64,000 nucleotides of DNA. Source: Streptomyces sp. NBC_01231 (GTDB taxonomy: Bacteria; Actinomycetota; Actinomycetes; Streptomycetales; Streptomycetaceae). Positions 1 through 64,000 of the stretch are shown here, in pieces (the first letter of the stretch is position 1; every line of letters begins with the position of its first letter). The notes beneath the pieces were generated by a model. That model was not told the DNA's origin. It did not search any database and worked only from the letters and a program-made list of their open reading frames with translations. Location of the stretch: assembly GCA_035999765.1 (NCBI GenBank), contig CP108521.1, positions 6,634,001-6,698,000 on the forward strand, given 5' to 3'. Made by a program: the position numbers and the translations under genes.

Positions 1-221
1 GCCAGGAACGGGCTCAGCGAGTCGACGCTCTGGGCTACCGCCACGGTCAGGACGCTCTTGCTGTCGGCGGCCGAGGCCTGCTGGGGCGCCGGGTTGAGCG
101 GGGTCGCGAGCCCGGCCGATAACGTCAGGGTGGCGGCACCGACGACGGCCGTGAGCCGGGCGACGCGGGGCCGTGATCTCCTCGGGCCCGAGAGCCCCCT
201 GCCATGGACTTGTGTGCTCAT
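1..221 (-). CDS. Peptide ABC transporter substrate-binding protein, N-terminal part (cut by left edge)
   Basis: Only the first 73 codons are in the window. The start is the ATG at 221, followed by a basic Arg-rich n-region, a hydrophobic stretch (about residues 23-45) and Ala-rich cleavage-site sequence ending ASAADSKSVLTVAVAQ, then a segment reading SVDSLSPFL. That opening is typical of family 5 extracellular solute-binding proteins of peptide importers, here exported by a signal peptide and not as an obvious lipoprotein, since no Cys follows the hydrophobic core. Codon 34 is TTA (complement 120-122), the leucine codon read by the bldA tRNA in Streptomyces. The gene is divergent from the oligopeptide operon starting at 650. 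The function is likely but rests on a short fragment. Confidence 0.6.
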   Translation of the reverse strand, partial: MSTQVHGRGLSGPRRSRPRVARLTAVVGAATLTLSAGLATPLNPAPQQASAADSKSVLTVAVAQSVDSLSPFL

Positions 222-649
222 GGGTCGTGACCTCGCGTCATCGCTCGCACAGGGACGGCTTGTCGGAGTGCTGTCGGAGTGCTCTCGCAGTGCTGGATCG
301 GACCGGACCGGGTGTCGCCGACGGGATTGATGAGTGTGTCTACCAGCGCCGCTCCACGCGCGTCAACGGCGCGTGAAGGCCGTGTGGCCTGCGGAAATAA
401 TCCGTTGATGCGAACGCGACAGTCATTGGTCCACACCTGTGAAGGGCCCCAGGTGGAGGCCTGGCGACGTTCCTCGGCCTTTCGTTCCCCCGTACGGGCG
501 AGGGCGTCGGACGGCTGTGCGGCCGGTGACCCATACGGCCCTTGCTCGCATGCGATATGTGCGTGATGTGCCGATAGTGACCGGTAACGGTTCAGCATCC
601 CGGCGTCGGCCGCACACCGGTGCGCGGGGCACTCAGGAGGAGGCACTTC
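222..649. other. Divergent intergenic region between two peptide-transport genes
   Basis: This 428-base gap has no convincing gene. It holds three tandem 11-base units at 262-294 near the leftward gene and the AGGAGG ribosome site (635-640) of the rightward gene. I could not place a confident -35/-10 pair for either direction. A stretch at 427-438 resembles a DasR-type site in 9 of 12 positions, which is too weak to call. Confidence 0.5.
262..294. repeat. Three tandem 11-bp repeats in a divergent promoter region
   Basis: GTCGGAGTGCT occurs at 262-272 and again at 273-283, followed by the related CTCGCAGTGCT at 284-294. The 11-base period places each unit on the same face of the helix, about 40-70 bases upstream of the leftward binding-protein start. 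Phased direct repeats of this kind are used by SARP/OmpR-type activators in Streptomyces, but no regulator is identified here. Confidence 0.5.
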
Positions 650-2278
650 ATGCGTGGAGCCACGCACGCCAGATGGGCCGCCTGCGCGGCGGCGGTAGTC
701 CTCGCGGCGTCCGGCTGCGGCGGCGACAGCAGCGCCAGCAGCGACGGCGGCGGAGTGCTCAGTTCCTCCTGGGGCGATCCGCAGAACCCGCTGGAGCCGG
801 CCAACACCAACGAGGTGCAGGGTGGCAAGGTCCTCGACATGATCTTCCGGAGCCTCAAGAGGTACAACCCGACGACGGGCGCCGCCGAGGACATGCTCGC
901 CCAGAAGATCGACACCTCGGACTCGCAGAACTACACCATCACCATCAAGGACGGCTGGACGTTCAGCAATGGCGAGGCCGTCACCGCCAAGTCCTTCGTC
1001 AACGCCTGGAACTACGGCGCCAGTCTGAAGAACAACCAGAGGAACGCGTACTTCTTCAGCTACATCGACGGCTACGACCAGGTCCACCCGGAGGACGGCA
1101 GCAAGCAGACCGCCGACACCCTCTCCGGTCTCAAGGTCGTCAACGACAAGACCTTCACCGTCAAGCTGAACCAGAAGTTCTCGACGTTCCCGGACACCCT
1201 CGGATACTCCGCCTTCGCCCCGCTCCCGCAGGCCTTCTTCGACGACCACGACGCCTGGGTGGCGAAGCCGGTCGGCAACGGCCCGTACACCGTCGACTCG
1301 TACGCCAAGGGCTCCCAGATGTCCCTGCGCAAGTGGGACGACTACCCCGGCGAGGACAAGGCGCAGAACGGCGGCGTCGACCTGAAGGTCTACACCGACA
1401 ACAACACCGCCTACACCGACCTGATGGCCGGCAACCTCGACCTGGTCGACGACGTCCCCGCCTCCCAGCTCAAGAACGCCAAGAGCGACCTCCAGGGCCG
1501 GTACATCAATTCCCCGGCCGGCATCATCCAGACGCTCGCCTTCCCGTTCTACGACAGCGACTGGAACAAGAGCGGGTCGGTCAAGGTCCGTACGGGCCTG
1601 TCCATGGCGATCGACCGGAAGCAGATCACGGAAACGATCTTCCAGAAGACCCGCACCCCCGCCACCGACTGGACCTCCCCGGTCCTCGGCACGGACGGCG
1701 GCTACCAGAGCGGCCTGTGCGGAAACGCCTGCGTGTACAACCCCGCCGAAGCCAAGAAGATGGTCCAGGAGGGCGGCGGGCTCCCGGGCGGCCAGGTCAA
1801 GATCACGTACAACGCGGACACCGGCTCCCACAAGGAGTGGGTCGACGCCGTCTGCAACTCCATCAACAACGCGCTCGACAACGACAAGGCCTGCGTCGGC
1901 AACCCGGTCGGCACCTTCGCCGACTTCCGCAGCCAGATCACCGACAGGAAGATGAGCGGGCCGTTCCGGGCCGGGTGGCAGATGGACTACCCCCTCATCC
2001 AGAACTTCCTCCAGCCGCTCTACTACACCAACGCCTCCTCCAACGACGGCAAGTGGTCCAACAAGGACTTCGACAACCTCGTCGACCAGGCCAACGCCGA
2101 GAGCGACACCGCCAAGGCCGTCCAGACCTTCCAGAAGGCCGAGGCGGTCGTCCGGGACAACATGGCCGCCATCCCGCTCTGGTACCAGAACGGCAGCGCC
2201 GGCTACTCGGAGCGGCTGTCCGAGGTGAAGCTCAACCCCTTCAGCGTCCCCGTCTACAACGAGATCAAGGTCAGCTGA
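650..2278 (+). CDS. Oligopeptide ABC transporter substrate-binding lipoprotein
   Basis: A 542-residue protein that captures peptides outside the cell for the importer encoded by the next four genes. The start is the ATG at 650, behind a strong AGGAGG nine bases upstream; a GTG at 620 in the same frame lacks this site. The N-terminus has a short basic region, a hydrophobic core and the lipobox LAASGC (Cys about residue 22), so it should be lipid-anchored. The body shows SBP family 5 signatures: an opening about offering two-lobe binding (NPLEPANTNEVQGGKVL), and in the middle the VRTGLSMAIDRKQI segment found before the hinge in OppA/DppA proteins. It ends eight bases before the first permease. 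Ligand specificity cannot be read from sequence. Confidence 0.88.
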   Translation: MRGATHARWAACAAAVVLAASGCGGDSSASSDGGGVLSSSWGDPQNPLEPANTNEVQGGKVLDMIFRSLKRYNPTTGAAEDMLAQKIDTSDSQNYTITIKDGWTFSNGEAVTAKSFVNAWNYGASLKNNQRNAYFFSYIDGYDQVHPEDGSKQTADTLSGLKVVNDKTFTVKLNQKFSTFPDTLGYSAFAPLPQAFFDDHDAWVAKPVGNGPYTVDSYAKGSQMSLRKWDDYPGEDKAQNGGVDLKVYTDNNTAYTDLMAGNLDLVDDVPASQLKNAKSDLQGRYINSPAGIIQTLAFPFYDSDWNKSGSVKVRTGLSMAIDRKQITETIFQKTRTPATDWTSPVLGTDGGYQSGLCGNACVYNPAEAKKMVQEGGGLPGGQVKITYNADTGSHKEWVDAVCNSINNALDNDKACVGNPVGTFADFRSQITDRKMSGPFRAGWQMDYPLIQNFLQPLYYTNASSNDGKWSNKDFDNLVDQANAESDTAKAVQTFQKAEAVVRDNMAAIPLWYQNGSAGYSERLSEVKLNPFSVPVYNEIKVS

Positions 2279-2285
2279 GCAGGCC

Positions 2286-3209
2286 ATGGGACGGTACGTC
2301 GTCCGGCGTCTGCTCCAGATGGTCCCGGTGTTCATCGGGGCCACCCTGCTGATCTTCCTCATGGTGAACGTGATGGGCGACCCCGTCGCGGGCCTGTGCG
2401 GTGAGAGGCAGTGCGACCCGGCGACGGCGGCCCAGCTGAAGAAGGAGTTCGGCCTCGACAAGCCGGTCTGGCAGCAATACCTGACCTACATGGGCAACGT
2501 CTTCACCGGCGACTTCGGCACCGCGTTCAACGGCCAGGAGGTCACCGAGCTGATGGCGACGGCCTTCCCGGTCACCATCCGGCTGACGGTCGTGGCGATC
2601 CTCTTCGAGGTCGTCATCGGCATCACCCTGGGTGTCGTCACCGGACTGCGGCGCGGCCGGCCCGTCGACACCTCGGTCCTGCTGCTGACCCTCGTGGTGA
2701 TCTCGATCCCCACCTTCGTCACCGGTCTGCTGCTCCAGCTGCTGCTCGGCGTCGAATGGGGCTGGATCAAACCGTCGGTGTCGACCGAGGCCACGTTCGG
2801 CGAGCTGATCGTGCCGGGGCTGGTCCTGGCCTCCGTCTCGCTCGCCTACGTGACCCGCCTGACCCGCACGTCCATCGCGGAGAACAAGCGGTCCGACTAC
2901 GTCCGTACGGCCGTCGCCAAGGGACTGCCGAGGCGGCGCGTCATCACCCGGCACCTGCTGCGCAACTCCCTGATCCCCGTGGTCACCTTCATCGGCGCCG
3001 ACATCGGCGCCCTGATGGGCGGCGCGATCGTCACCGAGCGGATCTTCAACATCCACGGCGTGGGCTACCAGCTCTACCAGGGGATCCTGCGCCAGAACAC
3101 GCAGACCGTCGTCGGCTTCGTGACGGTGCTCGTCCTGGTGTTCCTCATCGCCAACCTGATCGTCGACCTTCTGTACGCCGTCCTCGACCCGAGGATCCGC
3201 TATGCCTGA
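2286..3209 (+). CDS. Oligopeptide ABC transporter permease (OppB/DppB type)
   Basis: A 307-residue inner-membrane permease, the first of two that form the transport channel. It opens with YVVRRLLQMVPVFIGATLLIF, the usual OppB N-terminal helix, and has about six hydrophobic segments. The cytoplasmic coupling loop (EAA motif) reads YVRTAVAKGLPRRRVITRHLLRN near residue 205-230, which docks on the ATPase subunits. It follows the binding-protein gene by seven bases and overlaps the next permease by eight bases, so translation is probably coupled. Length and motifs match the family. Confidence 0.9.
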   Translation: MGRYVVRRLLQMVPVFIGATLLIFLMVNVMGDPVAGLCGERQCDPATAAQLKKEFGLDKPVWQQYLTYMGNVFTGDFGTAFNGQEVTELMATAFPVTIRLTVVAILFEVVIGITLGVVTGLRRGRPVDTSVLLLTLVVISIPTFVTGLLLQLLLGVEWGWIKPSVSTEATFGELIVPGLVLASVSLAYVTRLTRTSIAENKRSDYVRTAVAKGLPRRRVITRHLLRNSLIPVVTFIGADIGALMGGAIVTERIFNIHGVGYQLYQGILRQNTQTVVGFVTVLVLVFLIANLIVDLLYAVLDPRIRYA

Positions 3210-4242
3210 GCCGATGCCGCAGGAGCCGTACGGGTCGGGCGGGGGCCGCGCCGCGGAGGACGGCGCGATCGCCGCGACCGGAATGGGCGGGGCGATGGAC
3301 CTCGCCACGAGCGAGGGCGAGACGCTGGAGGAGGAGAGGTCGGGCGACACGGACGGACGTGACCCGGACGGACCGGACGGCCAGGGTTCGTCCGGCAAGC
3401 CCCGCAGCCTCTGGTCCGACGCCTGGCGCGACCTGCGCCGCAACCCCGTCTTCATCATCTCCGGCCTGGTGATCGTCTTCCTCGTCGTCATCTCGATCTG
3501 GCCGTCGCTGATCGCCTCCGGCAGCCCGCTCAAGTGCGACCTCGCCAAGGCCCAGGAGGGCTCCCAGCCGGGCGCGCCGTTCGGCTACGACGGCCAGGGC
3601 TGCAACGTCTACACCCGCACCGTCTACGGCGCCCGGACCTCCGTCACGGTCGGCGTCTGCGCGTCGCTCGGCGTGGGGATCCTCGGCTCGGTCCTCGGTG
3701 GGCTCGCCGGGTTCTTCGGCGGACTCCCGGACTCGTTCCTGTCCCGGATCACCGACGTCTTCTTCGCGATCCCCGTCGTCCTCGGCGGTCTGGTCCTGCT
3801 CTCCGTGGTGACCAGCAACACCGTCTGGCCGGTCATCGGGTTCATGGTGCTGCTGGGCTGGCCGCAGGTCTCCCGGATCGCCCGCGGCTCCGTCATCACC
3901 GCCAGACAGCACGACTACGTCCAGGCCGCACGGGCGCTGGGCGCCTCCAACTCCCGGATCCTGCTGCGGCACATCATGCCCAACGCCATCGCGCCGGTGA
4001 TCGTCGTGGCGACCATCGCGCTCGGCACCTACATCGCGCTGGAGGCGACCCTGTCGTACCTCGGCGTGGGGCTGAAGCCGCCGACGGTCAGCTGGGGGAT
4101 CGACATCTCCGCGGCGTCCGCCTACATCCGCCAGGCCCCGCACATGCTGCTCTGGCCGGCCGGGGCGCTCGCGCTCACCGTGCTCGCGTTCATCATGCTC
4201 GGCGACGCGGTGCGCGACGCCCTCGACCCGAAGCTGAGGTGA
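3202..4242 (+). CDS. Oligopeptide ABC transporter permease (OppC/DppC type)
   Basis: A 346-residue second permease. The first ~65 residues are polar and rich in Gly, Asp and Glu, longer than usual, and then WRDLRRNPVFIISGLVIVFL begins the typical OppC first helix. The conserved periplasmic region with cysteines and the coupling loop YVQAARALGASNSRILLRH (about residue 236) are present. The start ATG at 3202 lies inside the upstream permease gene. It would pair with the 2286 permease to form the channel. Confidence 0.9.
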   Translation: MPEPMPQEPYGSGGGRAAEDGAIAATGMGGAMDLATSEGETLEEERSGDTDGRDPDGPDGQGSSGKPRSLWSDAWRDLRRNPVFIISGLVIVFLVVISIWPSLIASGSPLKCDLAKAQEGSQPGAPFGYDGQGCNVYTRTVYGARTSVTVGVCASLGVGILGSVLGGLAGFFGGLPDSFLSRITDVFFAIPVVLGGLVLLSVVTSNTVWPVIGFMVLLGWPQVSRIARGSVITARQHDYVQAARALGASNSRILLRHIMPNAIAPVIVVATIALGTYIALEATLSYLGVGLKPPTVSWGIDISAASAYIRQAPHMLLWPAGALALTVLAFIMLGDAVRDALDPKLR

Positions 4243-4251
4243 GGTGCCGCG

Positions 4252-5235
4252 ATGCTGCTCGAAGTGCGTGATCTGCACGTGGAGTTCCGGACCAGGGACG
4301 GCGTCGCCAGGGCCGTCAACGGCGTCGACTACGGCGTGGACGCCGGCGAGACGCTCGCCGTGCTCGGCGAGTCCGGCTCCGGCAAGTCGGTGACCGCGCA
4401 GACCGTCATGGGCATCCTCGACATCCCGCCGGGGCGGATCACCGGCGGCGAGGTCTTCTTCCAGGGCCGGGACCTGCTGAAGCTGAAGGAGGAGGAACGG
4501 CGGAGGATCCGCGGCGAGGAGATGGCGATGATCTTCCAGGACGCGCTGTCGTCGCTGAATCCCGTGCTTTCCGTCGGCGACCAGCTCGGCGAGATGTTCG
4601 TGGTCCACCGGGGCATGTCGCGCAAGGACGCGCGGGCCAGGGCGGTCGAGCTGATGGACCACGTCCGCATCCCCGGCGCCAAGGAGCGGGTGAAGCAGTA
4701 CCCGCACCAGTTCTCCGGCGGTATGCGTCAGCGCATCATGATCGCGATGGCGCTCGCGCTCCAGCCCGCGCTGATCATCGCCGACGAACCCACCACCGCC
4801 CTCGACGTCACCGTCCAGGCCCAGGTCATGGACCTGCTCGCGGAGTTGCAGCGCGAGTACGACATGGGCCTCATCCTGATCACCCACGACCTCGGTGTGG
4901 TCGCCGACGTCGCCGACCGGATCGCCGTCATGTACGCAGGGCGGATCATCGAGTCGGCCCCGGTCCACGACATCTACAAGGCGCCCGCCCACCCGTACAC
5001 CCGAGGCCTGCTGGACTCCATCCCGCGCCTGGACCAGAAGGGCCACGAGCTCTACGCCATCAAGGGCCTGCCGCCCAACCTCATGCACATCCCGCCCGGT
5101 TGCGCCTTCAACCCGCGCTGCCCGATGGCCCAGGACGTGTGCCGCACCGACGTGCCCCCGCTCTACGAGGTGTCCGAGGGCCGGGGCAGCGCCTGCCACT
5201 TCTGGAGGGAGTGCCTGGATGGCCGCGACACCTGA
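4252..5235 (+). CDS. Oligopeptide ABC transporter ATP-binding protein (OppD/DppD type)
   Basis: A 327-residue ATPase that powers peptide uptake. Walker A is GESGSGKS (about residue 38-45), the ABC signature is FSGGMRQR, Walker B is [13 protein letters not shown] and the switch histidine lies in LILITHDLG. The C-terminal oligopeptide/dipeptide domain is recognisable from [23 protein letters not shown] ribosome site precedes the ATG at 4252. It overlaps the next ATPase by 17 bases, as expected for a paired OppD/OppF set. Confidence 0.92.
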
Positions 5236-6301
5236 GCCGATCCTGGAGGTCAGCGGACTGGTCAAGCACTACCCGCTCACCCGGGGCATCCTGTTCAAGA
5301 AGCAGGTCGGCGCGGTCAAGGCCGTCGACGGCGTCGACTTCACCCTGAACCGGGGCGAGACGCTGGGCATCGTGGGCGAGTCCGGCTGCGGCAAGTCGAC
5401 GGTCGCCAGGATGCTGGTCAGCCTGGAACGGCCGACGGCGGGGGAGATCCGCTACCGGGGCGAGGACATCGGCACACTGTCCGGGAAGGCCCTGAAGGCG
5501 GTCCGGCGCAACATCCAGATGGTGTTCCAGGACCCGTACACCTCGCTCAACCCGAGGATGACGGTCGGCGACATCATCGGGGAGCCGTACGACATCCACC
5601 CCGAGGTGGCCCCGAAGGGCGACCGGCGCCGCAAGGTGCAGGACCTCCTGGACGTCGTCGGCCTCAACCCGGAGTACATCAACCGGTACCCGCACCAGTT
5701 CTCCGGCGGCCAGCGCCAACGCATCGGCATCGCCCGGGGGTTGGCCCTGCGCCCCGAGGTCATCGTCGCCGACGAGCCGGTGTCCGCGCTCGACGTGTCG
5801 GTGCAGGCGCAGGTCATCAACCTGATGGCCGGCCTCCAGGACGAGTTCGAGCTGTCCTACGTCTTCATCGCGCACGACCTGTCGATCGTCCGGCACATCT
5901 CCGACCGGGTCGGGGTGATGTACCTCGGGCGGATCGTGGAGACCGGCAGGGACGCCGAGATCTACGACCACCCCACCCACCCCTACACGCAGGCGCTGCT
6001 GTCCGCCGTACCCGTCCCGGACCCGGAGGCCCGTGAACATCGCGAGCGGATCATCCTGACGGGCGACGTGCCGTCCCCGACGAACATCCCCTCCGGCTGC
6101 CGCTTCCGCACCCGCTGCTGGAAGGCGCGGCAGCGGTGCGCCCTGGAGGTGCCCGCACTCGCGGTGCCCGCCGAGTTCCGGCTCCTGCCCGGCCCCGCCG
6201 CCCACGACTCGGCCTGCCACTTCGCGGAGGAGAAACAGGTGGTGCCGCCGGAGGAAGCCAGGGACGAGGCATCGGATGATCGTGCCGAAGGGCGGGAATA
6301 A
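5219..6301 (+). CDS. Oligopeptide ABC transporter ATP-binding protein (OppF/DppF type)
   Basis: A 360-residue second ATPase. The start ATG at 5219 lies inside the preceding gene behind GGAGGGAG; the reading frame is open farther upstream but the domain begins at [16 protein letters not shown]. Walker A is GESGCGKS, the signature FSGGQRQR, Walker [13 protein letters not shown], and the switch region FIAHDLS. The C-terminal [17 protein letters not shown] region matches the oligopeptide-transport subfamily. It is the last gene of the operon; a strong terminator lies 110 bases downstream. Confidence 0.92.
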
Positions 6302-6673
6302 CCGCACAAATGACAACTAACCGCGTTAACACGCAGGCAACTTCACCGACCCGATCTCGATATACGGACGCGTCAGGCTGAGCAGCGTACGGCCGTGCGG
6401 GTGCCGTAAACGGGCCGGGAGCGCCATGTCTCCCGGCCCGTTTTTTCGCGCCCGGACCGGCGCTGCGGCTCTCGCGTCAAGGGCGTCGACGTCGGGATCG
6501 GGCGTCGTGCCACGGTCGGTACAGCGGCAGGTTTTGGCGCAGTGGTCTGCGGCGGGGCCCCACGAGGGGGCGATCCCGTCCCGGCCTCGTCCCGGATTCG
6601 TCACAGCACCGGGCCCCGCCCGGCCTGCGCATAGGGTGGAGGCGGTCAGTTCCGCCACCGTGAGAGGTCTGTG
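6302..6673. other. Gap holding the operon terminator and a putative promoter
   Basis: The 372-base gap contains the terminator at 6411-6446 and, near its right end, a -10-like TAGGGT at 6632-6637, which would give the next gene a leader of about 30 bases. Nothing else coding is apparent. Confidence 0.5.
6411..6446 (+). terminator. Rho-independent terminator of the oligopeptide operon
   Basis: An 11-base perfect stem, CGGGCCGGGAG (6411-6421) with CTCCCGGCCCG (6430-6440), closes an eight-base loop and is followed by six T residues (6441-6446). This is a textbook intrinsic terminator, unusually complete for Streptomyces. Confidence 0.92.
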
Positions 6674-7543
6674 ATGCCCGAGCTCCCCTCGGACCCCGCC
6701 GTCGCACAGTTCGGCCCCCAGGGGCTGCGCCCCATCAGCGTGCCTGCCTCGTACGCGACCGTGCCGGCCTCGGCCCGCACCCACCTCGCGCAGGTCGGTG
6801 TGCCGCTGCACGTCGGCCCGTACTTCATCGCGGCGGACGACACCGACGGGCCCACCCTCGGGATGTACACCGGCCACCGCGGCATCGCTTTGCAGGGCGA
6901 CTGGGCGGAGTGGGTGCGCATCGGCACCGACCGGCTGGCGCACCTGTGTGTCCGCACCGACGGCTCCGTACAGGCCCTCTTCCTGGGTCGCGGCGAAGCC
7001 GCCCTGTTCGTCAACTCGGACGTTGCCGCCTTCACGCACTGCGCCGCCGCCCTGGACCGCGCCCTCCCGGTGATCGCCGCCTCCGACGGACTCCAGTCCG
7101 CCGCCGAGGTGTTCGCCGCGCTGGTCCAGGAGATCCGGCAGGTCGACCCGGAGGCCGTCGCCGACCGGGAGAACTGGTGGCCGCGGGTGCTCGATGACGT
7201 CCGCCACACCCTCAACTTCCCCTTCTCGTCGGCCTTCGAGTACGTCGGCAAGGACGGGGCGAAGCAGATCGTCACCGCCCAGGCCGGTCCTGGCCGCCTG
7301 CACCCCGAGGAGCAGCTGTGGCAGCAGCTCTCCTCCGCCGGGGTGGAGCCCGAGCAGGTCCGCCGCGTCTACTGCGAACTGGAACCGTGCATGATGCCGG
7401 GCCACTACTGCTCCGCCTGGCTCCAGGCCGTCCTGCCGCACGCCGAGTTCACGCACAGCTTCGACTACGGCGACACCGCCGAGTCCCGCGAGGAAGGCCT
7501 CAAGGAACTCATCACGCACGCCGCGCAGCAGGCCCGGCAGTGA
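6674..7543 (+). CDS. SUKH-like domain fused to a deaminase-fold domain
   Basis: A 289-residue protein. Residues about 20-140 resemble the SUKH-4 immunity fold (Gly/Trp-containing beta segments such as GMYTGHRGIALQGDWAEW). The C-terminal part carries a deaminase zinc site: HPE (His210, Glu212) and PC-x6-C (Cys239, Cys246 in ELEPCMMPGHYC). That combination is found in nucleic-acid deaminases of bacterial polymorphic toxin systems. All metal ligands and the catalytic Glu are present, so it could be active. ATG 6674 is preferred over GTG 6671, which is only three bases from GAGAGG. It opens the toxin island. Whether it is a toxin, an immunity factor or a chimaera of both is not settled by sequence. 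Confidence 0.65.
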   Translation: MPELPSDPAVAQFGPQGLRPISVPASYATVPASARTHLAQVGVPLHVGPYFIAADDTDGPTLGMYTGHRGIALQGDWAEWVRIGTDRLAHLCVRTDGSVQALFLGRGEAALFVNSDVAAFTHCAAALDRALPVIAASDGLQSAAEVFAALVQEIRQVDPEAVADRENWWPRVLDDVRHTLNFPFSSAFEYVGKDGAKQIVTAQAGPGRLHPEEQLWQQLSSAGVEPEQVRRVYCELEPCMMPGHYCSAWLQAVLPHAEFTHSFDYGDTAESREEGLKELITHAAQQARQ

Positions 7544-7580
7544 CCCGTCGCGCGGGTGCCGCGGGAAGGGAGGCGGGTGC

Positions 7581-9263
7581 GTGACCGCCGATCCCGCCCC
7601 GCGCTGGTCCCGTCCCGCTTCCGGGCGGGAGCCCGCGGCGGCCGCCCTGCTCTCCTGGCTCGGCGACCCCCGCGCCCCCGGCCTCGCCGTGGTCACCGGC
7701 GCCGAGGGCAGCGGCAAGTCCCGGCTCCTCGCCTGGTTGATCGGCCACGGCACCCGGCCCGGCACCGTCAGCGAACGGCGCGTCCACGGCTTCGTACCGC
7801 TGCCGGGTCAGACCGCGACCACGGCCGCCTGGATGCTCGCCGAACAGCTGTCGATCGCCGCCCGCTCCCCGGGCGACCTGCTGGCCGCGCTTGCCGCCGA
7901 CCGGCGCCGCACCGTCATCGCGCTGCCCGAACTGCACTCCGCCGAGCAGCCCGGCCCCCTCGTCGAACTCGCCCTGGACATGGCCTCGTTGGAGCATGTG
8001 AGGGTACTTGTCGAGGCCCGCTCCGGTACGGAATGGGCGCAGGCGCTCACCGCCGGACCCTGCGCCCGCATGGACCTGGACGAGCCTCAGTGGACCGACC
8101 AGACCCTCCGCGCGTCCTGGGACGCGGCCCACCCCGTCGGCCCGGCCGGACTCGCGGGGCAGGACCCGGAGCCGGGGGAACCGTTCGACCTGGACGATCC
8201 CGCCTCGGTCTGCGCCGCCGACCCCTGGAGCGTGACCATCGCGTACGAACGCTCCGAGGAGAGCCACGGCGGACTGCGCGCCGCCTGGCTACGGGCCGGC
8301 GCCTCGCTGACCCGCGAGCAGCCGGCCGCCGAACGCGCCCTGGTCCTCCTCGCCGCTCTCGGCGACGCCGGTGATCCGCGACTGCCCGCCGCCCTCAACT
8401 CCGTTGCCCGAGACGCCTCCTGGACCGTCGTCTGGCACCGGGTGCGCGGCGACGTCACCCCGCCGTGGCCCGGGCCGGTCCGCTCCCTGGCGGCCGGTAC
8501 CGGCCCCCTGGCCGGGCAACTCGTCGTCGCCGACCACCAGGGCACCGTGCGCGTCCTCGACGCGGAGAGCGCCCGCTCCGCCGGACGCCTCCCGCACTCC
8601 GCGCCCGGCGCCCGCGCCACCGCCGAGCACGGCGACGGCACCGTCACCGTCCTCGACGAGCACGGCCTCCTGCACACCCAGCGCGCCACCGAGTCCGCGA
8701 AGCCCAAGGGCCTCGCCGCCCTCCTCGACGACGGCCCCTCCGCGCAGGAGCAACTCCTCGAAGCGGTACGGAAGTACACGCGGCGTCAGCAGGAGACGGT
8801 CACCGCGCTGACCGGCGCCGGTGACCGTGTCGTCCTCGGTGACGCCGCCGGAACAGTGCACGTGCTGACCGTCGGCGCCGAACCGCGTACCGCCCCTCTG
8901 CACCGGGGGCGCGTCACCGCGGTCGCCGGGGCCGACCTGCCCGTCTCCGCGGAGGGTGACACGGTCCTCCTGCTGTACACGGGCGGCGCCGACGGCACCG
9001 TACGCGCGTGGGCCCCGCACACCGACCCCATGCCGGAGCCGGTGGCCGCCCGCAACTGCGCGGTCAACGCGGTGGCGGTGGCGACGGCCGACGCCGGGCT
9101 CGTCCTCGCGATCGCCTGGGCCGACGGCCTCGTCGAACACCGAGCCCTGGACGACGACCGGCTGCGCACCTTCCACCCCGGCAGCCAGGCCCACGCCCTC
9201 GCCTTCACAGCGGACGGGGACCTGGTGGTGGGGACGGACGAGGCGCTCGTGCGGATGCGGTGA
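7581..9263 (+). CDS. P-loop protein with C-terminal WD40-like beta-propeller
   Basis: A 560-residue protein of unknown role. A Walker A motif GAEGSGKS lies at residues 40-47 of an N-terminal domain that looks like an AAA/STAND-type ATPase; no clear Walker B Asp-Asp was found (the nearest is RRTVIALPELH). From about residue 290 the sequence repeats blade-like units (LVVADHQGTVRVLD, VVLGDAAGTVHVL, LLYTGGADGTVRAWAP, LAIAWADGLVEHRAL, LVVGTDEALVRMR), which suggests a beta-propeller. The GTG at 7581 follows the SUKH-deaminase gene by 37 bases, so the two are probably co-transcribed. ATPase-plus-propeller proteins often act as sensors or scaffolds; that role here is inference. Confidence 0.6.
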   Translation: MTADPAPRWSRPASGREPAAAALLSWLGDPRAPGLAVVTGAEGSGKSRLLAWLIGHGTRPGTVSERRVHGFVPLPGQTATTAAWMLAEQLSIAARSPGDLLAALAADRRRTVIALPELHSAEQPGPLVELALDMASLEHVRVLVEARSGTEWAQALTAGPCARMDLDEPQWTDQTLRASWDAAHPVGPAGLAGQDPEPGEPFDLDDPASVCAADPWSVTIAYERSEESHGGLRAAWLRAGASLTREQPAAERALVLLAALGDAGDPRLPAALNSVARDASWTVVWHRVRGDVTPPWPGPVRSLAAGTGPLAGQLVVADHQGTVRVLDAESARSAGRLPHSAPGARATAEHGDGTVTVLDEHGLLHTQRATESAKPKGLAALLDDGPSAQEQLLEAVRKYTRRQQETVTALTGAGDRVVLGDAAGTVHVLTVGAEPRTAPLHRGRVTAVAGADLPVSAEGDTVLLLYTGGADGTVRAWAPHTDPMPEPVAARNCAVNAVAVATADAGLVLAIAWADGLVEHRALDDDRLRTFHPGSQAHALAFTADGDLVVGTDEALVRMR

Positions 9264-9530
9264 CGGCTGCCACGGGGTGACCGGTGGACACCCCGACGGC
9301 GCCGGTCACGGGCGTCGCGCCGGGCAGACCCTGGCAACGCGCCTGACAGCAGTACTTGGTTGCAGTCCGCGTCCCCTGCAAGCCCGGTCCACTCCATCGC
9401 CGTCACCGTCAGATGGAACTCTTGTCACAGAACCGCGAGACGGCCCGGTTCCCCTTGTGCACCTGACAACCTGCCAAGTTAGCCTGGAACCAGGATATGC
9501 AGTGGTCAACGGGGGACGGAGCGCGCGGCT

Positions 9531-11213
9531 ATGGGGCTGGTACTGCCGAGCATCATCGACGAGGCACTCGACCTCATCGGGGTCAACTGGCCCAACGTCG
9601 ACGAGGACGACTACTTCGAGATGGCGACGTCCATGCGGGACTTCGCCGAGAAGTTCGAGGGCCACGGCGGCGACGCGGACAAAGCCGTGACCCGCATCCT
9701 CGGCTCCTCCGAGGGCTGGGCCGTGGAGTCCATGCAGAAGCACTGGTCGCACGTGAAGACCGGTCACCTGGAGAAGATCCCCGAGGTGGCACGGCTGTTC
9801 GCGGACGCCTGCGACGGTGTCGGCCAGATCATCCGCGGCATGAAGGTCAAGGCGGGCGTCGAACTCGCTGTACTCGCCGGCACCATCGTCGCCGAACTCG
9901 CCGCCGCCCCCGTGACCCTGGGCATCTCCGCCGCGGTCGCCGCCGGTGAGATCGCGCTGATGCGCACCATCGTGAAGCGGCTCATCGACGAGGCGGTCGA
10001 CCAGATCGTCGACGCCCTCGTCGCGAAGGTCACCGAGCCCGTCACCGGCAAACTCCAGGAACTCGTCTCGGACATGGTCCTCGACCTCGCCGAGGGAGCC
10101 TTCAACCCCGGGGACAAGCCGGGCGGCATGAAGCTGGCCTCCGCGGGAGACGACGGCGGCTCCGGCAGCGGGGGCAAGAAGACGGTCATCGACCACGTCG
10201 AGTTCGAGGACGGCGCCGGCAAGGTCTCCGGCCACGGCAGCGACATGGGCAGCCAGTCCGGGATCCACCTCGGCAAATCGAAGAACTCCTTCGGAAAGAC
10301 CAAGGGCAAGGACAGTTTCACCCAGCCCTTCGACAGCATTCTCGAGGGTGCCATCGACGGCATGGAGAAGGCCGCCAAGAAGGTCACCGACCACGTCACC
10401 GACACCATCCCGGAACGTGTGAAGGCCGCCTCCCGGCATCAGAAGCGCAAGGACCACGACATCGGCGACGAGGCCGACAAAGTCGACGTCAAGAAGGTCA
10501 AGCATGACGGTGACACCCCCATGTACCTTCTCAGCGACGACGGTTCGATACGCCAGTTGCACCACGACGGGACCACCAGTCCCGTCCGCCACAACGACTC
10601 CTCCGGAGTGAACGACGTACTCGGCGACAAGGCCTGGTACCCGTGGAACAACAAGGGGGAGAAACAGCGCAAGAACAAGCCCGGCAAGGGCACGGTCGGC
10701 TCCACGAAAGTCGCGCCCGGCTCCACCGAGCTGGCCCGCGCCGCCCAGCTCGGCCGCTACGCCAACCGCACCGAGCGCCCCGATTCCTACATCCCCGGCG
10801 GCAACTACGCCTCGGCGCTGCACGACGACGGCAAGGGGAACCGGTTCGTCCTGGTCGGCGCCAGCGGTGAGGCACACTCCGAACGTTCCATCGGACACCC
10901 GTTGATAAAGAAGGGGAACGAGGGCAACGTCGGCGAGCTCTACACGGAACGCGAGCCCTGCCAGAAGAATCCCAAGTGCGACAAATATCTCGCGAGGGAA
11001 TTCCCCGACAATCTCGAGGTCACCCACAGCTCGACATACGACCAGTCGGAAAAGGGGCCGGGCGGCGAAGACCTCAGCAAGTACAAGAAGGACCGGGAGC
11101 ACCGCGCCTACGTCAAGTGGCTGCACGACCAGTGGGACCAGCACGGTGTCGCCGGCGGACGCACTGATACGGTGATGAATCTCTCGCCCTCCGACAACAA
11201 GTTCGTTCCGTAG
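9531..11213 (+). CDS. Polymorphic toxin: WXG100-like N-terminus, C-terminal deaminase
   Basis: A 560-residue predicted toxin. The N-terminal ~190 residues form an Ala-rich helical region starting with WPNVDEDDYFEMATSMRDFA, like the WXG100-like domain of CpnT-type type VII secretion substrates, with one hydrophobic stretch near residue 105-130. A low-complexity Gly/Lys-rich linker (about 200-400) follows. The C-terminal ~120 residues carry the deaminase site HSE (His449, Glu451) and PC-x5-C (Cys477, Cys483 in REPCQKNPKC). No signal peptide is seen. The gene is followed 59 bases later by an immunity-type gene. The nucleic acid or nucleotide target cannot be told from sequence. Confidence 0.7.
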   Translation: MGLVLPSIIDEALDLIGVNWPNVDEDDYFEMATSMRDFAEKFEGHGGDADKAVTRILGSSEGWAVESMQKHWSHVKTGHLEKIPEVARLFADACDGVGQIIRGMKVKAGVELAVLAGTIVAELAAAPVTLGISAAVAAGEIALMRTIVKRLIDEAVDQIVDALVAKVTEPVTGKLQELVSDMVLDLAEGAFNPGDKPGGMKLASAGDDGGSGSGGKKTVIDHVEFEDGAGKVSGHGSDMGSQSGIHLGKSKNSFGKTKGKDSFTQPFDSILEGAIDGMEKAAKKVTDHVTDTIPERVKAASRHQKRKDHDIGDEADKVDVKKVKHDGDTPMYLLSDDGSIRQLHHDGTTSPVRHNDSSGVNDVLGDKAWYPWNNKGEKQRKNKPGKGTVGSTKVAPGSTELARAAQLGRYANRTERPDSYIPGGNYASALHDDGKGNRFVLVGASGEAHSERSIGHPLIKKGNEGNVGELYTEREPCQKNPKCDKYLAREFPDNLEVTHSSTYDQSEKGPGGEDLSKYKKDREHRAYVKWLHDQWDQHGVAGGRTDTVMNLSPSDNKFVP

Positions 11214-11272
11214 AGGGCGAGTCGGCCAAGAATCCCACGCCGCGTGCCGCCACCGAGTTCGGAGTTCCGGAA

Positions 11273-11890
11273 GTGCTTTTCGACGTCACCCGCAGCGAGC
11301 TCGTCGACATCTTCGGCGAGGACCGGGTCGCGACCGTGCCCGCCGCCGCCTTTCCGCCCGCCGCCGCGGACACCGAGGGCGCCCGCCTCCTGCAGACCGT
11401 CGGCGTCCCCACGGGGACGCTCCTGCTGCGCCGGCCCGACGAGGACGACGGCCTGCTGCCCCTCGTCCAGGATGTCGTCTCCATCGAGGACTTCGAGGAC
11501 GCCGCGGAGGGTGCGGGTGACTGGCCCGTCATCGGCTGGCTGCTCAACGCGCACCTCGCCCTCGACCCCGCATCCGGCACGGTGCACGCCTTCGACCCCG
11601 ACGAGGAGACCGTGACCGAACTCCACGCGGACGTCTCCTCCCTCGTCCAGGTCACCCTCCGGCTCCAGCGCCTGCTCGAGGAGTTCACCTTCAGCGGCGA
11701 CGAGGACGAGGAGGAGGCCGACTTCGAGCGCCTGGACGGCGAGGTCGAGCGCATCCGTGAGGAGACGAGCAGCGTCGACCCCCTCCCCTTCCAGGAGGAC
11801 GAGACCGTCTGGTCGGTGGTGGGCGACGAGATCGCCGCGGGCCAGCGCTTCAAGGGCGACAGCCCGGGAGCCCGCTCGCTCTACGGGTGA
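11273..11890 (+). CDS. SUKH-4-type immunity protein
   Basis: A 205-residue acidic protein, the likely antidote for the deaminase toxin just upstream. It resembles the SUKH-4 family: a start of the type LFDVTRSELVDIFG, a central beta-rich part and the C-terminal DPLPFQEDETVWSVVGDEIAAG block. The start is a GTG at 11273 with a weak GGAG site, and no earlier start codon exists after the toxin stop in this frame. Its end overlaps the convergent peptidase gene by ten bases. It has an acidic segment (SGDEDEEEADFE) that could contact a basic toxin surface; that is inference. Confidence 0.7.
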   Translation: MLFDVTRSELVDIFGEDRVATVPAAAFPPAAADTEGARLLQTVGVPTGTLLLRRPDEDDGLLPLVQDVVSIEDFEDAAEGAGDWPVIGWLLNAHLALDPASGTVHAFDPDEETVTELHADVSSLVQVTLRLQRLLEEFTFSGDEDEEEADFERLDGEVERIREETSSVDPLPFQEDETVWSVVGDEIAAGQRFKGDSPGARSLYG

Positions 11891-14046
11891 TCGCCGGCCG
11901 CCGACGAAGGCGAGGAAGTGCCCGGCCTCAGCGCCCGCCGGAGGAAGTCCACCTGAAGCAGCAACAAGTTCTCCGCGACCTGTTCCTGGGGGGTCATGTG
12001 GGTCACCCCGGACAGGGGCAGCACCTCGTGCGGGCGTCCGGCGGCGAGGAGGGCGGAGGACAGGCGTAGGGCGTGCGCGAAGACCACGTTGTCGTCGGCC
12101 GTGCCGTGCACGATCATCAGCGGGCGGTGCGGCTCGGCGGGCGAGGACAGGCCCTCGTCGCTGACGAGCGAACTCCTCGTGTACGAGTCCGGGTGCGCGG
12201 CCGGGTCACCCAGGTACCGCTCCGTGTAGTGGGTGTCGTACAGCCGCCAGTCCGTGACCGGGGCGCCCGCGATACCCGCGTGGAAGACGTCCGGGCGGCG
12301 CAGCACCGCGAGGCCCGCCAGCCAACCGCCGTACGACCAGCCGCGGATCGCCACCCGGGACAGGTCGAGGGGGTACGACTTCGCGAGGTCCTGGAGGGCC
12401 TCGACCTGGTCGTCCAGGGAGACCGTGAAGTCGTGGTGGATCGCCTTCTCCCAGGCGGGGGACCGACCGGGGGTGCCCCGGCCGTCGGCGACGACCACCG
12501 CGAAACCCTGGTCGGCGAACCACTGCGAGGTGAGATGCGCGTTGTGCGCGGCGACCACCCGCGGCCCGTGCGGGCCGCCGTAGGGATCGAGGAGGACCGG
12601 GAGGGGAGTGTCGTCGGGGTAGTCCGTAGGCATAAGCACGGCGCACGGGATTCGGCGTGCGCCCCCTTCGGTAAGCGTCACGCGCGGGGACATACCAGGA
12701 TCTTCGGCGTACGAGGTGACAGTCGCCGTCTCCTTCCCGTCCCGCAGTACGCGCGCCCGGGCGCCCGGCCGGTCGAGGGTGGCGGACACCAGCACGGTCA
12801 CGCCCCCGGCGCGCACCGCCGAGTGCACGCCGGGCTCCTGTGACACACGCTCCATCCCGAGCTCGTTCACCCGGTACACGTGCACCTCCCCGGTCTCCGG
12901 GGACTCGGCCTCCTCGCCCGCCGACGCCGAGACCAGGACGTCGTGCGCGGAGACGTCCAGCACCGCGCGGACCTGCAACTGTGCCCCGGTCAGCGGACGT
13001 TCGCCGACCGCGAGGACCCGGGCGCCGCCCTCGTCCGCGATGCGGACCAGATGCCCGGACGGGCTCCAGCACGGCACCCCGGGGAAAAGATCAAGCCAAA
13101 TTGGATCTTCGTCCGCGTGCACCATACGGGTCCGACCGGTCGCCGGATCCACCGCCAGGAACAGCTGACTGCGCTGGTCGCGCGCTTGTACGAGCAGGAG
13201 CGGAGCACCCGCCGCTGACCAGTGCACATGCGCCAGATACGGATAGAGCGCCGAGTCCCAGACGACTTCGGTGCGCACTCCGTCCAGTCCGATCAGGAAC
13301 AGCCGTACGTCCGCGTTGTCCGTGCCCGCCGCCGGGTACGGCACGTGCTGTGGATCACGCTCCGGGTGGGCCGGGTCGGAGATCCACCAGCGCCGCACCG
13401 GTGTGTCGTCCACCCGCGCGACCAGCAGCCGGTCCGACTCCGGCGACCACCAGAAGCCCCGTGAACGCCCCATCTCCTCGGCCGCGATGAACTCCGCCAG
13501 ACCGTAGGTGACCTGCGTCGCGTCCGCCGAGGGCTCCGGTTCGGCCAACGGCCGGTCGCCCTGGCCGTCGGCGCCCGTCACCCGCAGGGCGCCCCGCGAG
13601 ATGTACGCGATGTGCCGTCCGTCGGGGGAGGGGCGCGGGTCGATCACCGGGCCGGGGGTAGGGAGTTCACGAGCTGTGCCGGCTCGCAACTCCGCCGCGA
13701 AAAGCTTTCCTGACAAGGCGAAACACGCCAACTCCGCGGCCGTGTCGGTGGCGTAGCCGACGATGCCGCCCCCGCCCTCCCGACTGCGCTCGCGCCGCGC
13801 CCGCTCCTCGGGCGAGAGGTGCTCCGTCGCACCTCCGAGGAGGGCGCGCGGGTCGGCCGCCACGCGCTCCCCGCCGTCCGCAAGGTCCAGCACCCACAGC
13901 GAGTTGGCCCGGTCGGTACCCGAGCTCGAGCGGAGGAACACGACACGCGAACCGTCTGGCGACACGGTGAACGCGCGCGGCGCGCCGAGCGTGAAGCGCT
14001 GGGTGCGGGCGTGCCGGCGGGGGAAGGAGTCAGGCTCGGTCGTCAT
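11881..14046 (-). CDS. Prolyl oligopeptidase family serine peptidase (S9, DPP-IV-like)
   Basis: A 721-residue soluble peptidase that probably removes dipeptides or cuts after proline. The N-terminal half is beta-propeller-like (repeated SPDG-type turns, for example FTVSPDGSRVVFLR). The C-terminal alpha/beta-hydrolase domain has the nucleophile elbow GWSYGGW (Ser571), an acid region in HGTADDNVVF and a histidine in SGVTHMTP. The frame is open 64 codons farther upstream, but the ATG at 14046 begins a normal N-terminus (TTEPDSFPRRHARTQRFTLG). No signal peptide is seen, so it is likely cytoplasmic. It converges on the toxin island, with a ten-base overlap of the stop regions. Confidence 0.85.
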   Translation of the reverse strand: MTTEPDSFPRRHARTQRFTLGAPRAFTVSPDGSRVVFLRSSSGTDRANSLWVLDLADGGERVAADPRALLGGATEHLSPEERARRERSREGGGGIVGYATDTAAELACFALSGKLFAAELRAGTARELPTPGPVIDPRPSPDGRHIAYISRGALRVTGADGQGDRPLAEPEPSADATQVTYGLAEFIAAEEMGRSRGFWWSPESDRLLVARVDDTPVRRWWISDPAHPERDPQHVPYPAAGTDNADVRLFLIGLDGVRTEVVWDSALYPYLAHVHWSAAGAPLLLVQARDQRSQLFLAVDPATGRTRMVHADEDPIWLDLFPGVPCWSPSGHLVRIADEGGARVLAVGERPLTGAQLQVRAVLDVSAHDVLVSASAGEEAESPETGEVHVYRVNELGMERVSQEPGVHSAVRAGGVTVLVSATLDRPGARARVLRDGKETATVTSYAEDPGMSPRVTLTEGGARRIPCAVLMPTDYPDDTPLPVLLDPYGGPHGPRVVAAHNAHLTSQWFADQGFAVVVADGRGTPGRSPAWEKAIHHDFTVSLDDQVEALQDLAKSYPLDLSRVAIRGWSYGGWLAGLAVLRRPDVFHAGIAGAPVTDWRLYDTHYTERYLGDPAAHPDSYTRSSLVSDEGLSSPAEPHRPLMIVHGTADDNVVFAHALRLSSALLAAGRPHEVLPLSGVTHMTPQEQVAENLLLLQVDFLRRALRPGTSSPSSAAGDHP

Positions 14047-14231
14047 CCCCTGACCATATTGGCCATGCGCCCCCTTGTGCGGCCGTGCGCCGATCAATGC
14101 GCACGTACGGATAGTTATGATCACTAGCGCATAGTGGGTATCAACCTGCTGGCTGCTGTACGGATGTATCTGCCCCCATCGTTCCGTCCCGTCCGCCCCC
14201 ACGTCCCTGGGTTCTTTGGAGGTGAGCCGCC

Positions 14232-14426
14232 GTGGCACTCTCGATTTCGGCGGTAGTGCTGCTGGCGATCATCGTCTTCCTTCTGATCAAGAAGTCAGGT
14301 TTGAAGGGTGGGCATGCGGTCGTGTGTGTCCTGCTCGGCTTCTACCTGGCCTCGTCGACGGTGGCCCCGACGATCAGTGAGCTGACGACGAACATCGCGG
14401 GCATGATCGGCAGTATCAAGTTCTGA
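14232..14426 (+). CDS. Small two-helix membrane protein
   Basis: A 64-residue protein with a hydrophobic helix at about residues 4-20 (SAVVLLAIIVFLLI), a short KKSGLKGG loop, and a second segment about 27-50. The GTG start at 14232 sits seven bases after an excellent GGAGGTGA, which makes expression likely. I recall similar short proteins throughout Streptomyces but no function. It stands alone between the divergent S9 peptidase gene and mshB. Confidence 0.7.
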   Translation: MALSISAVVLLAIIVFLLIKKSGLKGGHAVVCVLLGFYLASSTVAPTISELTTNIAGMIGSIKF

Positions 14427-14605
14427 CCCGCGCCGACGCGTGAGCTCCGGACGCGTACGGCACGAAGCCGGGCCGGCCTCCGGTGAGAGCTGGAGGCAAG
14501 GGCCGGCGGTGTGCTTGGAGCCGTCCTTGGCGGCGGTGTCCCGTGAACCTCTTACCGGGCCTCAAAAGCGCGTGCTCCGGTGCCGGGGACGGGCCGAGCG
14601 CCTCG

Positions 14606-14611
14606 TAGGGT
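14606..14611 (+). promoter_or_regulatory. -10 element TAGGGT of leaderless mshB
   Basis: TAGGGT ends six bases before the mshB ATG at 14618, and there is no ribosome site. The same arrangement recurs at several genes in this window and implies a transcript that begins at the start codon. A matching -35 is not clear. Confidence 0.55.
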
Positions 14612-14617
14612 GGGCGC

Positions 14618-15577
14618 ATGACGGAACTGCCCGCCCGGCGTCTGCTGCTGGTGCACGCGCACCCGGACGACGAGTCGATCAACAACGGCGCGACCATGGC
14701 CCGCTACGCGGCCGAGGGTGCCCGGGTGACCCTGGTCACCTGCACGCTCGGCGAGCGGGGCGAGGTCATCCCGCCCGAACTCGCGCACCTGACCGGCGCC
14801 GCCCTGGGCGAGCACCGTTCGCGTGAGCTCGCGGCGGCGATGCGCGAGCTCGGCGTCGACGACTTCCGTCGGCTCGGCGGCGACGGGCGCTACCAGGACT
14901 CCGGGATGATGGGCATCGCCGACAACGACGATCCCGCCTGCTTCTGGCAGGCCGACGTCGACGAGGCCGCCGGGCACCTCGTCGAGGTGATCCGTGAGGT
15001 CCGTCCGCAGGTCCTCGTCACGTACGACGAGAACGGCGGCTACGGCCACCCCGACCACATCCAGGCGCACCGGGTGGCCATGCGGGCCGTGGAGCTGGCC
15101 GCGGAGTCGGGATGCGAGATCGCCAAGGTCTACTGGAACCGGGTGCCGCGCTCCGTCGCCGAGGATGCCTTCGCGCGCCTTGAGCGGGAGCTGCCGGGCC
15201 TTCCCTTCGCCAAGTCGGCCGTCATCGACGACGTACCGGGTGTGGTCGACGACGAGTGGATCACCACCGAGATCGACGCCCCCGGGTACGCCGCCGCGAA
15301 GGCCGCGGCGATGCGCGCGCACGTCACGCAGGTCACCGTGGCCGAGCCGTACTTCGTCCTCTCCAACGAACTCGCCCAGCCCGTCTTCACCACCGAGTAC
15401 TACGAGTTGGTGCGCGGGAATCCGGCGGTCGGGGCGGTCGGGGCAGGCGGGTCGGCGGGGGAGCGGGTCGACGGGCGGGAGACCGACCTGTTCGCCGGGA
15501 TCGACACCGCCGGTGGCCGGTCCGCCGGTGGCCAGTCCGCCGGTATCGAGTCCGCCGGTATCGAGGAGACGTCATGA
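14618..15577 (+). CDS. mshB: N-acetyl-1-D-myo-inosityl-2-amino-2-deoxy-alpha-D-glucopyranoside deacetylase
   Basis: A 319-residue zinc deacetylase of mycothiol synthesis, which turns GlcNAc-Ins into GlcN-Ins. The LmbE-family zinc site is clear: HAHPDDES near residue 13-20 and GHPDHIQAH near residue 147-155, giving the His-Asp-His ligands. Close agreement around [11 protein letters not shown] and [21 protein letters not shown] separates MshB from the related Mca. The C-terminal ~25 residues are an odd Ala/Gly/Ser-rich tail made by short imperfect repeats in the DNA (15504-15570). The ATG overlaps nothing upstream, and its stop overlaps the next ATG (ATGA), so the two genes are coupled. Confidence 0.9.
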
Positions 15578-15990
15578 GTTCGGCAGGTCGTCCTTCGTCG
15601 CTCGCCCAGCCGCTGCGACGCCCCTCCGTCGGACGGGTCGCCGCCTACCTGGGGCTCTTCGTGCTCGGCGTGGTCGTCGCGGTGGCCGGGGCGCTGGTGC
15701 AGTCCGGCTGGTTCCCGGGCGGTCTGCTGCTCGCGCTCGCCGGCGAGGCGGGGCTCTGTCTGGGAGGCGCGCGCGCCGCCCGGAGCCGGGGCGGGGCCGT
15801 CGCGCCGGCCGGTGGCTGGATGCTCGCGGTCATCCTGCTCACCGCAAGCCGCCCGGAAGGTGACTTCGTCTTCGCAGCGGGAGGCGGCTCCTACCTCTTC
15901 CTGCTCGGCGGTATGGCCGTGGCTGTGATCTGCGCCACCCTTGCCCCGGGGCGGCAACCGGACGGCGACGCCGTCCGACTTGGCAAGTGA
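15574..15990 (+). CDS. Small integral membrane protein (DUF6113-like)
   Basis: A 138-residue protein with four hydrophobic segments (about residues 22-45, 50-70, 80-98 and 103-122). It is translationally coupled to mshB by a four-base ATGA overlap, an arrangement I recall from other Streptomyces. No catalytic motif is visible. Function unknown; a link to thiol metabolism is only suggested by position. Confidence 0.7.
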
Positions 15991-16169
15991 CGTACCACTT
16001 CGCCGTACGAAGTCCGTTCGAAGTCCGTGGGGGTCCGTGGGAGTCCCGTGATGGTTTCCCCAGCGGTCGTGGGATACGGGCGAGACGTGGCCAGTATGGT
16101 GGTGCGCGCCGCCGAGCCGCCCGAGAGAGGTCGTAACGCGGGCGGCGGAGCCAACCGGGAGAACCTGCC

Positions 16170-18815
16170 TTGAGTCGTGAAACTGACAGTCCGTCCTCCG
16201 GGCCCAACGGGCGCGGCGGAGCCGCATACCCTTCGGGAACCCCGCCGTACGGTACGCCCGTGGCTTCCGACGGCGGTCCCGACGCGGGTCGTTCGGCCAC
16301 GCGGCCGGAGGAACGCAAGACCGAGACCACGCTGACGACCCGGATCCGGATCAACATCCCCGGATCGCGGCCGATTCCGCCGGTCGTCGTACGCAAGGCC
16401 GTCGTTGAGACCGAGGCCGCCGACGACAGAGCGGACACCGAGACGCCGGCGCCTGGCACCACCATGTCCACGGGCACCGTCGAACCGTCCGCCGAGCCCT
16501 CGCCGGCCGCTGACGAGAAGACCAGTGACTGGTTCGCACCCGTGCGCAAGTCCGGGCCGGCCAAGGGCGGTCAGGGCAGTGGCTCCACCAACGGGGCCGG
16601 TCTGCCGGTCGGTTCGGGCAGCCCGGGTGCGTCCGCCGGATCCGGGGGCCCGGCTGCGTCCGGCGGTGCGGGTACGGGCTCGTCCGGTGGCACGCGGTCC
16701 GGGGGTGCCCGGCCCGGTGGCGTGGTCGGGTCCATGAGCGCGCCGGGCGGCCCACGTCCCGGCGGTACGAACGGTGCCGGGCTGACCGGTGCGACCGGTG
16801 GCCCGGTGGCTCCCGGCCACGGCGGCGGCACCGGTTCCTTCGACGTCACCGAGGCGCTCGCGGCGGGCCCGCTGGGCAACGGCTCCCGCCCCGCCGAACC
16901 ACGCCGCGACGAACTGCCGTACTTCTCGGAGAACGGCGGTCAGGGCGGCGGTCAGAACGGCCAGGGCGCCCAGGCGGGCCAGCCCGGTCAGAGCGCCTTG
17001 AGCGCCTACGACCAGGATCTGAGCAGCTACAGCGGAGGCGGCCAGAACGGCCAGGACAGCCAGAACGGCCAGGGTGCCTACGGCGGTCCCGGCGGTCCCG
17101 GCGGCTTCAACGGACCGAACGGTCACGGCGGGCCCGGCGGTCCGCAGGGCCAGGGTCCCGCGGGTCCGACCGGCGGCCCGGTCACCGGCGACGGACCGAT
17201 GGTGCCGCCCGCCGGCCCGGGAACCGACGCCTTCGGCGGATCCCGTGACTTCAACACCCCGGAGAGCTTCAACGCGGCCGACGGCTTCGGCGGGTCCAAC
17301 GGCTTCGGCGGGCCCGGCGGCCAGGGTGGCACGGGCAGCCCGGGCGGGCCCTCCGGCCCTGACGGCCTCCGCGGTCCCGGTGGGCCCGGCGGACCTGGTG
17401 CACCGCTCGGTCCCGGTGGTCCTGGTGGTCCCGGTGGACCCGACAGCTTCGGCGGTCCGAACGGCCCGAGCGGATTCGGCGGCCCCGGCGGCCCCGGTGC
17501 GGTTGGCGGTCCGGGTGGTCCGGCCGGTCCCGGCGCCCCGGGGACCCCCCTCGGTGCCGGCCCGCACGCCGGTCGCGGCCCCGGCGGAGGCCCTGCCGGA
17601 GGCCCCGGCGGCCTGAGTGACGACACCGCGATCCTCACCCCGCAGAAGCCGGCCCCCGAACCGGGCGGCCCCCACTTCGGCGGCGCCTCGGACAACGTCT
17701 CCGGGCACACCGTCACCAGCGGCATCCCTGTGGTGCCGTCCGACCGCAAGGCGACGTTCCCGCCCGGCGCGCACACCGACGGGACGGCGTCGAACACCGC
17801 CCCGAACCCGTCCGACACGGGCACGCACAACGTGCCCGCCGCGGCCGCGCCCAAGAACGCGCCCAAAAAGAAGAAGGGGCGCAGCAAGCTGGGGCTGCTC
17901 ATCGGCGGTGTGATCGTGATCGGCGGTGTCGCCTATGGCGCCGGGCTGCTCATGAACCACTCCGACGTACCCAAGGGCACCACCGTGCTCGGCGTCGACA
18001 TCGGCGGCGGCACGCGCGACGACGCCGTCGAGAAACTGAACAACGCCTTCGACTCCCAGGTGAACAAGGACCTGAAGCTCTCGGTGGGCGGCAAGACCGT
18101 CACGCTGAAGCCGGACCAGGCCGGGCTCCAGTTCGACATGCAGACCACGGCGAGCACGGCCGCGAACAGCGACTACAACCCCGTCTCGGTGATCGGCTCG
18201 CTGTTCGGCAACCACCGGGTCGTCGAGCCGGTCATGCCGGTCGACGAGGAGAAGCTGCACGCCGAACTCCAGGACGCCGCGGGCGGCTCCGGCTCGGCGA
18301 GCGACGGCACCATCGAGTTCAAGTCCGGCAAGGCCGTCGCCGTGTACGGCAAGACGGGCAAGGGCATCGACGTGGATCGGTCGACCGAGGCGGTCAAGGA
18401 GGCGTACCGCACCCAGGTGGAGACCGGCACGGCTCCCGCGGTGGCGCTCCCGACGACCACCAGGCAGCCGACGGTCTCGAACGCCGAAGTCGACCGGATG
18501 ATGAAGGAGTTCGCCGAGCCGGCCATGTCCTCCCTCGCCACCGTTCAGACCGACGCGGCGCACAGTATCAAGTTCGGCTCCCTGTCACTGCCGAAGATCC
18601 TCGGCTTCAAGGCCGTCGACGGCAAGCTCGTCGAGACGTACGACCTCAAGGCGCTCAAGGAGGCGTACGGCACCACCTTCAACGGCGTGCAGATCGACGG
18701 CGCGAGCGGGAAGCGCGACGTCCTGCCGCAGGACGTCGCCTCCGCGCTGGGCAAGGCACTGCGCGGCAAGACGACGGCGGAGCGCACCGTGGTCATCGAC
18801 ACCACCCCGAACTGA
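16170..18815 (+). CDS. Large Gly/Pro-rich membrane-anchored protein with peptidoglycan-binding-like domain
   Basis: An 881-residue protein. Residues about 130-500 are extremely rich in Gly, Pro, Asn and Gln with collagen-like GPGGPGG runs. A basic stretch [12 protein letters not shown] precedes a single transmembrane helix at about 575-595 ([21 protein letters not shown]), so the repetitive part should be cytoplasmic and the C-terminus outside. The exterior part opens [24 protein letters not shown] and repeats a similar module after residue 690, which fits the YoaR/PG_binding_4 (VanW-associated) type of cell-wall domain. The start is a TTG at 16170 behind GGGAGA. A 20-bp hairpin follows the stop. 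Role in the cell wall is inferred. Confidence 0.72.
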
Positions 18816-18836
18816 CCTCGCTCCGACCTTCCGGGT

Positions 18837-18882
18837 GAACGTGTGAGGGCCCCTCCCTTCGAGGAGGGGCCCTCACACGTTC
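18837..18882 (+). terminator. 20-bp perfect hairpin terminator
   Basis: The arms 18837-18856 and 18863-18882 are perfectly complementary over 20 bases (GAACGTGTGAGGGCCCCTCC and its reverse complement) with a six-base loop CTTCGA. There is no T-tract, as is common in Streptomyces. It lies 21 bases after the stop of the Gly-rich protein gene. Confidence 0.85.
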
Positions 18883-18904
18883 CCGGGCTTCGTGTCCCGT
18901 CCGA

Positions 18905-18920
18905 CATGACATCTGTCATG
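18905..18920. promoter_or_regulatory. Palindrome upstream of ABC exporter/two-component operon
   Basis: CATGACA-TC-TGTCATG is an inverted repeat with seven-base arms, 58 bases before the ATPase start codon. Its size and place suit a NarL/LuxR-type or TetR-type operator. The operon ends with a NarL-type response regulator, a natural candidate to bind it; that is inference. Confidence 0.5.
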
Positions 18921-18978
18921 CGGCACTCCGGACGCCCGACACTGCCCGCGCCCGCGCCCCGAAAGCCACCATGGCCGC

Positions 18979-19917
18979 ATGACAACGACAGCCTCGGTGG
19001 TCGCGTTCGACCAGGTGAGCAAGGCATACGGCGCCGTCCGGGCAGTGGACGGCCTGACCCTGACCCTGCGCCCGGGGGAGACCGTGGCGCTGCTGGGTCC
19101 CAACGGCGCCGGCAAGTCGACCACCCTCGACCTGCTGCTCGGCCTCAAGCACTCCGACAGCGGCAGCGTCCGCCTCTTCGGCGCCACCCCGCGTGAGGCG
19201 ATCGTCGCCGGACGCGTGGGCGCCATGCTGCAGAGCGGCGGGCTGATGGACGAGGTCACGGTCGTGGAGCTGGTGCGGCTGGCCTGCGCCCTGCACCCGA
19301 GGCCGTACCCGGTCGGTGACGTCCTCGCCCGCGCGGGCGTCGCGCAGATCGCCGACCGCAAGGTCGACAAGCTCTCCGGCGGCCAGGCCCAGCGCGTCCG
19401 TTTCGCGCTCGCCACCGCGGGCGACAGCGACCTGATCGTCCTGGACGAGCCGACCACCGGCATGGACGTCACCACCCGCCAGGCCTTCTGGGCGACCATG
19501 CGCGAACAGGCCGACCAGGGGCGTACGGTCCTGTTCGCCACCCACTACCTCGAAGAGGCCGACGCCATCGCCGACCGGGTGCTCGTCCTGCACCGCGGCC
19601 GGCTTCTCGCCGACGGCACCGCCGCCGAGATCAAGGCCAAGGCGGGCGCCCGCCGGATCTCCTTCGACGTGACCGACGGTCCGATCGACGAGGCCGCGCT
19701 GCGGGGCCTGCCCTTCCTGACGTCCCTCACCGTGTCCCACAGCGGCTCCGCCGCGGGCGGCGGCCACACCGTCCGCATCCAGTCCTCCGACGCGGACGCG
19801 ACCGTCCACGCCCTCTACGGCCTCGACCTCTACCCCCGCAACCTCGAAGTCGCCGGCCTCGGCCTGGAGCAGGCCTTCGTCGCCATCACCGCCGCCGAGG
19901 AGGCGAAGTCGAAGTGA
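18979..19917 (+). CDS. ABC exporter ATP-binding protein (DrrA-like)
   Basis: A 312-residue ATPase of an ABC-2 type exporter. Walker A is GPNGAGKS (about residue 40-47), the signature is LSGGQAQRVRFALA, Walker B is LIVLDEPTTGMD, and the switch His lies in LFATHYLEEAD. A C-terminal ~80-residue domain is typical of the drug-resistance/DrrA subfamily. It overlaps the membrane partner by four bases. Export of an antibiotic or lipid is the usual role; the substrate cannot be read here. Confidence 0.88.
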   Translation: MTTTASVVAFDQVSKAYGAVRAVDGLTLTLRPGETVALLGPNGAGKSTTLDLLLGLKHSDSGSVRLFGATPREAIVAGRVGAMLQSGGLMDEVTVVELVRLACALHPRPYPVGDVLARAGVAQIADRKVDKLSGGQAQRVRFALATAGDSDLIVLDEPTTGMDVTTRQAFWATMREQADQGRTVLFATHYLEEADAIADRVLVLHRGRLLADGTAAEIKAKAGARRISFDVTDGPIDEAALRGLPFLTSLTVSHSGSAAGGGHTVRIQSSDADATVHALYGLDLYPRNLEVAGLGLEQAFVAITAAEEAKSK

Positions 19918-20654
19918 ACAGCCTCATCAAGCTGGAACTCACCCGCGCCCTGCGCAACCGCAAGTTCCTGTTCTTCTCCGTGATCTACCCGTCGGTCCTG
20001 TTCCTGATCATCGCGGGCAACGCCGACAGCACCACGAAGGTCGACGGCACCGGCCTGACCCTCCCGACGTACATGATGGTCTCGATGGCCTCCTTCGGCG
20101 CCCTGACCGCCGTCCTGATGGGCAACAGCGAGCGCATCGCCAAGGAACGGGAGGCCGGCTGGGTACGGCAGCTGCGGCTGACGACGCTGCCGGGCCGGGG
20201 CTATGTCCTCGCGAAGACCGCGAGCGCCGCGGTCGTCAGCCTCCCGTCCATCGTGATCGTCTTCGTCGTCGCGGCGGCCGCCAAGGACGTACGGCTGGAC
20301 GCCTGGCAGTGGCTCGCGCTGACCGGCGCGGTCTGGGCCGGCAGCTTGGTCTTCGCCGCGCTCGGCGTCGCCATCGGCTACCTCGCCAGCGGGGATGCCG
20401 TCCGCCCGATCACGATGCTGACGTACTTCGGCCTGTCGATGCTGGGCGGGCTGTGGATGCCGACGACGACGTTCCCGACCTGGCTCCAGGACATCGCCGA
20501 GTGGCTGCCCACCCACGCGTACGCTGCCCTGGGGCAGGCCATCGAACAGAGTCGCGCCCCGCACGTACAGGACCTCGCCATCCTCGTCGTCTCCTTCGTC
20601 CTGTTCGCGGGCGGCGCGGCCTGGCTGTACCGGAAGGACACGTTGAAGGCGTGA
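19914..20654 (+). CDS. ABC-2 type exporter membrane protein
   Basis: A 246-residue permease with about six hydrophobic segments. The GTG at 19914 overlaps the ATPase stop. The region ERIAKEREAGWVRQLRLTTLPGRGYVLAKTASA is the conserved ABC-2 segment after helix 2. It would form the exporter with the preceding ATPase. The downstream sensor kinase starts five bases after its stop, so transporter and regulators are one unit. Confidence 0.87.
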   Translation: MNSLIKLELTRALRNRKFLFFSVIYPSVLFLIIAGNADSTTKVDGTGLTLPTYMMVSMASFGALTAVLMGNSERIAKEREAGWVRQLRLTTLPGRGYVLAKTASAAVVSLPSIVIVFVVAAAAKDVRLDAWQWLALTGAVWAGSLVFAALGVAIGYLASGDAVRPITMLTYFGLSMLGGLWMPTTTFPTWLQDIAEWLPTHAYAALGQAIEQSRAPHVQDLAILVVSFVLFAGGAAWLYRKDTLKA

Positions 20655-20659
20655 GCGTC

Positions 20660-21862
20660 ATGAGGCAGGGCCGCGCGGCCGACGAGTTGCCGCTGATGCC
20701 CCTGGGGCAGTCTCCGCGCAGCCGGCGTGAACTGCTGCCCAAGGTGCTGTGGATCGGTGTCTGGCTGGTCTTCCTCAGTTCACCCGTCCACGACCTGGCC
20801 TCCGGCCACCACACCACCGGCGGCACGCTGGCCGGCTGGCTGGGCCTGGCGGCCTTCGTCGGGATCTACCTGACCGCGGTGTTCCGGAACATGAGCAGGT
20901 CGGCGTTGCCGCCCCGGCTCGTCGGGGCCCTGATCGCCGTCCTCGGCGCGCTCGCCGTCCTGCTGAGCCTCACCCTCGGCTCGCACTGGCTCGGCCTCTT
21001 CGTGTACGTCTCCGTCGCCTGCGGTGCGACGCTCCCGTTGCGGGCGGCGTACTGGACGATCCCGGTCACCGCCGGCGCGATGACCCTCGTGGGCCTGCAC
21101 GTCGGCGAGGACGAGGCGCTCGACCTGCTCATCCTGGTCCTGCTCATCGGGTTCGCGATGACCGGCGTACGCCAACTCGTGCGAACCACCGTCGAGTTGC
21201 GCCAGGCCCGCGCCACGGTCGCCCAACTGGCGGCGAACGAGGAGCGGTTGCGCCTGGCCCGGGACCTGCACGACCTGCTCGGCCACTCCCTGTCCCTGAT
21301 CACCCTCAAGAGCGAGCTCGCGGGCCGGATGCTGCCCGCCCACCCCGACAAGGCCGCCCAGCAGGTCGCCGACATCGAACAGGTCAGCCGCCAGGCCCTG
21401 GTCGACGTACGCGAGGCCGTCACCGGCTATCGGCGCCCACGCCTGGCCGACGAACTCGCAGGCACCCAGGTCGCGTTGACAGCGGCCGGCATCACCGTCG
21501 AGACCCCCGCCGCCGAACCGGACCTGGAGGGCATCGGCGAGGACAGCGAGTCCGCCCTCGCCTGGGCCCTGCGCGAGGCCGTCACCAACGTCGTACGGCA
21601 CAGCGGTGCCCGTCGCTGCACGGTGGACCTGGCGCGTCGCCAGACCCTGGACGGCCCGGTCCTCGAACTCTCCGTCGAGGACAACGGCTCCGGCGGCCCG
21701 GGCGCCGGAGCAGGCAACGGCCTGACCGGCCTCACCGAACGCCTGGAGAAGGCGGGCGGCTCCCTGGACGCGGGCCGGACCCGGCACGGCTTCCGCCTGG
21801 TCGCCCGTGTGCCGGCCGACTCACCGGCCGACTCACCGGCCGACGTAGGATCCGGCGCATGA
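20660..21862 (+). CDS. Sensor histidine kinase (DesK/NarL-cognate, HisKA_3 type)
   Basis: A 400-residue membrane sensor. Five or six hydrophobic segments cover residues ~35-175. The H-box ERLRLARDLHDLLGHSL carries the phospho-accepting His; the ATPase domain shows WALREAVTNVVRHSGA (N-box), VEDNGSGG and GNGLTGLTER (G-boxes). The ATG at 20660 is chosen because GAAGG lies 11 bases before it; the GTG at 20651, which overlaps the permease stop, is an alternative. The stop overlaps the response-regulator ATG. The tail repeats PADSPADSPAD. It presumably senses membrane or drug stress and controls the adjacent exporter. Confidence 0.87.
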   Translation: MRQGRAADELPLMPLGQSPRSRRELLPKVLWIGVWLVFLSSPVHDLASGHHTTGGTLAGWLGLAAFVGIYLTAVFRNMSRSALPPRLVGALIAVLGALAVLLSLTLGSHWLGLFVYVSVACGATLPLRAAYWTIPVTAGAMTLVGLHVGEDEALDLLILVLLIGFAMTGVRQLVRTTVELRQARATVAQLAANEERLRLARDLHDLLGHSLSLITLKSELAGRMLPAHPDKAAQQVADIEQVSRQALVDVREAVTGYRRPRLADELAGTQVALTAAGITVETPAAEPDLEGIGEDSESALAWALREAVTNVVRHSGARRCTVDLARRQTLDGPVLELSVEDNGSGGPGAGAGNGLTGLTERLEKAGGSLDAGRTRHGFRLVARVPADSPADSPADVGSGA

Positions 21863-22473
21863 CCCGCACGATCAAGGTCCTGCTCGCCGAGGACCAGTCG
21901 ATGGTCCGCGAGGCGCTGGCCGCCCTGCTCGGCCTGGAGGACGACATCGAGGTCGTCGCCCAGGTGGCCCGCGGCGACGAGGTCCTGGCCGCCGCCCGCG
22001 AGCACGCCGTGGACGTGGCCCTCCTGGACATCGAGATGCCGGGCGCCACGGGCATCGAGGCCGCTGCCCAACTCCACCGGGAGATACCTGAGTTGAAGGT
22101 GGTCGTCCTCACCACCTTCGGCCGCCCCGGCTACCTCCGCAGCGCCATGGAAGCCGGCGCCGACGCCTTTCTCGTCAAGGACGCCCCAGCGGCTCAACTG
22201 GCCGAAGCGGTCCGCAAAGTACTGGCGGGAGAGCGGGTCATCGACCCCACGCTCGCGGCGGCGGCCCTGGCGGACGGCGCCAACCCGCTGACGGACCGGG
22301 AGCGGGAGGTGCTGCGCGCGGCGGCGGACGGCTCCACCAACGCCGAACTGGCGACCACCCTGCATCTGTCCCAGGGCACGGTCCGCAACTACCTGTCCAC
22401 GGCGATCCAGAAACTGGCGGTACGCAACCGGGCGGAGGCCGTACGGATCGCCAGGGAGAAGGGCTGGCTGTAG
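21859..22473 (+). CDS. NarL/LuxR-type response regulator
   Basis: A 204-residue regulator. The receiver domain has the acidic pocket LLAEDQS, the phospho-acceptor Asp57 in VALLDIEMPG, and Lys in FLVKDAP. The C-terminal LuxR helix-turn-helix reads LTDREREVLRAAADGSTNAELATTLHLSQGTVRNYLS. It overlaps the kinase by four bases. It probably activates the exporter operon, perhaps through the palindrome at 18905-18920. Confidence 0.9.
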   Translation: MTRTIKVLLAEDQSMVREALAALLGLEDDIEVVAQVARGDEVLAAAREHAVDVALLDIEMPGATGIEAAAQLHREIPELKVVVLTTFGRPGYLRSAMEAGADAFLVKDAPAAQLAEAVRKVLAGERVIDPTLAAAALADGANPLTDREREVLRAAADGSTNAELATTLHLSQGTVRNYLSTAIQKLAVRNRAEAVRIAREKGWL

Positions 22474-22511
22474 CTCCCGGCCACAACGAACCGGCACCCG
22501 TACGGCGACAG

Positions 22512-23411
22512 TCAGTTGAGCATCGCCCGCGCCGCATGGGCCTGTTTCCGCACGCGGTCGGCGGCCGGCTCATCCACCGCGCCGACGACCTCGGCGTACG
22601 CCTCCAACTCCACCGCCCCGGCCAGAAACTCCCCCCGCTGGACCAACAACTGCGCACGCTCATACCGCAGTCGGGCCGGATGCGAGGGCAGCAGCAGCGA
22701 CAACTCGACGGCCCACAACGAGACATCCGACCGCTCCGGCCGGGTCGCGGCCCACGCCCGAACGTTGTTCAGAATCCGCAGGACCACGTCCAACGGCTCC
22801 GCGGGCCTCAGCATCGACGGCTCCAGGGCGGCCCCCGTCGCCCCCACGACCAGCACCTCCGCGTCGGGCCCGGTCAGCACCCGCCCGCCGTCGAAGGGAT
22901 CGGCCAGCACCTGCTCCTGGAAGAAATCACCGAGCGAAGCTCCCTGAGGGGCGGTGGTCGGGTGACGGGTGGGACCGAACCCGACCACGAAGTGCCCCGG
23001 CAGCGCCACCCCGTACACCGGCGCCCCCGCCCGCCGCGCCACCTCCATCCACACCACCGACAGCAGGATCGGCAGCCCGTGCCTGCGCAGCAGGACCCGG
23101 TGCAGCAGCGACGACTCCAGGCGCTGGTAGTCCGCGGGGGACCCGCGAAACCCGTACCGCTCGCCGAGCAGCTCGCACAGCGCGACCGCCCAGGACCGCG
23201 GTCCGCCGGGCCGGAACGGCAGCTGCCCGGCCAGCCGGTCGAGCTCGATCTGCGCGGCGTCCATACCGGCCTCGTCGAGCGTTCCGTCCGCCTCCGCGCC
23301 GATCAGCAGACACAGCAGGGACAGATCGGGCCGCTCGGAGCGGGCCTCTTCGGCGAACCGGCGCCGCAGGTCCGCGGAGCGTTCGGGCGGTGGCGGGTAG
23401 GGGGGACGCAT
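22512..23411 (-). CDS. SirB1/transglutaminase-like protein
   Basis: A 299-residue protein with the SirB1-N architecture: an N-terminal helical part followed by LLERYGFRG-like and LLHRVLLRRHGLPILLSVVWMEVARRAG, which in this family contains the transglutaminase-like core, then GVALPGHFVVGF with the conserved His. The C-terminus is TPR-like (RLRYERAQLLVQRGEFLAGAVELEAY). The ATG at 23411 is preferred; a GTG at 23441 that touches the upstream stop is possible. The usual nucleophilic Cys is not obvious here. It lies downstream of the GNAT gene in one unit. Function unknown. Confidence 0.7.
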   Translation of the reverse strand: MRPPYPPPPERSADLRRRFAEEARSERPDLSLLCLLIGAEADGTLDEAGMDAAQIELDRLAGQLPFRPGGPRSWAVALCELLGERYGFRGSPADYQRLESSLLHRVLLRRHGLPILLSVVWMEVARRAGAPVYGVALPGHFVVGFGPTRHPTTAPQGASLGDFFQEQVLADPFDGGRVLTGPDAEVLVVGATGAALEPSMLRPAEPLDVVLRILNNVRAWAATRPERSDVSLWAVELSLLLPSHPARLRYERAQLLVQRGEFLAGAVELEAYAEVVGAVDEPAADRVRKQAHAARAMLN

Positions 23412-23440
23412 AGCAGGCTCGTGCCCTCTCACGGCGGTCA

Positions 23441-24493
23441 CTACCGCCCGTTCTCGACACTTCCGGGGGCCCGGTAGTGGTGGTACGCGTGATGCGCCGA
23501 GAACCCCATCCCGGCGTACAGCGCCCGGGCCCCCGCGTTGTCGGCCTCGACCTGGAGCCATGCGGCCGACGCGCCCTCGTCGAGGGCCCGCCGGGCGAGC
23601 GCGGCCATCACGACGGTCGCCAGCCCCCGCCGTCGCTGCTCCGGGTCCACCTCCACGGCGGCGAAACCGGCCCACCGCCCGTCGACCACACACCGCCCGA
23701 TGGCCGCGGGCGTGGCACCCGGCGACGAGCCGGCAACCGTGGCGAACCACACCGACGGCCCTCCCCCACTCTCGGCTTCGCTCGAGCGGGGGGACCCCCA
23801 TCCCAGCACCTTCAGGGCCACCTCGCTCACCCCCTTGCGCTGATAGCGCGCGAGCCACGCCTCGTCCGCCTCCCAGGACAGCACCACCTCGGAGGCCTCC
23901 GCCCGGTCGGCGACCGGCGCCAGCGCCCCGGTCCACAGCTCGGCGGTCACCTCCCGCGTCCAGCCCCGCCGCTCCAGTTCCGCGCACAGCAGCTCCTGCG
24001 TGCCCTCGGCCCCGGTCGCGGTCTGTATGTAGGCGGGCAGCCCACGGTCCTCGTACCAGCGTCGTACGGCGGTCAGGGCGGTGTCGAGCGGGACTCCGGG
24101 GTCGCCGAGCGGCAGCACCGAGTTGGCCCGCCGGGTGAACCCGGCGGCGGCCCGCAACTCCCAGTCGCCCAGCCGCTCGCTCTCCACCGGCCGCCAGGCC
24201 CGCGCGGCGACGCGCGCCAGCTCCTCGTAGGACGCGGCGGGGCCACGACGCCGGGCCGGAGCGGGCGGAACGACCTTGCCCGCCACCAGCGCGGATTCCG
24301 GGATCCGGACGCTTTGCCCGTCCCGGCGCGTGATCAGCAGCACACCCTCGTCCCATGATGTGAGAACGCCCACCGTGTCGGTGAACTTCTCACCCGGGAC
24401 CCCGGGCCCGTCGAGGCGCCGTACGGACACCCGTTTGCCCACGTCAGCTGCGGAGATACGGACCACGAGGCGTCCTGTCGCAGAGATTTCCAC
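23441..24493 (-). CDS. GNAT N-acetyltransferase with N-terminal SH3-like domain
   Basis: A 350-residue protein. The first ~75 residues (VGKRVSVRRLDGPGVPGEKFTDTVGVL) look like a small beta-barrel; the remainder is acetyltransferase-like, ending with the acetyl-CoA site VDPEQRRRGLATVVMAALARRAL and LQVEADNAGARALYAGMGF. The GTG start at 24493 is preceded by AGGAGGGG about 11 bases away. The acceptor substrate is unknown. It is probably co-transcribed with the SirB1-like gene, 29 bases downstream. Confidence 0.8.
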   Translation of the reverse strand: MEISATGRLVVRISAADVGKRVSVRRLDGPGVPGEKFTDTVGVLTSWDEGVLLITRRDGQSVRIPESALVAGKVVPPAPARRRGPAASYEELARVAARAWRPVESERLGDWELRAAAGFTRRANSVLPLGDPGVPLDTALTAVRRWYEDRGLPAYIQTATGAEGTQELLCAELERRGWTREVTAELWTGALAPVADRAEASEVVLSWEADEAWLARYQRKGVSEVALKVLGWGSPRSSEAESGGGPSVWFATVAGSSPGATPAAIGRCVVDGRWAGFAAVEVDPEQRRRGLATVVMAALARRALDEGASAAWLQVEADNAGARALYAGMGFSAHHAYHHYRAPGSVENGR

Positions 24494-24634
24494 AGGTCAG
24501 TTCACCCCTCCTGTTCGGATCATGCCCAAGAACGGAGATACTAGGGGTGGGCATCGACGACGCCGCGCTCCCGCGCGCCAGGTGGCGGAGCCTGAAGACG
24601 GCTCGCCAGCGCCCTATCGAGGAGGAACGACAGC

Positions 24635-24955
24635 GTGACCTACGTCATCGCGCAGCCTTGTGTCGACGTCAAGGACAAGGCGTGCATCGAAGAGTGCCCG
24701 GTCGACTGCATCTACGAGGGCCAGCGGTCCTTGTACATCCACCCGGACGAATGCGTCGACTGTGGTGCCTGTGAGCCGGTCTGCCCGGTCGAGGCGATCT
24801 TCTACGAAGACGACACTCCCGAGGAGTGGAAGGACTACTACAAGGCGAACGTCGAGTTCTTCGACGAGCTCGGCTCTCCGGGCGGCGCCAGCAAGCTGGG
24901 CCTGATCGAGCGCGACCACCCCTTCGTCGCCGCGCTGCCGCCGCAGAACCAGTAA
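24635..24955 (+). CDS. fdxA: Seven-iron ferredoxin
   Basis: A 106-residue electron carrier with one 3Fe-4S and one 4Fe-4S cluster. Cysteines are at 9, 17, 21 and 25 (C-x7-C-x3-C-x3-C) and at 40, 43, 46 and 50 (CVDCGACEPVCP). The wide spacing of the first set is the 7Fe signature. GTG start at 24635 is behind a clear GGAGGA. It lies directly upstream of dapC, an order I recall as conserved in Streptomyces; a hairpin between them suggests separate or attenuated transcription. Confidence 0.95.
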   Translation: MTYVIAQPCVDVKDKACIEECPVDCIYEGQRSLYIHPDECVDCGACEPVCPVEAIFYEDDTPEEWKDYYKANVEFFDELGSPGGASKLGLIERDHPFVAALPPQNQ

Positions 24956-24983
24956 GAGCGGCCCGCATCCGTGCCGCCTCGGT

Positions 24984-25019
24984 CCCGTACGGCCCGATCA
25001 CCCTTGATCGCCGTACGGG
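24984..25019 (+). terminator. Hairpin between fdxA and dapC
   Basis: CCCGTACGG (24984-24992) pairs with CCGTACGGG (25011-25019), and the inner CGATCA (24995-25000) pairs with TGATCG (25005-25010), giving 15 base pairs with a two-base bulge. There is no T-tract. It lies 28 bases after the fdxA stop. Confidence 0.6.
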
Positions 25020-25066
25020 GCCGAGGCGTTTGCCGTACTTGCCGTACGAGAAAGTGAGCCAGCCCC

Positions 25067-26161
25067 GTGTCCGCAGTCTCCGACCGCCTCCCCACGTTCC
25101 CCTGGGACAAGCTGGACCCGTACAAGAAGACGGCCGCCGCGCACCCTGACGGCATCGTCGACCTGTCCGTGGGCACGCCGGTCGACCCGGTCCCCGAGCT
25201 GATCCAGAAGGCGCTCATCGACGCGGCGGACTCCCCGGGCTATCCGACGGTCTGGGGCACCCCCGCGCTGCGTGACGCGATCACCGGCTGGCTGGAGCGC
25301 CGACTGGGCGCCCGCGAGGTCACCCACCAGCACGTCCTGCCGATCGTCGGCTCCAAGGAACTCGTGGCCTGGCTCCCCACCCAGCTGGGCCTCGGCCCCG
25401 GCGACAGGGTGGCCCACCCGCGCCTGGCCTACCCGACCTACGAGGTCGGCGCCCGCCTCGCCCGCGCGGATTACGAGGTCTACGACGACCCGACCGAGCT
25501 GGACCCGACGAACCTCAGGCTCCTGTGGCTCAACTCTCCGTCCAACCCGACGGGCAAGGTGCTGTCGAAGGACGAACTGACCCGGATCGTCGCCTGGGCC
25601 CGCGAGCACGGCGTCCTGCTGTTCTCCGACGAGTGCTACCTGGAGCTGGGCTGGGAGGCCGACCCGGTCTCGGTGCTGCACCCGGACGTGAACGGGGGCT
25701 CGTACGAGGGCATCGTCGCGGTCCACTCGCTCTCCAAGCGCTCGAACCTGGCGGGCTACCGCGCGGCCTTCCTGGCCGGCGACCCGGCCGTCCTCGCCCC
25801 CCTGCTGCAGATCCGCAAGCACGGCGGAATGATGACGTCGGCCCCGACCCAGGCGGCCGTGGTGGCGGCCCTCGGCGACGACGCCCACGTCCGCGAGCAG
25901 CGCGAACGCTACCTCGCCCGCCGTGGCGCCCTGCGCGAGGCGCTGCTCGCCCACGGCTTCCGCATCGAGCACAGCGAGGCCAGCCTCTACCTGTGGGCGA
26001 CGAGGGACGAGTCCTGCTGGGCCACCGTCGGTCACCTGGCCGAGCTGGGCATCCTGGTGGCCCCGGGCGACTTCTACGGTGAGGCGGGCGAGAAGTTCGT
26101 CCGCGTGGCCCTGACGGCGACCGACGAGCGGGTGCGGGCGGCCGTGGAGCGGCTGACGTAG
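25067..26161 (+). CDS. dapC: Succinyldiaminopimelate transaminase
   Basis: A 364-residue PLP enzyme of the succinylase branch of lysine/meso-DAP synthesis. Fold type I features are present: NSPSNPTGKV for substrate binding, FSDECYLELGW, and the PLP lysine K224 in SLSKRSN, followed by the Arg in YRAAF. The GTG at 25067 starts a normal N-terminus (SAVSDRLPTFPWDKL). It acts just before DapE, encoded at 28057, so two steps of the pathway lie within 3 kb. A double hairpin follows. Confidence 0.88.
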   Translation: MSAVSDRLPTFPWDKLDPYKKTAAAHPDGIVDLSVGTPVDPVPELIQKALIDAADSPGYPTVWGTPALRDAITGWLERRLGAREVTHQHVLPIVGSKELVAWLPTQLGLGPGDRVAHPRLAYPTYEVGARLARADYEVYDDPTELDPTNLRLLWLNSPSNPTGKVLSKDELTRIVAWAREHGVLLFSDECYLELGWEADPVSVLHPDVNGGSYEGIVAVHSLSKRSNLAGYRAAFLAGDPAVLAPLLQIRKHGGMMTSAPTQAAVVAALGDDAHVREQRERYLARRGALREALLAHGFRIEHSEASLYLWATRDESCWATVGHLAELGILVAPGDFYGEAGEKFVRVALTATDERVRAAVERLT

Positions 26162-26241
26162 GCGCAGGCGAAGCCGGCACCGGCCAGGCCCACGCGAAAG
26201 CCGACGCGGGCACAGTCGAAGGCGGCACAGGCACACGCGAA

Positions 26242-26277
26242 GCGGCGGGGCCCGGGGAGAAACCCGGGCCCCGCCGC
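26242..26277 (+). terminator. 15-bp GC hairpin downstream of dapC
   Basis: GCGGCGGGGCCCGGG (26242-26256) and its perfect complement (26263-26277) enclose the loop GAGAAA. It lies 80 bases after dapC. Confidence 0.85.
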
Positions 26278-26296
26278 CGTACCACCAGGCGTTCAG

Positions 26297-26326
26297 CCGA
26301 TCTCAGCCGATGCCGGCTGAGATCGG
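26297..26326. terminator. Second hairpin between converging genes
   Basis: CCGATCTCAGCCG (26297-26309) and CGGCTGAGATCGG (26314-26326) form a 13-base perfect stem with a four-base loop. It lies just outside the leftward gene that ends at 26333 and can stop both directions. Confidence 0.75.
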
Positions 26327-26332
26327 TCGATG

Positions 26333-26725
26333 TCAGCCGAGGGGAAGACCCTTGGCCGGCAGCTTGTCGGTCGCCGGGAGCCCGCCCTTGGTCAGCGAGT
26401 CCGTGGGCAGGCCGCCCTTGGTCGCGGTCTTCGTCGTGCCACCGACGACGTCCTTGGCGGTGCCCGCCGCGTCAGCCGCCACCTTCTGCGCCGCGGGCGC
26501 CGCCTTCTTCACGGCCTTGCCGCTGGTCTTGCCGGCCAGGTTCTGCGCACCGTCGACGGTGGTGCCGACGTCCGCCCCGTCCAGGGCGGTCAGCCCACCG
26601 AGATTCGGGGCGGCAGGCAGTTCGGCGGCCGCGCTGGCGGAGCCGGCCGCACCGACCCCGGCCGCCGCTCCCGCAGCCACCAGCAGCGCGGCACGGGCGA
26701 TCCGTCGGGTCAGGGGGAGGGACAT
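26333..26725 (-). CDS. Small secreted Ala/Gly-rich protein
   Basis: A 130-residue protein with a signal peptide (RRIARAALLVAAGAAAGVGAAGSASAAA, cleavage about residue 32). The mature part is low in complexity: Ala/Lys/Thr-rich with two KGGLPT-type repeats (TKGGLPTDSL, TKGGLPATDKL). The ATG is preceded by AAAGGAG at seven bases. Similar proteins appear in Streptomyces annotations, sometimes labelled ATP-binding without evidence; no such motif is visible here. Function unknown. Confidence 0.7.
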   Translation of the reverse strand: MSLPLTRRIARAALLVAAGAAAGVGAAGSASAAAELPAAPNLGGLTALDGADVGTTVDGAQNLAGKTSGKAVKKAAPAAQKVAADAAGTAKDVVGGTTKTATKGGLPTDSLTKGGLPATDKLPAKGLPLG

Positions 26726-26994
26726 GTTGCTCCTTTGACGAGGAAACGATCTCGGACGCAGTGACTACCGCTCGAAGCCCGGGAAGGTTGCGGCGAGCCA
26801 ACGTAAAGAGTTGGCAATGCGTCGCATTATCATCTGCGGAGAAAACGGCTAAAAGGGACCCGGTCTGACAGTCTGCTGAATCCTTACGGCCCTTTGCTCC
26901 CAAGAGTTTTGGCCGAGGGGAGTGACGCGCCGAAAACCTGCACACACCGAGTCCCGCACCAGGCGGACGTAACCCTTCCGAGTGAGCCCCCGTA

Positions 26995-27972
26995 CTACTG
27001 CGCAGTCACGATCCGCACCGTGCCGGTGTCCTTCGTCGTGCCGGCGCCGCTCGTCCGACCGGCCGCACGCCACTGGCTGTCCGTGTTCCCGGCGGCCCAC
27101 TGCCGCCCGGCGTACGACACGCGCTCGATATGCAGGGCGGAGGCGTTGGCGACCGCCCAGTGCGCCAGCTGCCAGCCCCGCTCCCGCAGGCTCCGGCCGT
27201 CCCCCGGCCCGGTCTCCTCGGCCACCGACAGCGTCACGGTCCGCCCGTCGCCGCCGCTCCCGTCGCTCGCGGAGGGCTTGGGTGTGGCCGCGCCGCCCAC
27301 CACGGCGCCGACGGGCTCCAGCGCATCCCGACCGAAGTCCCGTACGAGGGCGGAGCGCACCGCGTCCGGACCGGCGGCCCTGGTGGCGGCCTGGCGCCCC
27401 TCGCAGGTGAGCGCCGCCGCCGACTGCCCGGTGAGGGCGGCGGCGAGGATCCTGGCGTCCTGCTCGTGCTTCGCGTACGCCGACGGAAAACCGCTGCGCT
27501 GCACACGCTGCGCGGCGACGGTCAACGGGAGGTCCCTGTAGTCCGGCACCTTGGACAGGTGTTCGTAGAAGATGTCCGCCGCGTACGTCGGGTCCAGGAT
27601 CTCCTTCGGCGTCCCCCAGCCCTGCGAGGGCCGCTGCTGGAACAGACCGAGCGAATCCCGGTCGCCGTGTTCGATGTTGCGCAGTCCGGACTCCTGGAGC
27701 GCGGTCGCCAGAGCGATCGTCACGGCCCGCTCGGGCATTCCGCGCCCGGTGCCGACGGCCGTGATCGTCGCCGCGTTCACCGCCTGCTCGGGAGTCAACT
27801 CGTACGTCGCCCCGTCGGCCTTGCCCGAGACGACCTTGCACCCGGGGGCGCCCGCGCCTCCGGTGAGGTACTGCACCACGAGATAACCGGCGACGGCGCA
27901 CAGGACGACGAAGGCCGCCCCGAGACGGAAGAGGCGGCCGCGAGGCTTGGGAGTAGGGGACAGCTCTGGCAT
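26995..27972 (-). CDS. Membrane-anchored lysozyme-like/transglycosylase-like protein
   Basis: A 325-residue protein with one N-terminal transmembrane segment (about 16-34, LGAAFVVLCAVAGYLVVQYL), so most of it is outside the cell. Residues ~60-180 resemble a goose-lysozyme or transglycosylase-like fold: VTIALATALQESGLRNIEHGDRDSLGLFQQRPSQGWGT contains a candidate catalytic Glu and the SxGLxQ-type segment. The C-terminal region carries SLRERGWQLAHWAVANASALHIERVSYAGRQW. I have seen such proteins labelled heavy metal transporters; the sequence does not support that. Start ATG 27972. It is divergent from dapE. Confidence 0.65.
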   Translation of the reverse strand: MPELSPTPKPRGRLFRLGAAFVVLCAVAGYLVVQYLTGGAGAPGCKVVSGKADGATYELTPEQAVNAATITAVGTGRGMPERAVTIALATALQESGLRNIEHGDRDSLGLFQQRPSQGWGTPKEILDPTYAADIFYEHLSKVPDYRDLPLTVAAQRVQRSGFPSAYAKHEQDARILAAALTGQSAAALTCEGRQAATRAAGPDAVRSALVRDFGRDALEPVGAVVGGAATPKPSASDGSGGDGRTVTLSVAEETGPGDGRSLRERGWQLAHWAVANASALHIERVSYAGRQWAAGNTDSQWRAAGRTSGAGTTKDTGTVRIVTAQ

Positions 27973-28022
27973 CCGCACAAGATACTGGAGAGTACTGTGG
28001 CCGCGGTGCCGGATGCGGACAG

Positions 28023-28049
28023 TTGATCGAGGGCCCCGGACGCTAGGGT
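28023..28049 (+). promoter_or_regulatory. Leaderless promoter of dapE
   Basis: TTGATC (28023-28028) and TAGGGT (28044-28049) stand 15 bases apart; the second ends seven bases before the ATG at 28057. No ribosome site exists, so translation probably starts on the first base of the transcript. Confidence 0.55.
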
Positions 28050-28056
28050 CGACAAC

Positions 28057-29136
28057 ATGGCCGACACCCCACTTGACCTCACGCTGGACGCCGCGCAGCT
28101 CACCGCGCAGCTCGTCGACTTCCCCTCCGAGAGTGGCACCGAGAAGCCGCTCGCGGACGCGATCGAGACCGCGCTGCGTGCTCTGCCCCATCTGACGGTC
28201 GACCGGTACGGCAACAACGTCGTGGCCCGCACCGACCTGGGCCGATCGGAACGCGTCATCCTCGCCGGCCACATCGACACCGTCCCCATCGCGGCCAACG
28301 TCCCCTCCCGGCTCGACGACGAGGGGTACCTGTGGGGCTGCGGCACCTGCGACATGAAGTCGGGGGTGGCGGTGCAACTGCGCATCGCGGCAACCGTCCC
28401 CGAGCCCAACCGGGACCTCACCTTCGTGTTCTACGACAACGAGGAGGTCGCCGCGCATCTGAACGGCCTCGGGCATGTGGCTCAGGCCCACCCGCAGTGG
28501 CTGGAGGGCGACTTCGCGGTCCTGCTGGAGCCGACGGACGGCCAGGTGGAGGGCGGCTGCCAGGGCACGCTCAGGATGTTCCTGAAGTTCACCGGAGAGC
28601 GAGCGCACTCCGCGCGCGCGTGGATGGGCTCCAACGCGATCCACGCGGCCGCCCCGGCACTCGCCAGGCTCGCCGCGTACGAGCCGCGCAAGCCGGTCGT
28701 GGACGGCCTCCAGTTCCACGAGGGCCTCAACGCCGTACGGATCGAGGGCGGCGTCGCCACCAACGTCATCCCCGACGCCTGCACGCTCGTCGTCAACTTC
28801 CGCTACGCGCCCGACCGCAGTGAGCAGGAGGCGGAGGCCTTCGTCCGCGAGTACTTCGCGGACTGCGGTGTGGACGAGTTCGTCGTGGACGACCACACCG
28901 GCGGCGCCCGCCCCGGCCTGACCCATCCGGCCGCGCAGGCCTTCATGGCGGCGGTCGGCGGCGTGGCCCGCCCCAAGTTCGGCTGGACGGACGTGGCCCG
29001 CTTCAGCTCGCTGGGCGTGCCCGCGGTGAACTACAGCCCGGGCGACCCGCTCCTCGCCCACAAGGTGGACGAGCGGGTGAAGGTGTCGCTGATCCCGCAG
29101 ACGGAGGAGCGGCTGAGGTCCTGGCTGACGTCCTGA
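28057..29136 (+). CDS. dapE: Succinyl-diaminopimelate desuccinylase
   Basis: A 359-residue M20 zinc hydrolase that makes LL-diaminopimelate for lysine and cell wall. The metal site is clear: GHIDTVP (His, Asp), the Asp in GCGTCDMKSG, the catalytic Glu pair in YDNEEV, EPTDG, and the late His in LLAHKVDE. The dimerisation (lid) domain is about residues 175-290. The start ATG has a promoter -10 seven bases upstream. It is separated by 110 bases from the LOG gene in the same direction. Confidence 0.92.
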   Translation: MADTPLDLTLDAAQLTAQLVDFPSESGTEKPLADAIETALRALPHLTVDRYGNNVVARTDLGRSERVILAGHIDTVPIAANVPSRLDDEGYLWGCGTCDMKSGVAVQLRIAATVPEPNRDLTFVFYDNEEVAAHLNGLGHVAQAHPQWLEGDFAVLLEPTDGQVEGGCQGTLRMFLKFTGERAHSARAWMGSNAIHAAAPALARLAAYEPRKPVVDGLQFHEGLNAVRIEGGVATNVIPDACTLVVNFRYAPDRSEQEAEAFVREYFADCGVDEFVVDDHTGGARPGLTHPAAQAFMAAVGGVARPKFGWTDVARFSSLGVPAVNYSPGDPLLAHKVDERVKVSLIPQTEERLRSWLTS

Positions 29137-29246
29137 CGGCACGGTGTGCCGGGAGGCGCTTCATGGCGGACATGCGCGCGTCCCCCCTCCGTAACCCGCG
29201 TGGATCTACGCTGAGGTGGAAAGACCTGCAAGCGGAGGGAGCGCAC

Positions 29247-30005
29247 ATGGCTACTGGCAACCCCGAGGGCAAGAAGCGGCCACCGGAGGAGCAGCGCCTG
29301 GGACCGGTCCTCCGCAGACGCGAACAGGTCCAGGCGAGCACGACCGACCAGCGGCTGCTGGACGCGGGCGGCCCCTCGGACTGGGTCCACACCGACCCCT
29401 GGCGGGTGCTGCGCATCCAGTCGGAGTTCATCGAGGGCTTCGGCACACTCGCCGAACTCCCGCCCGCGATCAGCGTGTTCGGCTCGGCCCGGACCGCCGC
29501 CGACTCGCCGGAGTACGAGGCGGGCGTACGGCTCGGCCGCGGCCTGGTGGAGGCCGGTTTCGCGGTCATCACGGGCGGCGGACCCGGCGCCATGGAAGCC
29601 GCCAACAAGGGCGCCTGCGAGGCGAAGGGCATCTCCGTCGGGCTGGGCATCGAGTTGCCCTTCGAACAGGGGCTGAACCCCTACGTCGACATCGGCCTCA
29701 ACTTCCGCTACTTCTTCGTCCGCAAGATGATGTTCGTGAAGTACGCGCAGGGCTTCGTGGTCCTGCCGGGAGGCCTCGGCACGCTGGACGAACTCTTCGA
29801 GGCCCTGACCCTCGTCCAGACCCAGAAGGTCACCCGCTTCCCGATCGTCCTGTTCGGAACTGCGTACTGGGGCGGTCTGGTGGACTGGCTGAAGAACACC
29901 CTGATCGCCCAGGGCAAGGCATCCGAGAAGGACCTGATGCTGTTCCACCTGACGGACGACGTGGACGAGGCGGTGGCGTTGGTGTCCAAGGAGGCGGGCC
30001 GCTAG
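29247..30005 (+). CDS. LOG family (lysine-decarboxylase-like) phosphoribohydrolase
   Basis: A 252-residue Rossmann-fold protein. The two LOG signatures are present: GGGPGAMEAANKGA and PGGLGTLDELFEAL (PGGxGTxxE), which bind the phosphate of a nucleotide and supply catalytic Arg/Glu. Family members cleave ribose-5-phosphate from cytokinin nucleotides or AMP. The ATG at 29247 is behind GGAGGGAG; the frame is open 28 codons earlier but lacks a site. Position after dapE matches the order I recall in M. tuberculosis (Rv1202-Rv1205). Confidence 0.88.
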   Translation: MATGNPEGKKRPPEEQRLGPVLRRREQVQASTTDQRLLDAGGPSDWVHTDPWRVLRIQSEFIEGFGTLAELPPAISVFGSARTAADSPEYEAGVRLGRGLVEAGFAVITGGGPGAMEAANKGACEAKGISVGLGIELPFEQGLNPYVDIGLNFRYFFVRKMMFVKYAQGFVVLPGGLGTLDELFEALTLVQTQKVTRFPIVLFGTAYWGGLVDWLKNTLIAQGKASEKDLMLFHLTDDVDEAVALVSKEAGR

Positions 30006-30048
30006 CGCGGGGCCGGAGCGCGAGGCGCTCGGACCAGGTGGATCGAGC

Positions 30049-30080
30049 GGTGGGTCGAGCAGGGGATCTCTCGACCCACC
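30049..30080. terminator. Bidirectional hairpin between LOG gene and folP2-like gene
   Basis: GGTGGGTCGAG (30049-30059) pairs with CTCGACCCACC (30070-30080) around a ten-base loop, between two converging genes. Confidence 0.75.
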
Positions 30081-30105
30081 GGGGCGGGTGCGGGCGGGCC
30101 CGTGC

Positions 30106-30966
30106 CTACGCCAGTCCCCGCCGGGCCACCGCGGGATCCCGATGGCCCGCGATCGACGCCACCATGTCCAGCACCTGCCGTGTCTCCGCCACTTCGTGCA
30201 CCCGGTACACCTGCGCCCCGAGCCACGCCGAGACCGCCGTCGTGGCCAGCGTCCCGACCACGCGCTCCTTCACCGGCCGGTCCAGGGTCTCGCCCACGAA
30301 GTCCTTGTTGGACAGCGACACCAGCACCGGCCACCCCGTGGCGACCATCTCGCCGAGCCGCCGTGTCGCCTCCAGACTGTGCCGCGTGTTCTTCCCGAAG
30401 TCGTGCCCGGGATCGATCAGCACGGACTCCCGGGGCACACCCAGGGAGACGGCCCGTTCGGCAAGCCCCAGGGTCACCCTCAGGATGTCGGCCATGACGT
30501 CGTCGTACGCCACCCGGTGCGGCCGCGTCCGAGGCTGCGCACCGCCCGCGTGCGTGCACACCAGCCCCGCGCCGAACCGTGCCGCGACCTCCGCCAGGCC
30601 GGGGTCCACGCCGCCCCACGCGTCGTTCAGCAGATCCGCCCCGGCCTCGCAGACCGCCTCGCCGACCTCGGCCCGCCAGGTGTCCACGCTGATCACGACG
30701 TCCGGGAAGCGCCTGCGCACCTCGGCCACGAAACCGACGGTCCGCCGCGCCTCCTCCTCGGCGGTCACCTCTTCGCCCGGGCCGGCCTTCACCCCGCCGA
30801 TGTCGACGATGGCCGCGCCCTCCGCCACCGCCTGCTCCACGCGCGCGAGGGCGGGTTCGTCGCGGAAGGTGGCCCCCTGGTCGTAGAAGGAGTCCGGGGT
30901 CCGGTTCACGATCGCCATGATCACCGGTTCGTGCGGCGCGAATTCCCGCCTGCCCAGCCTGAGCAT
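30106..30966 (-). CDS. folP2: Dihydropteroate synthase homologue (FolP2 type)
   Basis: A 286-residue TIM-barrel protein of the dihydropteroate synthase family: MAIVNRTPDSFYDQG, IVDIGGVKAGPGEEV, VISVDTWRAEV, LLNDAWGG, LIDPGHDFGKNTRHS and VYRVHEV correspond to family motifs. Its neighbours (LOG protein, DivIVA-like protein, tag, DUF3117) match the M. tuberculosis folP2 surroundings, not a folE-folB-folK cluster. The mycobacterial FolP2 is reported not to make dihydropteroate, so a true folate role here is uncertain. Start ATG is preceded by AGGAGAGG. Confidence 0.8.
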   Translation of the reverse strand: MLRLGRREFAPHEPVIMAIVNRTPDSFYDQGATFRDEPALARVEQAVAEGAAIVDIGGVKAGPGEEVTAEEEARRTVGFVAEVRRRFPDVVISVDTWRAEVGEAVCEAGADLLNDAWGGVDPGLAEVAARFGAGLVCTHAGGAQPRTRPHRVAYDDVMADILRVTLGLAERAVSLGVPRESVLIDPGHDFGKNTRHSLEATRRLGEMVATGWPVLVSLSNKDFVGETLDRPVKERVVGTLATTAVSAWLGAQVYRVHEVAETRQVLDMVASIAGHRDPAVARRGLA

Positions 30967-31090
30967 CCCCTGTGACCTCTCCTAGTTCGTTCTGGCAACC
31001 GACCGCCTGCGACCCTAACTGTCAGACTCGCATGGCACGATCGGACCCTGACACATTCGACACCGAGCTCAGACCGTGGGGACGTCAGCG

Positions 31091-31450
31091 ATGGTTATGT
31101 TCTTGTTCCTGGTCATCGCGCTGGCCGTGGTGGTCGCCGCGGTGACGCTCGCCGTCGTGGGCGGCGGCGAGAGTGACGGCCCGCTGCCGGAGGCCGCCCC
31201 CGAGCGGCTGCGGGACCCGCTGCCCCCGGACCGTCCGGTGAACCGCGCGGACGTCGAGACCCTGCGCTTCCCGCTCGCCGCCCGCGGCTACCGCATGGCG
31301 GACGTGGACGACGCCCTCAGCCGCCTAGGCGCCGAACTCGCCGAGCGGGACGCCCGTATCTCCGACCTGGAGTCCGCCCTGGCCGGCGCCCAGGCCGCCG
31401 CGAGCCACCTGTCCCTCGACAAGCCCGCCCGGCGGGAGGACCAGCCGTGA
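31091..31450 (+). CDS. DivIVA-domain-containing small membrane protein
   Basis: A 119-residue protein with an N-terminal helix (MVMFLFLVIALAVVVAAVTLAVV) and a short DivIVA-like motif VETLRFPLAARGYRMADVDDALSRL, followed by a helical, perhaps coiled-coil, ELAERDARISDLESAL. DivIVA-type segments bind curved membranes at poles and septa. The ATG at 31091 is chosen over the GTG at 31076 because GGGGA lies eight bases before it. Its stop overlaps the tag start (GTGA). In M. tuberculosis the corresponding gene would be Rv1209. Confidence 0.7.
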   Translation: MVMFLFLVIALAVVVAAVTLAVVGGGESDGPLPEAAPERLRDPLPPDRPVNRADVETLRFPLAARGYRMADVDDALSRLGAELAERDARISDLESALAGAQAAASHLSLDKPARREDQP

Positions 31451-32067
31451 GCGACGGAGTGGCCCTCGCCGGTCCGGACGGCGCGCCGCGCTGCCCCTGG
31501 GCCCTGTCCACCACGGACTACGTGACGTACCACGACGAGGAGTGGGGCCGCCCGGTCCACGGCGACGACGCTCTGTACGAACGCCTCAGCCTGGAGGCCT
31601 TCCAGTCCGGGCTGTCGTGGATCACGATCCTGCGCCGCCGCGAGGGCTTCCGCGCGGCCTTCGCGGGCTTCGACATCGCCAAGGTGGCCGACTTCACCGA
31701 CCAGGACCGCGAGCGCCTCCTCGCCGACGAGGGCATCATCCGCAACCGCGCCAAGATCGACGCGACACTCGCCAACGCGCGGGTACTGGCCGAGTGGGCG
31801 CCGGGCGAACTCGACGACCTCATCTGGTCCCACGCCCCGGACCCGACCGGTCGGCCCGCCCCCAGGACGCTGGGAGACGTACCGGCGGTCACTCCGGAAT
31901 CGACGGCTCTGTCGAAGGCCCTGAAGAAGCGGGGCCTGCGCTTCATCGGCCCGACCACGGCGTACGCGCTGATGCAGGCGTGCGGCTTGGTCAACGATCA
32001 CTTGGAAGCCTGCATGGCGAGGAGCGCCCCTTCAGGGGCGCGGGGAACGGCGCGATCAACCACGTAG
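31447..32067 (+). CDS. tag: 3-methyladenine DNA glycosylase I with repeat-derived tail
   Basis: A 206-residue base-excision enzyme that removes 3-methyladenine from DNA. It shows the Tag motifs CPWALSTTDYVTYHDEEWGRPV (zinc Cys and Asp/Glu/Trp pocket), SGLSWITILRRREGFRAAF, FTDQDRERLLADEGIIRNRAKI and GLRFIGPTTAYALMQACGLVNDH. The start is a GTG that overlaps the DivIVA-like gene by four bases. The last ~15 codons run through a dispersed Streptomyces repeat beginning near 32024, so the tail residues after LEACMAR are probably not native. Confidence 0.88.
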   Translation: MSDGVALAGPDGAPRCPWALSTTDYVTYHDEEWGRPVHGDDALYERLSLEAFQSGLSWITILRRREGFRAAFAGFDIAKVADFTDQDRERLLADEGIIRNRAKIDATLANARVLAEWAPGELDDLIWSHAPDPTGRPAPRTLGDVPAVTPESTALSKALKKRGLRFIGPTTAYALMQACGLVNDHLEACMARSAPSGARGTARSTT

Positions 32068-32100
32068 CACCCGCAGCCCCTGACAGCGCTGAACCCCCGA
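32024..32100 (+). repeat. Dispersed Streptomyces intergenic repeat overlapping the end of tag
   Basis: The segment starts with a hairpin GCGCCCC-TTCA-GGGGCGC (32024-32041) and continues GCGGGGAACGGCGCGATCAA, then ACCCGCAG. I recognise this GGGGCGCGGGGAAC..GCGCGA..ACCCGCAG string as a very frequent element downstream of genes in Streptomyces genomes. Here it contributes the last codons of tag and ends at the converging hydratase gene. Confidence 0.6.
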
Positions 32101-32102
32101 GC

Positions 32103-32906
32103 TCACCGGCCCAGATACTTCGGCTTCTCCTTGTTGACGAAGGCCTGCACAGCGATCGCGTGATCCTCCGACGAACCAGCCCGCGTCTGCAGCTCGTCCT
32201 CCTTCTCCAGCGTCTGGGCCAGGGAGTGGGACAGCCCGTACGCGACGGCCTCCTTGATCGCGCCGTAGGCCACCGTCGGTCCCTGGGCCAGCGCCCGCGC
32301 CACCTGCTCCGCCTCGCCGCGCAGCGACTCCGCGGGCACGACCCGGTTGGCGATACCGAGCTCGTACGCCTCCTGCGCCTTGATGCTCCGCGGGAAGAGC
32401 AGCAGGTCGGTGGCGCGCCCCGGGCCGACGACCCGCGGCAGCGTCCAGGAGACCCCCGAGTCGGCGGTCAGCGCCACGCCCGCGAAGGACGTGTTGAAGG
32501 CCGCCGTGTCCGCCACGACCCGGTAGTCCGCGGCGAGCGCGAAACCGAACCCGGCGCCTGCCGCGACCCCGTTCACCCCCGCCACCACGGGCTTGGGCAT
32601 CTCCGTCAGCGCCCGCACGACCGGGTTGTAGTGCTCCCGGACCGTGCTCATGGTCTGCCCCGTGCCCGCCTCGCGGTCGGCGGCCAGCAGCCCGATGTGC
32701 TCCTTGAGGTCCTGCCCCACGCAGAACGCCCGGTCCCCGGCGGCGGTCAGCAGCACCGCGCGCACGGTGTCGTCGTCCGCAGCGGACCGCACCGCGTCCC
32801 GGAGGGCGACCTTGGTCGCGATGTTCAGCGCGTTCATCGCCTCGGGGCGGTTCAGCGTGATCGTCGCGAGTCCCTCGCGCACCTCGTACAGCACGGTGTC
32901 GGCCAT
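32103..32906 (-). CDS. Enoyl-CoA hydratase/isomerase family protein
   Basis: A 267-residue crotonase-fold protein of fatty-acid or phenylacetate-type degradation. The oxyanion-hole segments ITLNRPEAMNALN and GDRAFCVGQDLKEH and the helix VVAGVNGVAAGAGFGFALAADYRVV are clear. At the positions of the two catalytic Glu residues of true hydratases the sequence reads NTSFAGVALTADSGVSWTLPRVVG, where an Asp stands in the second; this is more like PaaG-type isomerases. ATG 32906 is behind GGAGGGG. A perfect palindrome lies 27 bases upstream, implying a dedicated repressor. Confidence 0.82.
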   Translation of the reverse strand: MADTVLYEVREGLATITLNRPEAMNALNIATKVALRDAVRSAADDDTVRAVLLTAAGDRAFCVGQDLKEHIGLLAADREAGTGQTMSTVREHYNPVVRALTEMPKPVVAGVNGVAAGAGFGFALAADYRVVADTAAFNTSFAGVALTADSGVSWTLPRVVGPGRATDLLLFPRSIKAQEAYELGIANRVVPAESLRGEAEQVARALAQGPTVAYGAIKEAVAYGLSHSLAQTLEKEDELQTRAGSSEDHAIAVQAFVNKEKPKYLGR

Positions 32907-32932
32907 GGCGTGTCCCCTCCGGTGTCCGGCTC

Positions 32933-32954
32933 GGACGTACTGGTCAGTACGTCC
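32933..32954. promoter_or_regulatory. 22-bp perfect palindrome, probable operator
   Basis: GGACGTACTG (32933-32942) and CAGTACGTCC (32945-32954) are perfect complements around GT. The site lies 27-48 bases upstream of the hydratase start on the opposite strand. Length and symmetry are typical of TetR-family operators, many of which sense acyl-CoA in Actinobacteria. Confidence 0.65.
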
Positions 32955-33284
32955 CGGTGTCCGAAGGACAGCATGACGGAGATCGCCGCCCGGGATCCGG
33001 AGCGGACGTGTGACCTGCGTCAAAGAATTCTGGACGGCCTGTGGTCGGCGGAGATGCCGCGGGGCGGCGCAGTATCGCAGTCACATCGCCGAATTGAGTG
33101 GTTTTGATCGCGCGCGTTGCCCAAGCGATGCCGACTGATGTTGGTCATCGGGTCCTGAGATGCGGGATAATGGCTGGGAAGCAATGTGTTCGATGCCGGT
33201 GTCGCGTGTCCCACTCCAGGAACCCGCGTGCCCTCCAGGGCTGTCGGCTTTGACTATGAGCTGGTTTCAGGAAGGGGAACGAGC
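32955..33284. other. Non-coding gap with promoter of the DUF3117 gene
   Basis: This 330-base stretch has no supported gene. The only clear element is a promoter-like TTGGTC-19-GATAAT at 33141-33171, which would give the DUF3117 gene a leader of about 105 bases. Confidence 0.45.
33141..33171 (+). promoter_or_regulatory. Putative promoter of DUF3117 gene
   Basis: TTGGTC (33141-33146) and GATAAT (33166-33171) with a 19-base spacer resemble a housekeeping sigma promoter. Confidence 0.4.
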
Positions 33285-33452
33285 ATGGCGGCCATGAAGC
33301 CGCGGACGGGCGATGGCCCGCTCGAGGTGACCAAGGAGGGGCGGGGCATTGTCATGCGCGTTCCGCTCGAAGGCGGCGGGCGGCTCGTCGTCGAGCTGAC
33401 CCCTGACGAGGCCGACGCACTCGGTGACGCCCTCAAGAAGGTTGTCGGCTGA
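33285..33452 (+). CDS. DUF3117 small protein
   Basis: A 55-residue protein that reads AAMKPRTGDGPLEVTKEGRGI at its start, the very conserved DUF3117 pattern of actinomycetes, with an acidic end DEADALGDALKKVVG. The frame is open 33 codons upstream, but GGAAGGGGAACGAGC places the start at ATG 33285. In M. tuberculosis the counterpart (Rv1211) follows tagA in the same neighbourhood. Function unknown. A strong terminator follows. Confidence 0.85.
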   Translation: MAAMKPRTGDGPLEVTKEGRGIVMRVPLEGGGRLVVELTPDEADALGDALKKVVG

Positions 33453-33478
33453 GCGGAAGCGACCATACCCTTTCGGCT

Positions 33479-33515
33479 GCCCCGGCATCGCACGAAGATG
33501 CCGGGGCGGCTTTTT
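33479..33515 (+). terminator. Rho-independent terminator after DUF3117 gene
   Basis: GCCCCGGCATC (33479-33489) pairs perfectly with GATGCCGGGGC (33497-33507); GGC and five T residues follow (33511-33515). Confidence 0.9.
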
Positions 33516-33572
33516 CAGGGCTCGGACCGCTGACAGGGCGCGCCTGGACGGGGTTTTCGCGCGGTCGGGCAG

Positions 33573-33633
33573 GTCAGCGTTTGACGGCGTTTGTCAGCGT
33601 TTGTCGGCGTGTGACGGCTGTCAGCGTTTGACG
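33573..33633. repeat. Imperfect tandem GTTTGTC/GTTTGAC repeats
   Basis: The motif CAGCGTTTGACGGC and variants (GGCGTTTGTCAGC, GTTTGTCGGCGT) recur about five times in 60 bases, ending inside the last codons of the methyltransferase gene. It may be slippage-derived or a binding array. Confidence 0.5.
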
Positions 33634-34253
33634 GCGCACAGTAGTCCGTCGCCGACGGGGAGCAGCGACGGCATCAGGTCCTGGCTCTCGCGCACCGCGC
33701 GCAGCAGCTCCCGCAGCCGCAGGACCTCCGTGGGCTGGGGGCCCGAGTCCACCGTGCGGCCGTTCGCGAAGACCCCCTCGAACACCACGAGGCCACCGGG
33801 ACGCAGCAGACGCAACGATTCAGCGAGGTAGTCGAGGAACTCCTGCCGGTCGCCGTCGCAGAACACCAGGTCATAGCCGGCGTCCGCGAGCCGGGGCAGG
33901 ACGTCCAGGGCACGGCCGGGGATGAAGCGGGCCCGGTTGCTGGCGAAGCCGCCGGCGCGGAAGGCCTGGCGGGCGAACTGCTGGTGTTCCGGCTCGGGGT
34001 CCACCGTGGTGAGGACACCGTCCGGGCGCATACCGTGCAGCAGATGGATCCCGGACACGCCGGTCCCGGTGCCGATCTCGGCGACCGCCTTGGCGTCCAC
34101 GGTGGCAGCGAGCAACCGCAACGCCGCACCCGTGCCGGGCGACACCGAGCGCAACCCCGCCTCGCGGGCCCGGTCACGGGCCCAGTGCAGGGTTTCGTCC
34201 TCGGCGACATAGGCGTCGGCGAACGCCCAGCTCGTCTGCCGGTTGCCGGTAAT
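33621..34253 (-). CDS. Class I O-methyltransferase, probable ATT start
   Basis: A SAM-dependent methyltransferase of the catechol/caffeoyl type: AVAEIGTGTGVSGIHLLHG is the SAM loop, then VLTTVDPEPEH, YDLVFCDGDRQEFLDYL (metal-binding Asp) and LLRPGGLVVFEGV. No ATG, GTG or TTG precedes residue ~34 of the conserved protein. The upstream frame keeps coding for ITGNRQTSWAFADAYVAEDE, which I recall from homologues. An ATT at 34253 lies six bases after AGGAG and would give 210 residues, the family length (215 in M. tuberculosis Rv1220c, next to sigE there too). The fallback TTG at 34154 would lose ~33 conserved residues. Confidence 0.72.
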   Translation of the reverse strand: MTGNRQTSWAFADAYVAEDETLHWARDRAREAGLRSVSPGTGAALRLLAATVDAKAVAEIGTGTGVSGIHLLHGMRPDGVLTTVDPEPEHQQFARQAFRAGGFASNRARFIPGRALDVLPRLADAGYDLVFCDGDRQEFLDYLAESLRLLRPGGLVVFEGVFANGRTVDSGPQPTEVLRLRELLRAVRESQDLMPSLLPVGDGLLCAVKR

Positions 34254-34482
34254 GACCCTCTCCTGTCCCCGTGGTTGCCTGGGCGTGACTGTATCCGTTG
34301 GCGCCGGGAACCTGCTGATGGGACCGGGCGTTTAGAGGGGTGGGAGACAGGGCGGGGGGACACAGTTGGATCACGGTGACGAGCGAGAGCTCGAGCAAGT
34401 GCTGACGCAGCCGTATGAGCTGTATCAGCCCAGATCAAATTCTCGTAAAACCGCTTATCCGGAGCTAACGGGCGAGGTGGCT

Positions 34483-35256
34483 ATGGTAGGGGCTCCACTG
34501 GACACCACCAGAGCCGACAGGGGAGGTGCGGCCGTACCTGTGGATCGGGGAGGAGTGCTGCGGCGCTTTCTCGGGTCGGCGGGCAGGCCGAAATCCGTGA
34601 ACGACACCGCTGCTGACCACAGCCACGCCGCTGAGTACGCCCAGACCGCGACCTTCTCCACCGACGCGGACGGGCAGGCGTGGACTCCGCCCACCTGGGA
34701 GGAGATCGTCAGCACGCACAGCGGCCGGGTCTACCGGCTCGCGTATCGGCTGACGGGCAACCAACACGACGCCGAGGACCTCACCCAAGAGGTCTTCGTC
34801 CGCGTCTTCCGCTCTCTTTCGACCTACACGCCCGGGACTTTCGAGGGCTGGCTGCACCGCATCACCACCAACCTCTTCCTGGACATGGTCCGCCGCAAGC
34901 AGCGCATCCGTTTCGACGCCCTCGGTGAGGACGCGGCCGAGCGCCTGCCCAGCCGCGAGCCATCGCCCCAGCAGGTCTTCAACGACGCGCACTTCGACGC
35001 GGACGTCCAGCAGGCCCTCGACACCCTCGCCCCGGAGTTCCGCGCCGCGGTCGTCCTGTGCGACATCGAAGGACTGTCGTACGAGGAGATCGCCGCGACC
35101 CTGGGCGTCAAGCTCGGCACGGTCCGGTCCCGGATCCATCGTGGCCGCTCGCAGCTGCGCAAGGCCCTCGCGCACCGCTCGCCGGAGGCGCGGGCCGAGC
35201 GCCGCTCCTTCATGGCCCGTGTTCCCGCGCTGGGGGGAGGGGGCGCGACCGCGTGA
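34483..35256 (+). CDS. sigE: ECF RNA polymerase sigma factor (SigE type)
   Basis: A 257-residue sigma factor. Region 2 reads [38 protein letters not shown] ... [22 protein letters not shown], and region 4 [45 protein letters not shown]. The ~80-residue acidic N-terminal extension is as in M. tuberculosis SigE. ATG 34483 is chosen; the same frame is open back to a TTG at 34366, so longer forms are possible. The stop overlaps the anti-sigma start (GTGA). With the next three genes it forms the sigE-rseA-htrA-tatB set, suggesting a cell-envelope stress role. It should not be confused with S. coelicolor SCO3356, also called sigE. Confidence 0.85.
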
Positions 35257-36236
35257 GTGGATCACGGCCTACCCCGTCCGAACAGCACCTGGGAGACCGA
35301 CTCGCCGCTCTAGTGGACGGCGAGCTCGGTCATGAGTCGCGCGACCGCGTGCTCGCGCACCTGGCCACCTGCGCCAAGTGCAAGGCCGAGGCCGACGCGC
35401 AGCGCCGACTGAAGAACGTTTTCGCGGAGGCCGCCCCGCCACCGCCCTCCGAAAGTTTCCTGGCCCGCCTCCAGGGGCTTCCGGCCGGAGGTGACCCGGC
35501 GGACGACGACACGCCGTTCGCCGGATCGGGTTTCACCGCCGGGCTGGGCGGACGTCCGGGGCCCACCGGGGTCTTCGGCCTGAAGCGCGGCGAGCGGTTC
35601 GAGTTCGACTACGTTCCGGCTCGTTCGCACGCCTCCGTGCTGCCGCCCTCCTCGGTGACCCGCGGCTTCCGCATCCACGATGTCAGCCGTCACGAGAGCG
35701 AGCGGTCGGGCTCGCGCGGACTGCGGTTCGCGTTCGCCGCAGCCGGGGCGGTGTCCCTGGCCGCGATCGCGCTGGGCGGCGTCTCCACGGTGACACCGGG
35801 CGACCTCACCGCGGACGCCCGCGGCGGTACCGGCACCGGCAGCAACGTCACCCCGGCGCGCACCCAGGGCACCGGAGCCGCCACATCGCCCGAGAGCCAG
35901 CGCCGCCGCGGGGTGGGTCCGCTGCTCACGCAGACCCAGGGCCCTCTCGGCAGCAGCCAGGTCGCCCCGACCGAGGTGTCCGCACCGCTCCTTCCCGGAG
36001 TGCCGAGGCCCGCGGTGAGCGGGTACGAGGAGGCCGTGCACGCGCTGGCGGCGCCCATGGTGGCCGGCGCGGCCGCCATGTCGCCGCTGATACGTCCGCT
36101 CAGCGTCACCCCGCCGGTCGCCCTGACCACGTGGTCCAGCACCCCGGACTTCGCCTCCCTCGGGCTGCTCGCCGCCACCGTCCCCGACATGACCGCCGCT
36201 CCCTCCCCCTCCGCGGGCCCCGGCACCCCTCGCTGA
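35253..36236 (+). CDS. Anti-sigma factor with zinc-binding ZAS motif (RseA-like)
   Basis: A 327-residue protein predicted to hold the upstream sigma factor. Its N-terminal zf-HC2/ZAS motif is H-x3-C-x2-C in [20 protein letters not shown] (about residues 31-50). One transmembrane segment is near residue 152-172 ([22 protein letters not shown]), placing the Pro/Ser/Thr-rich C-terminus outside. GTG 35253 overlaps the sigma stop by four bases, so the proteins are made together. Release could involve the protease encoded next; that is inference from the mycobacterial system. Confidence 0.82.
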
Positions 36237-36412
36237 CCGACCACTGCGTGGTTGCCCGCGAACCTGGTTGAATCCAGGGGAGTCGACGAATTCGGCGACC
36301 GCCGACGAGCCGTGCGGGACCGGGCCGGTCCGGCGGATCAGGTCGTGGCCGGCGTCCCCTCCAGGGGAGTGGCACGGCCCCGGCCCCGGCGGCCGTGACT
36401 GTGGGGGAGAGC

Positions 36413-38359
36413 ATGAACGAGGGGAAGCCCACGAAGGCGAACAGACCGGTGCCGACGCCGGACGAGGCAGACGTGAGCGGGGCAGCGAGGGCTGGGGCGG
36501 CTACGGCGGGGCCTTCGCCGATGTCGACGGGGACCCCGATCGACGCCGGTCCGGGTGCACGCGCTTCGGATTCCGTCGGCTCCGTCGATGTCGCCGCACC
36601 AGTCGGTGTCGTCGGTGTCGCCGATTCCGACGGTGTCGAGGGTGTCGCCGATTCCGACGGTGTCGAGGGTGTCGCCGATTCCGACGGTGTCGAGGGTGTC
36701 GCCGATTCCGACGGTGTCGAGGGTGTCGCCGATTCCGACGGTGACTTCGCGCTGAGGCCACCGCACACCCCTCCGGGGGAGCCGGAGGGCGACTATGAAC
36801 TGGGGGCCCCGGAATCCCTCGTGGAGGGCGCTCCTGGCCCCTTTGCCGAGCGTCCCGGGCCCCTTCACGACCCCGACCCGTACAGCACGCCGCCCTACGG
36901 CGGCCCCGGCCCCTGGGCGCCCGCTCCGCCCGTACAGCACCCGACGGTGCCGGCGGCCCCCGAGCCCGCATCGGCTGCGGCCGCAACTCCGGCCGTAGCG
37001 GCAGCGCCAGCCGTAGCCGCAGCTCCGGCTGTAGCCCCAGCGCCAGCCGTAGCCGCAGCTCCGGCCGTAGCCGCAGCTCCGGCTGTAGCCCCAGCGTCAA
37101 CCGCAGCCCAAGCGGCAGCGGCCCCGGTGCTCGCCCCCGTCGGAGAGGCGCCACCCCCGCCCGCCCCCTGGCAGAACTACGACCCCTGGGCCCCCGTGAC
37201 CGGCCCGCTCCAGCAGACCGGTGCCGCTGTCGCCAGTAGGGAGCAGCGGCGCAAGCGGGTCAGGAAGGCGCTCGTCGGGGCCGCGGTCCTGCTCGCTGTC
37301 GTGTCCGGGGGTGTGGGGGGCGTAGTAGGGACGTATCTGGAGCGCAACGGTGGGATCGGGGAGGTGGAGCTGCCGCAGGCGGCCGCCGAGCCCGCCGGGC
37401 GGGCTCCGGACAGCGTGGCCGGGATCGCCGCGCGGGCCCTGCCCGGTGTGGTGACGCTGCATGTGAAGGGCTCCGCGGAACAGGGCACCGGTACCGGGTT
37501 CGTGCTCGACACCCGCGGCTACATCCTCACCAACAACCACGTCGTGGAGCCCGCCGGGTCCGACGGCGAGATATCCGTGACTTTCAACAGCGGGGACACC
37601 GCCGAGGCCACCGTCGTCGGCCGGGACAGCGGCTACGACCTCGCCGTCGTCAGGGTCCGAGGGGTCAGCGGTCTCAAGCCGGTGCCCCTGGGCAACTCCG
37701 ACGACGTCCAGGTCGGCGACCCGGTCGTCGCCATCGGCGCCCCGTTCGACCTGGAGGGCACGGTCACCTCCGGCATCATCAGCGCGAAGGAACGGCCCAT
37801 CACCGCGGGCGGTGAAGGCGGCAAGGGGAGCGACGTGTCCTACGTGGACGCCCTGCAGACCGACGCGCCGATAAACCCCGGCAACTCCGGCGGCCCCCTC
37901 CTCGACGCCCGGGCCCGTGTCATCGGCATCAACTCCGCCATCCGCTCCGCCGACAGCGGCTCCGTCCCCGACGGCGGCCAGTCCGGCTCCATCGGCCTCG
38001 GTTTCGCCATACCGGTCAACCAGGGCAAGCGCGTCGCCGAGGAGCTGATCAACACCGGCCGGGCGACCCATCCGGTCATCGGAGTCACCCTCGACATGGA
38101 CTACACCGGCGACGGCGCCCGCGTCGACACCAGGAGCGCCGACGGCGGCCCCGCGGTCACCGTCGGCGGCCCCGGTGCCCGGGCCGGGATCAAGGCCGGC
38201 GACGTCATCACCGAGGTCGACGGCCGGCGCGTCCACTCCGGCGAGGAGCTCATCGTCAAGACCCGCGCCCACCGGCCGGGCGACCGGTTGGAACTCACCC
38301 TGGAGCGCGCCGGCGAGGAGAGGACCCTGTCGCTGGTTCTCGGATCCTCCGCCGATTGA
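36413..38359 (+). CDS. HtrA/DegP-like membrane-anchored serine protease with long repetitive N-terminus
   Basis: A 648-residue S1C protease for damaged envelope proteins. The catalytic triad is His376 (LTNNHVVEP), Asp409 (GYDLAVVRV) and Ser492 (NPGNSGGPLL). A PDZ domain covers about 555-645 (GPGARAGIKAGDVITEVDGRRV). One transmembrane helix lies at about 283-306. The cytoplasmic ~280 residues are disordered, with five VADSDGVEG repeats (about residues 68-110) and a long AAPAVAPAPAV run. ATG 36413 is preceded by GGGGGAG. Gene order after sigma and anti-sigma matches the actinobacterial sigE locus. Confidence 0.85.
   Translation: MNEGKPTKANRPVPTPDEADVSGAARAGAATAGPSPMSTGTPIDAGPGARASDSVGSVDVAAPVGVVGVADSDGVEGVADSDGVEGVADSDGVEGVADSDGVEGVADSDGDFALRPPHTPPGEPEGDYELGAPESLVEGAPGPFAERPGPLHDPDPYSTPPYGGPGPWAPAPPVQHPTVPAAPEPASAAAATPAVAAAPAVAAAPAVAPAPAVAAAPAVAAAPAVAPASTAAQAAAAPVLAPVGEAPPPPAPWQNYDPWAPVTGPLQQTGAAVASREQRRKRVRKALVGAAVLLAVVSGGVGGVVGTYLERNGGIGEVELPQAAAEPAGRAPDSVAGIAARALPGVVTLHVKGSAEQGTGTGFVLDTRGYILTNNHVVEPAGSDGEISVTFNSGDTAEATVVGRDSGYDLAVVRVRGVSGLKPVPLGNSDDVQVGDPVVAIGAPFDLEGTVTSGIISAKERPITAGGEGGKGSDVSYVDALQTDAPINPGNSGGPLLDARARVIGINSAIRSADSGSVPDGGQSGSIGLGFAIPVNQGKRVAEELINTGRATHPVIGVTLDMDYTGDGARVDTRSADGGPAVTVGGPGARAGIKAGDVITEVDGRRVHSGEELIVKTRAHRPGDRLELTLERAGEERTLSLVLGSSAD
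36614..36742 (+). repeat. Five 27-bp tandem repeats within the HtrA-like gene
   Basis: The unit GTCGCCGATTCCGAC recurs exactly every 27 bases, starting at 36617, 36644, 36671, 36698 and 36725, and encodes VADSDGVEG. The copies are nearly identical at DNA level, which suggests recent expansion by slippage. Confidence 0.9.
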
Positions 38360-38560
38360 CAGAAACCACACAGATGACGGGTCCAGGCACCGCCCCGCAA
38401 GGCAAACAACCCGGAAAACCGCCCATCCGGTCGCAGTCGGAACCCCCGGGACAGTACCGGTCGTACAGGATCGCCGGGTACCGTGGACCCGGCCCGGACC
38501 ACGGAAGACCCGCACTGACCACCGAGGGCCGAGGACCGAGGACATCGCAAGGAGCTTCAG

Positions 38561-39001
38561 GTGTTCAATGACATAGGACCGCTCGAGGTGGTGACGCTCG
38601 TTGTCCTCGCCGTGCTCGTCTTCGGTCCGGACAAGCTCCCGAAGGTCATCCAGGACGTCATGCGGACCGTGCGCAAGATCCGGGAGTTCTCGGAGAGCGC
38701 CAAGGAGGACATCCGCAGCGAACTGGGCCCGGAGTTCAAGGACTTCGACTTCGAGGACCTCAACCCCAAGACGTTCATCCGCAAGCAGCTGGACAACGAT
38801 GATCTGGGGCTCAAGGAGATCCGCAACGGCTTCGACCTGAAGAAGGAGATGGCCGAGGTCACGGACGCGGTCCACGGCCGCGAGTCGGACTCCTCCTCTT
38901 CCGGGTCGTCCTCGCCCGAAATCTCCGGTGGCACCGTCGACATGACCAAGAAGCCCGAGAAGCCGGACGACCGCCCGCCCTTCGACGCGGACGCCACCTG
39001 A
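38561..39001 (+). CDS. tatB: Twin-arginine translocase subunit TatB
   Basis: A 146-residue Tat component. It starts MFNDIGPLEVVTLVVLAVLVFGPDKLPK, the TatA/B helix followed by the FGPDKLP hinge, then an amphipathic helix (VIQDVMRTVRKIREFSESAKEDI) and a charged Ser-rich tail. GTG 38561 follows AAGGAG. Its place behind the protease gene, and before mrp, matches the sigE locus order known in mycobacteria. TatA and TatC are not in the window. Confidence 0.9.
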   Translation: MFNDIGPLEVVTLVVLAVLVFGPDKLPKVIQDVMRTVRKIREFSESAKEDIRSELGPEFKDFDFEDLNPKTFIRKQLDNDDLGLKEIRNGFDLKKEMAEVTDAVHGRESDSSSSGSSSPEISGGTVDMTKKPEKPDDRPPFDADAT

Positions 39002-39231
39002 GCCCCAGCGGCCTCCCGCGTGGCCGTACGTGACGCGTTTCATACTCCGTCCTGCCGCTGTACGGCCTGATCGCGCCCTCTGAACGCCCCACGCGCCGGG
39101 TGCTTTCCCGGCTGCTCGGAGCGGGGTGGCTATGCTGCCGAGTTGTTGTGCGGGCCGTACGCGAACCAGCAACGCCGCCCGAAGGGGGGCGGGTCGTTCG
39201 GTCCGACGAGAACGAGGAGGCGTCCGGGCAC

Positions 39232-39888
39232 ATGGAGACGACGAGTCGGGCAGTCGCGCAGACGCCGGATGCGGAGGGCGGACAACCGGCCCCCTCCGCC
39301 CGGCGTACGGTCGACGGCTACCTGCTGGCGCCCTTCCCGTGGTACGGCCTCGACGAGGCCTTCACGGGGCAGCGCTGGCTGATGCAGGTCGGAACGGCGG
39401 CCGACGGGGCCGTCGAGCACGGGTCGATCGGACACGGCGACGAGCCCTCGGTACGGAACGAGGCGTCGGAGGACAAGGACAGGTTCGCGGTGGTGGTGAC
39501 CGTCGCGGCGAATCCCTCCCGGAAGAGCGCCGACGGCACCGGGCTTCTGGAGGCCACGTCGGTGTCCTCGGCGGCCTGGCTCGCGGGGGTGGGCCTGCTG
39601 TCCTTCACCTGGCCCGGGCACATGGACCACACGCTGCGGGACGACTGGCTGGAGCAGCAGACCGAGACGGCGTGGGCGCTGGCCGACGACCTGGACGGCT
39701 CGGACTGGTCGACCCTGTCCCTGCCGGTGGACGGAGTGCCCACCCCCTTCCACTACCGGGAGTCCGAGTTCGGCTGGGTTCTGGCCGGGCCGACCCAGGA
39801 GGGCGTGCACGTGGGCGCGTACGGGAGAGGCATGAGCGCGTACGGTCTCGGCTTCGCCGTGGTCAAGGACATCAACACCTACGCATGA
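39232..39888 (+). CDS. Conserved hypothetical protein
   Basis: A 218-residue soluble protein with no motif I recognise. The start is the ATG at 39232, behind GAGGAGG; the frame is open 44 codons earlier without a good site. The body is rich in Trp, Asp and Gly (PFPWYGLDEAFTGQRWLMQ, FTWPGHMDHTLRDDWLEQQTETAWALADDL), mixed alpha/beta and without membrane segments. It lies between tatB and the converging mrp and may be an actinobacterial orphan. Confidence 0.65.
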   Translation: METTSRAVAQTPDAEGGQPAPSARRTVDGYLLAPFPWYGLDEAFTGQRWLMQVGTAADGAVEHGSIGHGDEPSVRNEASEDKDRFAVVVTVAANPSRKSADGTGLLEATSVSSAAWLAGVGLLSFTWPGHMDHTLRDDWLEQQTETAWALADDLDGSDWSTLSLPVDGVPTPFHYRESEFGWVLAGPTQEGVHVGAYGRGMSAYGLGFAVVKDINTYA

Positions 39889-39939
39889 CGTGTGATGCAT
39901 GAAGCATGACGTGCCACGCGTGACGAGCGGGGCATGACA

Positions 39940-39969
39940 AAGGGGCGCCGTCGGTATGCGGCGCCCCTT
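39940..39969. terminator. Bidirectional hairpin between converging genes
   Basis: AAGGGGCGCCG (39940-39950) pairs with CGGCGCCCCTT (39959-39969) around an eight-base loop, 14 bases outside the mrp stop. Confidence 0.8.
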
Positions 39970-39982
39970 CGACGTCGGTCGT

Positions 39983-41116
39983 CTAGAACTTGTTCCGGGG
40001 AGTGATCCCCAGCGACAGTCCCGAAAGGCCGCGCTGGCGGCCCCCCAGCTTCCCCGCGATCGCGCGCAGTGCGGAGCCCGCCGGGGAGTCCGGGTCGGTC
40101 AGGACCACGGGCTTGCCCTCGTCGCCGCCCTCGCGGAGGCGGACGTCGATGGGGATGGAGCCGAGGACCGGGACGGTGGCTCCGGTCGTGCGGGTCAGGC
40201 CGTCCGCGACCGACTGGCCGCCACCGGTGCCGAAGACGTCGACCATCTCGTCGCAGTGCGGGCACGGCAGGCCGGACATGTTCTCGACCACGCCGACGAT
40301 CTTCTGGTGGGTCTGCACGGCGATGGAACCCGCCCGCTCGGCCACCTCGGCCGCCGCCTGCTGGGGCGTCGTCACGACCAGGATCTCGGCGTTCGGGACC
40401 AGCTGGGCCACGGAGATCGCGATGTCGCCGGTGCCCGGCGGCAGGTCGAGCAGGAGGACGTCCAGGTCGCCCCAGTACACGTCCGACAGGAACTGCTGGA
40501 GGGCGCGGTGGAGCATCGGGCCGCGCCAGACGACCGGGGCGTTGCCCGGGGTGAACATGCCGATCGAGATGACCTTCACGCCGTTCGCGGACGGCGGCAT
40601 GATCATGTTCTCGACCTGGGTGGGAGTGCCGTCGGCGCCCAGCATGCGCGGCACGGAGTGGCCGTAGATGTCGGCGTCGACCACGCCCACCTTCAGGCCG
40701 TCCGCCGCCATGGACGCAGCCAGGTTCACCGTCACCGACGACTTGCCGACGCCTCCCTTGCCGGAGGCGACCGCGTACACGCGGGTCAGCGAGCCCGGCT
40801 TGGCGAAGGGGACCTCGCGCTCGGTCTGGCCGCCGCGCAGGGCGGTCGCCAACTCCTTGCGCTGCTCGTCGCTCATCACGTCCAGCGTGACGTCGACCCG
40901 GGTGACGCCCTCGAGCGCGGCGACCGCGTCCGTCACCCGCTGTGTGATCGTCTCGCGCATCGGGCAGCCGGAGACCGTCAGGTACACGGTGACCGCGACC
41001 GCTCCGTCCGCACCGATGTCCACCGACTTGACCATCCCGAGCTCGGTGATGGGTCGGTTGATCTCGGGGTCGTTCACCGTCGCCAGTGCTTCACGCACCG
41101 CGTCTTCCGTAGCCAT
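39983..41116 (-). CDS. mrp: Iron-sulfur cluster carrier ATPase Mrp/ApbC
   Basis: A 377-residue P-loop ATPase that transfers Fe-S clusters. Residues 1-~90 form the DUF59/MIP18-like domain (LATVNDPEINRPITELGMV). The deviant Walker A is SGKGGVGKSSVTVNLA, with DADIYGHSVPRMLG and LLLDLPPGTGD, and the CxxC cluster ligands are in GLPCPHCDEM. ATG 41116. It precedes a DUF1003 gene and an MgtE-like gene on the same strand, again as in the M. tuberculosis Rv1229c-Rv1232c order that I recall. Confidence 0.93.
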   Translation of the reverse strand: MATEDAVREALATVNDPEINRPITELGMVKSVDIGADGAVAVTVYLTVSGCPMRETITQRVTDAVAALEGVTRVDVTLDVMSDEQRKELATALRGGQTEREVPFAKPGSLTRVYAVASGKGGVGKSSVTVNLAASMAADGLKVGVVDADIYGHSVPRMLGADGTPTQVENMIMPPSANGVKVISIGMFTPGNAPVVWRGPMLHRALQQFLSDVYWGDLDVLLLDLPPGTGDIAISVAQLVPNAEILVVTTPQQAAAEVAERAGSIAVQTHQKIVGVVENMSGLPCPHCDEMVDVFGTGGGQSVADGLTRTTGATVPVLGSIPIDVRLREGGDEGKPVVLTDPDSPAGSALRAIAGKLGGRQRGLSGLSLGITPRNKF

Positions 41117-41158
41117 ACGACGATGGTACGGCGCCGCACACCGGCCCCGGAAAGCCCG

Positions 41159-41773
41159 TCAGCGGTCGTCTGCGTCACGTCCCCGCGGCGGTTCTGCCGG
41201 AACTGCGTGGAATGCGCTGTGCTGCTGGGGGTGGTGGCCGTCGCGCCGCGCCTCCAGCTCCTTCACCATGTCCTGTAGCTCGGAGCGGATCCAGTCCCGG
41301 GTCGCGACCTCCCCCAGACCGATACGCAGGCTGGCGATCTCCCGGGTCAGGTACTCGGTGTCCGCGATGGACCGCTCGTTCTGCGCACGGTCCTGTTCGA
41401 GATTGACCCGGTCGCGGTCGTCCTGCCGGTTCTGCGCGAGCAGGATCAAGGGAGCCGCGTAGGAGGCCTGGAGCGACAGCATCAGGGTCAGGAAGATGAA
41501 CGGGTAGTTGTCGAAGCGCAGGTCCCGGGGCGCGAAGATGTTCCACAGCACCCACGCGATGATGACGACCGTCATCCAGACGATGAACCGTCCGGTGCCC
41601 AGGAAGCGCGCGATGCGCTCCGAGAGCCGTCCGAAGGCCTCCGGGTCCCACTCGGGCAGGAACCGGCGCCGGGGCTGCCGCGGCTGGTCCAGGCGGGGCG
41701 TACGGGGGCGTGTGGAGGCGGTGGCACCCGTCGGTGTGCGCTCACGGGTGCCGGAGTCGCGCTCAGGAGTCAT
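41159..41773 (-). CDS. DUF1003 membrane protein
   Basis: A 204-residue protein with two membrane segments (about 64-84, FIVWMTVVIIAWVLWNIF, and 92-114, FIFLTLMLSLQASYAAPLILL) joined by APRDLRFDNYP. The family motif continues AQNRQDDRDRVNLEQDRAQNERS, a cytoplasmic helical tail. Its ATG lies within the end of the MgtE-like gene (11-base overlap), so the two are co-translated. A role in cation homeostasis is only suggested by its partner. Confidence 0.82.
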   Translation of the reverse strand: MTPERDSGTRERTPTGATASTRPRTPRLDQPRQPRRRFLPEWDPEAFGRLSERIARFLGTGRFIVWMTVVIIAWVLWNIFAPRDLRFDNYPFIFLTLMLSLQASYAAPLILLAQNRQDDRDRVNLEQDRAQNERSIADTEYLTREIASLRIGLGEVATRDWIRSELQDMVKELEARRDGHHPQQHSAFHAVPAEPPRGRDADDR

Positions 41774-43103
41774 GCGGGGCCACCTCCTCGTCCTTGTCGT
41801 CGTCCGCTTCGATGTCCGCCTCGGCCTCCGCGGCCTCGTCCTCGTCCTCGTCGAGGTGGAACTCGGTCTCCCGCCAGTCCTCCGGCAGCATGTGGTCCAG
41901 GACGTCGTCCACGGTCACCGCGCCCAGCAGCGACCCGGCCTCGTCCACGACGGGCGCCGCGACCATGTCGTACGTCGCGAAGAATCCGGCGACGAGGGGC
42001 AGCGCCGCGTCCGGGTCGAGGGGTTGCAGGTCGTCGTCGATGATCGAGCTGACCAGGGTGTACGGCGGGTCGCGCAGCAGCCGCTGGAAGTGGACCGTGC
42101 CCAGGTACTTGCCGGTCGGGGTCTCGTCGGGCGGTCGGCAGACGTAGACCTGCGCGGCGAGGGCGGGGGAGAGGTCGGCGTTGCGGACCCGGGCGAGAGC
42201 GTCGGCGACGGTGGCGTCGGGCCGCAGCACGATCGGCTCGGTCGTCATCAGCCCGCCCGCGGTGTGCTCCTCGTACGACATCAGGCGTCGCATGTCGGCC
42301 GCGTCGGCGGGCTTCATCAGGCTCAGCAGCCGTTCCTGGTCGTTCGTCGGCAGCTCGGCGAGCAGGTCGGCCGCGTCGTCCGGGTCCATGGCCTCCAGGA
42401 CGTCCGCGGCACGGTCCTCCTTCAGCTTGCCGAGGATCTCGATCTGGTCGTCCTCCGGGAGCTCCTCGAGTACGTCGGCGAGGCGGTCGTCGTCAAGAGC
42501 GGCGGCGACCTCGACGCGCCGCTTGGGGGACAGATGGTGCAGCACGTTGGCGAGGTCGGCCGGGCGCAGCTGCTCGAAGGTGGCCAGGAGGCTCTCGGCG
42601 CCCTGTCCGTGCTCCTCCAGGGCGAAGCCGGTGACGGCGGACCACTCGACCGTGAGCGCCTCGCCCTTGCGCCGGAAGGCGCCGCCCTTGCCGCCCTTGC
42701 GGACGAACACCCGGTCGATCTCCCAGTCCCGGCGGGCCGGAAGCTGCTGCACCGACACGTCCAGGACGGTGACCTCCTGGCCGGTCTCGACGAGCGTGAC
42801 GCGCCGGTCGAGGAGTTCCCCGAGCACCAGCCGCTCGGTGGGCCGCTGCTCGAAGCGGCGGACGTTGACCACGCCGGTGGTGATGACCTGGCCGGACACG
42901 ATGCCGGTGACTCTCGTGATGGGCAGGAAGATACGGCGGCGCGTGGCGAGTTCGACGACCAGGCCGAGCAGACGAGGCGGACGGCGTCCGACCCGCAGCA
43001 TGACGACGAGGTCGCGCACGCGGCCCACCTGGTCGCCGGTCGGGTCGAAGACGGCGACGCCGGCGAGGTGCGAGACGAAGATCCGGGGGGCGCCCGCTGC
43101 CAT
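41763..43103 (-). CDS. MgtE N-domain and CBS-pair cytoplasmic protein
   Basis: A 446-residue protein. An N-terminal PRC-barrel-like region (FVSHLAGVAVFDPTGDQVGRVRDLVV) is followed by MgtE_N helical repeats (LLATFEQLRPADLANVLHHLSPKRRVEVAAALDDDRLADVLEELPEDDQIEILG...) and two CBS domains (about 280-420). It ends in an acidic tail and has no channel domain, so it is not a transporter by itself; it may sense Mg2+ or nucleotides. ATG 43103. It heads the DUF1003 gene. Its use as a regulator of a transporter is inference. Confidence 0.82.
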   Translation of the reverse strand: MAAGAPRIFVSHLAGVAVFDPTGDQVGRVRDLVVMLRVGRRPPRLLGLVVELATRRRIFLPITRVTGIVSGQVITTGVVNVRRFEQRPTERLVLGELLDRRVTLVETGQEVTVLDVSVQQLPARRDWEIDRVFVRKGGKGGAFRRKGEALTVEWSAVTGFALEEHGQGAESLLATFEQLRPADLANVLHHLSPKRRVEVAAALDDDRLADVLEELPEDDQIEILGKLKEDRAADVLEAMDPDDAADLLAELPTNDQERLLSLMKPADAADMRRLMSYEEHTAGGLMTTEPIVLRPDATVADALARVRNADLSPALAAQVYVCRPPDETPTGKYLGTVHFQRLLRDPPYTLVSSIIDDDLQPLDPDAALPLVAGFFATYDMVAAPVVDEAGSLLGAVTVDDVLDHMLPEDWRETEFHLDEDEDEAAEAEADIEADDDKDEEVAPHDS

Positions 43104-43326
43104 GGCTGTGCTTCCTTTTCGTGCGGGGTTCGTGAGAAGTCGGGTCCTGGGTCGCCTGCTGGGGCCGTTATCCGAATTGCCCGCTCGGATGGGCTTCAGG
43201 CTAGCCCGTCCGTATCGGATACGCCCTGGTGAGCGGTCCGGACGGTCCGGCTCAACCAGGGCCGCCGAGCCCCGGTACGCTGCCGTACGCCGCTGAAGGA
43301 CCCTTGTCAGAAAGGCAGCCCCACCT

Positions 43327-44082
43327 GTGACTGCGATTCCCCGGCGCCGTACCCCCAGGGCCGCACTGGTGGGCGCCGTGTGCGCCCTGGCCGCGACGGG
43401 GACGGTCCTGACGGGATGCGGCGAGGACCCGGACGAGGGCACCAACGGGGTCGGCAAGCTGTCCGCCGCCCAGATCCAGGCCCGGTCCCGTTCCGCCGCC
43501 GAGTCCGCCGACACCGTGCGTCTGGCCGGCAACGTGGTCGCCGGCGGCCGTACGTACAAGCTCGACATGCGTCTGAAGGCGGACGGCGCCTCCGGGGCGG
43601 TGACCGCGGAGGGGACGACCTTCCAGCTGCTGCGGGTGGGCGAGGAGCTCTTCCTGAAGGCGGACGCGGCCTTCTGGACCGGTGCGGACGGCAAGAGCGA
43701 GGGGTCCGGCGCGGACACGGCGGCGGGCGACAAGCTCGACGGCAAGTACGTGAAGGTGCCCCAGGGCGACCCCTCGTACAAGAAGTTCAGCGGCTTCACG
43801 GACATGGACGTCCTCCTCGACGGTCTGCTGACCCTGCACGGCACGCTGGAGACGGACGGCCGCCATGAGCAGGCGGGCCTGCGCACCGTCCGTGTCACCG
43901 GTGACGACGGCTCCGGCGGCACCCTGGACGTCTCCCTGGAGGGGAAGCCCTACCCCTTGCGCCTGGTCCGGGCGGGAGGCGCGGGCACCCTGACCTTCTC
44001 GGCCTGGGGCAAGGACTTCGCCCTGGCCGAACCGGAGGAGGACGAAACGGTGGACTACGGCAAGCAGTTGCCGACGTCGTAG
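43327..44082 (+). CDS. Secreted lipoprotein, LppX/LprG-like
   Basis: A 251-residue lipoprotein with a signal peptide (RRRTPRAALVGAVCALAATGTVLTGC) and lipobox VLTGC (Cys about residue 31). The mature domain alternates beta strands (VRLAGNVVAGGRTYKLDMRLKADGASG, EELFLKADAAFW), reminiscent of LppX/LprAFG lipid carriers, though similarity is only by pattern. GTG 43327 follows AAAGG. It is divergent from the MgtE-like gene. Function unknown. Confidence 0.7.
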   Translation: MTAIPRRRTPRAALVGAVCALAATGTVLTGCGEDPDEGTNGVGKLSAAQIQARSRSAAESADTVRLAGNVVAGGRTYKLDMRLKADGASGAVTAEGTTFQLLRVGEELFLKADAAFWTGADGKSEGSGADTAAGDKLDGKYVKVPQGDPSYKKFSGFTDMDVLLDGLLTLHGTLETDGRHEQAGLRTVRVTGDDGSGGTLDVSLEGKPYPLRLVRAGGAGTLTFSAWGKDFALAEPEEDETVDYGKQLPTS

Positions 44083-44090
44083 GCCCTTCG

Positions 44091-44603
44091 CTACTTCCGT
44101 TTGCGTTTCTTCACGAGCAGCCGCGGCAGACCGGCCGGCATGGGGCTGCGGGTGGTCGCCGGTGTCGGCAGCGGAGCCGCGGCCAGGTCACCGTCGGGCA
44201 GCGGTGCCCTCGCGCCGGTCGGCTCCAGGCGCAGGACCCGGCACTCGCGGGCCCAGCGCTCCGTCATCGCCTCACCGTCGGGCGCGTTCAGGCGCTTGCC
44301 CTTGAGTTCGGCGACCGTCGCCTCCCACTCGGGGGACCCGGGCGCCAGCTCCGCGACCTTCGCCGTCCAGGAGACCAGCCGGCCACCCTTGTCCTTGCTG
44401 CGGACCGTGACCTCGGCGTCGGCCCCGTCGGCCAGCCCCGGCAGGGGCTGCTCACCGGGCCCGTCGCCGACCAGACAGGCCGCGCCCTCGTGCCACACGT
44501 GCCACAGGGCGCGGGCCGGGGAACCGGGACCCTGGGCCCAGATGAGGCCGGACTTCTTCGTGGCCTCCTCGACGAGGGCCCTCTCGAGCAGCTCGGTAGT
44601 CAT
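44091..44603 (-). CDS. Conserved hypothetical protein
   Basis: A 170-residue protein with an N-terminal alpha/beta region (LERALVEEATKKSGLIWAQGPG, ARALWHVWHEGAACLVGDGPGEQPLPGL, AEVTVRSKDKGGRLVSWTAKVAEL) that resembles a small FMN-binding-like split barrel. The last ~45 residues are Pro/Ala-rich and end in the basic KKRKRK. ATG 44603. It is followed closely by the converging lipoprotein gene (9 bases). Function unknown; the fold is a guess. Confidence 0.6.
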   Translation of the reverse strand: MTTELLERALVEEATKKSGLIWAQGPGSPARALWHVWHEGAACLVGDGPGEQPLPGLADGADAEVTVRSKDKGGRLVSWTAKVAELAPGSPEWEATVAELKGKRLNAPDGEAMTERWARECRVLRLEPTGARAPLPDGDLAAAPLPTPATTRSPMPAGLPRLLVKKRKRK

Positions 44604-44626
44604 GCGCCCACCCTAACCAGGTGCCC

Positions 44627-45745
44627 TCACAGCCAGCCGTTGCGCTTCAACGTGCGGTGGATGACCAGACAGAGGGCCACCGTGACGGACATGATCACCG
44701 GGTAGCCGTACTTCCAGTGCGTCTCCGGCATGTAGTCGAAGTTCATCCCGTACACCCCGCACACCATCGTCGGTACGGCGATGATCGCGGCCCACGAGGT
44801 GATCTTCCGCATGTCCTCGTTCTGCGCGACGGAGGCCTGCGCGAGGTTGGCCTGGAGGATCGAGTTGAGCAGTTCGTCGAAGCCGATGACCTGCTCCTGG
44901 ACGCGGGCGAGGTGGTCGGCGACGTCCCGGAAGTACTTCTGGATGTCCGGGTCGATCAGCCGCATCGGCCGCTCGCTGAGCAGCTGCATGGGCCGCAGGA
45001 GCGGCGACACCGCCCGCTTGAACTCCAGGACCTCACGCTTGAGTTGGTAGATCCGCGCCGAGTCCACACCACGTGAGACCCCGCCCCGCCGGCCCGGCGA
45101 GAAGACCTCGGTCTCCACCTCGTCGATGTCGTCCTGCACCGCGTCGGCGACCGCGATGTAGCCGTCGACGACGTGGTCGGCGATCGAGTGCAGCACCGCC
45201 GAGGGGCCCTTGGCGAGCAGCTCGGGGTCGTCCTGGAGGCGGTGGCGCAGTGCCCGCAGCGAACCCTGGCCGCCGTGCCGGACGGTGATGAAGAAGTCCC
45301 GTCCGGTGAAGCACATGACCTCGCCGGTCTCGACGACCTCGCTGTTGGCGGTGAGCCGGTCGTGCTCGACGTAGTGGATGGTCTTGAAGACGGTGAAGAG
45401 GGAGTCGTCGTAGCGCTCCAGCTTGGGCCGCTGGTGGGCCTGGACGGCGTCCTCCACGGCCAGCGGGTGCAGTCCGAACTCCCTGGCGATACCGGCGAAT
45501 TCGGCCTCGGTCGGCTCGTGCAGTCCGATCCACACGAAGCCGCCGTCGCGGCGCACCACGCGCATCGCCTCGTGCGGGGTCAGCGGCTTGTCCTGCTGGA
45601 CGCGGGCGCCGTCGCGGTAGACGGCGCAGTCGACGACGGCGGAGGGCGTCGAGGGGTCGCGGGTGGTGTCGTAGAGGCCGGTGTCTTTGCGCAGGGAGAT
45701 GCGGGACGGGCGGACCACGGCACGCAGGTCGCGGATCATCGACAT
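44627..45745 (-). CDS. corA: CorA family magnesium/cobalt channel
   Basis: A 372-residue channel for divalent cations. The cytoplasmic funnel covers residues ~1-305. Two C-terminal helices carry the signature YGMNF (GVYGMNFDYMPETHWKYGYP) between them and end with the basic RTLKRNGWL. ATG 45745 is preceded by GAAGGAG. The leader is long and contains an upstream ORF (complement 46036-46083) and inverted repeats, so it may be controlled after initiation. It sits near the MgtE-like and DUF1003 genes, giving this part a magnesium theme. Confidence 0.92.
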   Translation of the reverse strand: MSMIRDLRAVVRPSRISLRKDTGLYDTTRDPSTPSAVVDCAVYRDGARVQQDKPLTPHEAMRVVRRDGGFVWIGLHEPTEAEFAGIAREFGLHPLAVEDAVQAHQRPKLERYDDSLFTVFKTIHYVEHDRLTANSEVVETGEVMCFTGRDFFITVRHGGQGSLRALRHRLQDDPELLAKGPSAVLHSIADHVVDGYIAVADAVQDDIDEVETEVFSPGRRGGVSRGVDSARIYQLKREVLEFKRAVSPLLRPMQLLSERPMRLIDPDIQKYFRDVADHLARVQEQVIGFDELLNSILQANLAQASVAQNEDMRKITSWAAIIAVPTMVCGVYGMNFDYMPETHWKYGYPVIMSVTVALCLVIHRTLKRNGWL

Positions 45746-46035
45746 GGCTGGCTCCTTCGTGACAACGGCAACGAAAGGCCGCCGGCGACGGGTGGAACAA
45801 CCCGGAATGGGGACGTCCTGAGACGAGGCCTCCCCGCCCTTCGAAGCGGGGGAAGGATGTTTGGCACGTCCACAAAGCGGGGAGCACCGCACCGTCGCGG
45901 TGGCGAGCTTCGCTACTGATACAGGTACTGATTCAGGCAGGCAGATCAGACAGATCAGGTAAAACGAAACGAAGCGCTCTTCCGCGGTGCAGTGAGTGCG
46001 AGAGGTGGCAGTCAGCCAGAGCCGGAGCAGCTACA

Positions 46036-46083
46036 TCAGCGGCGGGAAGAGCGGGTGCTACTGCACGGTCGACTTCGGTCCAT
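46036..46083 (-). CDS. 15-residue upstream ORF (leader peptide candidate) of corA
   Basis: On the leftward strand GGAGGAGGTG (complement 46092-46101) matches the anti-Shine-Dalgarno almost perfectly and lies eight bases before an ATG. The ORF encodes MDRSRPCSSTRSSRR and stops at 46036. It uses CGA twice, AGT twice and TCT, codons that are rare in Streptomyces. The bases of codons 6-8 (GTGCAGT) and 11-15 (CGCTCTTCCCGC) are complementary to downstream leader segments, which suggests translation-dependent folding. The first codon is about 340 bases before corA. Confidence 0.55.
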   Translation of the reverse strand: MDRSRPCSSTRSSRR

Positions 46084-46238
46084 TGCAGCCCCACCTCCTC
46101 CGGCCGGTCCCTCGTAAGGGAGTCTCGTCGGCGTCGGGGCTTGATCGCGACGCTTCTGCGTGCTGCCCCGAACCACCGGGCAAGAGTAGCAGTCGACCGA
46201 ACTGTCAAGGCGCTGCTTTGCCCGGTACTGACGAGTTC

Positions 46239-46244
46239 TATGCT
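46239..46244 (+). promoter_or_regulatory. -10 element TATGCT of leaderless gene at 46251
   Basis: TATGCT ends six bases before the ATG at 46251. A possible -35 TTTGCC (46217-46222) stands 16 bases upstream of it. No ribosome site is present. Confidence 0.5.
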
Positions 46245-46250
46245 CGCCGC

Positions 46251-46847
46251 ATGGCTGATGTTCTTCCTCTGGTCGAGGCCCGGTTGCGCACCGCGCTCGG
46301 CACACCGGACGCCCGCGCGGCGGTCACCTTCCTCGGCACGGACCGCATCGAGGTGCTGCGTTTCCAGGACACCGGCCAGGAGGGCGGGGTGGTCCGTTAC
46401 ACCACGCTCGGCATGTCCGCGCACCCCATGACCGACCCCACGGCGGCGCTCGCCGATCCGGTCAAGGGCCCGCGCGCCGAGCTGCTCCTGTCGGTCCGTT
46501 CCGGTCTCGCCGACACCGACAAGGTGCTCCGTCCGCTCGCCGTTCTCGCCGCGTCCCCGCAGGTCGAGGGTCTGATCGTGGCTCCCGGCGCCTCCCTCGA
46601 CGTCGGCGGACCGCTGTGGCCCGACGCCCCGTTCACCTCGGTGCTGGTTGCCGAGCCCGGCGGTCTGGTGGAGGACCTGGAGCTCGATGAGCCCCTAGAC
46701 CCCGTACGGTTCCTGCCGCTGCTCCCGATGACCCCGAACGAGGCCGCCTGGAAGCGCGTGCACGGCGCCCAGGCGCTCCAGGAGCGCTGGCTGACGAACG
46801 GGACGGACCTCCGGGACCCGTCCCGTAAGTCCGTCCCGCTGGCGTGA
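46251..46847 (+). CDS. Suppressor-of-fused-domain-like protein
   Basis: A 198-residue soluble protein that reads VVRYTTLGMSAHPMTD and ELLLSVRSG, then PLAVLAASPQVEGLIVAPGASLDVGGPLWPDAPFTSVLVAEP and LLPMTPNEAAWKRVHGAQALQERW. This is the pattern of bacterial SUFU domains (the PMTxxE/A... end). ATG 46251 is preferred because a -10 lies six bases upstream. It ends with a basic LRDPSRKSVPLA. Partner unknown. Confidence 0.72.
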   Translation: MADVLPLVEARLRTALGTPDARAAVTFLGTDRIEVLRFQDTGQEGGVVRYTTLGMSAHPMTDPTAALADPVKGPRAELLLSVRSGLADTDKVLRPLAVLAASPQVEGLIVAPGASLDVGGPLWPDAPFTSVLVAEPGGLVEDLELDEPLDPVRFLPLLPMTPNEAAWKRVHGAQALQERWLTNGTDLRDPSRKSVPLA

Positions 46848-46889
46848 CCCTCCAGGTGAGGAAGGTCACCAACCGGTGGCCGGAAAATG

Positions 46890-48140
46890 TCAGTTGACGA
46901 AGACGGCGACACCGTCCTCGGCAGCCTGCCGCGGCTCCAGCTCCTCCGCGTCGTGGGTGAGCGCCTCCCGGCGTACGACGACCACGAGCGCACCCAGCAG
47001 GGCCGTCACCGCCGCGACCACGAACGGGATGTGGATGTCGGTCCACCCCTCGATCTTCGGCGCGAAGTAGGGCGCGGCGGCCGCCGCGAACCAGCGCACG
47101 AAGTTGTAGCCCGCGCTGGCCACGGGGCGCGGCGCGTCCGAGACGCCCAGGGCCAGCTCCGTGTACACCGTGTTGTTCACGCCGATGAAGGCGCCGGACA
47201 GGATCGTGCAGACGACGGCCGCGGTGTGGCTGCCGTACCCGAGGACGAGCACGTCGGCCGCGAGCAGCACCAGCGAGCCGCCGAGCACCCGCAGTGAGCC
47301 GAACCGCTCCTGCAGACGCGGCGCCACGATCACCGAGAAGACGGCGAGCAGCACACCCCAGGCGAAGAACACGGCCCCCGACTTGTACGGGGTCATGTCG
47401 AGCACGAACGGCGTGAAGGCCAGCACGGTGAAGAACGTGTAGTTGTAGAAGAACGCCGAGCCCGCGGCCGAGGCGAGGCCGCCGTGGCCGAGTGCCTTGA
47501 TCGGGTCCAGCAGCGAGGTCTTCCTGGCCGGCTTCGGCTGTTCCTTCAGGAACACGGTGATGCACAGGAAGCCGATGGCCATCAGGAACGCGGTGCCGAA
47601 GAAGGGGTAGCGCCAGCTGGCGTCACCGAGCAGCGCGCCCAGCAGCGGCCCGCACGCCATGCCGAGGCCGAGGGCGGACTCGTACAGCAGGATCGCGGCC
47701 GCGCTCCCGCCGGCCGCGGCGCCGACGATGACCGCGAGGGCGGTCGAGACGAACAGTGCGTTGCCCAGGCCCCAGCCGGCCCGGAAGCCGACGAGTTCGC
47801 CGACCGAGCCCGAGGTGCCCGCGAGGCCCGCGAAGACCACGACCAGGGTGAGACCGAGCAGCAGGGTCTTCTTGCCGCCGATCCGGCTGGAGACGAAGCC
47901 GGTGACCAGCATCGCGATCGCGGTGATGAGGAAGTAGGAGGTGAAGAGCAGGGAGACCTGGCTGGCGGTGGCGTTCAGGCCCGAGGCGATGGACGGCAGG
48001 ATCGGGTCGACGAGTCCGATGCCCATGAAGGCGACGACGGACGCGCCGGCGGTGGCCCACACCGCCTTGGGCTGGCGCAGGAGGCTGCCGGCTCCCGCGT
48101 CGAAAGGATCCTGGCTTGCGGGGTCCTGGCGTGCTCCCAT
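46890..48140 (-). CDS. MFS transporter (drug exporter type)
   Basis: A 416-residue transporter with 12 hydrophobic segments. Motif A-like GFVSSRIGGKKTLLLG is between helices 2 and 3, and motif C-like GFRAGWGLGNALFVS follows. The N-terminal tail ends RQPKAVWATAGASVVAFMGIGLVDPILPSIASGL, typical of DHA-type exporters. ATG 48140 is behind GGGAG. The upstream region is AT-rich, with an incomplete iron-box-like half-site at 48185-48203. Substrate unknown. Confidence 0.85.
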   Translation of the reverse strand: MGARQDPASQDPFDAGAGSLLRQPKAVWATAGASVVAFMGIGLVDPILPSIASGLNATASQVSLLFTSYFLITAIAMLVTGFVSSRIGGKKTLLLGLTLVVVFAGLAGTSGSVGELVGFRAGWGLGNALFVSTALAVIVGAAAGGSAAAILLYESALGLGMACGPLLGALLGDASWRYPFFGTAFLMAIGFLCITVFLKEQPKPARKTSLLDPIKALGHGGLASAAGSAFFYNYTFFTVLAFTPFVLDMTPYKSGAVFFAWGVLLAVFSVIVAPRLQERFGSLRVLGGSLVLLAADVLVLGYGSHTAAVVCTILSGAFIGVNNTVYTELALGVSDAPRPVASAGYNFVRWFAAAAAPYFAPKIEGWTDIHIPFVVAAVTALLGALVVVVRREALTHDAEELEPRQAAEDGVAVFVN

Positions 48141-48184
48141 CGTGTGCTCCCATCCCGAGTGGTAATAGTTGGTATATACACACA

Positions 48185-48203
48185 GTAGGTTAGGACAGCT
48201 AAT
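48185..48203. promoter_or_regulatory. AT-rich element with iron-box-like half-site
   Basis: GTAGGTTAGGACAGCTAAT carries one perfect TAGGTTAG half of the DtxR/DmdR box but only about 11 of 19 consensus bases overall. It lies 45-63 bases upstream of the MFS start. Weak evidence. Confidence 0.25.
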
Positions 48204-48302
48204 TAATGCAAGCTGCACCTAGTTTTTCCTCGTGAACGGCTTCCGCTCGGACGGGTGATCGTCCCTTGACGTGGCGGGTCGGGGGTAGGACCGTGGGGCG
48301 CT

Positions 48303-48944
48303 ATGAGGGGCGAACCCAGTTGCCCGAAGTGTGGTGGCCGGGTCAGGGCTCCCGGACTCTTCGCCGATACCTGGCAGTGCGATGCGCACGGCACCGTGCA
48401 TCCGGTGCAGCCCGTGATCCCGCCCAGCGTCGAGGCCCTCGGGGTAGTGGTGCACCGCACCAAGGTGCCGGTGTGGATGCCCTGGCCGCTGCCGGTCGGC
48501 TGGCTGTTCACGGGCGTGGCCTGTGCGGGCGACGACCGCAGCGGCGGCCGGGCCACGGCGGTGGCCTGTTCCGGGCCCGGACCGCTCGGCGGAATGGGCG
48601 AACTGATCCTGGTGGCCGAGGAGCTCGGCGTCGGTCTCGGCGCGCGGTACGCGGGCATCGACGGCCCGGACCCGGGTCCGTACATGAGCGTGGAGAAGCC
48701 GCCCCAGGCCAAGGTGCTGGCCGCCGGCCGGCCGACTCCGCTCTGGCATGTCGCCGGCGCCCCGGACGACCGTGCCGTCTTCGCGGGCGAGGCGCTGGGA
48801 CTGTGGGTGTGGGCGGTGGTGTGGCCCGAGCAGTCCGGACTGCTGATGTACGACGAGTTGGTGCTGACGGATCTGCGGGACGCGGGGGCGGAGGTGGAGT
48901 TGGTGCCGTGCGGCGCGTTGTCGCCGCGCTTGCTCAAGCCGTAG
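48303..48944 (+). CDS. Conserved hypothetical protein with zinc-ribbon (DUF6758-like)
   Basis: A 213-residue protein. The start MRGEPSCPKCGGRVRAPGLFADTWQCDAHGTVHP has C-x2-C and C-x2-H pairs (Cys7, Cys10, Cys26, His29) as in a zinc ribbon. The remainder is mixed, with VPVWMPWPLPVGWLFTGVACAGDD and YAGIDGPDPGPYMSVEKPPQAKVLAAGRPTPLWHV. I recall it as widespread in Streptomyces without a function. ATG 48303. It is followed by 276 bases without a gene. Confidence 0.68.
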   Translation: MRGEPSCPKCGGRVRAPGLFADTWQCDAHGTVHPVQPVIPPSVEALGVVVHRTKVPVWMPWPLPVGWLFTGVACAGDDRSGGRATAVACSGPGPLGGMGELILVAEELGVGLGARYAGIDGPDPGPYMSVEKPPQAKVLAAGRPTPLWHVAGAPDDRAVFAGEALGLWVWAVVWPEQSGLLMYDELVLTDLRDAGAEVELVPCGALSPRLLKP

Positions 48945-49220
48945 CGCTCCGCGAGGCGGGGCGGGGTCGGGTGTGAGGTGCGTGGGGGATGCGTGCGGGC
49001 CGTGGCGTCTGCGGGGCGTCGGGGGCTGGGCGTGCCCACTGTGCAGGGCGCATGTGTGTGCCGTCCCGCGTCTCCGGGTGGGTGTGTGTAGGGGGTGCTC
49101 GGGGAGTGCGGGTGTGACAGGGGAGCTGGAAAATCTGGTTATCCTTGAGCGTCCCCGTCAGTCCGGTCCGTTCAGGCCGTCCCGTCCCGCCCCGCCCCGT
49201 CATCGTCTGGAGTCCGCGTC

Positions 49221-50078
49221 GTGCGCGTCGATCTGCACACCCACTCCACCGCTTCCGACGGTACGGACAGCCCGGCCGAGCTGGTGCGCAACGCCGCCGC
49301 GGCCGGTCTGGACGTCGTCGCCCTGACCGATCACGACACCACCCGTGGCCACGCCGAGGCGAGGGCCGCGTTGCCGGAGGGGCTCACGCTGGTCACCGGC
49401 GCAGAGCTGTCCTGCCGTATCGACGGCGTCTCCATGCACATGCTGGCCTACCTCTTCGACCCCGAGGAGCCGGCGCTGCTCGCCGAGCGGGAGCTGGTGC
49501 GTGACGACCGGGTGCCGCGGGCGCGGGGGATGGTCGCCAAGCTCAACGAGCTGGGTGTGCCCGTCACTTGGGAGCAGGTCGCGCGGATCGCGGGCGACGG
49601 CTCGGTGGGGCGGCCGCATGTCGCGACCGCGCTGGTCGAGCTCGGCGTCGTGCCCACCGTGAGCGACGCGTTCACCGAGCAGTGGCTGGCCGACGGCGGC
49701 CGGGCCCACGTGGCGAAGCACGAGACCGACCCCTTCGAGGCGATCCGGTTGGTCAAGGCCGCGGGCGGGGTCACCGTGTTCGCGCATCCGGCCGCCGCCA
49801 AGCGGGGCCGTACGGTGCCGGACTCCGCGATCGCCGAGATGGCCGCGGCCGGTTTGGACGGCATCGAGGTCGACCACATGGACCATGAGGTGGACGCGCG
49901 GACGCGACTGCGGGGGCTGGCCAAGGAACTGGGACTGCTGGTGACGGGCTCCTCCGACTATCACGGCAGCCGCAAGACCGTCTCGCTCGGCGAGTACACG
50001 ACCGACCCCGAGGTGTACGGGGAGATCACGCGGCGCGCGACGGGCGCGTTCCCGGTGCCGGGGACCGGCGGGGTCTGA
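49221..50078 (+). CDS. PHP domain phosphoesterase
   Basis: A 285-residue metal-dependent phosphatase. PHP motifs are intact: DLHTHSTASDG (motif I), ALTDHDTTRGHAEA (II), TGAELSCRID, VFAHPAAAKRG, and the terminal SSDYHG (IV). Members hydrolyse 3',5'-nucleoside bisphosphates or trim the 5' ends of RNA (RNase AM). GTG at 49221 gives RVDLHTHS directly; no convincing ribosome site precedes it, so it may be leaderless. It is followed by marC-like gene 49 bases later. Confidence 0.85.
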   Translation: MRVDLHTHSTASDGTDSPAELVRNAAAAGLDVVALTDHDTTRGHAEARAALPEGLTLVTGAELSCRIDGVSMHMLAYLFDPEEPALLAERELVRDDRVPRARGMVAKLNELGVPVTWEQVARIAGDGSVGRPHVATALVELGVVPTVSDAFTEQWLADGGRAHVAKHETDPFEAIRLVKAAGGVTVFAHPAAAKRGRTVPDSAIAEMAAAGLDGIEVDHMDHEVDARTRLRGLAKELGLLVTGSSDYHGSRKTVSLGEYTTDPEVYGEITRRATGAFPVPGTGGV

Positions 50079-50127
50079 GGCTCACCTCCCTCACGTCCAC
50101 GTCCCTTCACCGCTCTGCAAGGCCCTC

Positions 50128-50733
50128 ATGTTCGACGTCGCCGTCTTCGGCTCCCTCTTCCTGACCCTCTTCGTCATCATGGATCCCCCCGGGATCACCC
50201 CGATCTTCCTCGCGCTGACCGCCGGCCGCCCGGCCAAGGTGCAGAAGCGGATGGCCTTCCAGGCCGTCTGCGTGGCCGGTGGTGTGATCACCGTCTTCGG
50301 GCTCCTCGGACACCAGATCCTCGACTACCTGCATGTCTCCGTGCCCGCGCTGATGATCGCGGGCGGGTTGCTACTTCTGCTGATCGCGCTGGACCTGCTC
50401 ACCGGCAAGACGGACGAGCCGAAGCAGACCAAGGACGTCAACGTGGCGCTCGTACCGCTGGGCATGCCACTGCTGGCCGGTCCGGGTGCGATCGTGTCCG
50501 TCATCCTGGCGGTCCAGAAGACCGACGGTGTCGTGTCGCAGGTGTCGGTGTGGTCGGCGATCCTCGCCATCCATGTCGTCCTGTGGGTGGTGATGCGGTA
50601 CTCGCTGCTGATCATCCGGGTCATCAAGGACGGCGGTGTGGTCCTGGTGACGCGCCTCGCGGGCATGATGCTCTCCGCGATCGCCGTACAGCAGATCATC
50701 AACGGGGTCACTCAGGTGGTCCGGGCGAGTTAG
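50128..50733 (+). CDS. MarC family integral membrane protein
   Basis: A 201-residue protein with six hydrophobic segments. It begins FGSLFLTLFVIMDPPGITPIFLALT, the MarC pattern with the conserved DPPG, and the middle VPLGMPLLAGPGAIVSVI is the family repeat. Despite the name it is not shown to be a drug pump. ATG 50128. It is probably co-transcribed with the PHP gene. A terminator follows. Confidence 0.9.
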   Translation: MFDVAVFGSLFLTLFVIMDPPGITPIFLALTAGRPAKVQKRMAFQAVCVAGGVITVFGLLGHQILDYLHVSVPALMIAGGLLLLLIALDLLTGKTDEPKQTKDVNVALVPLGMPLLAGPGAIVSVILAVQKTDGVVSQVSVWSAILAIHVVLWVVMRYSLLIIRVIKDGGVVLVTRLAGMMLSAIAVQQIINGVTQVVRAS

Positions 50734-50779
50734 GTGATCCGGCCGAGCCGGGTGACCGCACCGGGTCTGTGGACACGCG

Positions 50780-50818
50780 CAGAGCCCCCGTCGGCGTCGG
50801 TGCCGAACGGGGGCTCTG
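50780..50818. terminator. 12-bp hairpin terminator after marC-like gene
   Basis: CAGAGCCCCCGT (50780-50791) pairs with ACGGGGGCTCTG (50807-50818) around a 15-base loop. It lies between converging genes. Confidence 0.85.
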
Positions 50819-50839
50819 AAACTGTAGAGGGACCCGGGG

Positions 50840-50992
50840 TTATGAGGCCGAGGTGTCGGCCGGGCGGATCCACAGCCGCTGCCCGATCGAGGCAGCCTGC
50901 TGAACGATACGGTTGACGGAGGCGGCGTCTACGACGGTGCTGTCCACGGGCGTTCCGTCGACATCGTCGAGTCGCATGATTTCGAAGCGCAA
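50840..50992 (-). CDS. 50-residue conserved actinomycete protein, TTG start
   Basis: A very short protein beginning RFEIMRLDDVDGTPVDSTVV and ending IGQRLWIRPADTSAS, which I recall as a conserved small Streptomyces protein. The TTG at 50992 is seven bases after AGGGAGA; the ATG at 50977 would remove five conserved residues. It is likely transcribed from the AT-rich region at 51070-51150. Function unknown. Confidence 0.7.
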   Translation of the reverse strand: MRFEIMRLDDVDGTPVDSTVVDAASVNRIVQQAASIGQRLWIRPADTSAS

Positions 50993-51192
50993 GGGCTTCT
51001 CCCTTCGTCTGGTCATCCTCCTGAGGAGAACTACTAGGCGGACGGAACAAGAGGCATCGGTGCTCCTGCTTCCGTAGTAGCCAACGCGATGCGTGTTACA
51101 AACATTCCCTACGCTAAAGAAATTTTTCGAACGGCTAATTACTGACCGGTAAGCGGTGTGGAAGGGGCCGGTAGGAGACTGACCGGGACCAG

Positions 51193-51222
51193 TTGTGTTC
51201 GCAGCGTGACCGCCGGGACAAT
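51193..51222 (+). promoter_or_regulatory. Leaderless promoter of the NYN-domain gene
   Basis: TTGTGT (51193-51198) and GACAAT (51217-51222) are 18 bases apart; the -10 ends seven bases before the ATG at 51230. Confidence 0.5.
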
Positions 51223-51229
51223 GGTGTCG

Positions 51230-52123
51230 ATGAACGACGACCTCGCGGCCCTCAGTGCCCGCATCGACCGCACCAACGAGCTGCTCCAGCGCATGCTCGC
51301 CGAGGTGGCGAAGACGCCCTCGACGCACGCCATCTTCGTCGATGCGGGTTACCTGTACGCGGCCGCGGGACGACTCGTGGCCGGTACGGAGGACCGCCGC
51401 TCCTTCGACCTCGACACCGAGGGGCTGATCGAGGCGCTCATCGACCGGGCCCGCACGATCTTCGCGGACAGCCGGCTGCTGCGGGTCTACTGGTACGACG
51501 GCGCGAGACGCCGCATCCACACGGCGGAGCAGCAGTCCATCGCCGAACTCCCGGACGTCAAGGTCCGACTGGGCAACCTGAACGCGAACAACCAGCAGAA
51601 GGGCGTCGACTCGCTCATCCGCTCCGACCTGGAGTCCCTCGCCCGGCACCGCGCCATCAGCGACGCCGCGCTGCTCGGCGGCGACGAGGACCTGGTCTCG
51701 GCGGTGGAGGCGGCGCAGGGGTACGGCGCTCGTGTGCACCTCTGGGGCATCGAGGCACCCGAGGGCCGCAACCAGGCCGAGCCGCTGCTCTGGGAGGTCG
51801 ACAGCCAGCGCACCTTCGACCTCGACTTCTTCAAACCGTACGTGTCCCGGCGCGTGGCCCCCGCCTACGAGGCGGCGGCGTCCCGTCCGGCCCGCGAGGA
51901 CGTCCGTTTCGTGGGCGCGCAGATCGCGGCGAAGTGGCTGGCCGCGCGGGGGCGCGAGTCACTCGTCGGGCTCCTGCCGGGCCACCCCTATCTCCCCGGC
52001 TCGGTGGACCAGGAACTCCTGGTGGAGGCGGAAGGGCTGCTCCAGTACTCGCTGCGCGGCCAGGCGGACCTGCGCCGGTCCCTGCGGGACGGCTTCTGGG
52101 AGCATCTGCAGACGTTGTATTAG
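51230..52123 (+). CDS. NYN-domain (PIN-like) putative ribonuclease
   Basis: A 297-residue protein. The N-terminal helix LAALSARIDRTNELLQRMLAEV is followed by a NYN domain: AIFVDAGYLYAAAG (first catalytic Asp), QKGVDSLIRSDLESLA (second Asp), DAALLGGDEDLVSAVEAAQGYGARVHLWG (Asp-Asp). These acidic residues form the metal site of this RNase family. The C-terminal part is a helical domain of unknown type. ATG 51230 fits the promoter; ATG 51221 is alternative. Its stop overlaps a converging gene by four bases. Confidence 0.8.
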   Translation: MNDDLAALSARIDRTNELLQRMLAEVAKTPSTHAIFVDAGYLYAAAGRLVAGTEDRRSFDLDTEGLIEALIDRARTIFADSRLLRVYWYDGARRRIHTAEQQSIAELPDVKVRLGNLNANNQQKGVDSLIRSDLESLARHRAISDAALLGGDEDLVSAVEAAQGYGARVHLWGIEAPEGRNQAEPLLWEVDSQRTFDLDFFKPYVSRRVAPAYEAAASRPAREDVRFVGAQIAAKWLAARGRESLVGLLPGHPYLPGSVDQELLVEAEGLLQYSLRGQADLRRSLRDGFWEHLQTLY

Positions 52124-53013
52124 CCGGGCGTCGTACCAGCCGGACTCTGTGCTGGGGTGCCGTCCCAGAAGTCGGCGAGGGCCCGTGCGGTCGGCTGGGG
52201 CTGGTCCGCATTCGGGGAGTGCTCGGCGCCGGGGACGACCGTCCGGCGCGCCCGCAGTCGTACGGCCATGTCGTCGAGGAGCGTCACGGGCCAGGTGTCG
52301 TCGGCGGCGCCCGACAGCACATGGAACGGCAGCGGGACGACGGCGAGTTCGGTGACCCGGTCCGGCTCGGTGCACAACTGGCGTCCCGTGGCGAGGAGTT
52401 GGGCGCGCCTGGTGCCCAACCAGCGGCGGCGCAGCTGGTCCTGGTCACCGATACCGACGGCGGGCCCGCCAACCTCCTCCGGCGGCCCCATCGCCTGGAT
52501 GGCCCCCCACACCTCGGCCATGTCCAGCACGGCGAGCGCGTCCCGCAGCAGCTTCACGCGCTGCTGCTGGGAGTCGGAGATCTGCGCCGGGCCGGAGGAC
52601 ATGAGGGTGAGCGAGCGGAAGGGGGAGTGGTCGAGCAGTACGGCCGCCCGGGCGATCTGCCCGCCGAGAGAGTGCCCCAGCAGATGCACGGGCGTCCCGA
52701 CGGCTTCGGCCTGCGCGAGCACGTCCCGCGCCAGCCGTTCCCGCGCGTAGGCGGACTCGTCGTCCTCGGGGCCGTCCGACTCGAACTGCCCCCGGCCGTC
52801 GACGGCCACGATCCGGTACCCGCGCGCCGTGAGCGGCTCGTGCAGCAGCGTGAAGTCCTCCTTGCTGCCGGTGAACCCGGGCAGCATCAGCACGGTCCCC
52901 TTCGCCTCGCCGCCGGCCACCGGGCTGTCCACGACGGCGAATTCACCGCGTGCGGTGCGCAGAGGGTAGGCGCGGGCGCCGGGGGGCGGGGTGAAGGAGA
53001 CGCGACGGCTCAC
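52120..53013 (-). CDS. Alpha/beta hydrolase
   Basis: A 297-residue hydrolase. MLPGFTGSKEDF forms the oxyanion region, the nucleophile elbow is LLGHSLGGQIAR (Ser about residue 117), the acid is likely in VLSGAADDTWP and the His in VVPGAEHSPNAD. It has no signal peptide. ATG 53013. Substrate unknown. The end overlaps the NYN gene by four bases, both stop codons being shared. Confidence 0.83.
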   Translation of the reverse strand: MSRRVSFTPPPGARAYPLRTARGEFAVVDSPVAGGEAKGTVLMLPGFTGSKEDFTLLHEPLTARGYRIVAVDGRGQFESDGPEDDESAYARERLARDVLAQAEAVGTPVHLLGHSLGGQIARAAVLLDHSPFRSLTLMSSGPAQISDSQQQRVKLLRDALAVLDMAEVWGAIQAMGPPEEVGGPAVGIGDQDQLRRRWLGTRRAQLLATGRQLCTEPDRVTELAVVPLPFHVLSGAADDTWPVTLLDDMAVRLRARRTVVPGAEHSPNADQPQPTARALADFWDGTPAQSPAGTTPG

Positions 53014-53095
53014 GGGGGGAGGCTACCGGGTGGGTCTCCTGCCGACCGGGGCGGGAGTCGGGGCGCGCAGGCCGGTGGGCCGGGGCGGGAAACGC

Positions 53096-53132
53096 CGACG
53101 GCCCGGTTCACATGGTGTGAACCGGGCCGTCG
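53096..53132. terminator. 17-bp perfect hairpin downstream of the DEAD-box gene
   Basis: CGACGGCCCGGTTCACA (53096-53112) pairs perfectly with 53116-53132, with a three-base loop, nine bases beyond the helicase stop. It also precedes the alpha/beta hydrolase gene start on the same strand. Confidence 0.88.
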
Positions 53133-53141
53133 AGCGCGGGA

Positions 53142-55994
53142 TCAGCTCTCCGCGGGCTCCGTGGCCTCCGCGGCCTTACGGGGCCGCCGTACCCTCGGCG
53201 TGGCCTCGGCGGACTGGGCCGGGATGTCGGCGGACGCGGCGGGCTCCGCGGCAGCCGTGGCCTTGCGGGCCCGGCGCGCCTTGGGCTTCGCCTCGGCACC
53301 TTCCGCCGTGTCCACGGCAGCCTCGGCCGACGCCGCGGTCTTGCGCGTACGACGCGGCTTCGCCACGGTCGGCTCGGCCGTCTCCTCGGCCGCGGTGGCC
53401 GTGGCTGCCTTGCGCGTACGGCGCGGCTTGGCCTCCGTGCCCTCGGCGGTGTCCACGGCCGTCTCCGCGGCGTCCGCGGTGTCCGTGCTCACGGTGGGCT
53501 CGGCTGCCTTACGGGTACGGCGGCGGGGTGCCGCTTCCGTGCCCTCGGCGGTGTCCACGGCCGTCTCCGCGGCTGCGGTCTTGCGGGTGCGGCGCGGCTT
53601 GGTCTCCGCGGCGTCCGCGGTGTCCGTGCTCACGGTGGGCTCGGCTGCCTTACGGGTACGGCGGCGGGGTGCCGCTTCCGTGCCTTCCGCGGTGTCCACG
53701 GCCGCTTCCGCGGCTGCGGTCTTGCGGGTACGGCGCGGCTTGGTCTCCGTGTCCACGGCGGCCTCGGCCGACGCCGCGGTCTTGCGCGTACGGCGCGGCT
53801 TGGCCTCAGTGGGCTCCGGCTCCTGGGCCGTCTGTGCCGGGATCTCGGCGGTGACGGCCGCTACGGCCTCGGCGGCCTTGCGGGTGCGACGGCGCGGCTT
53901 GGCCTCCGTGGCCTCGACGGTGTCGAGGGCCGCCTCGGCGGGAGCCGCGGTGGCTGCGGCGGCCTTGCGGGTACGACGGCGGGGCTTGGTCTCCGCGACC
54001 TCCACAGCGTCAGCAGCCGCTTCAGCGGTGCCTTCCGCGGCCTCGGCCACAGCCGCAGTCGTCGCCTTGCGGGTACGACGCCGGGGCTGGGCGGCGGGAG
54101 CCTCGGGCTCCGACACCGTCGTCGCCTCGGACACCCGCACCGCGTCGGTGACGGCCTCCGGGCTCACCGGCGCGGCCGGCTCGGGTGCCGCCGTCGTCGG
54201 CTCGGCCGATGTGAGCGGCGTCTCCGCGGACTTGCGGGTACGGCGGCGACGCGACTTCGCAGGGGCCTCAACGGAATCCGGGGCAACGGTGCCCTCGGCC
54301 GTCGCGACGGCCGCCTCCGCGCTCGCCTCGGGCGCCACCGCCTCGACGGCCGTGGCCGCCGGTACGGCATCGCCCTGAGCGCCGTTGCGGGTCCGACGGC
54401 GACGACGCGGGGTACGCGTCGTCGCGGACGTGTCCTCCGCGGGAACGGCCGTTCCCGCGGAGACCGCCGTGGCACTCTCCTCCGGTGCGATCGCCTGAGC
54501 CGCCCCGGAGGACGCCGTGGCGTCCAGCGGCGTACCACTGCGGGTACGGCGGCGGCGACGCGGTGTACGGGCCGAGCGCTCGCTGTCGGCGGACCGGGAC
54601 TCGTCCCGGTCGCTCCGCTCACTCCGGCCACCTCGGCCGCCCTGGCCACTGCGGCCGCCCTGGCCACCGCGACCGTTCCGGTCGCCGCGACCGCGCGGAC
54701 CGCGCCCGCCCGGCTCGCCCAGGTCCTCGAGCTCCTCCGCGTCGAGCCCGGCACGCGTCCGCTCGGTGCGCGGCAGGACGCCCTTCGTGCCCGCGGGAAT
54801 GCCGAGTTCCTCGTAGAAGTGCGGGGAGGTGGAGTACGTCTCCGGCGGGTCGCTGAAGTTGAGCTCCAGCGCCTTGTTGATGAGCTGCCAGCGCGGGATG
54901 TCGTCCCAGTCGACGAGCGTGACCGCGATGCCCTTGGCGCCCGCGCGGCCGGTACGGCCGATGCGGTGCAGGTACGTCTTCTCGTCCTCGGGGGACTGGT
55001 AGTTGATGACGTGGGTGACGCCCTCGACGTCGATGCCGCGGGCGGCGACGTCGGTGCAGACGAGCACGTCGACCTTGCCGTTGCGGAAGGCGCGCAGGGC
55101 CTGCTCGCGGGCGCCCTGGCCGAGGTCGCCGTGGACCGCGCCGGACGCGAAGCCGCGCTGCTGGAGCTGGTCGGCGAGGTCGGCCGCCGTGCGCTTGGTA
55201 CGGCAGAACACCATGACCAGGCCGCGGCCCTCGGCCTGGAGGATGCGCGAGACCATCTCGGGCTTGTCCATGTTGTGCGCGCGGTACACGTGCTGCTTGG
55301 TGTTCGCGACGGTCCTGCCCGCGTCGTCCGGCGACGTGGCGTTGATGTGCGTGGGCTGCGACATGTACCGGCGGGCGAGTCCGATGACCGCGCCCGGCAT
55401 GGTCGCCGAGAACAGCATGGTCTGGCGCTTGACCGGAAGCATGTTGATGATCTTCTCGACGTCGGGCAGGAAGCCCAGGTCGAGCATCTCGTCGGCCTCG
55501 TCGAGGACGAGCGACTTGATGTGCTTGAGGTTGAGCTTCTTCTGGCCCGCGAGGTCCAGCAGGCGGCCCGGAGTGCCGACGACGACGTCGATGCCCTTCT
55601 TGAGGGCCTCCACCTGGGGCTCGTAGGCCCGGCCGCCGTAGATCGCGAGAACCCGCACGTTGCGCACCTTGCCCGCGGTCAGCAGGTCGTTGGTGACCTG
55701 CGTGCACAGCTCGCGGGTGGGGACGACCACGAGCGCCTGCGGTGCGTCGGTGAGGGCCTCGGGCTGGGCGCGCCCGGCCTCCACGTCGGCGGGGACGGTG
55801 ACGCGCTCGAGGAGCGGGAGGCCGAAGCCCAGCGTCTTGCCGGTGCCGGTCTTGGCCTGGCCGATGACGTCCGTGCCGGAGAGGGCGACGGGAAGGGTCA
55901 TCTCCTGGATGGGGAAGGGGGTGATGATGCCGACGGCTTCGAGGGCCTCGGCGGTCTCGGGAAGAATCCCGAGCTCCCGGAAGGTCGTAGTCAG
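53142..55994 (-). CDS. DEAD-box RNA helicase with long basic repetitive tail, probable CTG start
   Basis: A 950-residue RNA helicase. The Q-motif segment TTTFRELGILPETAEALEAVGI..TPFPIQE is in frame upstream of the first ATG, and only a CTG (55994), eight bases after AGAGG, can start it. Core motifs: AKTGTGKT, PTRELC, TPGRLLD, DEAD in LDEADEMLDLGF, SATMP, HRIGRTGRAG. From ~residue 430 on, the tail has RGG-like GGRSGQGGRGG and then about 15 blocks of PRRRTRK(T/A)A separated by acidic Ala/Glu/Thr linkers. Such tails bind RNA or proteins. A 141-bp tandem duplication occurs in it. Confidence 0.88.
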   Translation of the reverse strand: MTTTFRELGILPETAEALEAVGIITPFPIQEMTLPVALSGTDVIGQAKTGTGKTLGFGLPLLERVTVPADVEAGRAQPEALTDAPQALVVVPTRELCTQVTNDLLTAGKVRNVRVLAIYGGRAYEPQVEALKKGIDVVVGTPGRLLDLAGQKKLNLKHIKSLVLDEADEMLDLGFLPDVEKIINMLPVKRQTMLFSATMPGAVIGLARRYMSQPTHINATSPDDAGRTVANTKQHVYRAHNMDKPEMVSRILQAEGRGLVMVFCRTKRTAADLADQLQQRGFASGAVHGDLGQGAREQALRAFRNGKVDVLVCTDVAARGIDVEGVTHVINYQSPEDEKTYLHRIGRTGRAGAKGIAVTLVDWDDIPRWQLINKALELNFSDPPETYSTSPHFYEELGIPAGTKGVLPRTERTRAGLDAEELEDLGEPGGRGPRGRGDRNGRGGQGGRSGQGGRGGRSERSDRDESRSADSERSARTPRRRRRTRSGTPLDATASSGAAQAIAPEESATAVSAGTAVPAEDTSATTRTPRRRRRTRNGAQGDAVPAATAVEAVAPEASAEAAVATAEGTVAPDSVEAPAKSRRRRTRKSAETPLTSAEPTTAAPEPAAPVSPEAVTDAVRVSEATTVSEPEAPAAQPRRRTRKATTAAVAEAAEGTAEAAADAVEVAETKPRRRTRKAAAATAAPAEAALDTVEATEAKPRRRTRKAAEAVAAVTAEIPAQTAQEPEPTEAKPRRTRKTAASAEAAVDTETKPRRTRKTAAAEAAVDTAEGTEAAPRRRTRKAAEPTVSTDTADAAETKPRRTRKTAAAETAVDTAEGTEAAPRRRTRKAAEPTVSTDTADAAETAVDTAEGTEAKPRRTRKAATATAAEETAEPTVAKPRRTRKTAASAEAAVDTAEGAEAKPKARRARKATAAAEPAASADIPAQSAEATPRVRRPRKAAEATEPAES
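53461..53742 (-). repeat. 141-bp tandem duplication in the helicase tail
   Basis: The block 53461-53601 is followed by a near-identical copy 53602-53742 (period 141 bases, 47 codons). Each encodes one KPRRTRKTAAAE..VDTAEGTEAAPRRRTRKAAEPTVSTDTADAAE unit, so the linker length is still growing. Confidence 0.85.
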
Positions 55995-56381
55995 GGTGCT
56001 GCCTCTTCTGTGTGGGCGGTGCGAGGCGAGCTCGGGGGTCGTCTAAGACCGTGCTGGGGACGTCGACTGCCTTACGGGCAAACCGTATGGCACGGGACCA
56101 CTGCCGACGCTCTAGCGCTCGTACCGCTGAGGGTCCCCCTCCGGATTCCGTACGCATCGCGCCGTACGGACGAGGAGGGCTGTCGGGTCGGAGCCGATCG
56201 GGCCACCGACCGGGCATCCTCATGCGTGCAGCCCGTCAAGATACGTCAGAGACCTCAGCGGGCGCATTACCACCATACCCCGGAATCGCGCACATGCGAT
56301 GGCCGATTTGGTCACGTAGTCGTCGTCACACTGATTGACCAGGGACTTCCGTCGTGCGACGGGCCAGCTATTGTGCGCTAC
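55995..56381. other. Divergent gap between helicase and ferritin-like genes
   Basis: The 387 bases contain the AGAGG site of the helicase at the left and the leaderless -10 of the rightward gene (56369-56374) at the right. A TATGGT on the leftward strand (complement 56272-56277) could be a helicase promoter, giving a leader of ~270 bases, as seen with some cold-regulated helicases. No further gene is supported. Confidence 0.45.
56369..56374 (+). promoter_or_regulatory. -10 element TATTGT of leaderless gene at 56382
   Basis: TATTGT ends seven bases before the ATG; a possible -35 TTCCGT (56347-56352) stands 16 bases upstream. No ribosome site exists. Confidence 0.55.
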
Positions 56382-57131
56382 ATGACGACGCCTGACAACA
56401 CCTCCGACGCAACCGCAGACGTTTCCCCCGAGGTCACCGGAGTCGCTGCCCAGGACTGGTCCCGGGCCTGCGTGGACCCGCAGTACCGCGCGGCGGTCGT
56501 GGACCTGCTCGGCGCTCTCGCATACGGGGAACTGGCGGCCTTCGAACGGCTCGCGGAGGACGCCAAGCTGGCGCCGACGCTCGCGGACAAGGCGGAGCTC
56601 GCGAAGATGGCGTCCGCCGAGTTCCACCACTACGAGAAGCTGCGCGACCGGCTCACGGAGATCGGTGAGGAGCCGACCCTGGCGATGGAGCCGTTCGTCG
56701 CCGCGCTCGACGGCTTCCACAAGCAGACGGCACCGTCCGACTGGCTGGAGGGTCTGGTCAAGGCGTACGTCGGCGACTCGATCGCCAGCGACTTCTACCG
56801 CGAGGTCGCCGCTCGCCTCGACGCGGACAGCCGGGAACTCGTCCTCGCCGTCCTCGACGACACCGGTCACGCCGGCTTCGCCGTGGAGAAGGTGCGCGCC
56901 GCGATCGACGCGGAGCCGCGCGTCGGGGGACGGCTCGCGCTGTGGGCGCGGCGGCTGATGGGCGAGGCGCTGTCGCAGTCCCAGCGCGTGGTGGCCGACC
57001 GGGACGCCCTGTCGACGATGCTCGTGGGCGGGGTCGCGGACGGTTTCGACCTCGCCGAGGTGGGCCGGATGTTCTCCCGCATCACCGAGGCCCACACCAA
57101 GCGGATGGCGGCGCTGGGGCTGGCGGCCTAG
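56382..57131 (+). CDS. Ferritin-like fold protein, MiaE-like
   Basis: A 249-residue four-helix protein. It has the paired Glu/His of a diiron site: GALAYGELAAFERLAEDAKL, ASAEFHHYEKLRDRL and, in the second half, DSIASDFYREVAARL and DDTGHAGFAVEKVRAA. This is the ferritin-like group named after tRNA hydroxylase MiaE. Real substrate in Actinobacteria is unknown. A hairpin follows the stop. It is transcribed away from the helicase. Confidence 0.8.
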   Translation: MTTPDNTSDATADVSPEVTGVAAQDWSRACVDPQYRAAVVDLLGALAYGELAAFERLAEDAKLAPTLADKAELAKMASAEFHHYEKLRDRLTEIGEEPTLAMEPFVAALDGFHKQTAPSDWLEGLVKAYVGDSIASDFYREVAARLDADSRELVLAVLDDTGHAGFAVEKVRAAIDAEPRVGGRLALWARRLMGEALSQSQRVVADRDALSTMLVGGVADGFDLAEVGRMFSRITEAHTKRMAALGLAA

Positions 57132-57142
57132 GTTCCGTCCCT

Positions 57143-57162
57143 GCCCCGGGTGTTTCCGGGGC
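57143..57162 (+). terminator. Short GC hairpin after the ferritin-like gene
   Basis: GCCCCGG (57143-57149) pairs with CCGGGGC (57156-57162) with a six-base loop. Confidence 0.55.
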
Positions 57163-57208
57163 CTGTCCCGTGGCGCGCTGTGGAGTGCCGGGATCGGAAA
57201 GGACGCCG

Positions 57209-57240
57209 CGATCGGCGACGGGTCAGGCGGTCGCCGATCG
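57209..57240. terminator. Hairpin at the end of the leftward small membrane protein gene
   Basis: CGATCGGCGAC (57209-57219) pairs with GTCGCCGATCG (57230-57240), overlapping the stop of the gene ending at 57223. Confidence 0.6.
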
Positions 57241-57495
57241 GCGGCGGAGTCTTCCCGCGGGGCGCAGCAGCAGCGAGAGCGAAGCCGCGGAGACAACCGC
57301 CGCGCCGGCCAGGGGCGGCAGAACGCCTCCGGCGTCCAGCGCGCTGTGGGTGACGAAGGCGCCGAACAGGGCTCCGGCGACACCGGTCGTGAGGACCAGG
57401 GAGCGGGTCGGCAGGCGATGGGACAGCCGGTGGATCGCCGCCCCCGCCAGCAGCAGACCGAGCAGAGCGGAGCCGAGCGCTTCCAACATCATCAT
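57223..57495 (-). CDS. Small three-helix membrane protein
   Basis: A 90-residue protein with hydrophobic segments at about 3-22, 32-50 and 58-78 (LEALGSALLGLLLAGAAIHRL, LVLTTGVAGALFGAFVTHSALDAGG, LPPLAGAAVVSAASLSLLL), ending in a basic GRLRRRSATA. ATG 57495 is behind GGGAGGG; the frame opens 11 codons earlier without a site. No family recognised. Confidence 0.6.
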   Translation of the reverse strand: MMMLEALGSALLGLLLAGAAIHRLSHRLPTRSLVLTTGVAGALFGAFVTHSALDAGGVLPPLAGAAVVSAASLSLLLRPAGRLRRRSATA

Positions 57496-57603
57496 GGGGT
57501 CCCTCCCACACGCCGCACTGCGCGTCACGTTCGTAGCCCGTCATACCCGTGACCTGCGGAATACAATCCTCCTCTGTGTGCTGCTTGTGCTCCATATGTG
57601 GAG

Positions 57604-57652
57604 GAAAAAATTCGGGAGGGGCCCGGCGACACATGGTCGCCGGGCCCCTCCC
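57604..57652 (-). terminator. Rho-independent terminator of the DUF3107 gene
   Basis: A 17-base perfect stem (57614-57630 with 57636-57652, loop ACATG) is followed on the leftward strand by GAATTTTTTCC. The T-run makes it a leftward terminator, 34 bases past the DUF3107 stop. Confidence 0.9.
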
Positions 57653-57685
57653 GTCGCGCGGGACGCGCGAATGACTCGCGCGTGA

Positions 57686-57913
57686 CTACAGCGCGCCGAA
57701 TCCCACCTTGCGGGGGGCCGGTTCGCCGAGTTCGACGTAGGCGAGACGGTCGGCGGGCACGAGGACCTTGCGGCCGTGCTCGTCCACGAGGCTCAGCAGC
57801 TGAGACTTGCCCGCCAGTGCCTCGGCCACCGCTCGCTCGACGTCCTCGGCACTCTGACCGCTCTCCAGAACGATCTCGCGGGGTGCGTGCTGCACGCCGA
57901 TCTTGACCTCCAC
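57686..57913 (-). CDS. DUF3107 small protein
   Basis: A 75-residue protein beginning EVKIGVQHAPREIVLESGQS and ending LVPADRLAYVELGEPAPRKVGFGAL, the DUF3107 pattern found throughout actinomycetes. The GTG at 57913 is eight bases behind GGAGGG; the open frame continues upstream without a site. Function unknown. It lies downstream of a TetR gene on the same strand. Confidence 0.85.
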   Translation of the reverse strand: MEVKIGVQHAPREIVLESGQSAEDVERAVAEALAGKSQLLSLVDEHGRKVLVPADRLAYVELGEPAPRKVGFGAL

Positions 57914-58063
57914 GGCTATGTCCCTCCGACGGTCAGTGAAGTGCGCGACCTTCCGCGCCGTACCAGCACACATTAGCCCGGCGGGAGGACGTGCATGCTC
58001 CGCCCTAGAACGCCAGGAGCGAACATCGGGCGGGAACAAACACGCCGCACGCGCGCGTGCGGC

Positions 58064-58705
58064 TCAGTGGTGGTCGATGCCGTGCAGCGGGAAGCCCGCG
58101 ATGCCCCGCCAGGCCAGGGACGTCAGCAGCTGGACCGCCTGGTCGCGTGGGACGCTGCGGTCGCTGTGCAGCCAGGAACGGGCCACCACCTGCGCGAGAC
58201 CGCCCAGACCCGACGCCAGCAGCATCGACTCCGCGCGCGAGAGCCCGGTGTCCTCCGCGATGACCTCGCAGATCGCCTCGGCGCACTCGTTCGTGACCTT
58301 GTCGACGCGCTCACGCACCGCGGGCTCGTTCGTCAGGTCCGACTCGAAGACCAGGCGGAAGGCGCCGCCGTCGTCCTCGACGTACGCGAAGTAGGCGTCC
58401 ATGGTCGCCCGGACGCGCTGCTTGTTGTCGCTCGTCGACGCGAGCGCGTTCCGCACGGACTGGATCAGGGACTCGCAGTGCTGGTCCAGCAGCGCGAGGT
58501 AGAGGTCGAGCTTGCCCGGGAAATGCTGGTAGAGCACCGGCTTGCTGACGCCGGCGCGCTCGGCGATGTCGTCCATCGCGGCGGAGTGGTAGCCCTGCGC
58601 CACGAAAACCTCCTGGGCGGCGCCCAGCAGTTGGTTCCGTCGGGCACGGCGCGGCAGGCGCGTGCCTCGCGGGCGTGCTGCCTCTGTCTGCTCGATGGCT
58701 GTCAC
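58064..58705 (-). CDS. TetR/AcrR family transcriptional regulator
   Basis: A 213-residue repressor-type regulator. The helix-turn-helix is RRNQLLGAAQEVFVAQGYHSAAMDDIAERAGVSKPVLYQHFPGKLDLYLALL (about residues 21-72). The ligand domain is all-helical. GTG 58705 is chosen, behind GGGAGG. No own operator was found upstream (58706-58899). Similar genes sit next to DUF3107 in Streptomyces, so it may control this conserved region. Confidence 0.88.
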   Translation of the reverse strand: MTAIEQTEAARPRGTRLPRRARRNQLLGAAQEVFVAQGYHSAAMDDIAERAGVSKPVLYQHFPGKLDLYLALLDQHCESLIQSVRNALASTSDNKQRVRATMDAYFAYVEDDGGAFRLVFESDLTNEPAVRERVDKVTNECAEAICEVIAEDTGLSRAESMLLASGLGGLAQVVARSWLHSDRSVPRDQAVQLLTSLAWRGIAGFPLHGIDHH

Positions 58706-58899
58706 GCCGCCTCCCAATGTCGTCCACTTGCGGTGTGCGCCGCGCGGCCATCGTACTTTTCGGTAACCCTGGTGTGCGCGGTGCGAGCGCAGAATTTCAC
58801 GGACCGGACGGTGGCGATAGCCGGGCAGAAGGTTTCAAGACGTGATTTACCGGGCAACAGGGCGTACCACTCCTGTTCAGCGGCGAGCCATCGCCGGCG

Positions 58900-59133
58900 T
58901 CATCGGTAGTCGTCCTCGTCGAGGGAGACGACCCGGGCCTGTTCGATGAGATCGGCCTCGTCGCCGCGGGCCGGGTCCACACCCGTCAGCGGGTCGTCCC
59001 GGTCGGGCACCACGGCCTTGTGCTGTTCGGCCGCGTCGCCTTCTGGGGCCTCGACGCCGATTTCCTCGTCGTTCTCGATACCCTCGGCCGCGAACGTCTC
59101 GGGGTCGGTGGGGTCGGTGGGGTCGACGGTCAT
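58900..59133 (-). CDS. Small acidic protein
   Basis: A 77-residue protein, strongly acidic (Asp/Glu about 30%), reading TVDPTDPTDPETFAAEGIEN and ending LIEQARVVSLDEDDYR. ATG 59133 is behind GGGAGC; a longer frame to 59169 lacks a site. No fold predicted; probably disordered. It is conserved among Streptomyces as far as I recall. Function unknown. Confidence 0.6.
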   Translation of the reverse strand: MTVDPTDPTDPETFAAEGIENDEEIGVEAPEGDAAEQHKAVVPDRDDPLTGVDPARGDEADLIEQARVVSLDEDDYR

Positions 59134-59311
59134 GGGGGGCTCCCTTCCTAGAACGTCCCTGATGTGCACAGGGGGCTACATGCGGGTGCCCTGCGTACGA
59201 GGGTAGGAGACACACGATCTGTACGCCATTGATCCGGGTTGATCCGAGCGCTTGTTTGTGAACATGTCAGCTTGTGACGGCGAACACACGAATCACTGCG
59301 TGATCGTCTCG

Positions 59312-59317
59312 TAACAT
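59312..59317 (+). promoter_or_regulatory. -10 element TAACAT of leaderless hydrolase gene
   Basis: TAACAT ends six bases before the ATG at 59324; no ribosome site is present. Confidence 0.45.
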
Positions 59318-59323
59318 TGCCGC

Positions 59324-60346
59324 ATGTCTTCGACCGAGCTGCCGTTCGTGCCGCCCGCCAATGTGCTCCCCAAGGTGGCGCCCGTCCGGGTCGCGGAAGG
59401 TGAGCGCCTGAGGTCGGTCGGGCTGCCCGGGATCACGCTGTCGATCCGGTCGAGACCGCCGGCGCGTGCGGGTCTGCCGCCCGCCCTGTGCGTCCACGGA
59501 CTGGGCGGTTCCTCGCAGAACTGGTCCGCGTTGATGGAGCAGGTGCAGGCCACCGTCGACAGCGAGGCCGTCGATCTGCCGGGCTTCGGCGACTCCCCGC
59601 CGCCGGACGACGGTGACTACTCGATCAGCGGGCACGCGCGCGCGGTCATTCGCTACCTCGACGCGTCCGGGCGCGGCCCCGTGCACCTCTTCGGGAACTC
59701 GCTCGGCGGCGCGGTCTGCACGCGTGTGGCCGCGGTGCGTCCCGATCTCGTCCGCACGCTCACGCTCGTCTCGCCGGCGCTGCCGGAGATCCGCGTCCAG
59801 CGCACCGCCGTGCCGACGGGACTGCTCGCGGTGCCCGGCGTGGCCGGACTCTTCACCAGGTTCACCAAGGAGTGGACGGCCGAGCAGCGGGTCCGCGGGG
59901 TCACGGCCCTGTGCTACGGCGACCCCGGGCGGGTGACGCCCGAGGGCTTCCGGTACGCGGTGGAGGAGATGGAGCGGCGGCTGCGGCTGCCGTACTTCTG
60001 GGACGCGATGACGCGCTCCGCGCGCGGGCTGGTGAACGCGTACACCCTGGGCGGCCAGCACGCGCTGTGGCGCCAGGCGGAACGCGTCCTCGCCCCGACG
60101 CTCCTCGTCTACGGTGGCCGGGACCAACTCGTGGGCTTCCGCATGGCCCAGAAAGCGGCCCGCACGTTCCGCGACTCCCGCCTGCTCACCCTGCCCGAGG
60201 CGGGGCACGTGGCGATGATGGAGTACCCCGAAACGGTCGCGGGCGCGTTCCGTGACCTCCTCACGGACGCGGAGACCGCCGGGGGAAGGACGGGTGCCCC
60301 CGACGGGGGCGCCGGGATGTCGAGCACTACTGGCGCGGGGAGCTGA
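59324..60346 (+). CDS. Alpha/beta hydrolase
   Basis: A 340-residue hydrolase. Motifs: CVHGLGGSSQNW (oxyanion), HLFGNSLGGAVCTRV (Ser about residue 126), LLVYGGRDQLVGF (Asp) and LPEAGHVAMME (His). It has no signal peptide. The tail (PDGGAGMSSTTGAGS) is low-complexity. ATG 59324 fits a leaderless start. The DUF3152 gene follows by eight bases, so they are one unit. Confidence 0.83.
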   Translation: MSSTELPFVPPANVLPKVAPVRVAEGERLRSVGLPGITLSIRSRPPARAGLPPALCVHGLGGSSQNWSALMEQVQATVDSEAVDLPGFGDSPPPDDGDYSISGHARAVIRYLDASGRGPVHLFGNSLGGAVCTRVAAVRPDLVRTLTLVSPALPEIRVQRTAVPTGLLAVPGVAGLFTRFTKEWTAEQRVRGVTALCYGDPGRVTPEGFRYAVEEMERRLRLPYFWDAMTRSARGLVNAYTLGGQHALWRQAERVLAPTLLVYGGRDQLVGFRMAQKAARTFRDSRLLTLPEAGHVAMMEYPETVAGAFRDLLTDAETAGGRTGAPDGGAGMSSTTGAGS

Positions 60347-60354
60347 GGCGCGGC

Positions 60355-61752
60355 GTGGGACGCCACAGTCGACGTGGACCTGCCCCCGAGAGCGCCCCCA
60401 GGCGCGACAGCGGTGACAGCGACATCAACAACGACAAAAGCGACAGCGACAGGGGTGTGACGGGCGGCCGGGACCGGACTTCGAACCGGACGCCCGCTCG
60501 CGGGATGTCGCGTCTTCCCGACGGGACGCCCGCGCACGGTGTTCCCAGGCTTGCGGACGGCACCCCGGCCCGAGGTGTGCCCCAGGTGCGTGGTGGACAT
60601 CCCGAGCAGCGGGAAACCGGCGGTGGCTGGGGCGGGTCGAGCGGGCGTGCTGGTGCCGGACAGGGTGGGCCCGGGCCGGTGATACCGCGCCAGCGGCCGG
60701 CACCACGGACGGGGCCGGCGCCGCGGTCCGGGATGGGACCGCGTCAGGACTACCTCGACGCCTTCGAGGCGGACGACGACGTCTTCGTCCCCCGTACGGC
60801 CGCCTCCGGGCCCCGCACGGGCTCCGCACCCTCGTCCCGGACCGCCGTGCACGCCTCCGACCCCTACGGCTCGGTCACCGCGTGGCCGGACGAGGCGGCC
60901 GTCGACGCGGGCGAGGACGACGACGCGCCGCCGACGGGCGAGCCCACCACGGTCAAGGGGACCAAGGGGCGGACGTTCACCGGCATCGCGGCCGCCGCCG
61001 TCACCACCGTGCTGGCCATCGTGGTGGCCGGCCAGGTCGCGGACGGGCGGGACAGTGGCGACCTGCGGGACCAGGCCGCCACCGATCAGGCACGGGACGC
61101 CCGCGGCTCGGACTCGCAGGACGGCGTGGCGCCGTCGCCCGAGGCGACGCCGCTGACGTACGAGCAGAAGATGGGCAGGACGTACGCGCTCGGCGCCACC
61201 CTCAAGGCCTCGGGGAAGTTCGACGCGATCCCCGGTGTCGACAAGGCGCCCGGCAAGGGGCAGAAGTTCACCTACCGTGTGGATGTGGAGCAGGGACTCG
61301 GACTCGACGGCGAACTGTTCGCCGAAGCCGTCCAGAAGACGCTCAACGACGGCCGGAGCTGGGCCCACAACGGCTCCCGTACCTTCGAGCGGGTCTACTC
61401 CGGCAAGACCGACTTCGTGATCACGCTCGCCAGCCCCGGCACGACCGCCGAGTGGTGTGCCAAGTCCGGCCTGGACACCACCGAGGACAACGTGTCGTGC
61501 GACTCGGCCGCCACCGAGCGCGTGATGATCAACGCGTATCGATGGGCGCAGGGATCAACGACATACGGTGATCGGATCCATCCGTACCGGCAGATGTTGA
61601 TCAACCATGAGGTCGGTCACCGGCTCGGCTACGGCCACGTCAGCTGCGACAAGGACGGGGAGCTCGCGCCGGTCATGCAACAGCAGACCAAGTTCCTCGA
61701 CCACGACGGAATCCACTGCAAGGCCAATCCCTGGCCGTTTCCGGGGAGTTGA
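60355..61752 (+). CDS. DUF3152 membrane-anchored putative metalloprotease
   Basis: A 465-residue protein. A long polar N-terminus (~205 residues, Arg/Pro/Gly-rich) precedes one transmembrane helix (FTGIAAAAVTTVLAIVVAGQV, about 205-228). The extracellular part ends with a metzincin-like zinc motif HEVGHRLGYGH (His418, Glu419, His422, His428) and conserved Cys pairs (WCAKSGL..VSCDSAA; VSCDKDG..IHCKANP). This is the DUF3152 pattern. GTG 60355 starts the frame. Proteolytic activity is inferred from the motif only. In genomes I recall it neighbours moeZ; here a peptide ABC operon follows instead. Confidence 0.78.
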   Translation: MGRHSRRGPAPESAPRRDSGDSDINNDKSDSDRGVTGGRDRTSNRTPARGMSRLPDGTPAHGVPRLADGTPARGVPQVRGGHPEQRETGGGWGGSSGRAGAGQGGPGPVIPRQRPAPRTGPAPRSGMGPRQDYLDAFEADDDVFVPRTAASGPRTGSAPSSRTAVHASDPYGSVTAWPDEAAVDAGEDDDAPPTGEPTTVKGTKGRTFTGIAAAAVTTVLAIVVAGQVADGRDSGDLRDQAATDQARDARGSDSQDGVAPSPEATPLTYEQKMGRTYALGATLKASGKFDAIPGVDKAPGKGQKFTYRVDVEQGLGLDGELFAEAVQKTLNDGRSWAHNGSRTFERVYSGKTDFVITLASPGTTAEWCAKSGLDTTEDNVSCDSAATERVMINAYRWAQGSTTYGDRIHPYRQMLINHEVGHRLGYGHVSCDKDGELAPVMQQQTKFLDHDGIHCKANPWPFPGS

Positions 61753-61772
61753 CAGGCGCCGCTGACGTCACG

Positions 61773-61801
61773 TTGACATGCGCAGAAAAGTCATACATAT
61801 T
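61773..61801 (+). promoter_or_regulatory. Promoter of leader peptide/ABC operon
   Basis: TTGACA (61773-61778) is 17 bases from CATATT (61796-61801), which ends seven bases before the leader ATG at 61809. The spacing is ideal and the transcript should be leaderless. Confidence 0.65.
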
Positions 61802-61808
61802 GCTGCGC

Positions 61809-61901
61809 ATGTCGTTCCGTCACGCCTCCTCCCGCGCAGCCATCGAGCTTGCGCTGATCGGTGTGACCCCCCTGTGCGTGGCCGACATTCTCTGTCGCTG
61901 A
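61809..61901 (+). CDS. 30-residue leader peptide of a transcription attenuator
   Basis: A leaderless ORF of 30 codons beginning MSFRHASSRAAIELALIGV and ending ...TPLCVADILCR, with two Cys codons (TGC, TGT) near the end, a pattern of actinobacterial leader peptides before metabolic or transport genes. Its codons at 61877-61885 (CGTGGCCGA) are the exact complement of the 3' arm of the downstream terminator. It is not followed by a ribosome site for another gene for 160 bases. The signal could be cysteine or another amino acid; this is inference. Confidence 0.62.
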   Translation: MSFRHASSRAAIELALIGVTPLCVADILCR

Positions 61902-61991
61902 CGTCCGCCCCAGGCGTGCGCGTCGCGAACTCTCTTCCCTCCCGTGGCTCGGCCACGGTTTTTCCGACGACCTGACGCCGGGGCAGACGTC
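61900..61991 (+). promoter_or_regulatory. Attenuator RNA structure between leader ORF and ABC operon
   Basis: 61900-61917 pairs with 61975-61991 (16 pairs, one mismatch, one bulge) and encloses the intrinsic terminator at 61942-61963. The leader ORF segment 61877-61885 competes for 61949-61957. The parts form alternative folds like classic amino-acid attenuators. Confidence 0.6.
61942..61963 (+). terminator. Intrinsic terminator within the attenuator
   Basis: CCGTGGC (61942-61948), loop TCG, GCCACGG (61952-61958), then TTTTT (61959-61963). A seven-base stem with five T residues, located 41 bases after the leader ORF stop and 100 bases before the binding-protein gene. Confidence 0.78.
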
Positions 61992-62062
61992 TGTGCACTT
62001 CTGTCTCACTCCTCGTCAATCCGTCTCGTGATCCGAGACTCATCCTCGAGAGGTCGTCTCCG

Positions 62063-63781
62063 ATGCGTCCACCGTCCCTCACAGCGCGCCGTGTGGCCGC
62101 GGTATCCGTAGGCCTGGTTCTGGCAGCGGGCGCCGCGGCCTGCGGGCCCGAGGACAACGATGCCAAGGCGTCCGCCGGCGACTCCACGCCCCACAAGGGC
62201 GGCACACTCACGGTCCTGAACTCCGCCCCGCAGCAGGACTTCGACCCGGCCCGCCTGTACACCTCCGGCGGCGGAAACGTCCCCTCCCTGGTGTTCCGTA
62301 CGCTCACCACCCGCAACCGCGAGAACGGCGCGGCCGGCACCGAGGTCGTCCCGGACCTCGCCACCGACACCGGGCGCCCCAACAAGGACGCGACCGTCTG
62401 GACGTACACCTTGAAGAAGGGGCTGAAGTACGAGGACGGCACCGCGATCACCTCGGCCGACATCAAGTACGGCATCGAGCGCTCCTTCGCCCCCGAGCTC
62501 TCCGGCGGCGCCCCCTACCTGAGGGACTGGCTGGTCGGCGCGGCCGACTACCAGGGCCCCTACAAGGACAAGAAGGGGCTCTCGGCGATCGAGACGCCGG
62601 ACGAGCGGACCATCGTCTTCCATCTGAACAAGCCCGAGGGCGAGTTCCCGTACCTGGCCACGCAGACGCAGACGACGCCCGTCCCGAAGAGCAAGGACAC
62701 GGGAACGAAGTACGAGGAACACCCGGTCTCGTCCGGCCCGTACAAGGTCGTCACGAACGAGAACGACGGCGAGCACCTCGTCCTGGCGCGCAACACGAAC
62801 TGGTCCGCCTCGACGGACGCCGAGCGCAAGGCGTACCCGGACAAGATCGACGTACGGTCCGGGCTGGACTCGTCCGTGATCAACCAGCGGCTGTCGGCGT
62901 CCCAGGGGGCGGACGCGGCCGCGGTCACCACGGACACCAACCTGGGCCCGGCCGAGCTCGCGAAGGTGACCGGTGACAAGAAGCTGGCCGCGCGCGTCGG
63001 CACCGGCCACTTCGGTTACACGAATTACCTCGCGTTCAACCCGAACGTGAAGCCGTTCGACAACCCCAAGGTGCGGCAGGCGATCTCGTACGCCATCGAC
63101 CGCTCGTCCGTGATCAACGCGGCCGGTGGTTCCGCGCTCGCCGAGCCCGCCACCACGTTCCTGCCGGACCAGAAGTCCTTCGGATACACGCCCTACGACC
63201 TGTTCCCGGCGGGTGAGACCGGCAACGCGGCGAAGGCCAAGGAGCTGCTGAAGGAGGCCGGTCACGCGAACGGGCTCACCATCACCCTGGCCCACTCCAA
63301 CAGCAAGGACTTCGAGACCAGCCCCGAGATCGCGACCGCGGTCCAGGACGCGCTGAAGAAGGCCGGCATCACCGTCAAGCTCCAGGGTCTGGAGGACAAC
63401 GACTACTCCGACAAGATCCACAACGTGAAGACCGAGCCGGGTTTCTTCCTCGCCCACTGGGGTGCCGACTGGCCCTCGGGCGGCCCCTTCCTCGCTCCGA
63501 TCTTCGACGGTCGGCAGATCGTCAGGGACGGCGCGAACTTCAACACGGGCTTCCTCGACGACAAGTCGGTCAATGCCGAGATTGACGCGATCAACAAGTT
63601 GACTGATCTTGACGCTGCTGCCAAGAGGTGGGGTGCACTGGACAAGAAGATCGGCGAGCAGGCGTTGACCGTGCCGCTGTTCCACCCCGTCTACAAGCGG
63701 CTGTACGGGGAGGACATCAAGAACGTCGTGATCAGCGACTGGACCGGTGTTCTGGACATCTCGCAGGTCGCGGTCAAGTAA
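62063..63781 (+). CDS. Peptide ABC transporter substrate-binding lipoprotein
   Basis: A 572-residue family 5 solute-binding protein. The signal peptide RRVAAVSVGLVLAAGAAACG has a lipoprotein-type Cys (about residue 27). The mature protein reads GGTLTVLNSAPQQDFDPARLYTSGG, then WTYTLKKGLKYEDGTAITSADIKYGIERSF and FDNPKVRQAISYAIDRSSV, standard for DppA/OppA-type proteins. ATG 62063 is behind GAGAGG. It is followed after four bases by a permease gene that runs off the right edge. Transcription probably depends on the attenuator upstream. Confidence 0.9.
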   Translation: MRPPSLTARRVAAVSVGLVLAAGAAACGPEDNDAKASAGDSTPHKGGTLTVLNSAPQQDFDPARLYTSGGGNVPSLVFRTLTTRNRENGAAGTEVVPDLATDTGRPNKDATVWTYTLKKGLKYEDGTAITSADIKYGIERSFAPELSGGAPYLRDWLVGAADYQGPYKDKKGLSAIETPDERTIVFHLNKPEGEFPYLATQTQTTPVPKSKDTGTKYEEHPVSSGPYKVVTNENDGEHLVLARNTNWSASTDAERKAYPDKIDVRSGLDSSVINQRLSASQGADAAAVTTDTNLGPAELAKVTGDKKLAARVGTGHFGYTNYLAFNPNVKPFDNPKVRQAISYAIDRSSVINAAGGSALAEPATTFLPDQKSFGYTPYDLFPAGETGNAAKAKELLKEAGHANGLTITLAHSNSKDFETSPEIATAVQDALKKAGITVKLQGLEDNDYSDKIHNVKTEPGFFLAHWGADWPSGGPFLAPIFDGRQIVRDGANFNTGFLDDKSVNAEIDAINKLTDLDAAAKRWGALDKKIGEQALTVPLFHPVYKRLYGEDIKNVVISDWTGVLDISQVAVK

Positions 63782-63785
63782 CGCC

Positions 63786-64000
63786 ATGAGTGAGGCACTT
63801 GTCGCCTCCCAGGCCCCCGGGACGGACATCGTCGTCCCGGGGGCCTCCGGGGCTCGTCAGTTCTGGCGGCGGCTGCGCGTGCAGCGAGCCGCCCTCGTCG
63901 CGGCGGTCGTCGTCGCGCTGCTCGTCCTGGTCGCTCTCGCCGCGCCGCTGCTCACGGCGATCGAGGGCCAGGACCCGACCACTTATCACCCGTCATTGGT
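63786..64000 (+). CDS. Peptide ABC transporter permease (N-terminus; cut by right edge)
   Basis: The first ~71 residues of a permease: SEALVASQAPGTDIVVPGAS, then QFWRRLRVQRAALVAAVVVALLVLVALAAPLL, which resembles the first helix of DppC-type permeases. The ATG at 63786 follows the binding-protein stop by four bases. It continues to the end of the window. Confidence 0.75.
   Translation, partial: MSEALVASQAPGTDIVVPGASGARQFWRRLRVQRAALVAAVVVALLVLVALAAPLLTAIEGQDPTTYHPSL

Follow-up and report, generated by a model that had tools for sequence, protein, structure and literature searches.

What controls the peptide-type ABC importer whose genes close the stretch of Streptomyces DNA studied here, and to what signal might that control respond? 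The window, that is, the whole stretch of 64,000 nt that was analysed, corresponds to positions 6,634,001–6,698,000 of an 11.34 Mb single-contig genome. Near its end, a DUF3152 gene (60355–61752) is followed by a strong promoter, a 30-codon ORF, a run of hairpins and the gene for a family-5 binding protein (62063–63781). Comparison of this arrangement with its relatives makes it highly probable that a cysteine-responsive, ribosome-mediated attenuator controls the importer. The family of the leader, its linkage to the importer, and the conservation of the leader and of two of the RNA structures behind it (hairpin T and stem B) are observed; the conservation of a further structure, hairpin A, is observed more weakly. 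The elements of the locus are as follows.

61773–61801, + strand: sigma-70-type promoter TTGACA-17-CATATT, recognized by sequence pattern
61809–61901, + strand: predicted leaderless leader-peptide ORF, 30 codons, matching NF042937 at positions 1–30 of 30
61875–61877, + strand: Cys codon 23, variable; Cys in 139 of 166 parsed loci
61893–61895, + strand: Cys codon 29, invariant UGU, the likely stall codon
62048–62053, + strand: Shine–Dalgarno sequence GAGAGG of the binding-protein gene; GAGAGG, GAAAGG or GAGGGG in 162 of 169 parsed loci
62063–63781, + strand: family-5 peptide-type substrate-binding protein, 572 aa (Pfam SBP_bac_5, 256.8 bits)
63786–64000, + strand: first permease gene (OppC type), extending past the window (profile match)
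3786–7437 of locus L011, + strand: OppC-type permease, OppB-type permease and fused double ATPase, after the binding protein (profile matches)

The translation of the ORF, MSFRHASSRAAIELALIGVTPLCVADILCR*, matches the NCBIfam model NF042937, ‘Ms4533A family Cys-rich leader peptide’, over its full length (51 bits against a cut-off of 31); we take the Ms4533A of this name to stand for Mycobacterium smegmatis. In a genome-wide scan the leader scored 48.6 bits and was the sole NF042937 match above cut-off. Because the match is full-length and above cut-off, the leader type is known rather than new, and the NCBI annotation model can name it. The initial annotation had described a leader peptide with a C-terminal Cys, which is confirmed, but did not know the named family to which it belongs. 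A second family of Cys leaders, NF042934 (cis_reg_atten), has eight matches above cut-off in the genome (L195–L202); one (L196) lies ∼450 nt before a cysteine synthase gene (TIGR01136), and another (L198, at 7,858,527) is followed on its own strand, after ∼2 kb, by a pair of PAPS-reductase-family genes (7,854,449–7,856,375). The NF042934 leaders too are short ORFs with Cys near the C-terminus, but they follow a different motif, like H[IV]DLxRxxSAxC, over 19 positions. Together with the NF042937 leader they suggest that several cysteine leaders operate as a set in this genome, with the importer placed under the NF042937 one.

The leader is above cut-off in 92 of 199 genomes of the genus, and the binding protein is found at E ≤ 1e-180 in 93 of the 199. 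In every one of these 93 the leader lies upstream of the binding-protein gene, scoring above cut-off in 91 and below it in two (G173 and G087), so that the position before a peptide ABC operon given in the initial annotation holds in all of them. In one further genome (G079, 78% complete) the leader scores above cut-off and no binding protein reaches this threshold; a partial match to the binding protein, from residue 153, lies downstream. Eight additional leader matches in the genus scan, all at or below 23 bits and elsewhere in their genomes, are probably noise. The leader is also present in all 80 loci, each from a Streptomyces, that were kept from 356 relatives of the binding protein in named genomes. 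Loci were taken from 94 genomes of the genus (the 93 and G079) and from these 80; parsing succeeded for 90 and 79, respectively, and the five unparsed loci carry the leader yet stay outside the counts. Sequence statistics refer to the 169 parsed loci, of which 166 are in the main register; the two sets share genomes, and 155 distinct sequences fall within the gap-length limit. The distance from the leader stop codon to the binding-protein gene is 125–319 nt in the 90 parsed loci of the genus. The regular presence of the leader before the importer gives it a function that can be tested.

The promoter at 61773–61801 is the only sigma-70-like site between 60500 and 63000, where 0.2 are expected in shuffled sequence, and the ATG at 61809 follows its −10 element by 7 nt. 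A −35/−10 pair (at least 9 of 12 matches) with the −10 element ending 6–7 nt before the ATG was found in 79 of the 90 parsed genus loci, seven of the 11 exceptions coming from one divergent clade (group F4); a similar search pattern found such a spacing in 74 of 79 loci of the named-genome set. Retention of this spacing suggests that leaderless transcription is conserved, and agrees with both the promoter and the leaderless ORF proposed earlier for this locus.

The nature of the importer is less sharply defined. Its binding protein and permeases resemble those of Gsi, oligopeptide, dipeptide and nickel importers, all scoring below the curated cut-offs of the families listed; the cut-offs that the fused ATPase passes are those of nickel ATPases and of one dipeptide ATPase subfamily, NF008453. 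The closest solved chain to the binding protein is 2wok (289 bits), an oligopeptide-binding protein that takes its name from clavulanic-acid biosynthesis. The Gsi glutathione importer shares the fused double ATPase, and the ATPase and the binding protein have their best NCBIfam matches in GsiA and GsiB, respectively, but both scores are far under the NCBIfam cut-offs (521.8 of 1077 and 93.6 of 594), and we do not assign the importer to Gsi. Streptomyces has many binding proteins of this type, at 13 places in the present genome with this one included, and to our knowledge few of them have an assigned cargo. Judged from the leader, the cargo here is probably sulfur-bearing peptides. The SCO5476–SCO5480 genes of Streptomyces coelicolor, a dipeptide or oligopeptide transporter according to two papers, were considered as orthologues on the strength of that description; orthology is not claimed. 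The window encodes another, distant family-5 binding protein (25% identity) at 668–2230 (genome positions 6634668–6636230), and a further one just ahead of the window, at 6621805. The second gene past the ATPase (9379–10818 of L011) carries an imperfect tandem repeat of TSVHE/AVHE units near its N-terminus.

Beyond the genus, the leader is found before a different importer. The leader reaches E ≤ 1e-4 in 38 of 394 genomes of the class, 17 of them in the same genus, 20 in a single other family (f3) and one, with a weak match, in a third; a phylum-wide draw of 396 genomes returned 13 with the leader, only in the same genus and f3. From the name of the leader family and from the client, we infer that f3 is Mycobacteriaceae. 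In all 16 f3 loci fetched, from 20 genomes with a match, a relative of the sulfate-binding protein lies downstream of the leader, as in L045, where it scores 174.7 bits with TIGR00971 (cut-off 155.5). The same test returned the peptide-type binding protein in 15 of 15 Streptomyces loci. A search of 101 Streptomyces genomes for the sulfate-binding protein at E ≤ 1e-40 found none, its positive controls being the f3 loci only, which had been found by another program. As the clients differ between the two families, such leaders can be re-used.

What, then, is conserved in the leader itself? Codon 29 is TGT, and the stop codon TGA, in all 166 parsed loci; elsewhere in the window UGC is preferred, as counted in 28 long, GC3-rich ORFs (TGT 4, TGC 70). 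The f3 leaders have TGT at the matching Cys position in the 14 loci, of 16 fetched, in which codons were read. The third base of codon 29 (61895) is paired with 61928 in hairpin A, as T–A in 76 of 88 near relatives, and this pairing could account for TGT there; in the divergent clades inspection by eye found no partner for that base, so that selection of a wobble-read codon is possible. The last 27 codons contain one Cys in 20 leaders, two in 108 and three in 38, and a Cys–Cys pair occurs in 29 of the 166. At this locus Cys is encoded at codons 23 and 29, and a run of contiguous Cys codons is absent. The presence of only one to three Cys codons per leader speaks against a cysteine attenuator.

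Selection acts on the leader as a coding sequence. In 60 sampled loci pN/pS over 21 codons was 0.46 in frame, as compared with 0.84 and 1.86 for the two out-of-frame readings; by region it was 0.33 in the core, 1.2 in the N-terminal codons and 0.70 at the start of the binding-protein gene. In the same sample pS was low (0.20 overall and 0.16 in the core), indicating that the nucleotide sequence of the leader is constrained too. When 166 Streptomyces leaders were compared with 14 f3 leaders at 14 aligned positions, the residue was identical in 18,805 of 32,536 non-independent comparisons, and in 11,319 of these 18,805, likewise non-independent, the codons differed. Identical residues specified by differing codons indicate conservation of the amino-acid chain as such, beyond what codon hunger by itself would call for. 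The locus parser demanded L, [LF], [GA], [VA], [AS] and D of the motif, though not the Cys codon, and conservation at those six positions is therefore partly by choice.

From the leader to the binding-protein gene several RNA structures can be drawn. Of 117 loci with a GAGAGGTCG[TC] Shine–Dalgarno context, 88 distinct ones, with a gap of at most 215 and after removal of duplicates, served to assess their conservation; clades whose leader RNA cannot be aligned with these were excluded. Compensatory changes were compared with 500 shuffles, which ignore relatedness, and slid controls were 16–67% for hairpins T and A, stem B and the pairing 61922–27:61943–48.

61895–61928, + strand: hairpin A, 61895–98:61925–28, 61900–04:61920–24 and 61906–09:61913–16; 92.3% canonical in 88 relatives
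61942–61963, + strand: hairpin T with U-tract, intrinsic-terminator-like; 92.1% canonical in 88 relatives
61913–61979, + strand: stem B, 61913–16:61976–79 and 61921–25:61965–69, enclosing hairpin T and excluding hairpin A; 96.7% canonical
61966–62058, + strand: possible Shine–Dalgarno-sequestering pairing C, 61966–61973 with 62051–62058; 88.3% canonical, without compensatory change
61877–61885, + strand: antiterminator segment of the initial annotation; exact complement of 61949–61957 here, not conserved

Hairpin T reads CCGTGGC-TCG-GCCACGG at 61942–61958, followed by T5. Its stem (61942–48:61952–58) has 18 compensatory cells against 4.4 in shuffles, a value that none of the 500 reached, and the next 6 nt contain 3.48 T on average against 1.43 expected, with at least three in 74 of 88 loci. 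A conserved hairpin and U-tract ahead of the first gene is a classical attenuator feature. At the level of the single locus, one terminator-like site was found where 1.1 are expected by chance, so that the hairpin and T5 alone are not significant, and a shuffled-gap terminator scan, whose score is dominated by long hairpins, gave p ≤ 0.05 in 26 of 169 loci and 0.875 here, which counts against an attenuator. Stem B has five compensatory cells, again reached by none of the 500 shuffles (88 relatives); the excess lies in its inner helix, and the outer helix, extended to 61917:61975, shows none (198 of 500 reach). Hairpin A is less secure, with two compensatory cells that 34 of 500 shuffles reach. 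Both are in the middle helix (97.5% canonical; 3 of 500 reach), while the base (93.9%) and inner (84.1%) helices do not covary. A search of 61700–62200 returned no Rfam match up to E 1. Two pyrimidine-rich, G-poor stretches (61929–61941 and 61991–62047) may be candidate Rho-binding sites.

These comparisons bear unevenly on the RNA elements of the initial annotation. Its terminator at 61942–61963 stands, and is conserved in the 88 relatives with the compensatory changes just described. Its long stem, 61900–61917:61975–61991, does occur in the minimum-energy fold here (z −3.2 for 61809–62062), but is retained only in part: the inner segment 61913–61917:61975–61979 is 94.3% canonical, whereas the outer parts (78.4% and 82.8%) do no better than shuffles, and the entire stem is 84.6% canonical, with 212 of 500 shuffles reaching its score in the 88 relatives. 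Its antiterminator, in which nine bases of the ORF complement the 3′ arm of the terminator, is exact at this locus and predicted to form when the leader is bare (probability 0.77); among the 88 relatives, however, the mean probability is 0.04, pairing is 76.8% canonical and covariation between ORF and terminator does not exceed shuffles (420 of 500 reach). We estimate from the ribosome footprint that a ribosome halted at Cys codon 23 or 29 would cover the segment. As a general mechanism this antiterminator was rejected.

The arrangement suggests the following scheme, in which we infer that the ribosome stalls, which way the system responds, whether termination or sequestration follows, and what the importer carries. 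A leaderless mRNA would start at the AUG of the 30-codon leader. Hairpin A starts within Cys codon 29 and extends across the stop codon, and a stalled ribosome would thus block it: when Cys-tRNA is short, the ribosome would stall at the UGU two codons before the stop and cover the 5′ arm of hairpin A, so that the 3′ segment of A could pair as stem B, with hairpin T enclosed. With plentiful cysteine, translation of the leader would run to its end and hairpin A would form, whereupon hairpin T and its U-tract would end transcription, or 61966–61973 would pair with the Shine–Dalgarno sequence, or both. Production of the importer under cysteine shortage would suggest import of a sulfur source, for example Cys-containing peptides. 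Such an attenuator is favoured by membership of NF042937, linkage in 93 of 93 genomes, the sulfate client elsewhere, UGU in 166 of 166 leaders, covariation of T and B, the placement of hairpin A at the Cys and stop codons, the coding-level constraint, and the further short Cys leaders of the genome, one of them ahead of a cysteine synthase gene.

Equilibrium folding does not reproduce such a switch. At this locus the unconstrained fold contains stem B with probability 0.94 and hairpin A with 0.00, so that A would need to win by folding first; when the 5′ arm of A was masked, as by a stalled ribosome, stem B did not form, and pairing C was at 0.97 whether A was imposed or its 5′ arm masked. All three results weigh against an attenuator. 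Over the 88 loci masking changed the probability of hairpin T from 0.75 to 0.69, and in 31 divergent Streptomyces loci it strengthened the hairpin, from 0.71 to 0.92–0.94. Since T is hardly weakened or is strengthened, there is no antitermination at equilibrium.

The output of the attenuator could be confined to one level. That transcription alone is controlled, with the stall freeing 61922–61927 to pair as an antiterminator with the 5′ arm of the terminator (61943–61948) and hairpin T as the output, is a reading to which we give somewhat less than even weight. It would make use of hairpin T and its U-tract, the best-supported structure, which has a counterpart even where the leader RNA does not align: in the 31 divergent loci, picked by a 3′-arm pattern, U-rich sequence (mean 4.3 U of 9) follows a GC-rich hairpin. 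The antiterminator pairing is 94.2% canonical in the 88 relatives, but weak as compared with hairpin T (−5.9 vs −12.7 kcal/mol), with a mean probability of 0.06 even when the 5′ arm of A is masked and no clear covariation of its own (one cell; 81 of 500 shuffles reach). Control of translation alone, in which A and B set sequestration of the Shine–Dalgarno sequence by 61966–61973 and T is a structural element of B, seems to us rather unlikely. It has a model in the mycobacterial cysteine short ORFs, which work by Shine–Dalgarno sequestration, a stall uncovering the downstream ribosome-binding site. Consistent with it, A and B are mutually exclusive, and the mean probability of the largely canonical pairing C falls from 0.60 with A imposed to 0.28 on masking its 5′ arm (88 loci), a dependence on A that survives. 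An A/B switch exposing the Shine–Dalgarno sequence nevertheless failed the accessibility test: over 162 loci accessibility was 0.207 when free and 0.185 with the 5′ arm of A masked (shuffles 0.205 and 0.208), and in the 88 loci it was 0.155 with A imposed and 0.173 with A masked, rising by more than 0.1 in 15 loci and falling in 12. Pairing C also lacks compensatory change, stays at 0.97 in both states at this locus, and falls in a region that differs in sequence in the divergent clades.

The conservation of the peptide raises a further question, namely whether codon hunger alone is the sensor. An arrest of the nascent chain, with consensus LALIGV-x4-VAD-x2-C, might aid stalling beyond plain codon hunger. 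We regard this as unlikely, even though a conserved stretch lies upstream of one Cys, the core has a pN/pS of 0.33, identical residues shared by the two families are often specified by different codons (11,319 of 18,805 comparisons), and the last 27 codons hold just one Cys in 20 of 166 leaders. The constraint on synonymous sites (core pS 0.16) implies that conservation may partly serve RNA pairing, and the parser demanded part of the motif; in addition, we know of no bacterial arrest peptide that senses cysteine and could serve for comparison. A broader version, in which a cysteine-sensing nascent chain LALIGV-x4-VAD-x2-C and an invariant wobble-read UGU have been kept across two actinobacterial families while the clients differ, a sulfate importer in one and a peptide importer in the other, is distinctly unlikely in our judgement. 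The Streptomyces importer would then be dedicated to sulfur-bearing peptides or thiols, and its role in their uptake would have been deduced from the leader alone. It is very improbable that the ORF encodes a small protein with its own function, linked to the ABC genes through shared ancestry: selection at the peptide level would fit, but one peptide precedes two unrelated importers, its N-terminal codons are unconstrained (pN/pS 1.2), and hairpins A, T and B come directly after the ORF.

A cysteine-responsive attenuator would place this locus beside systems already described. The available part of PMC9031893 proposes that ORFs with contiguous Cys codons could regulate downstream translation by attenuation, and that of PMC13236596 places cysteine biosynthetic genes of M. 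smegmatis under translation attenuation. As the accessible portions of these two papers and of PMC9094748 relate the work of Canestrari et al. (2020; doi 10.1111/mmi.14498), the mycobacterial polycysteine ORFs are, like the present leader, short, leaderless and Cys-containing, with an operon downstream and attenuation by ribosome speed; here, in contrast, there is no Cys run, a terminator-like hairpin is conserved and the client is another. Candidate Cys leaders before cys operons of Actinobacteria, without obvious terminators, were reported in PMC1262725, whose available text names Mycobacterium, Propionibacterium acnes and Bifidobacterium longum for cysteine and not Streptomyces; those leaders share Cys codons near the stop codon with the one studied here, but not its terminator-like hairpin. 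Within NF042937 itself, the present leader is typical in its full-length match, C-terminal Cys and downstream ABC importer gene, and differs from the f3 members in its peptide-type rather than sulfate client, with Cys–Cys pairs in a minority of Streptomyces leaders. In the titles and abstract openings searched we found no published cysteine leader ahead of a peptide importer, although papers beyond those searched could report one; nor was literature found under the name ‘Ms4533A’ or ‘ribulon’, and the Streptomyces lividans table in the accessible part of PMC8079986, covering amino-acid metabolism genes, lists no Cys leader. We conclude that the conserved leader belongs to a known kind of cysteine attenuator and that its client is unexpected, the client being new and the anatomy a variant. 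A peptide importer thereby joins the genes for which control by cysteine through the ribosome has been proposed.

Some divergent Streptomyces loci, among them L032, L041, L043, L087 and L103, carry a different conserved element in the gap, GCCGCGCC...CCGCAGGCGCGGC, with a U-rich tail. In the divergent clades a segment further on, GCCUGCGCGG, could pair with the 3′ arm of this element.
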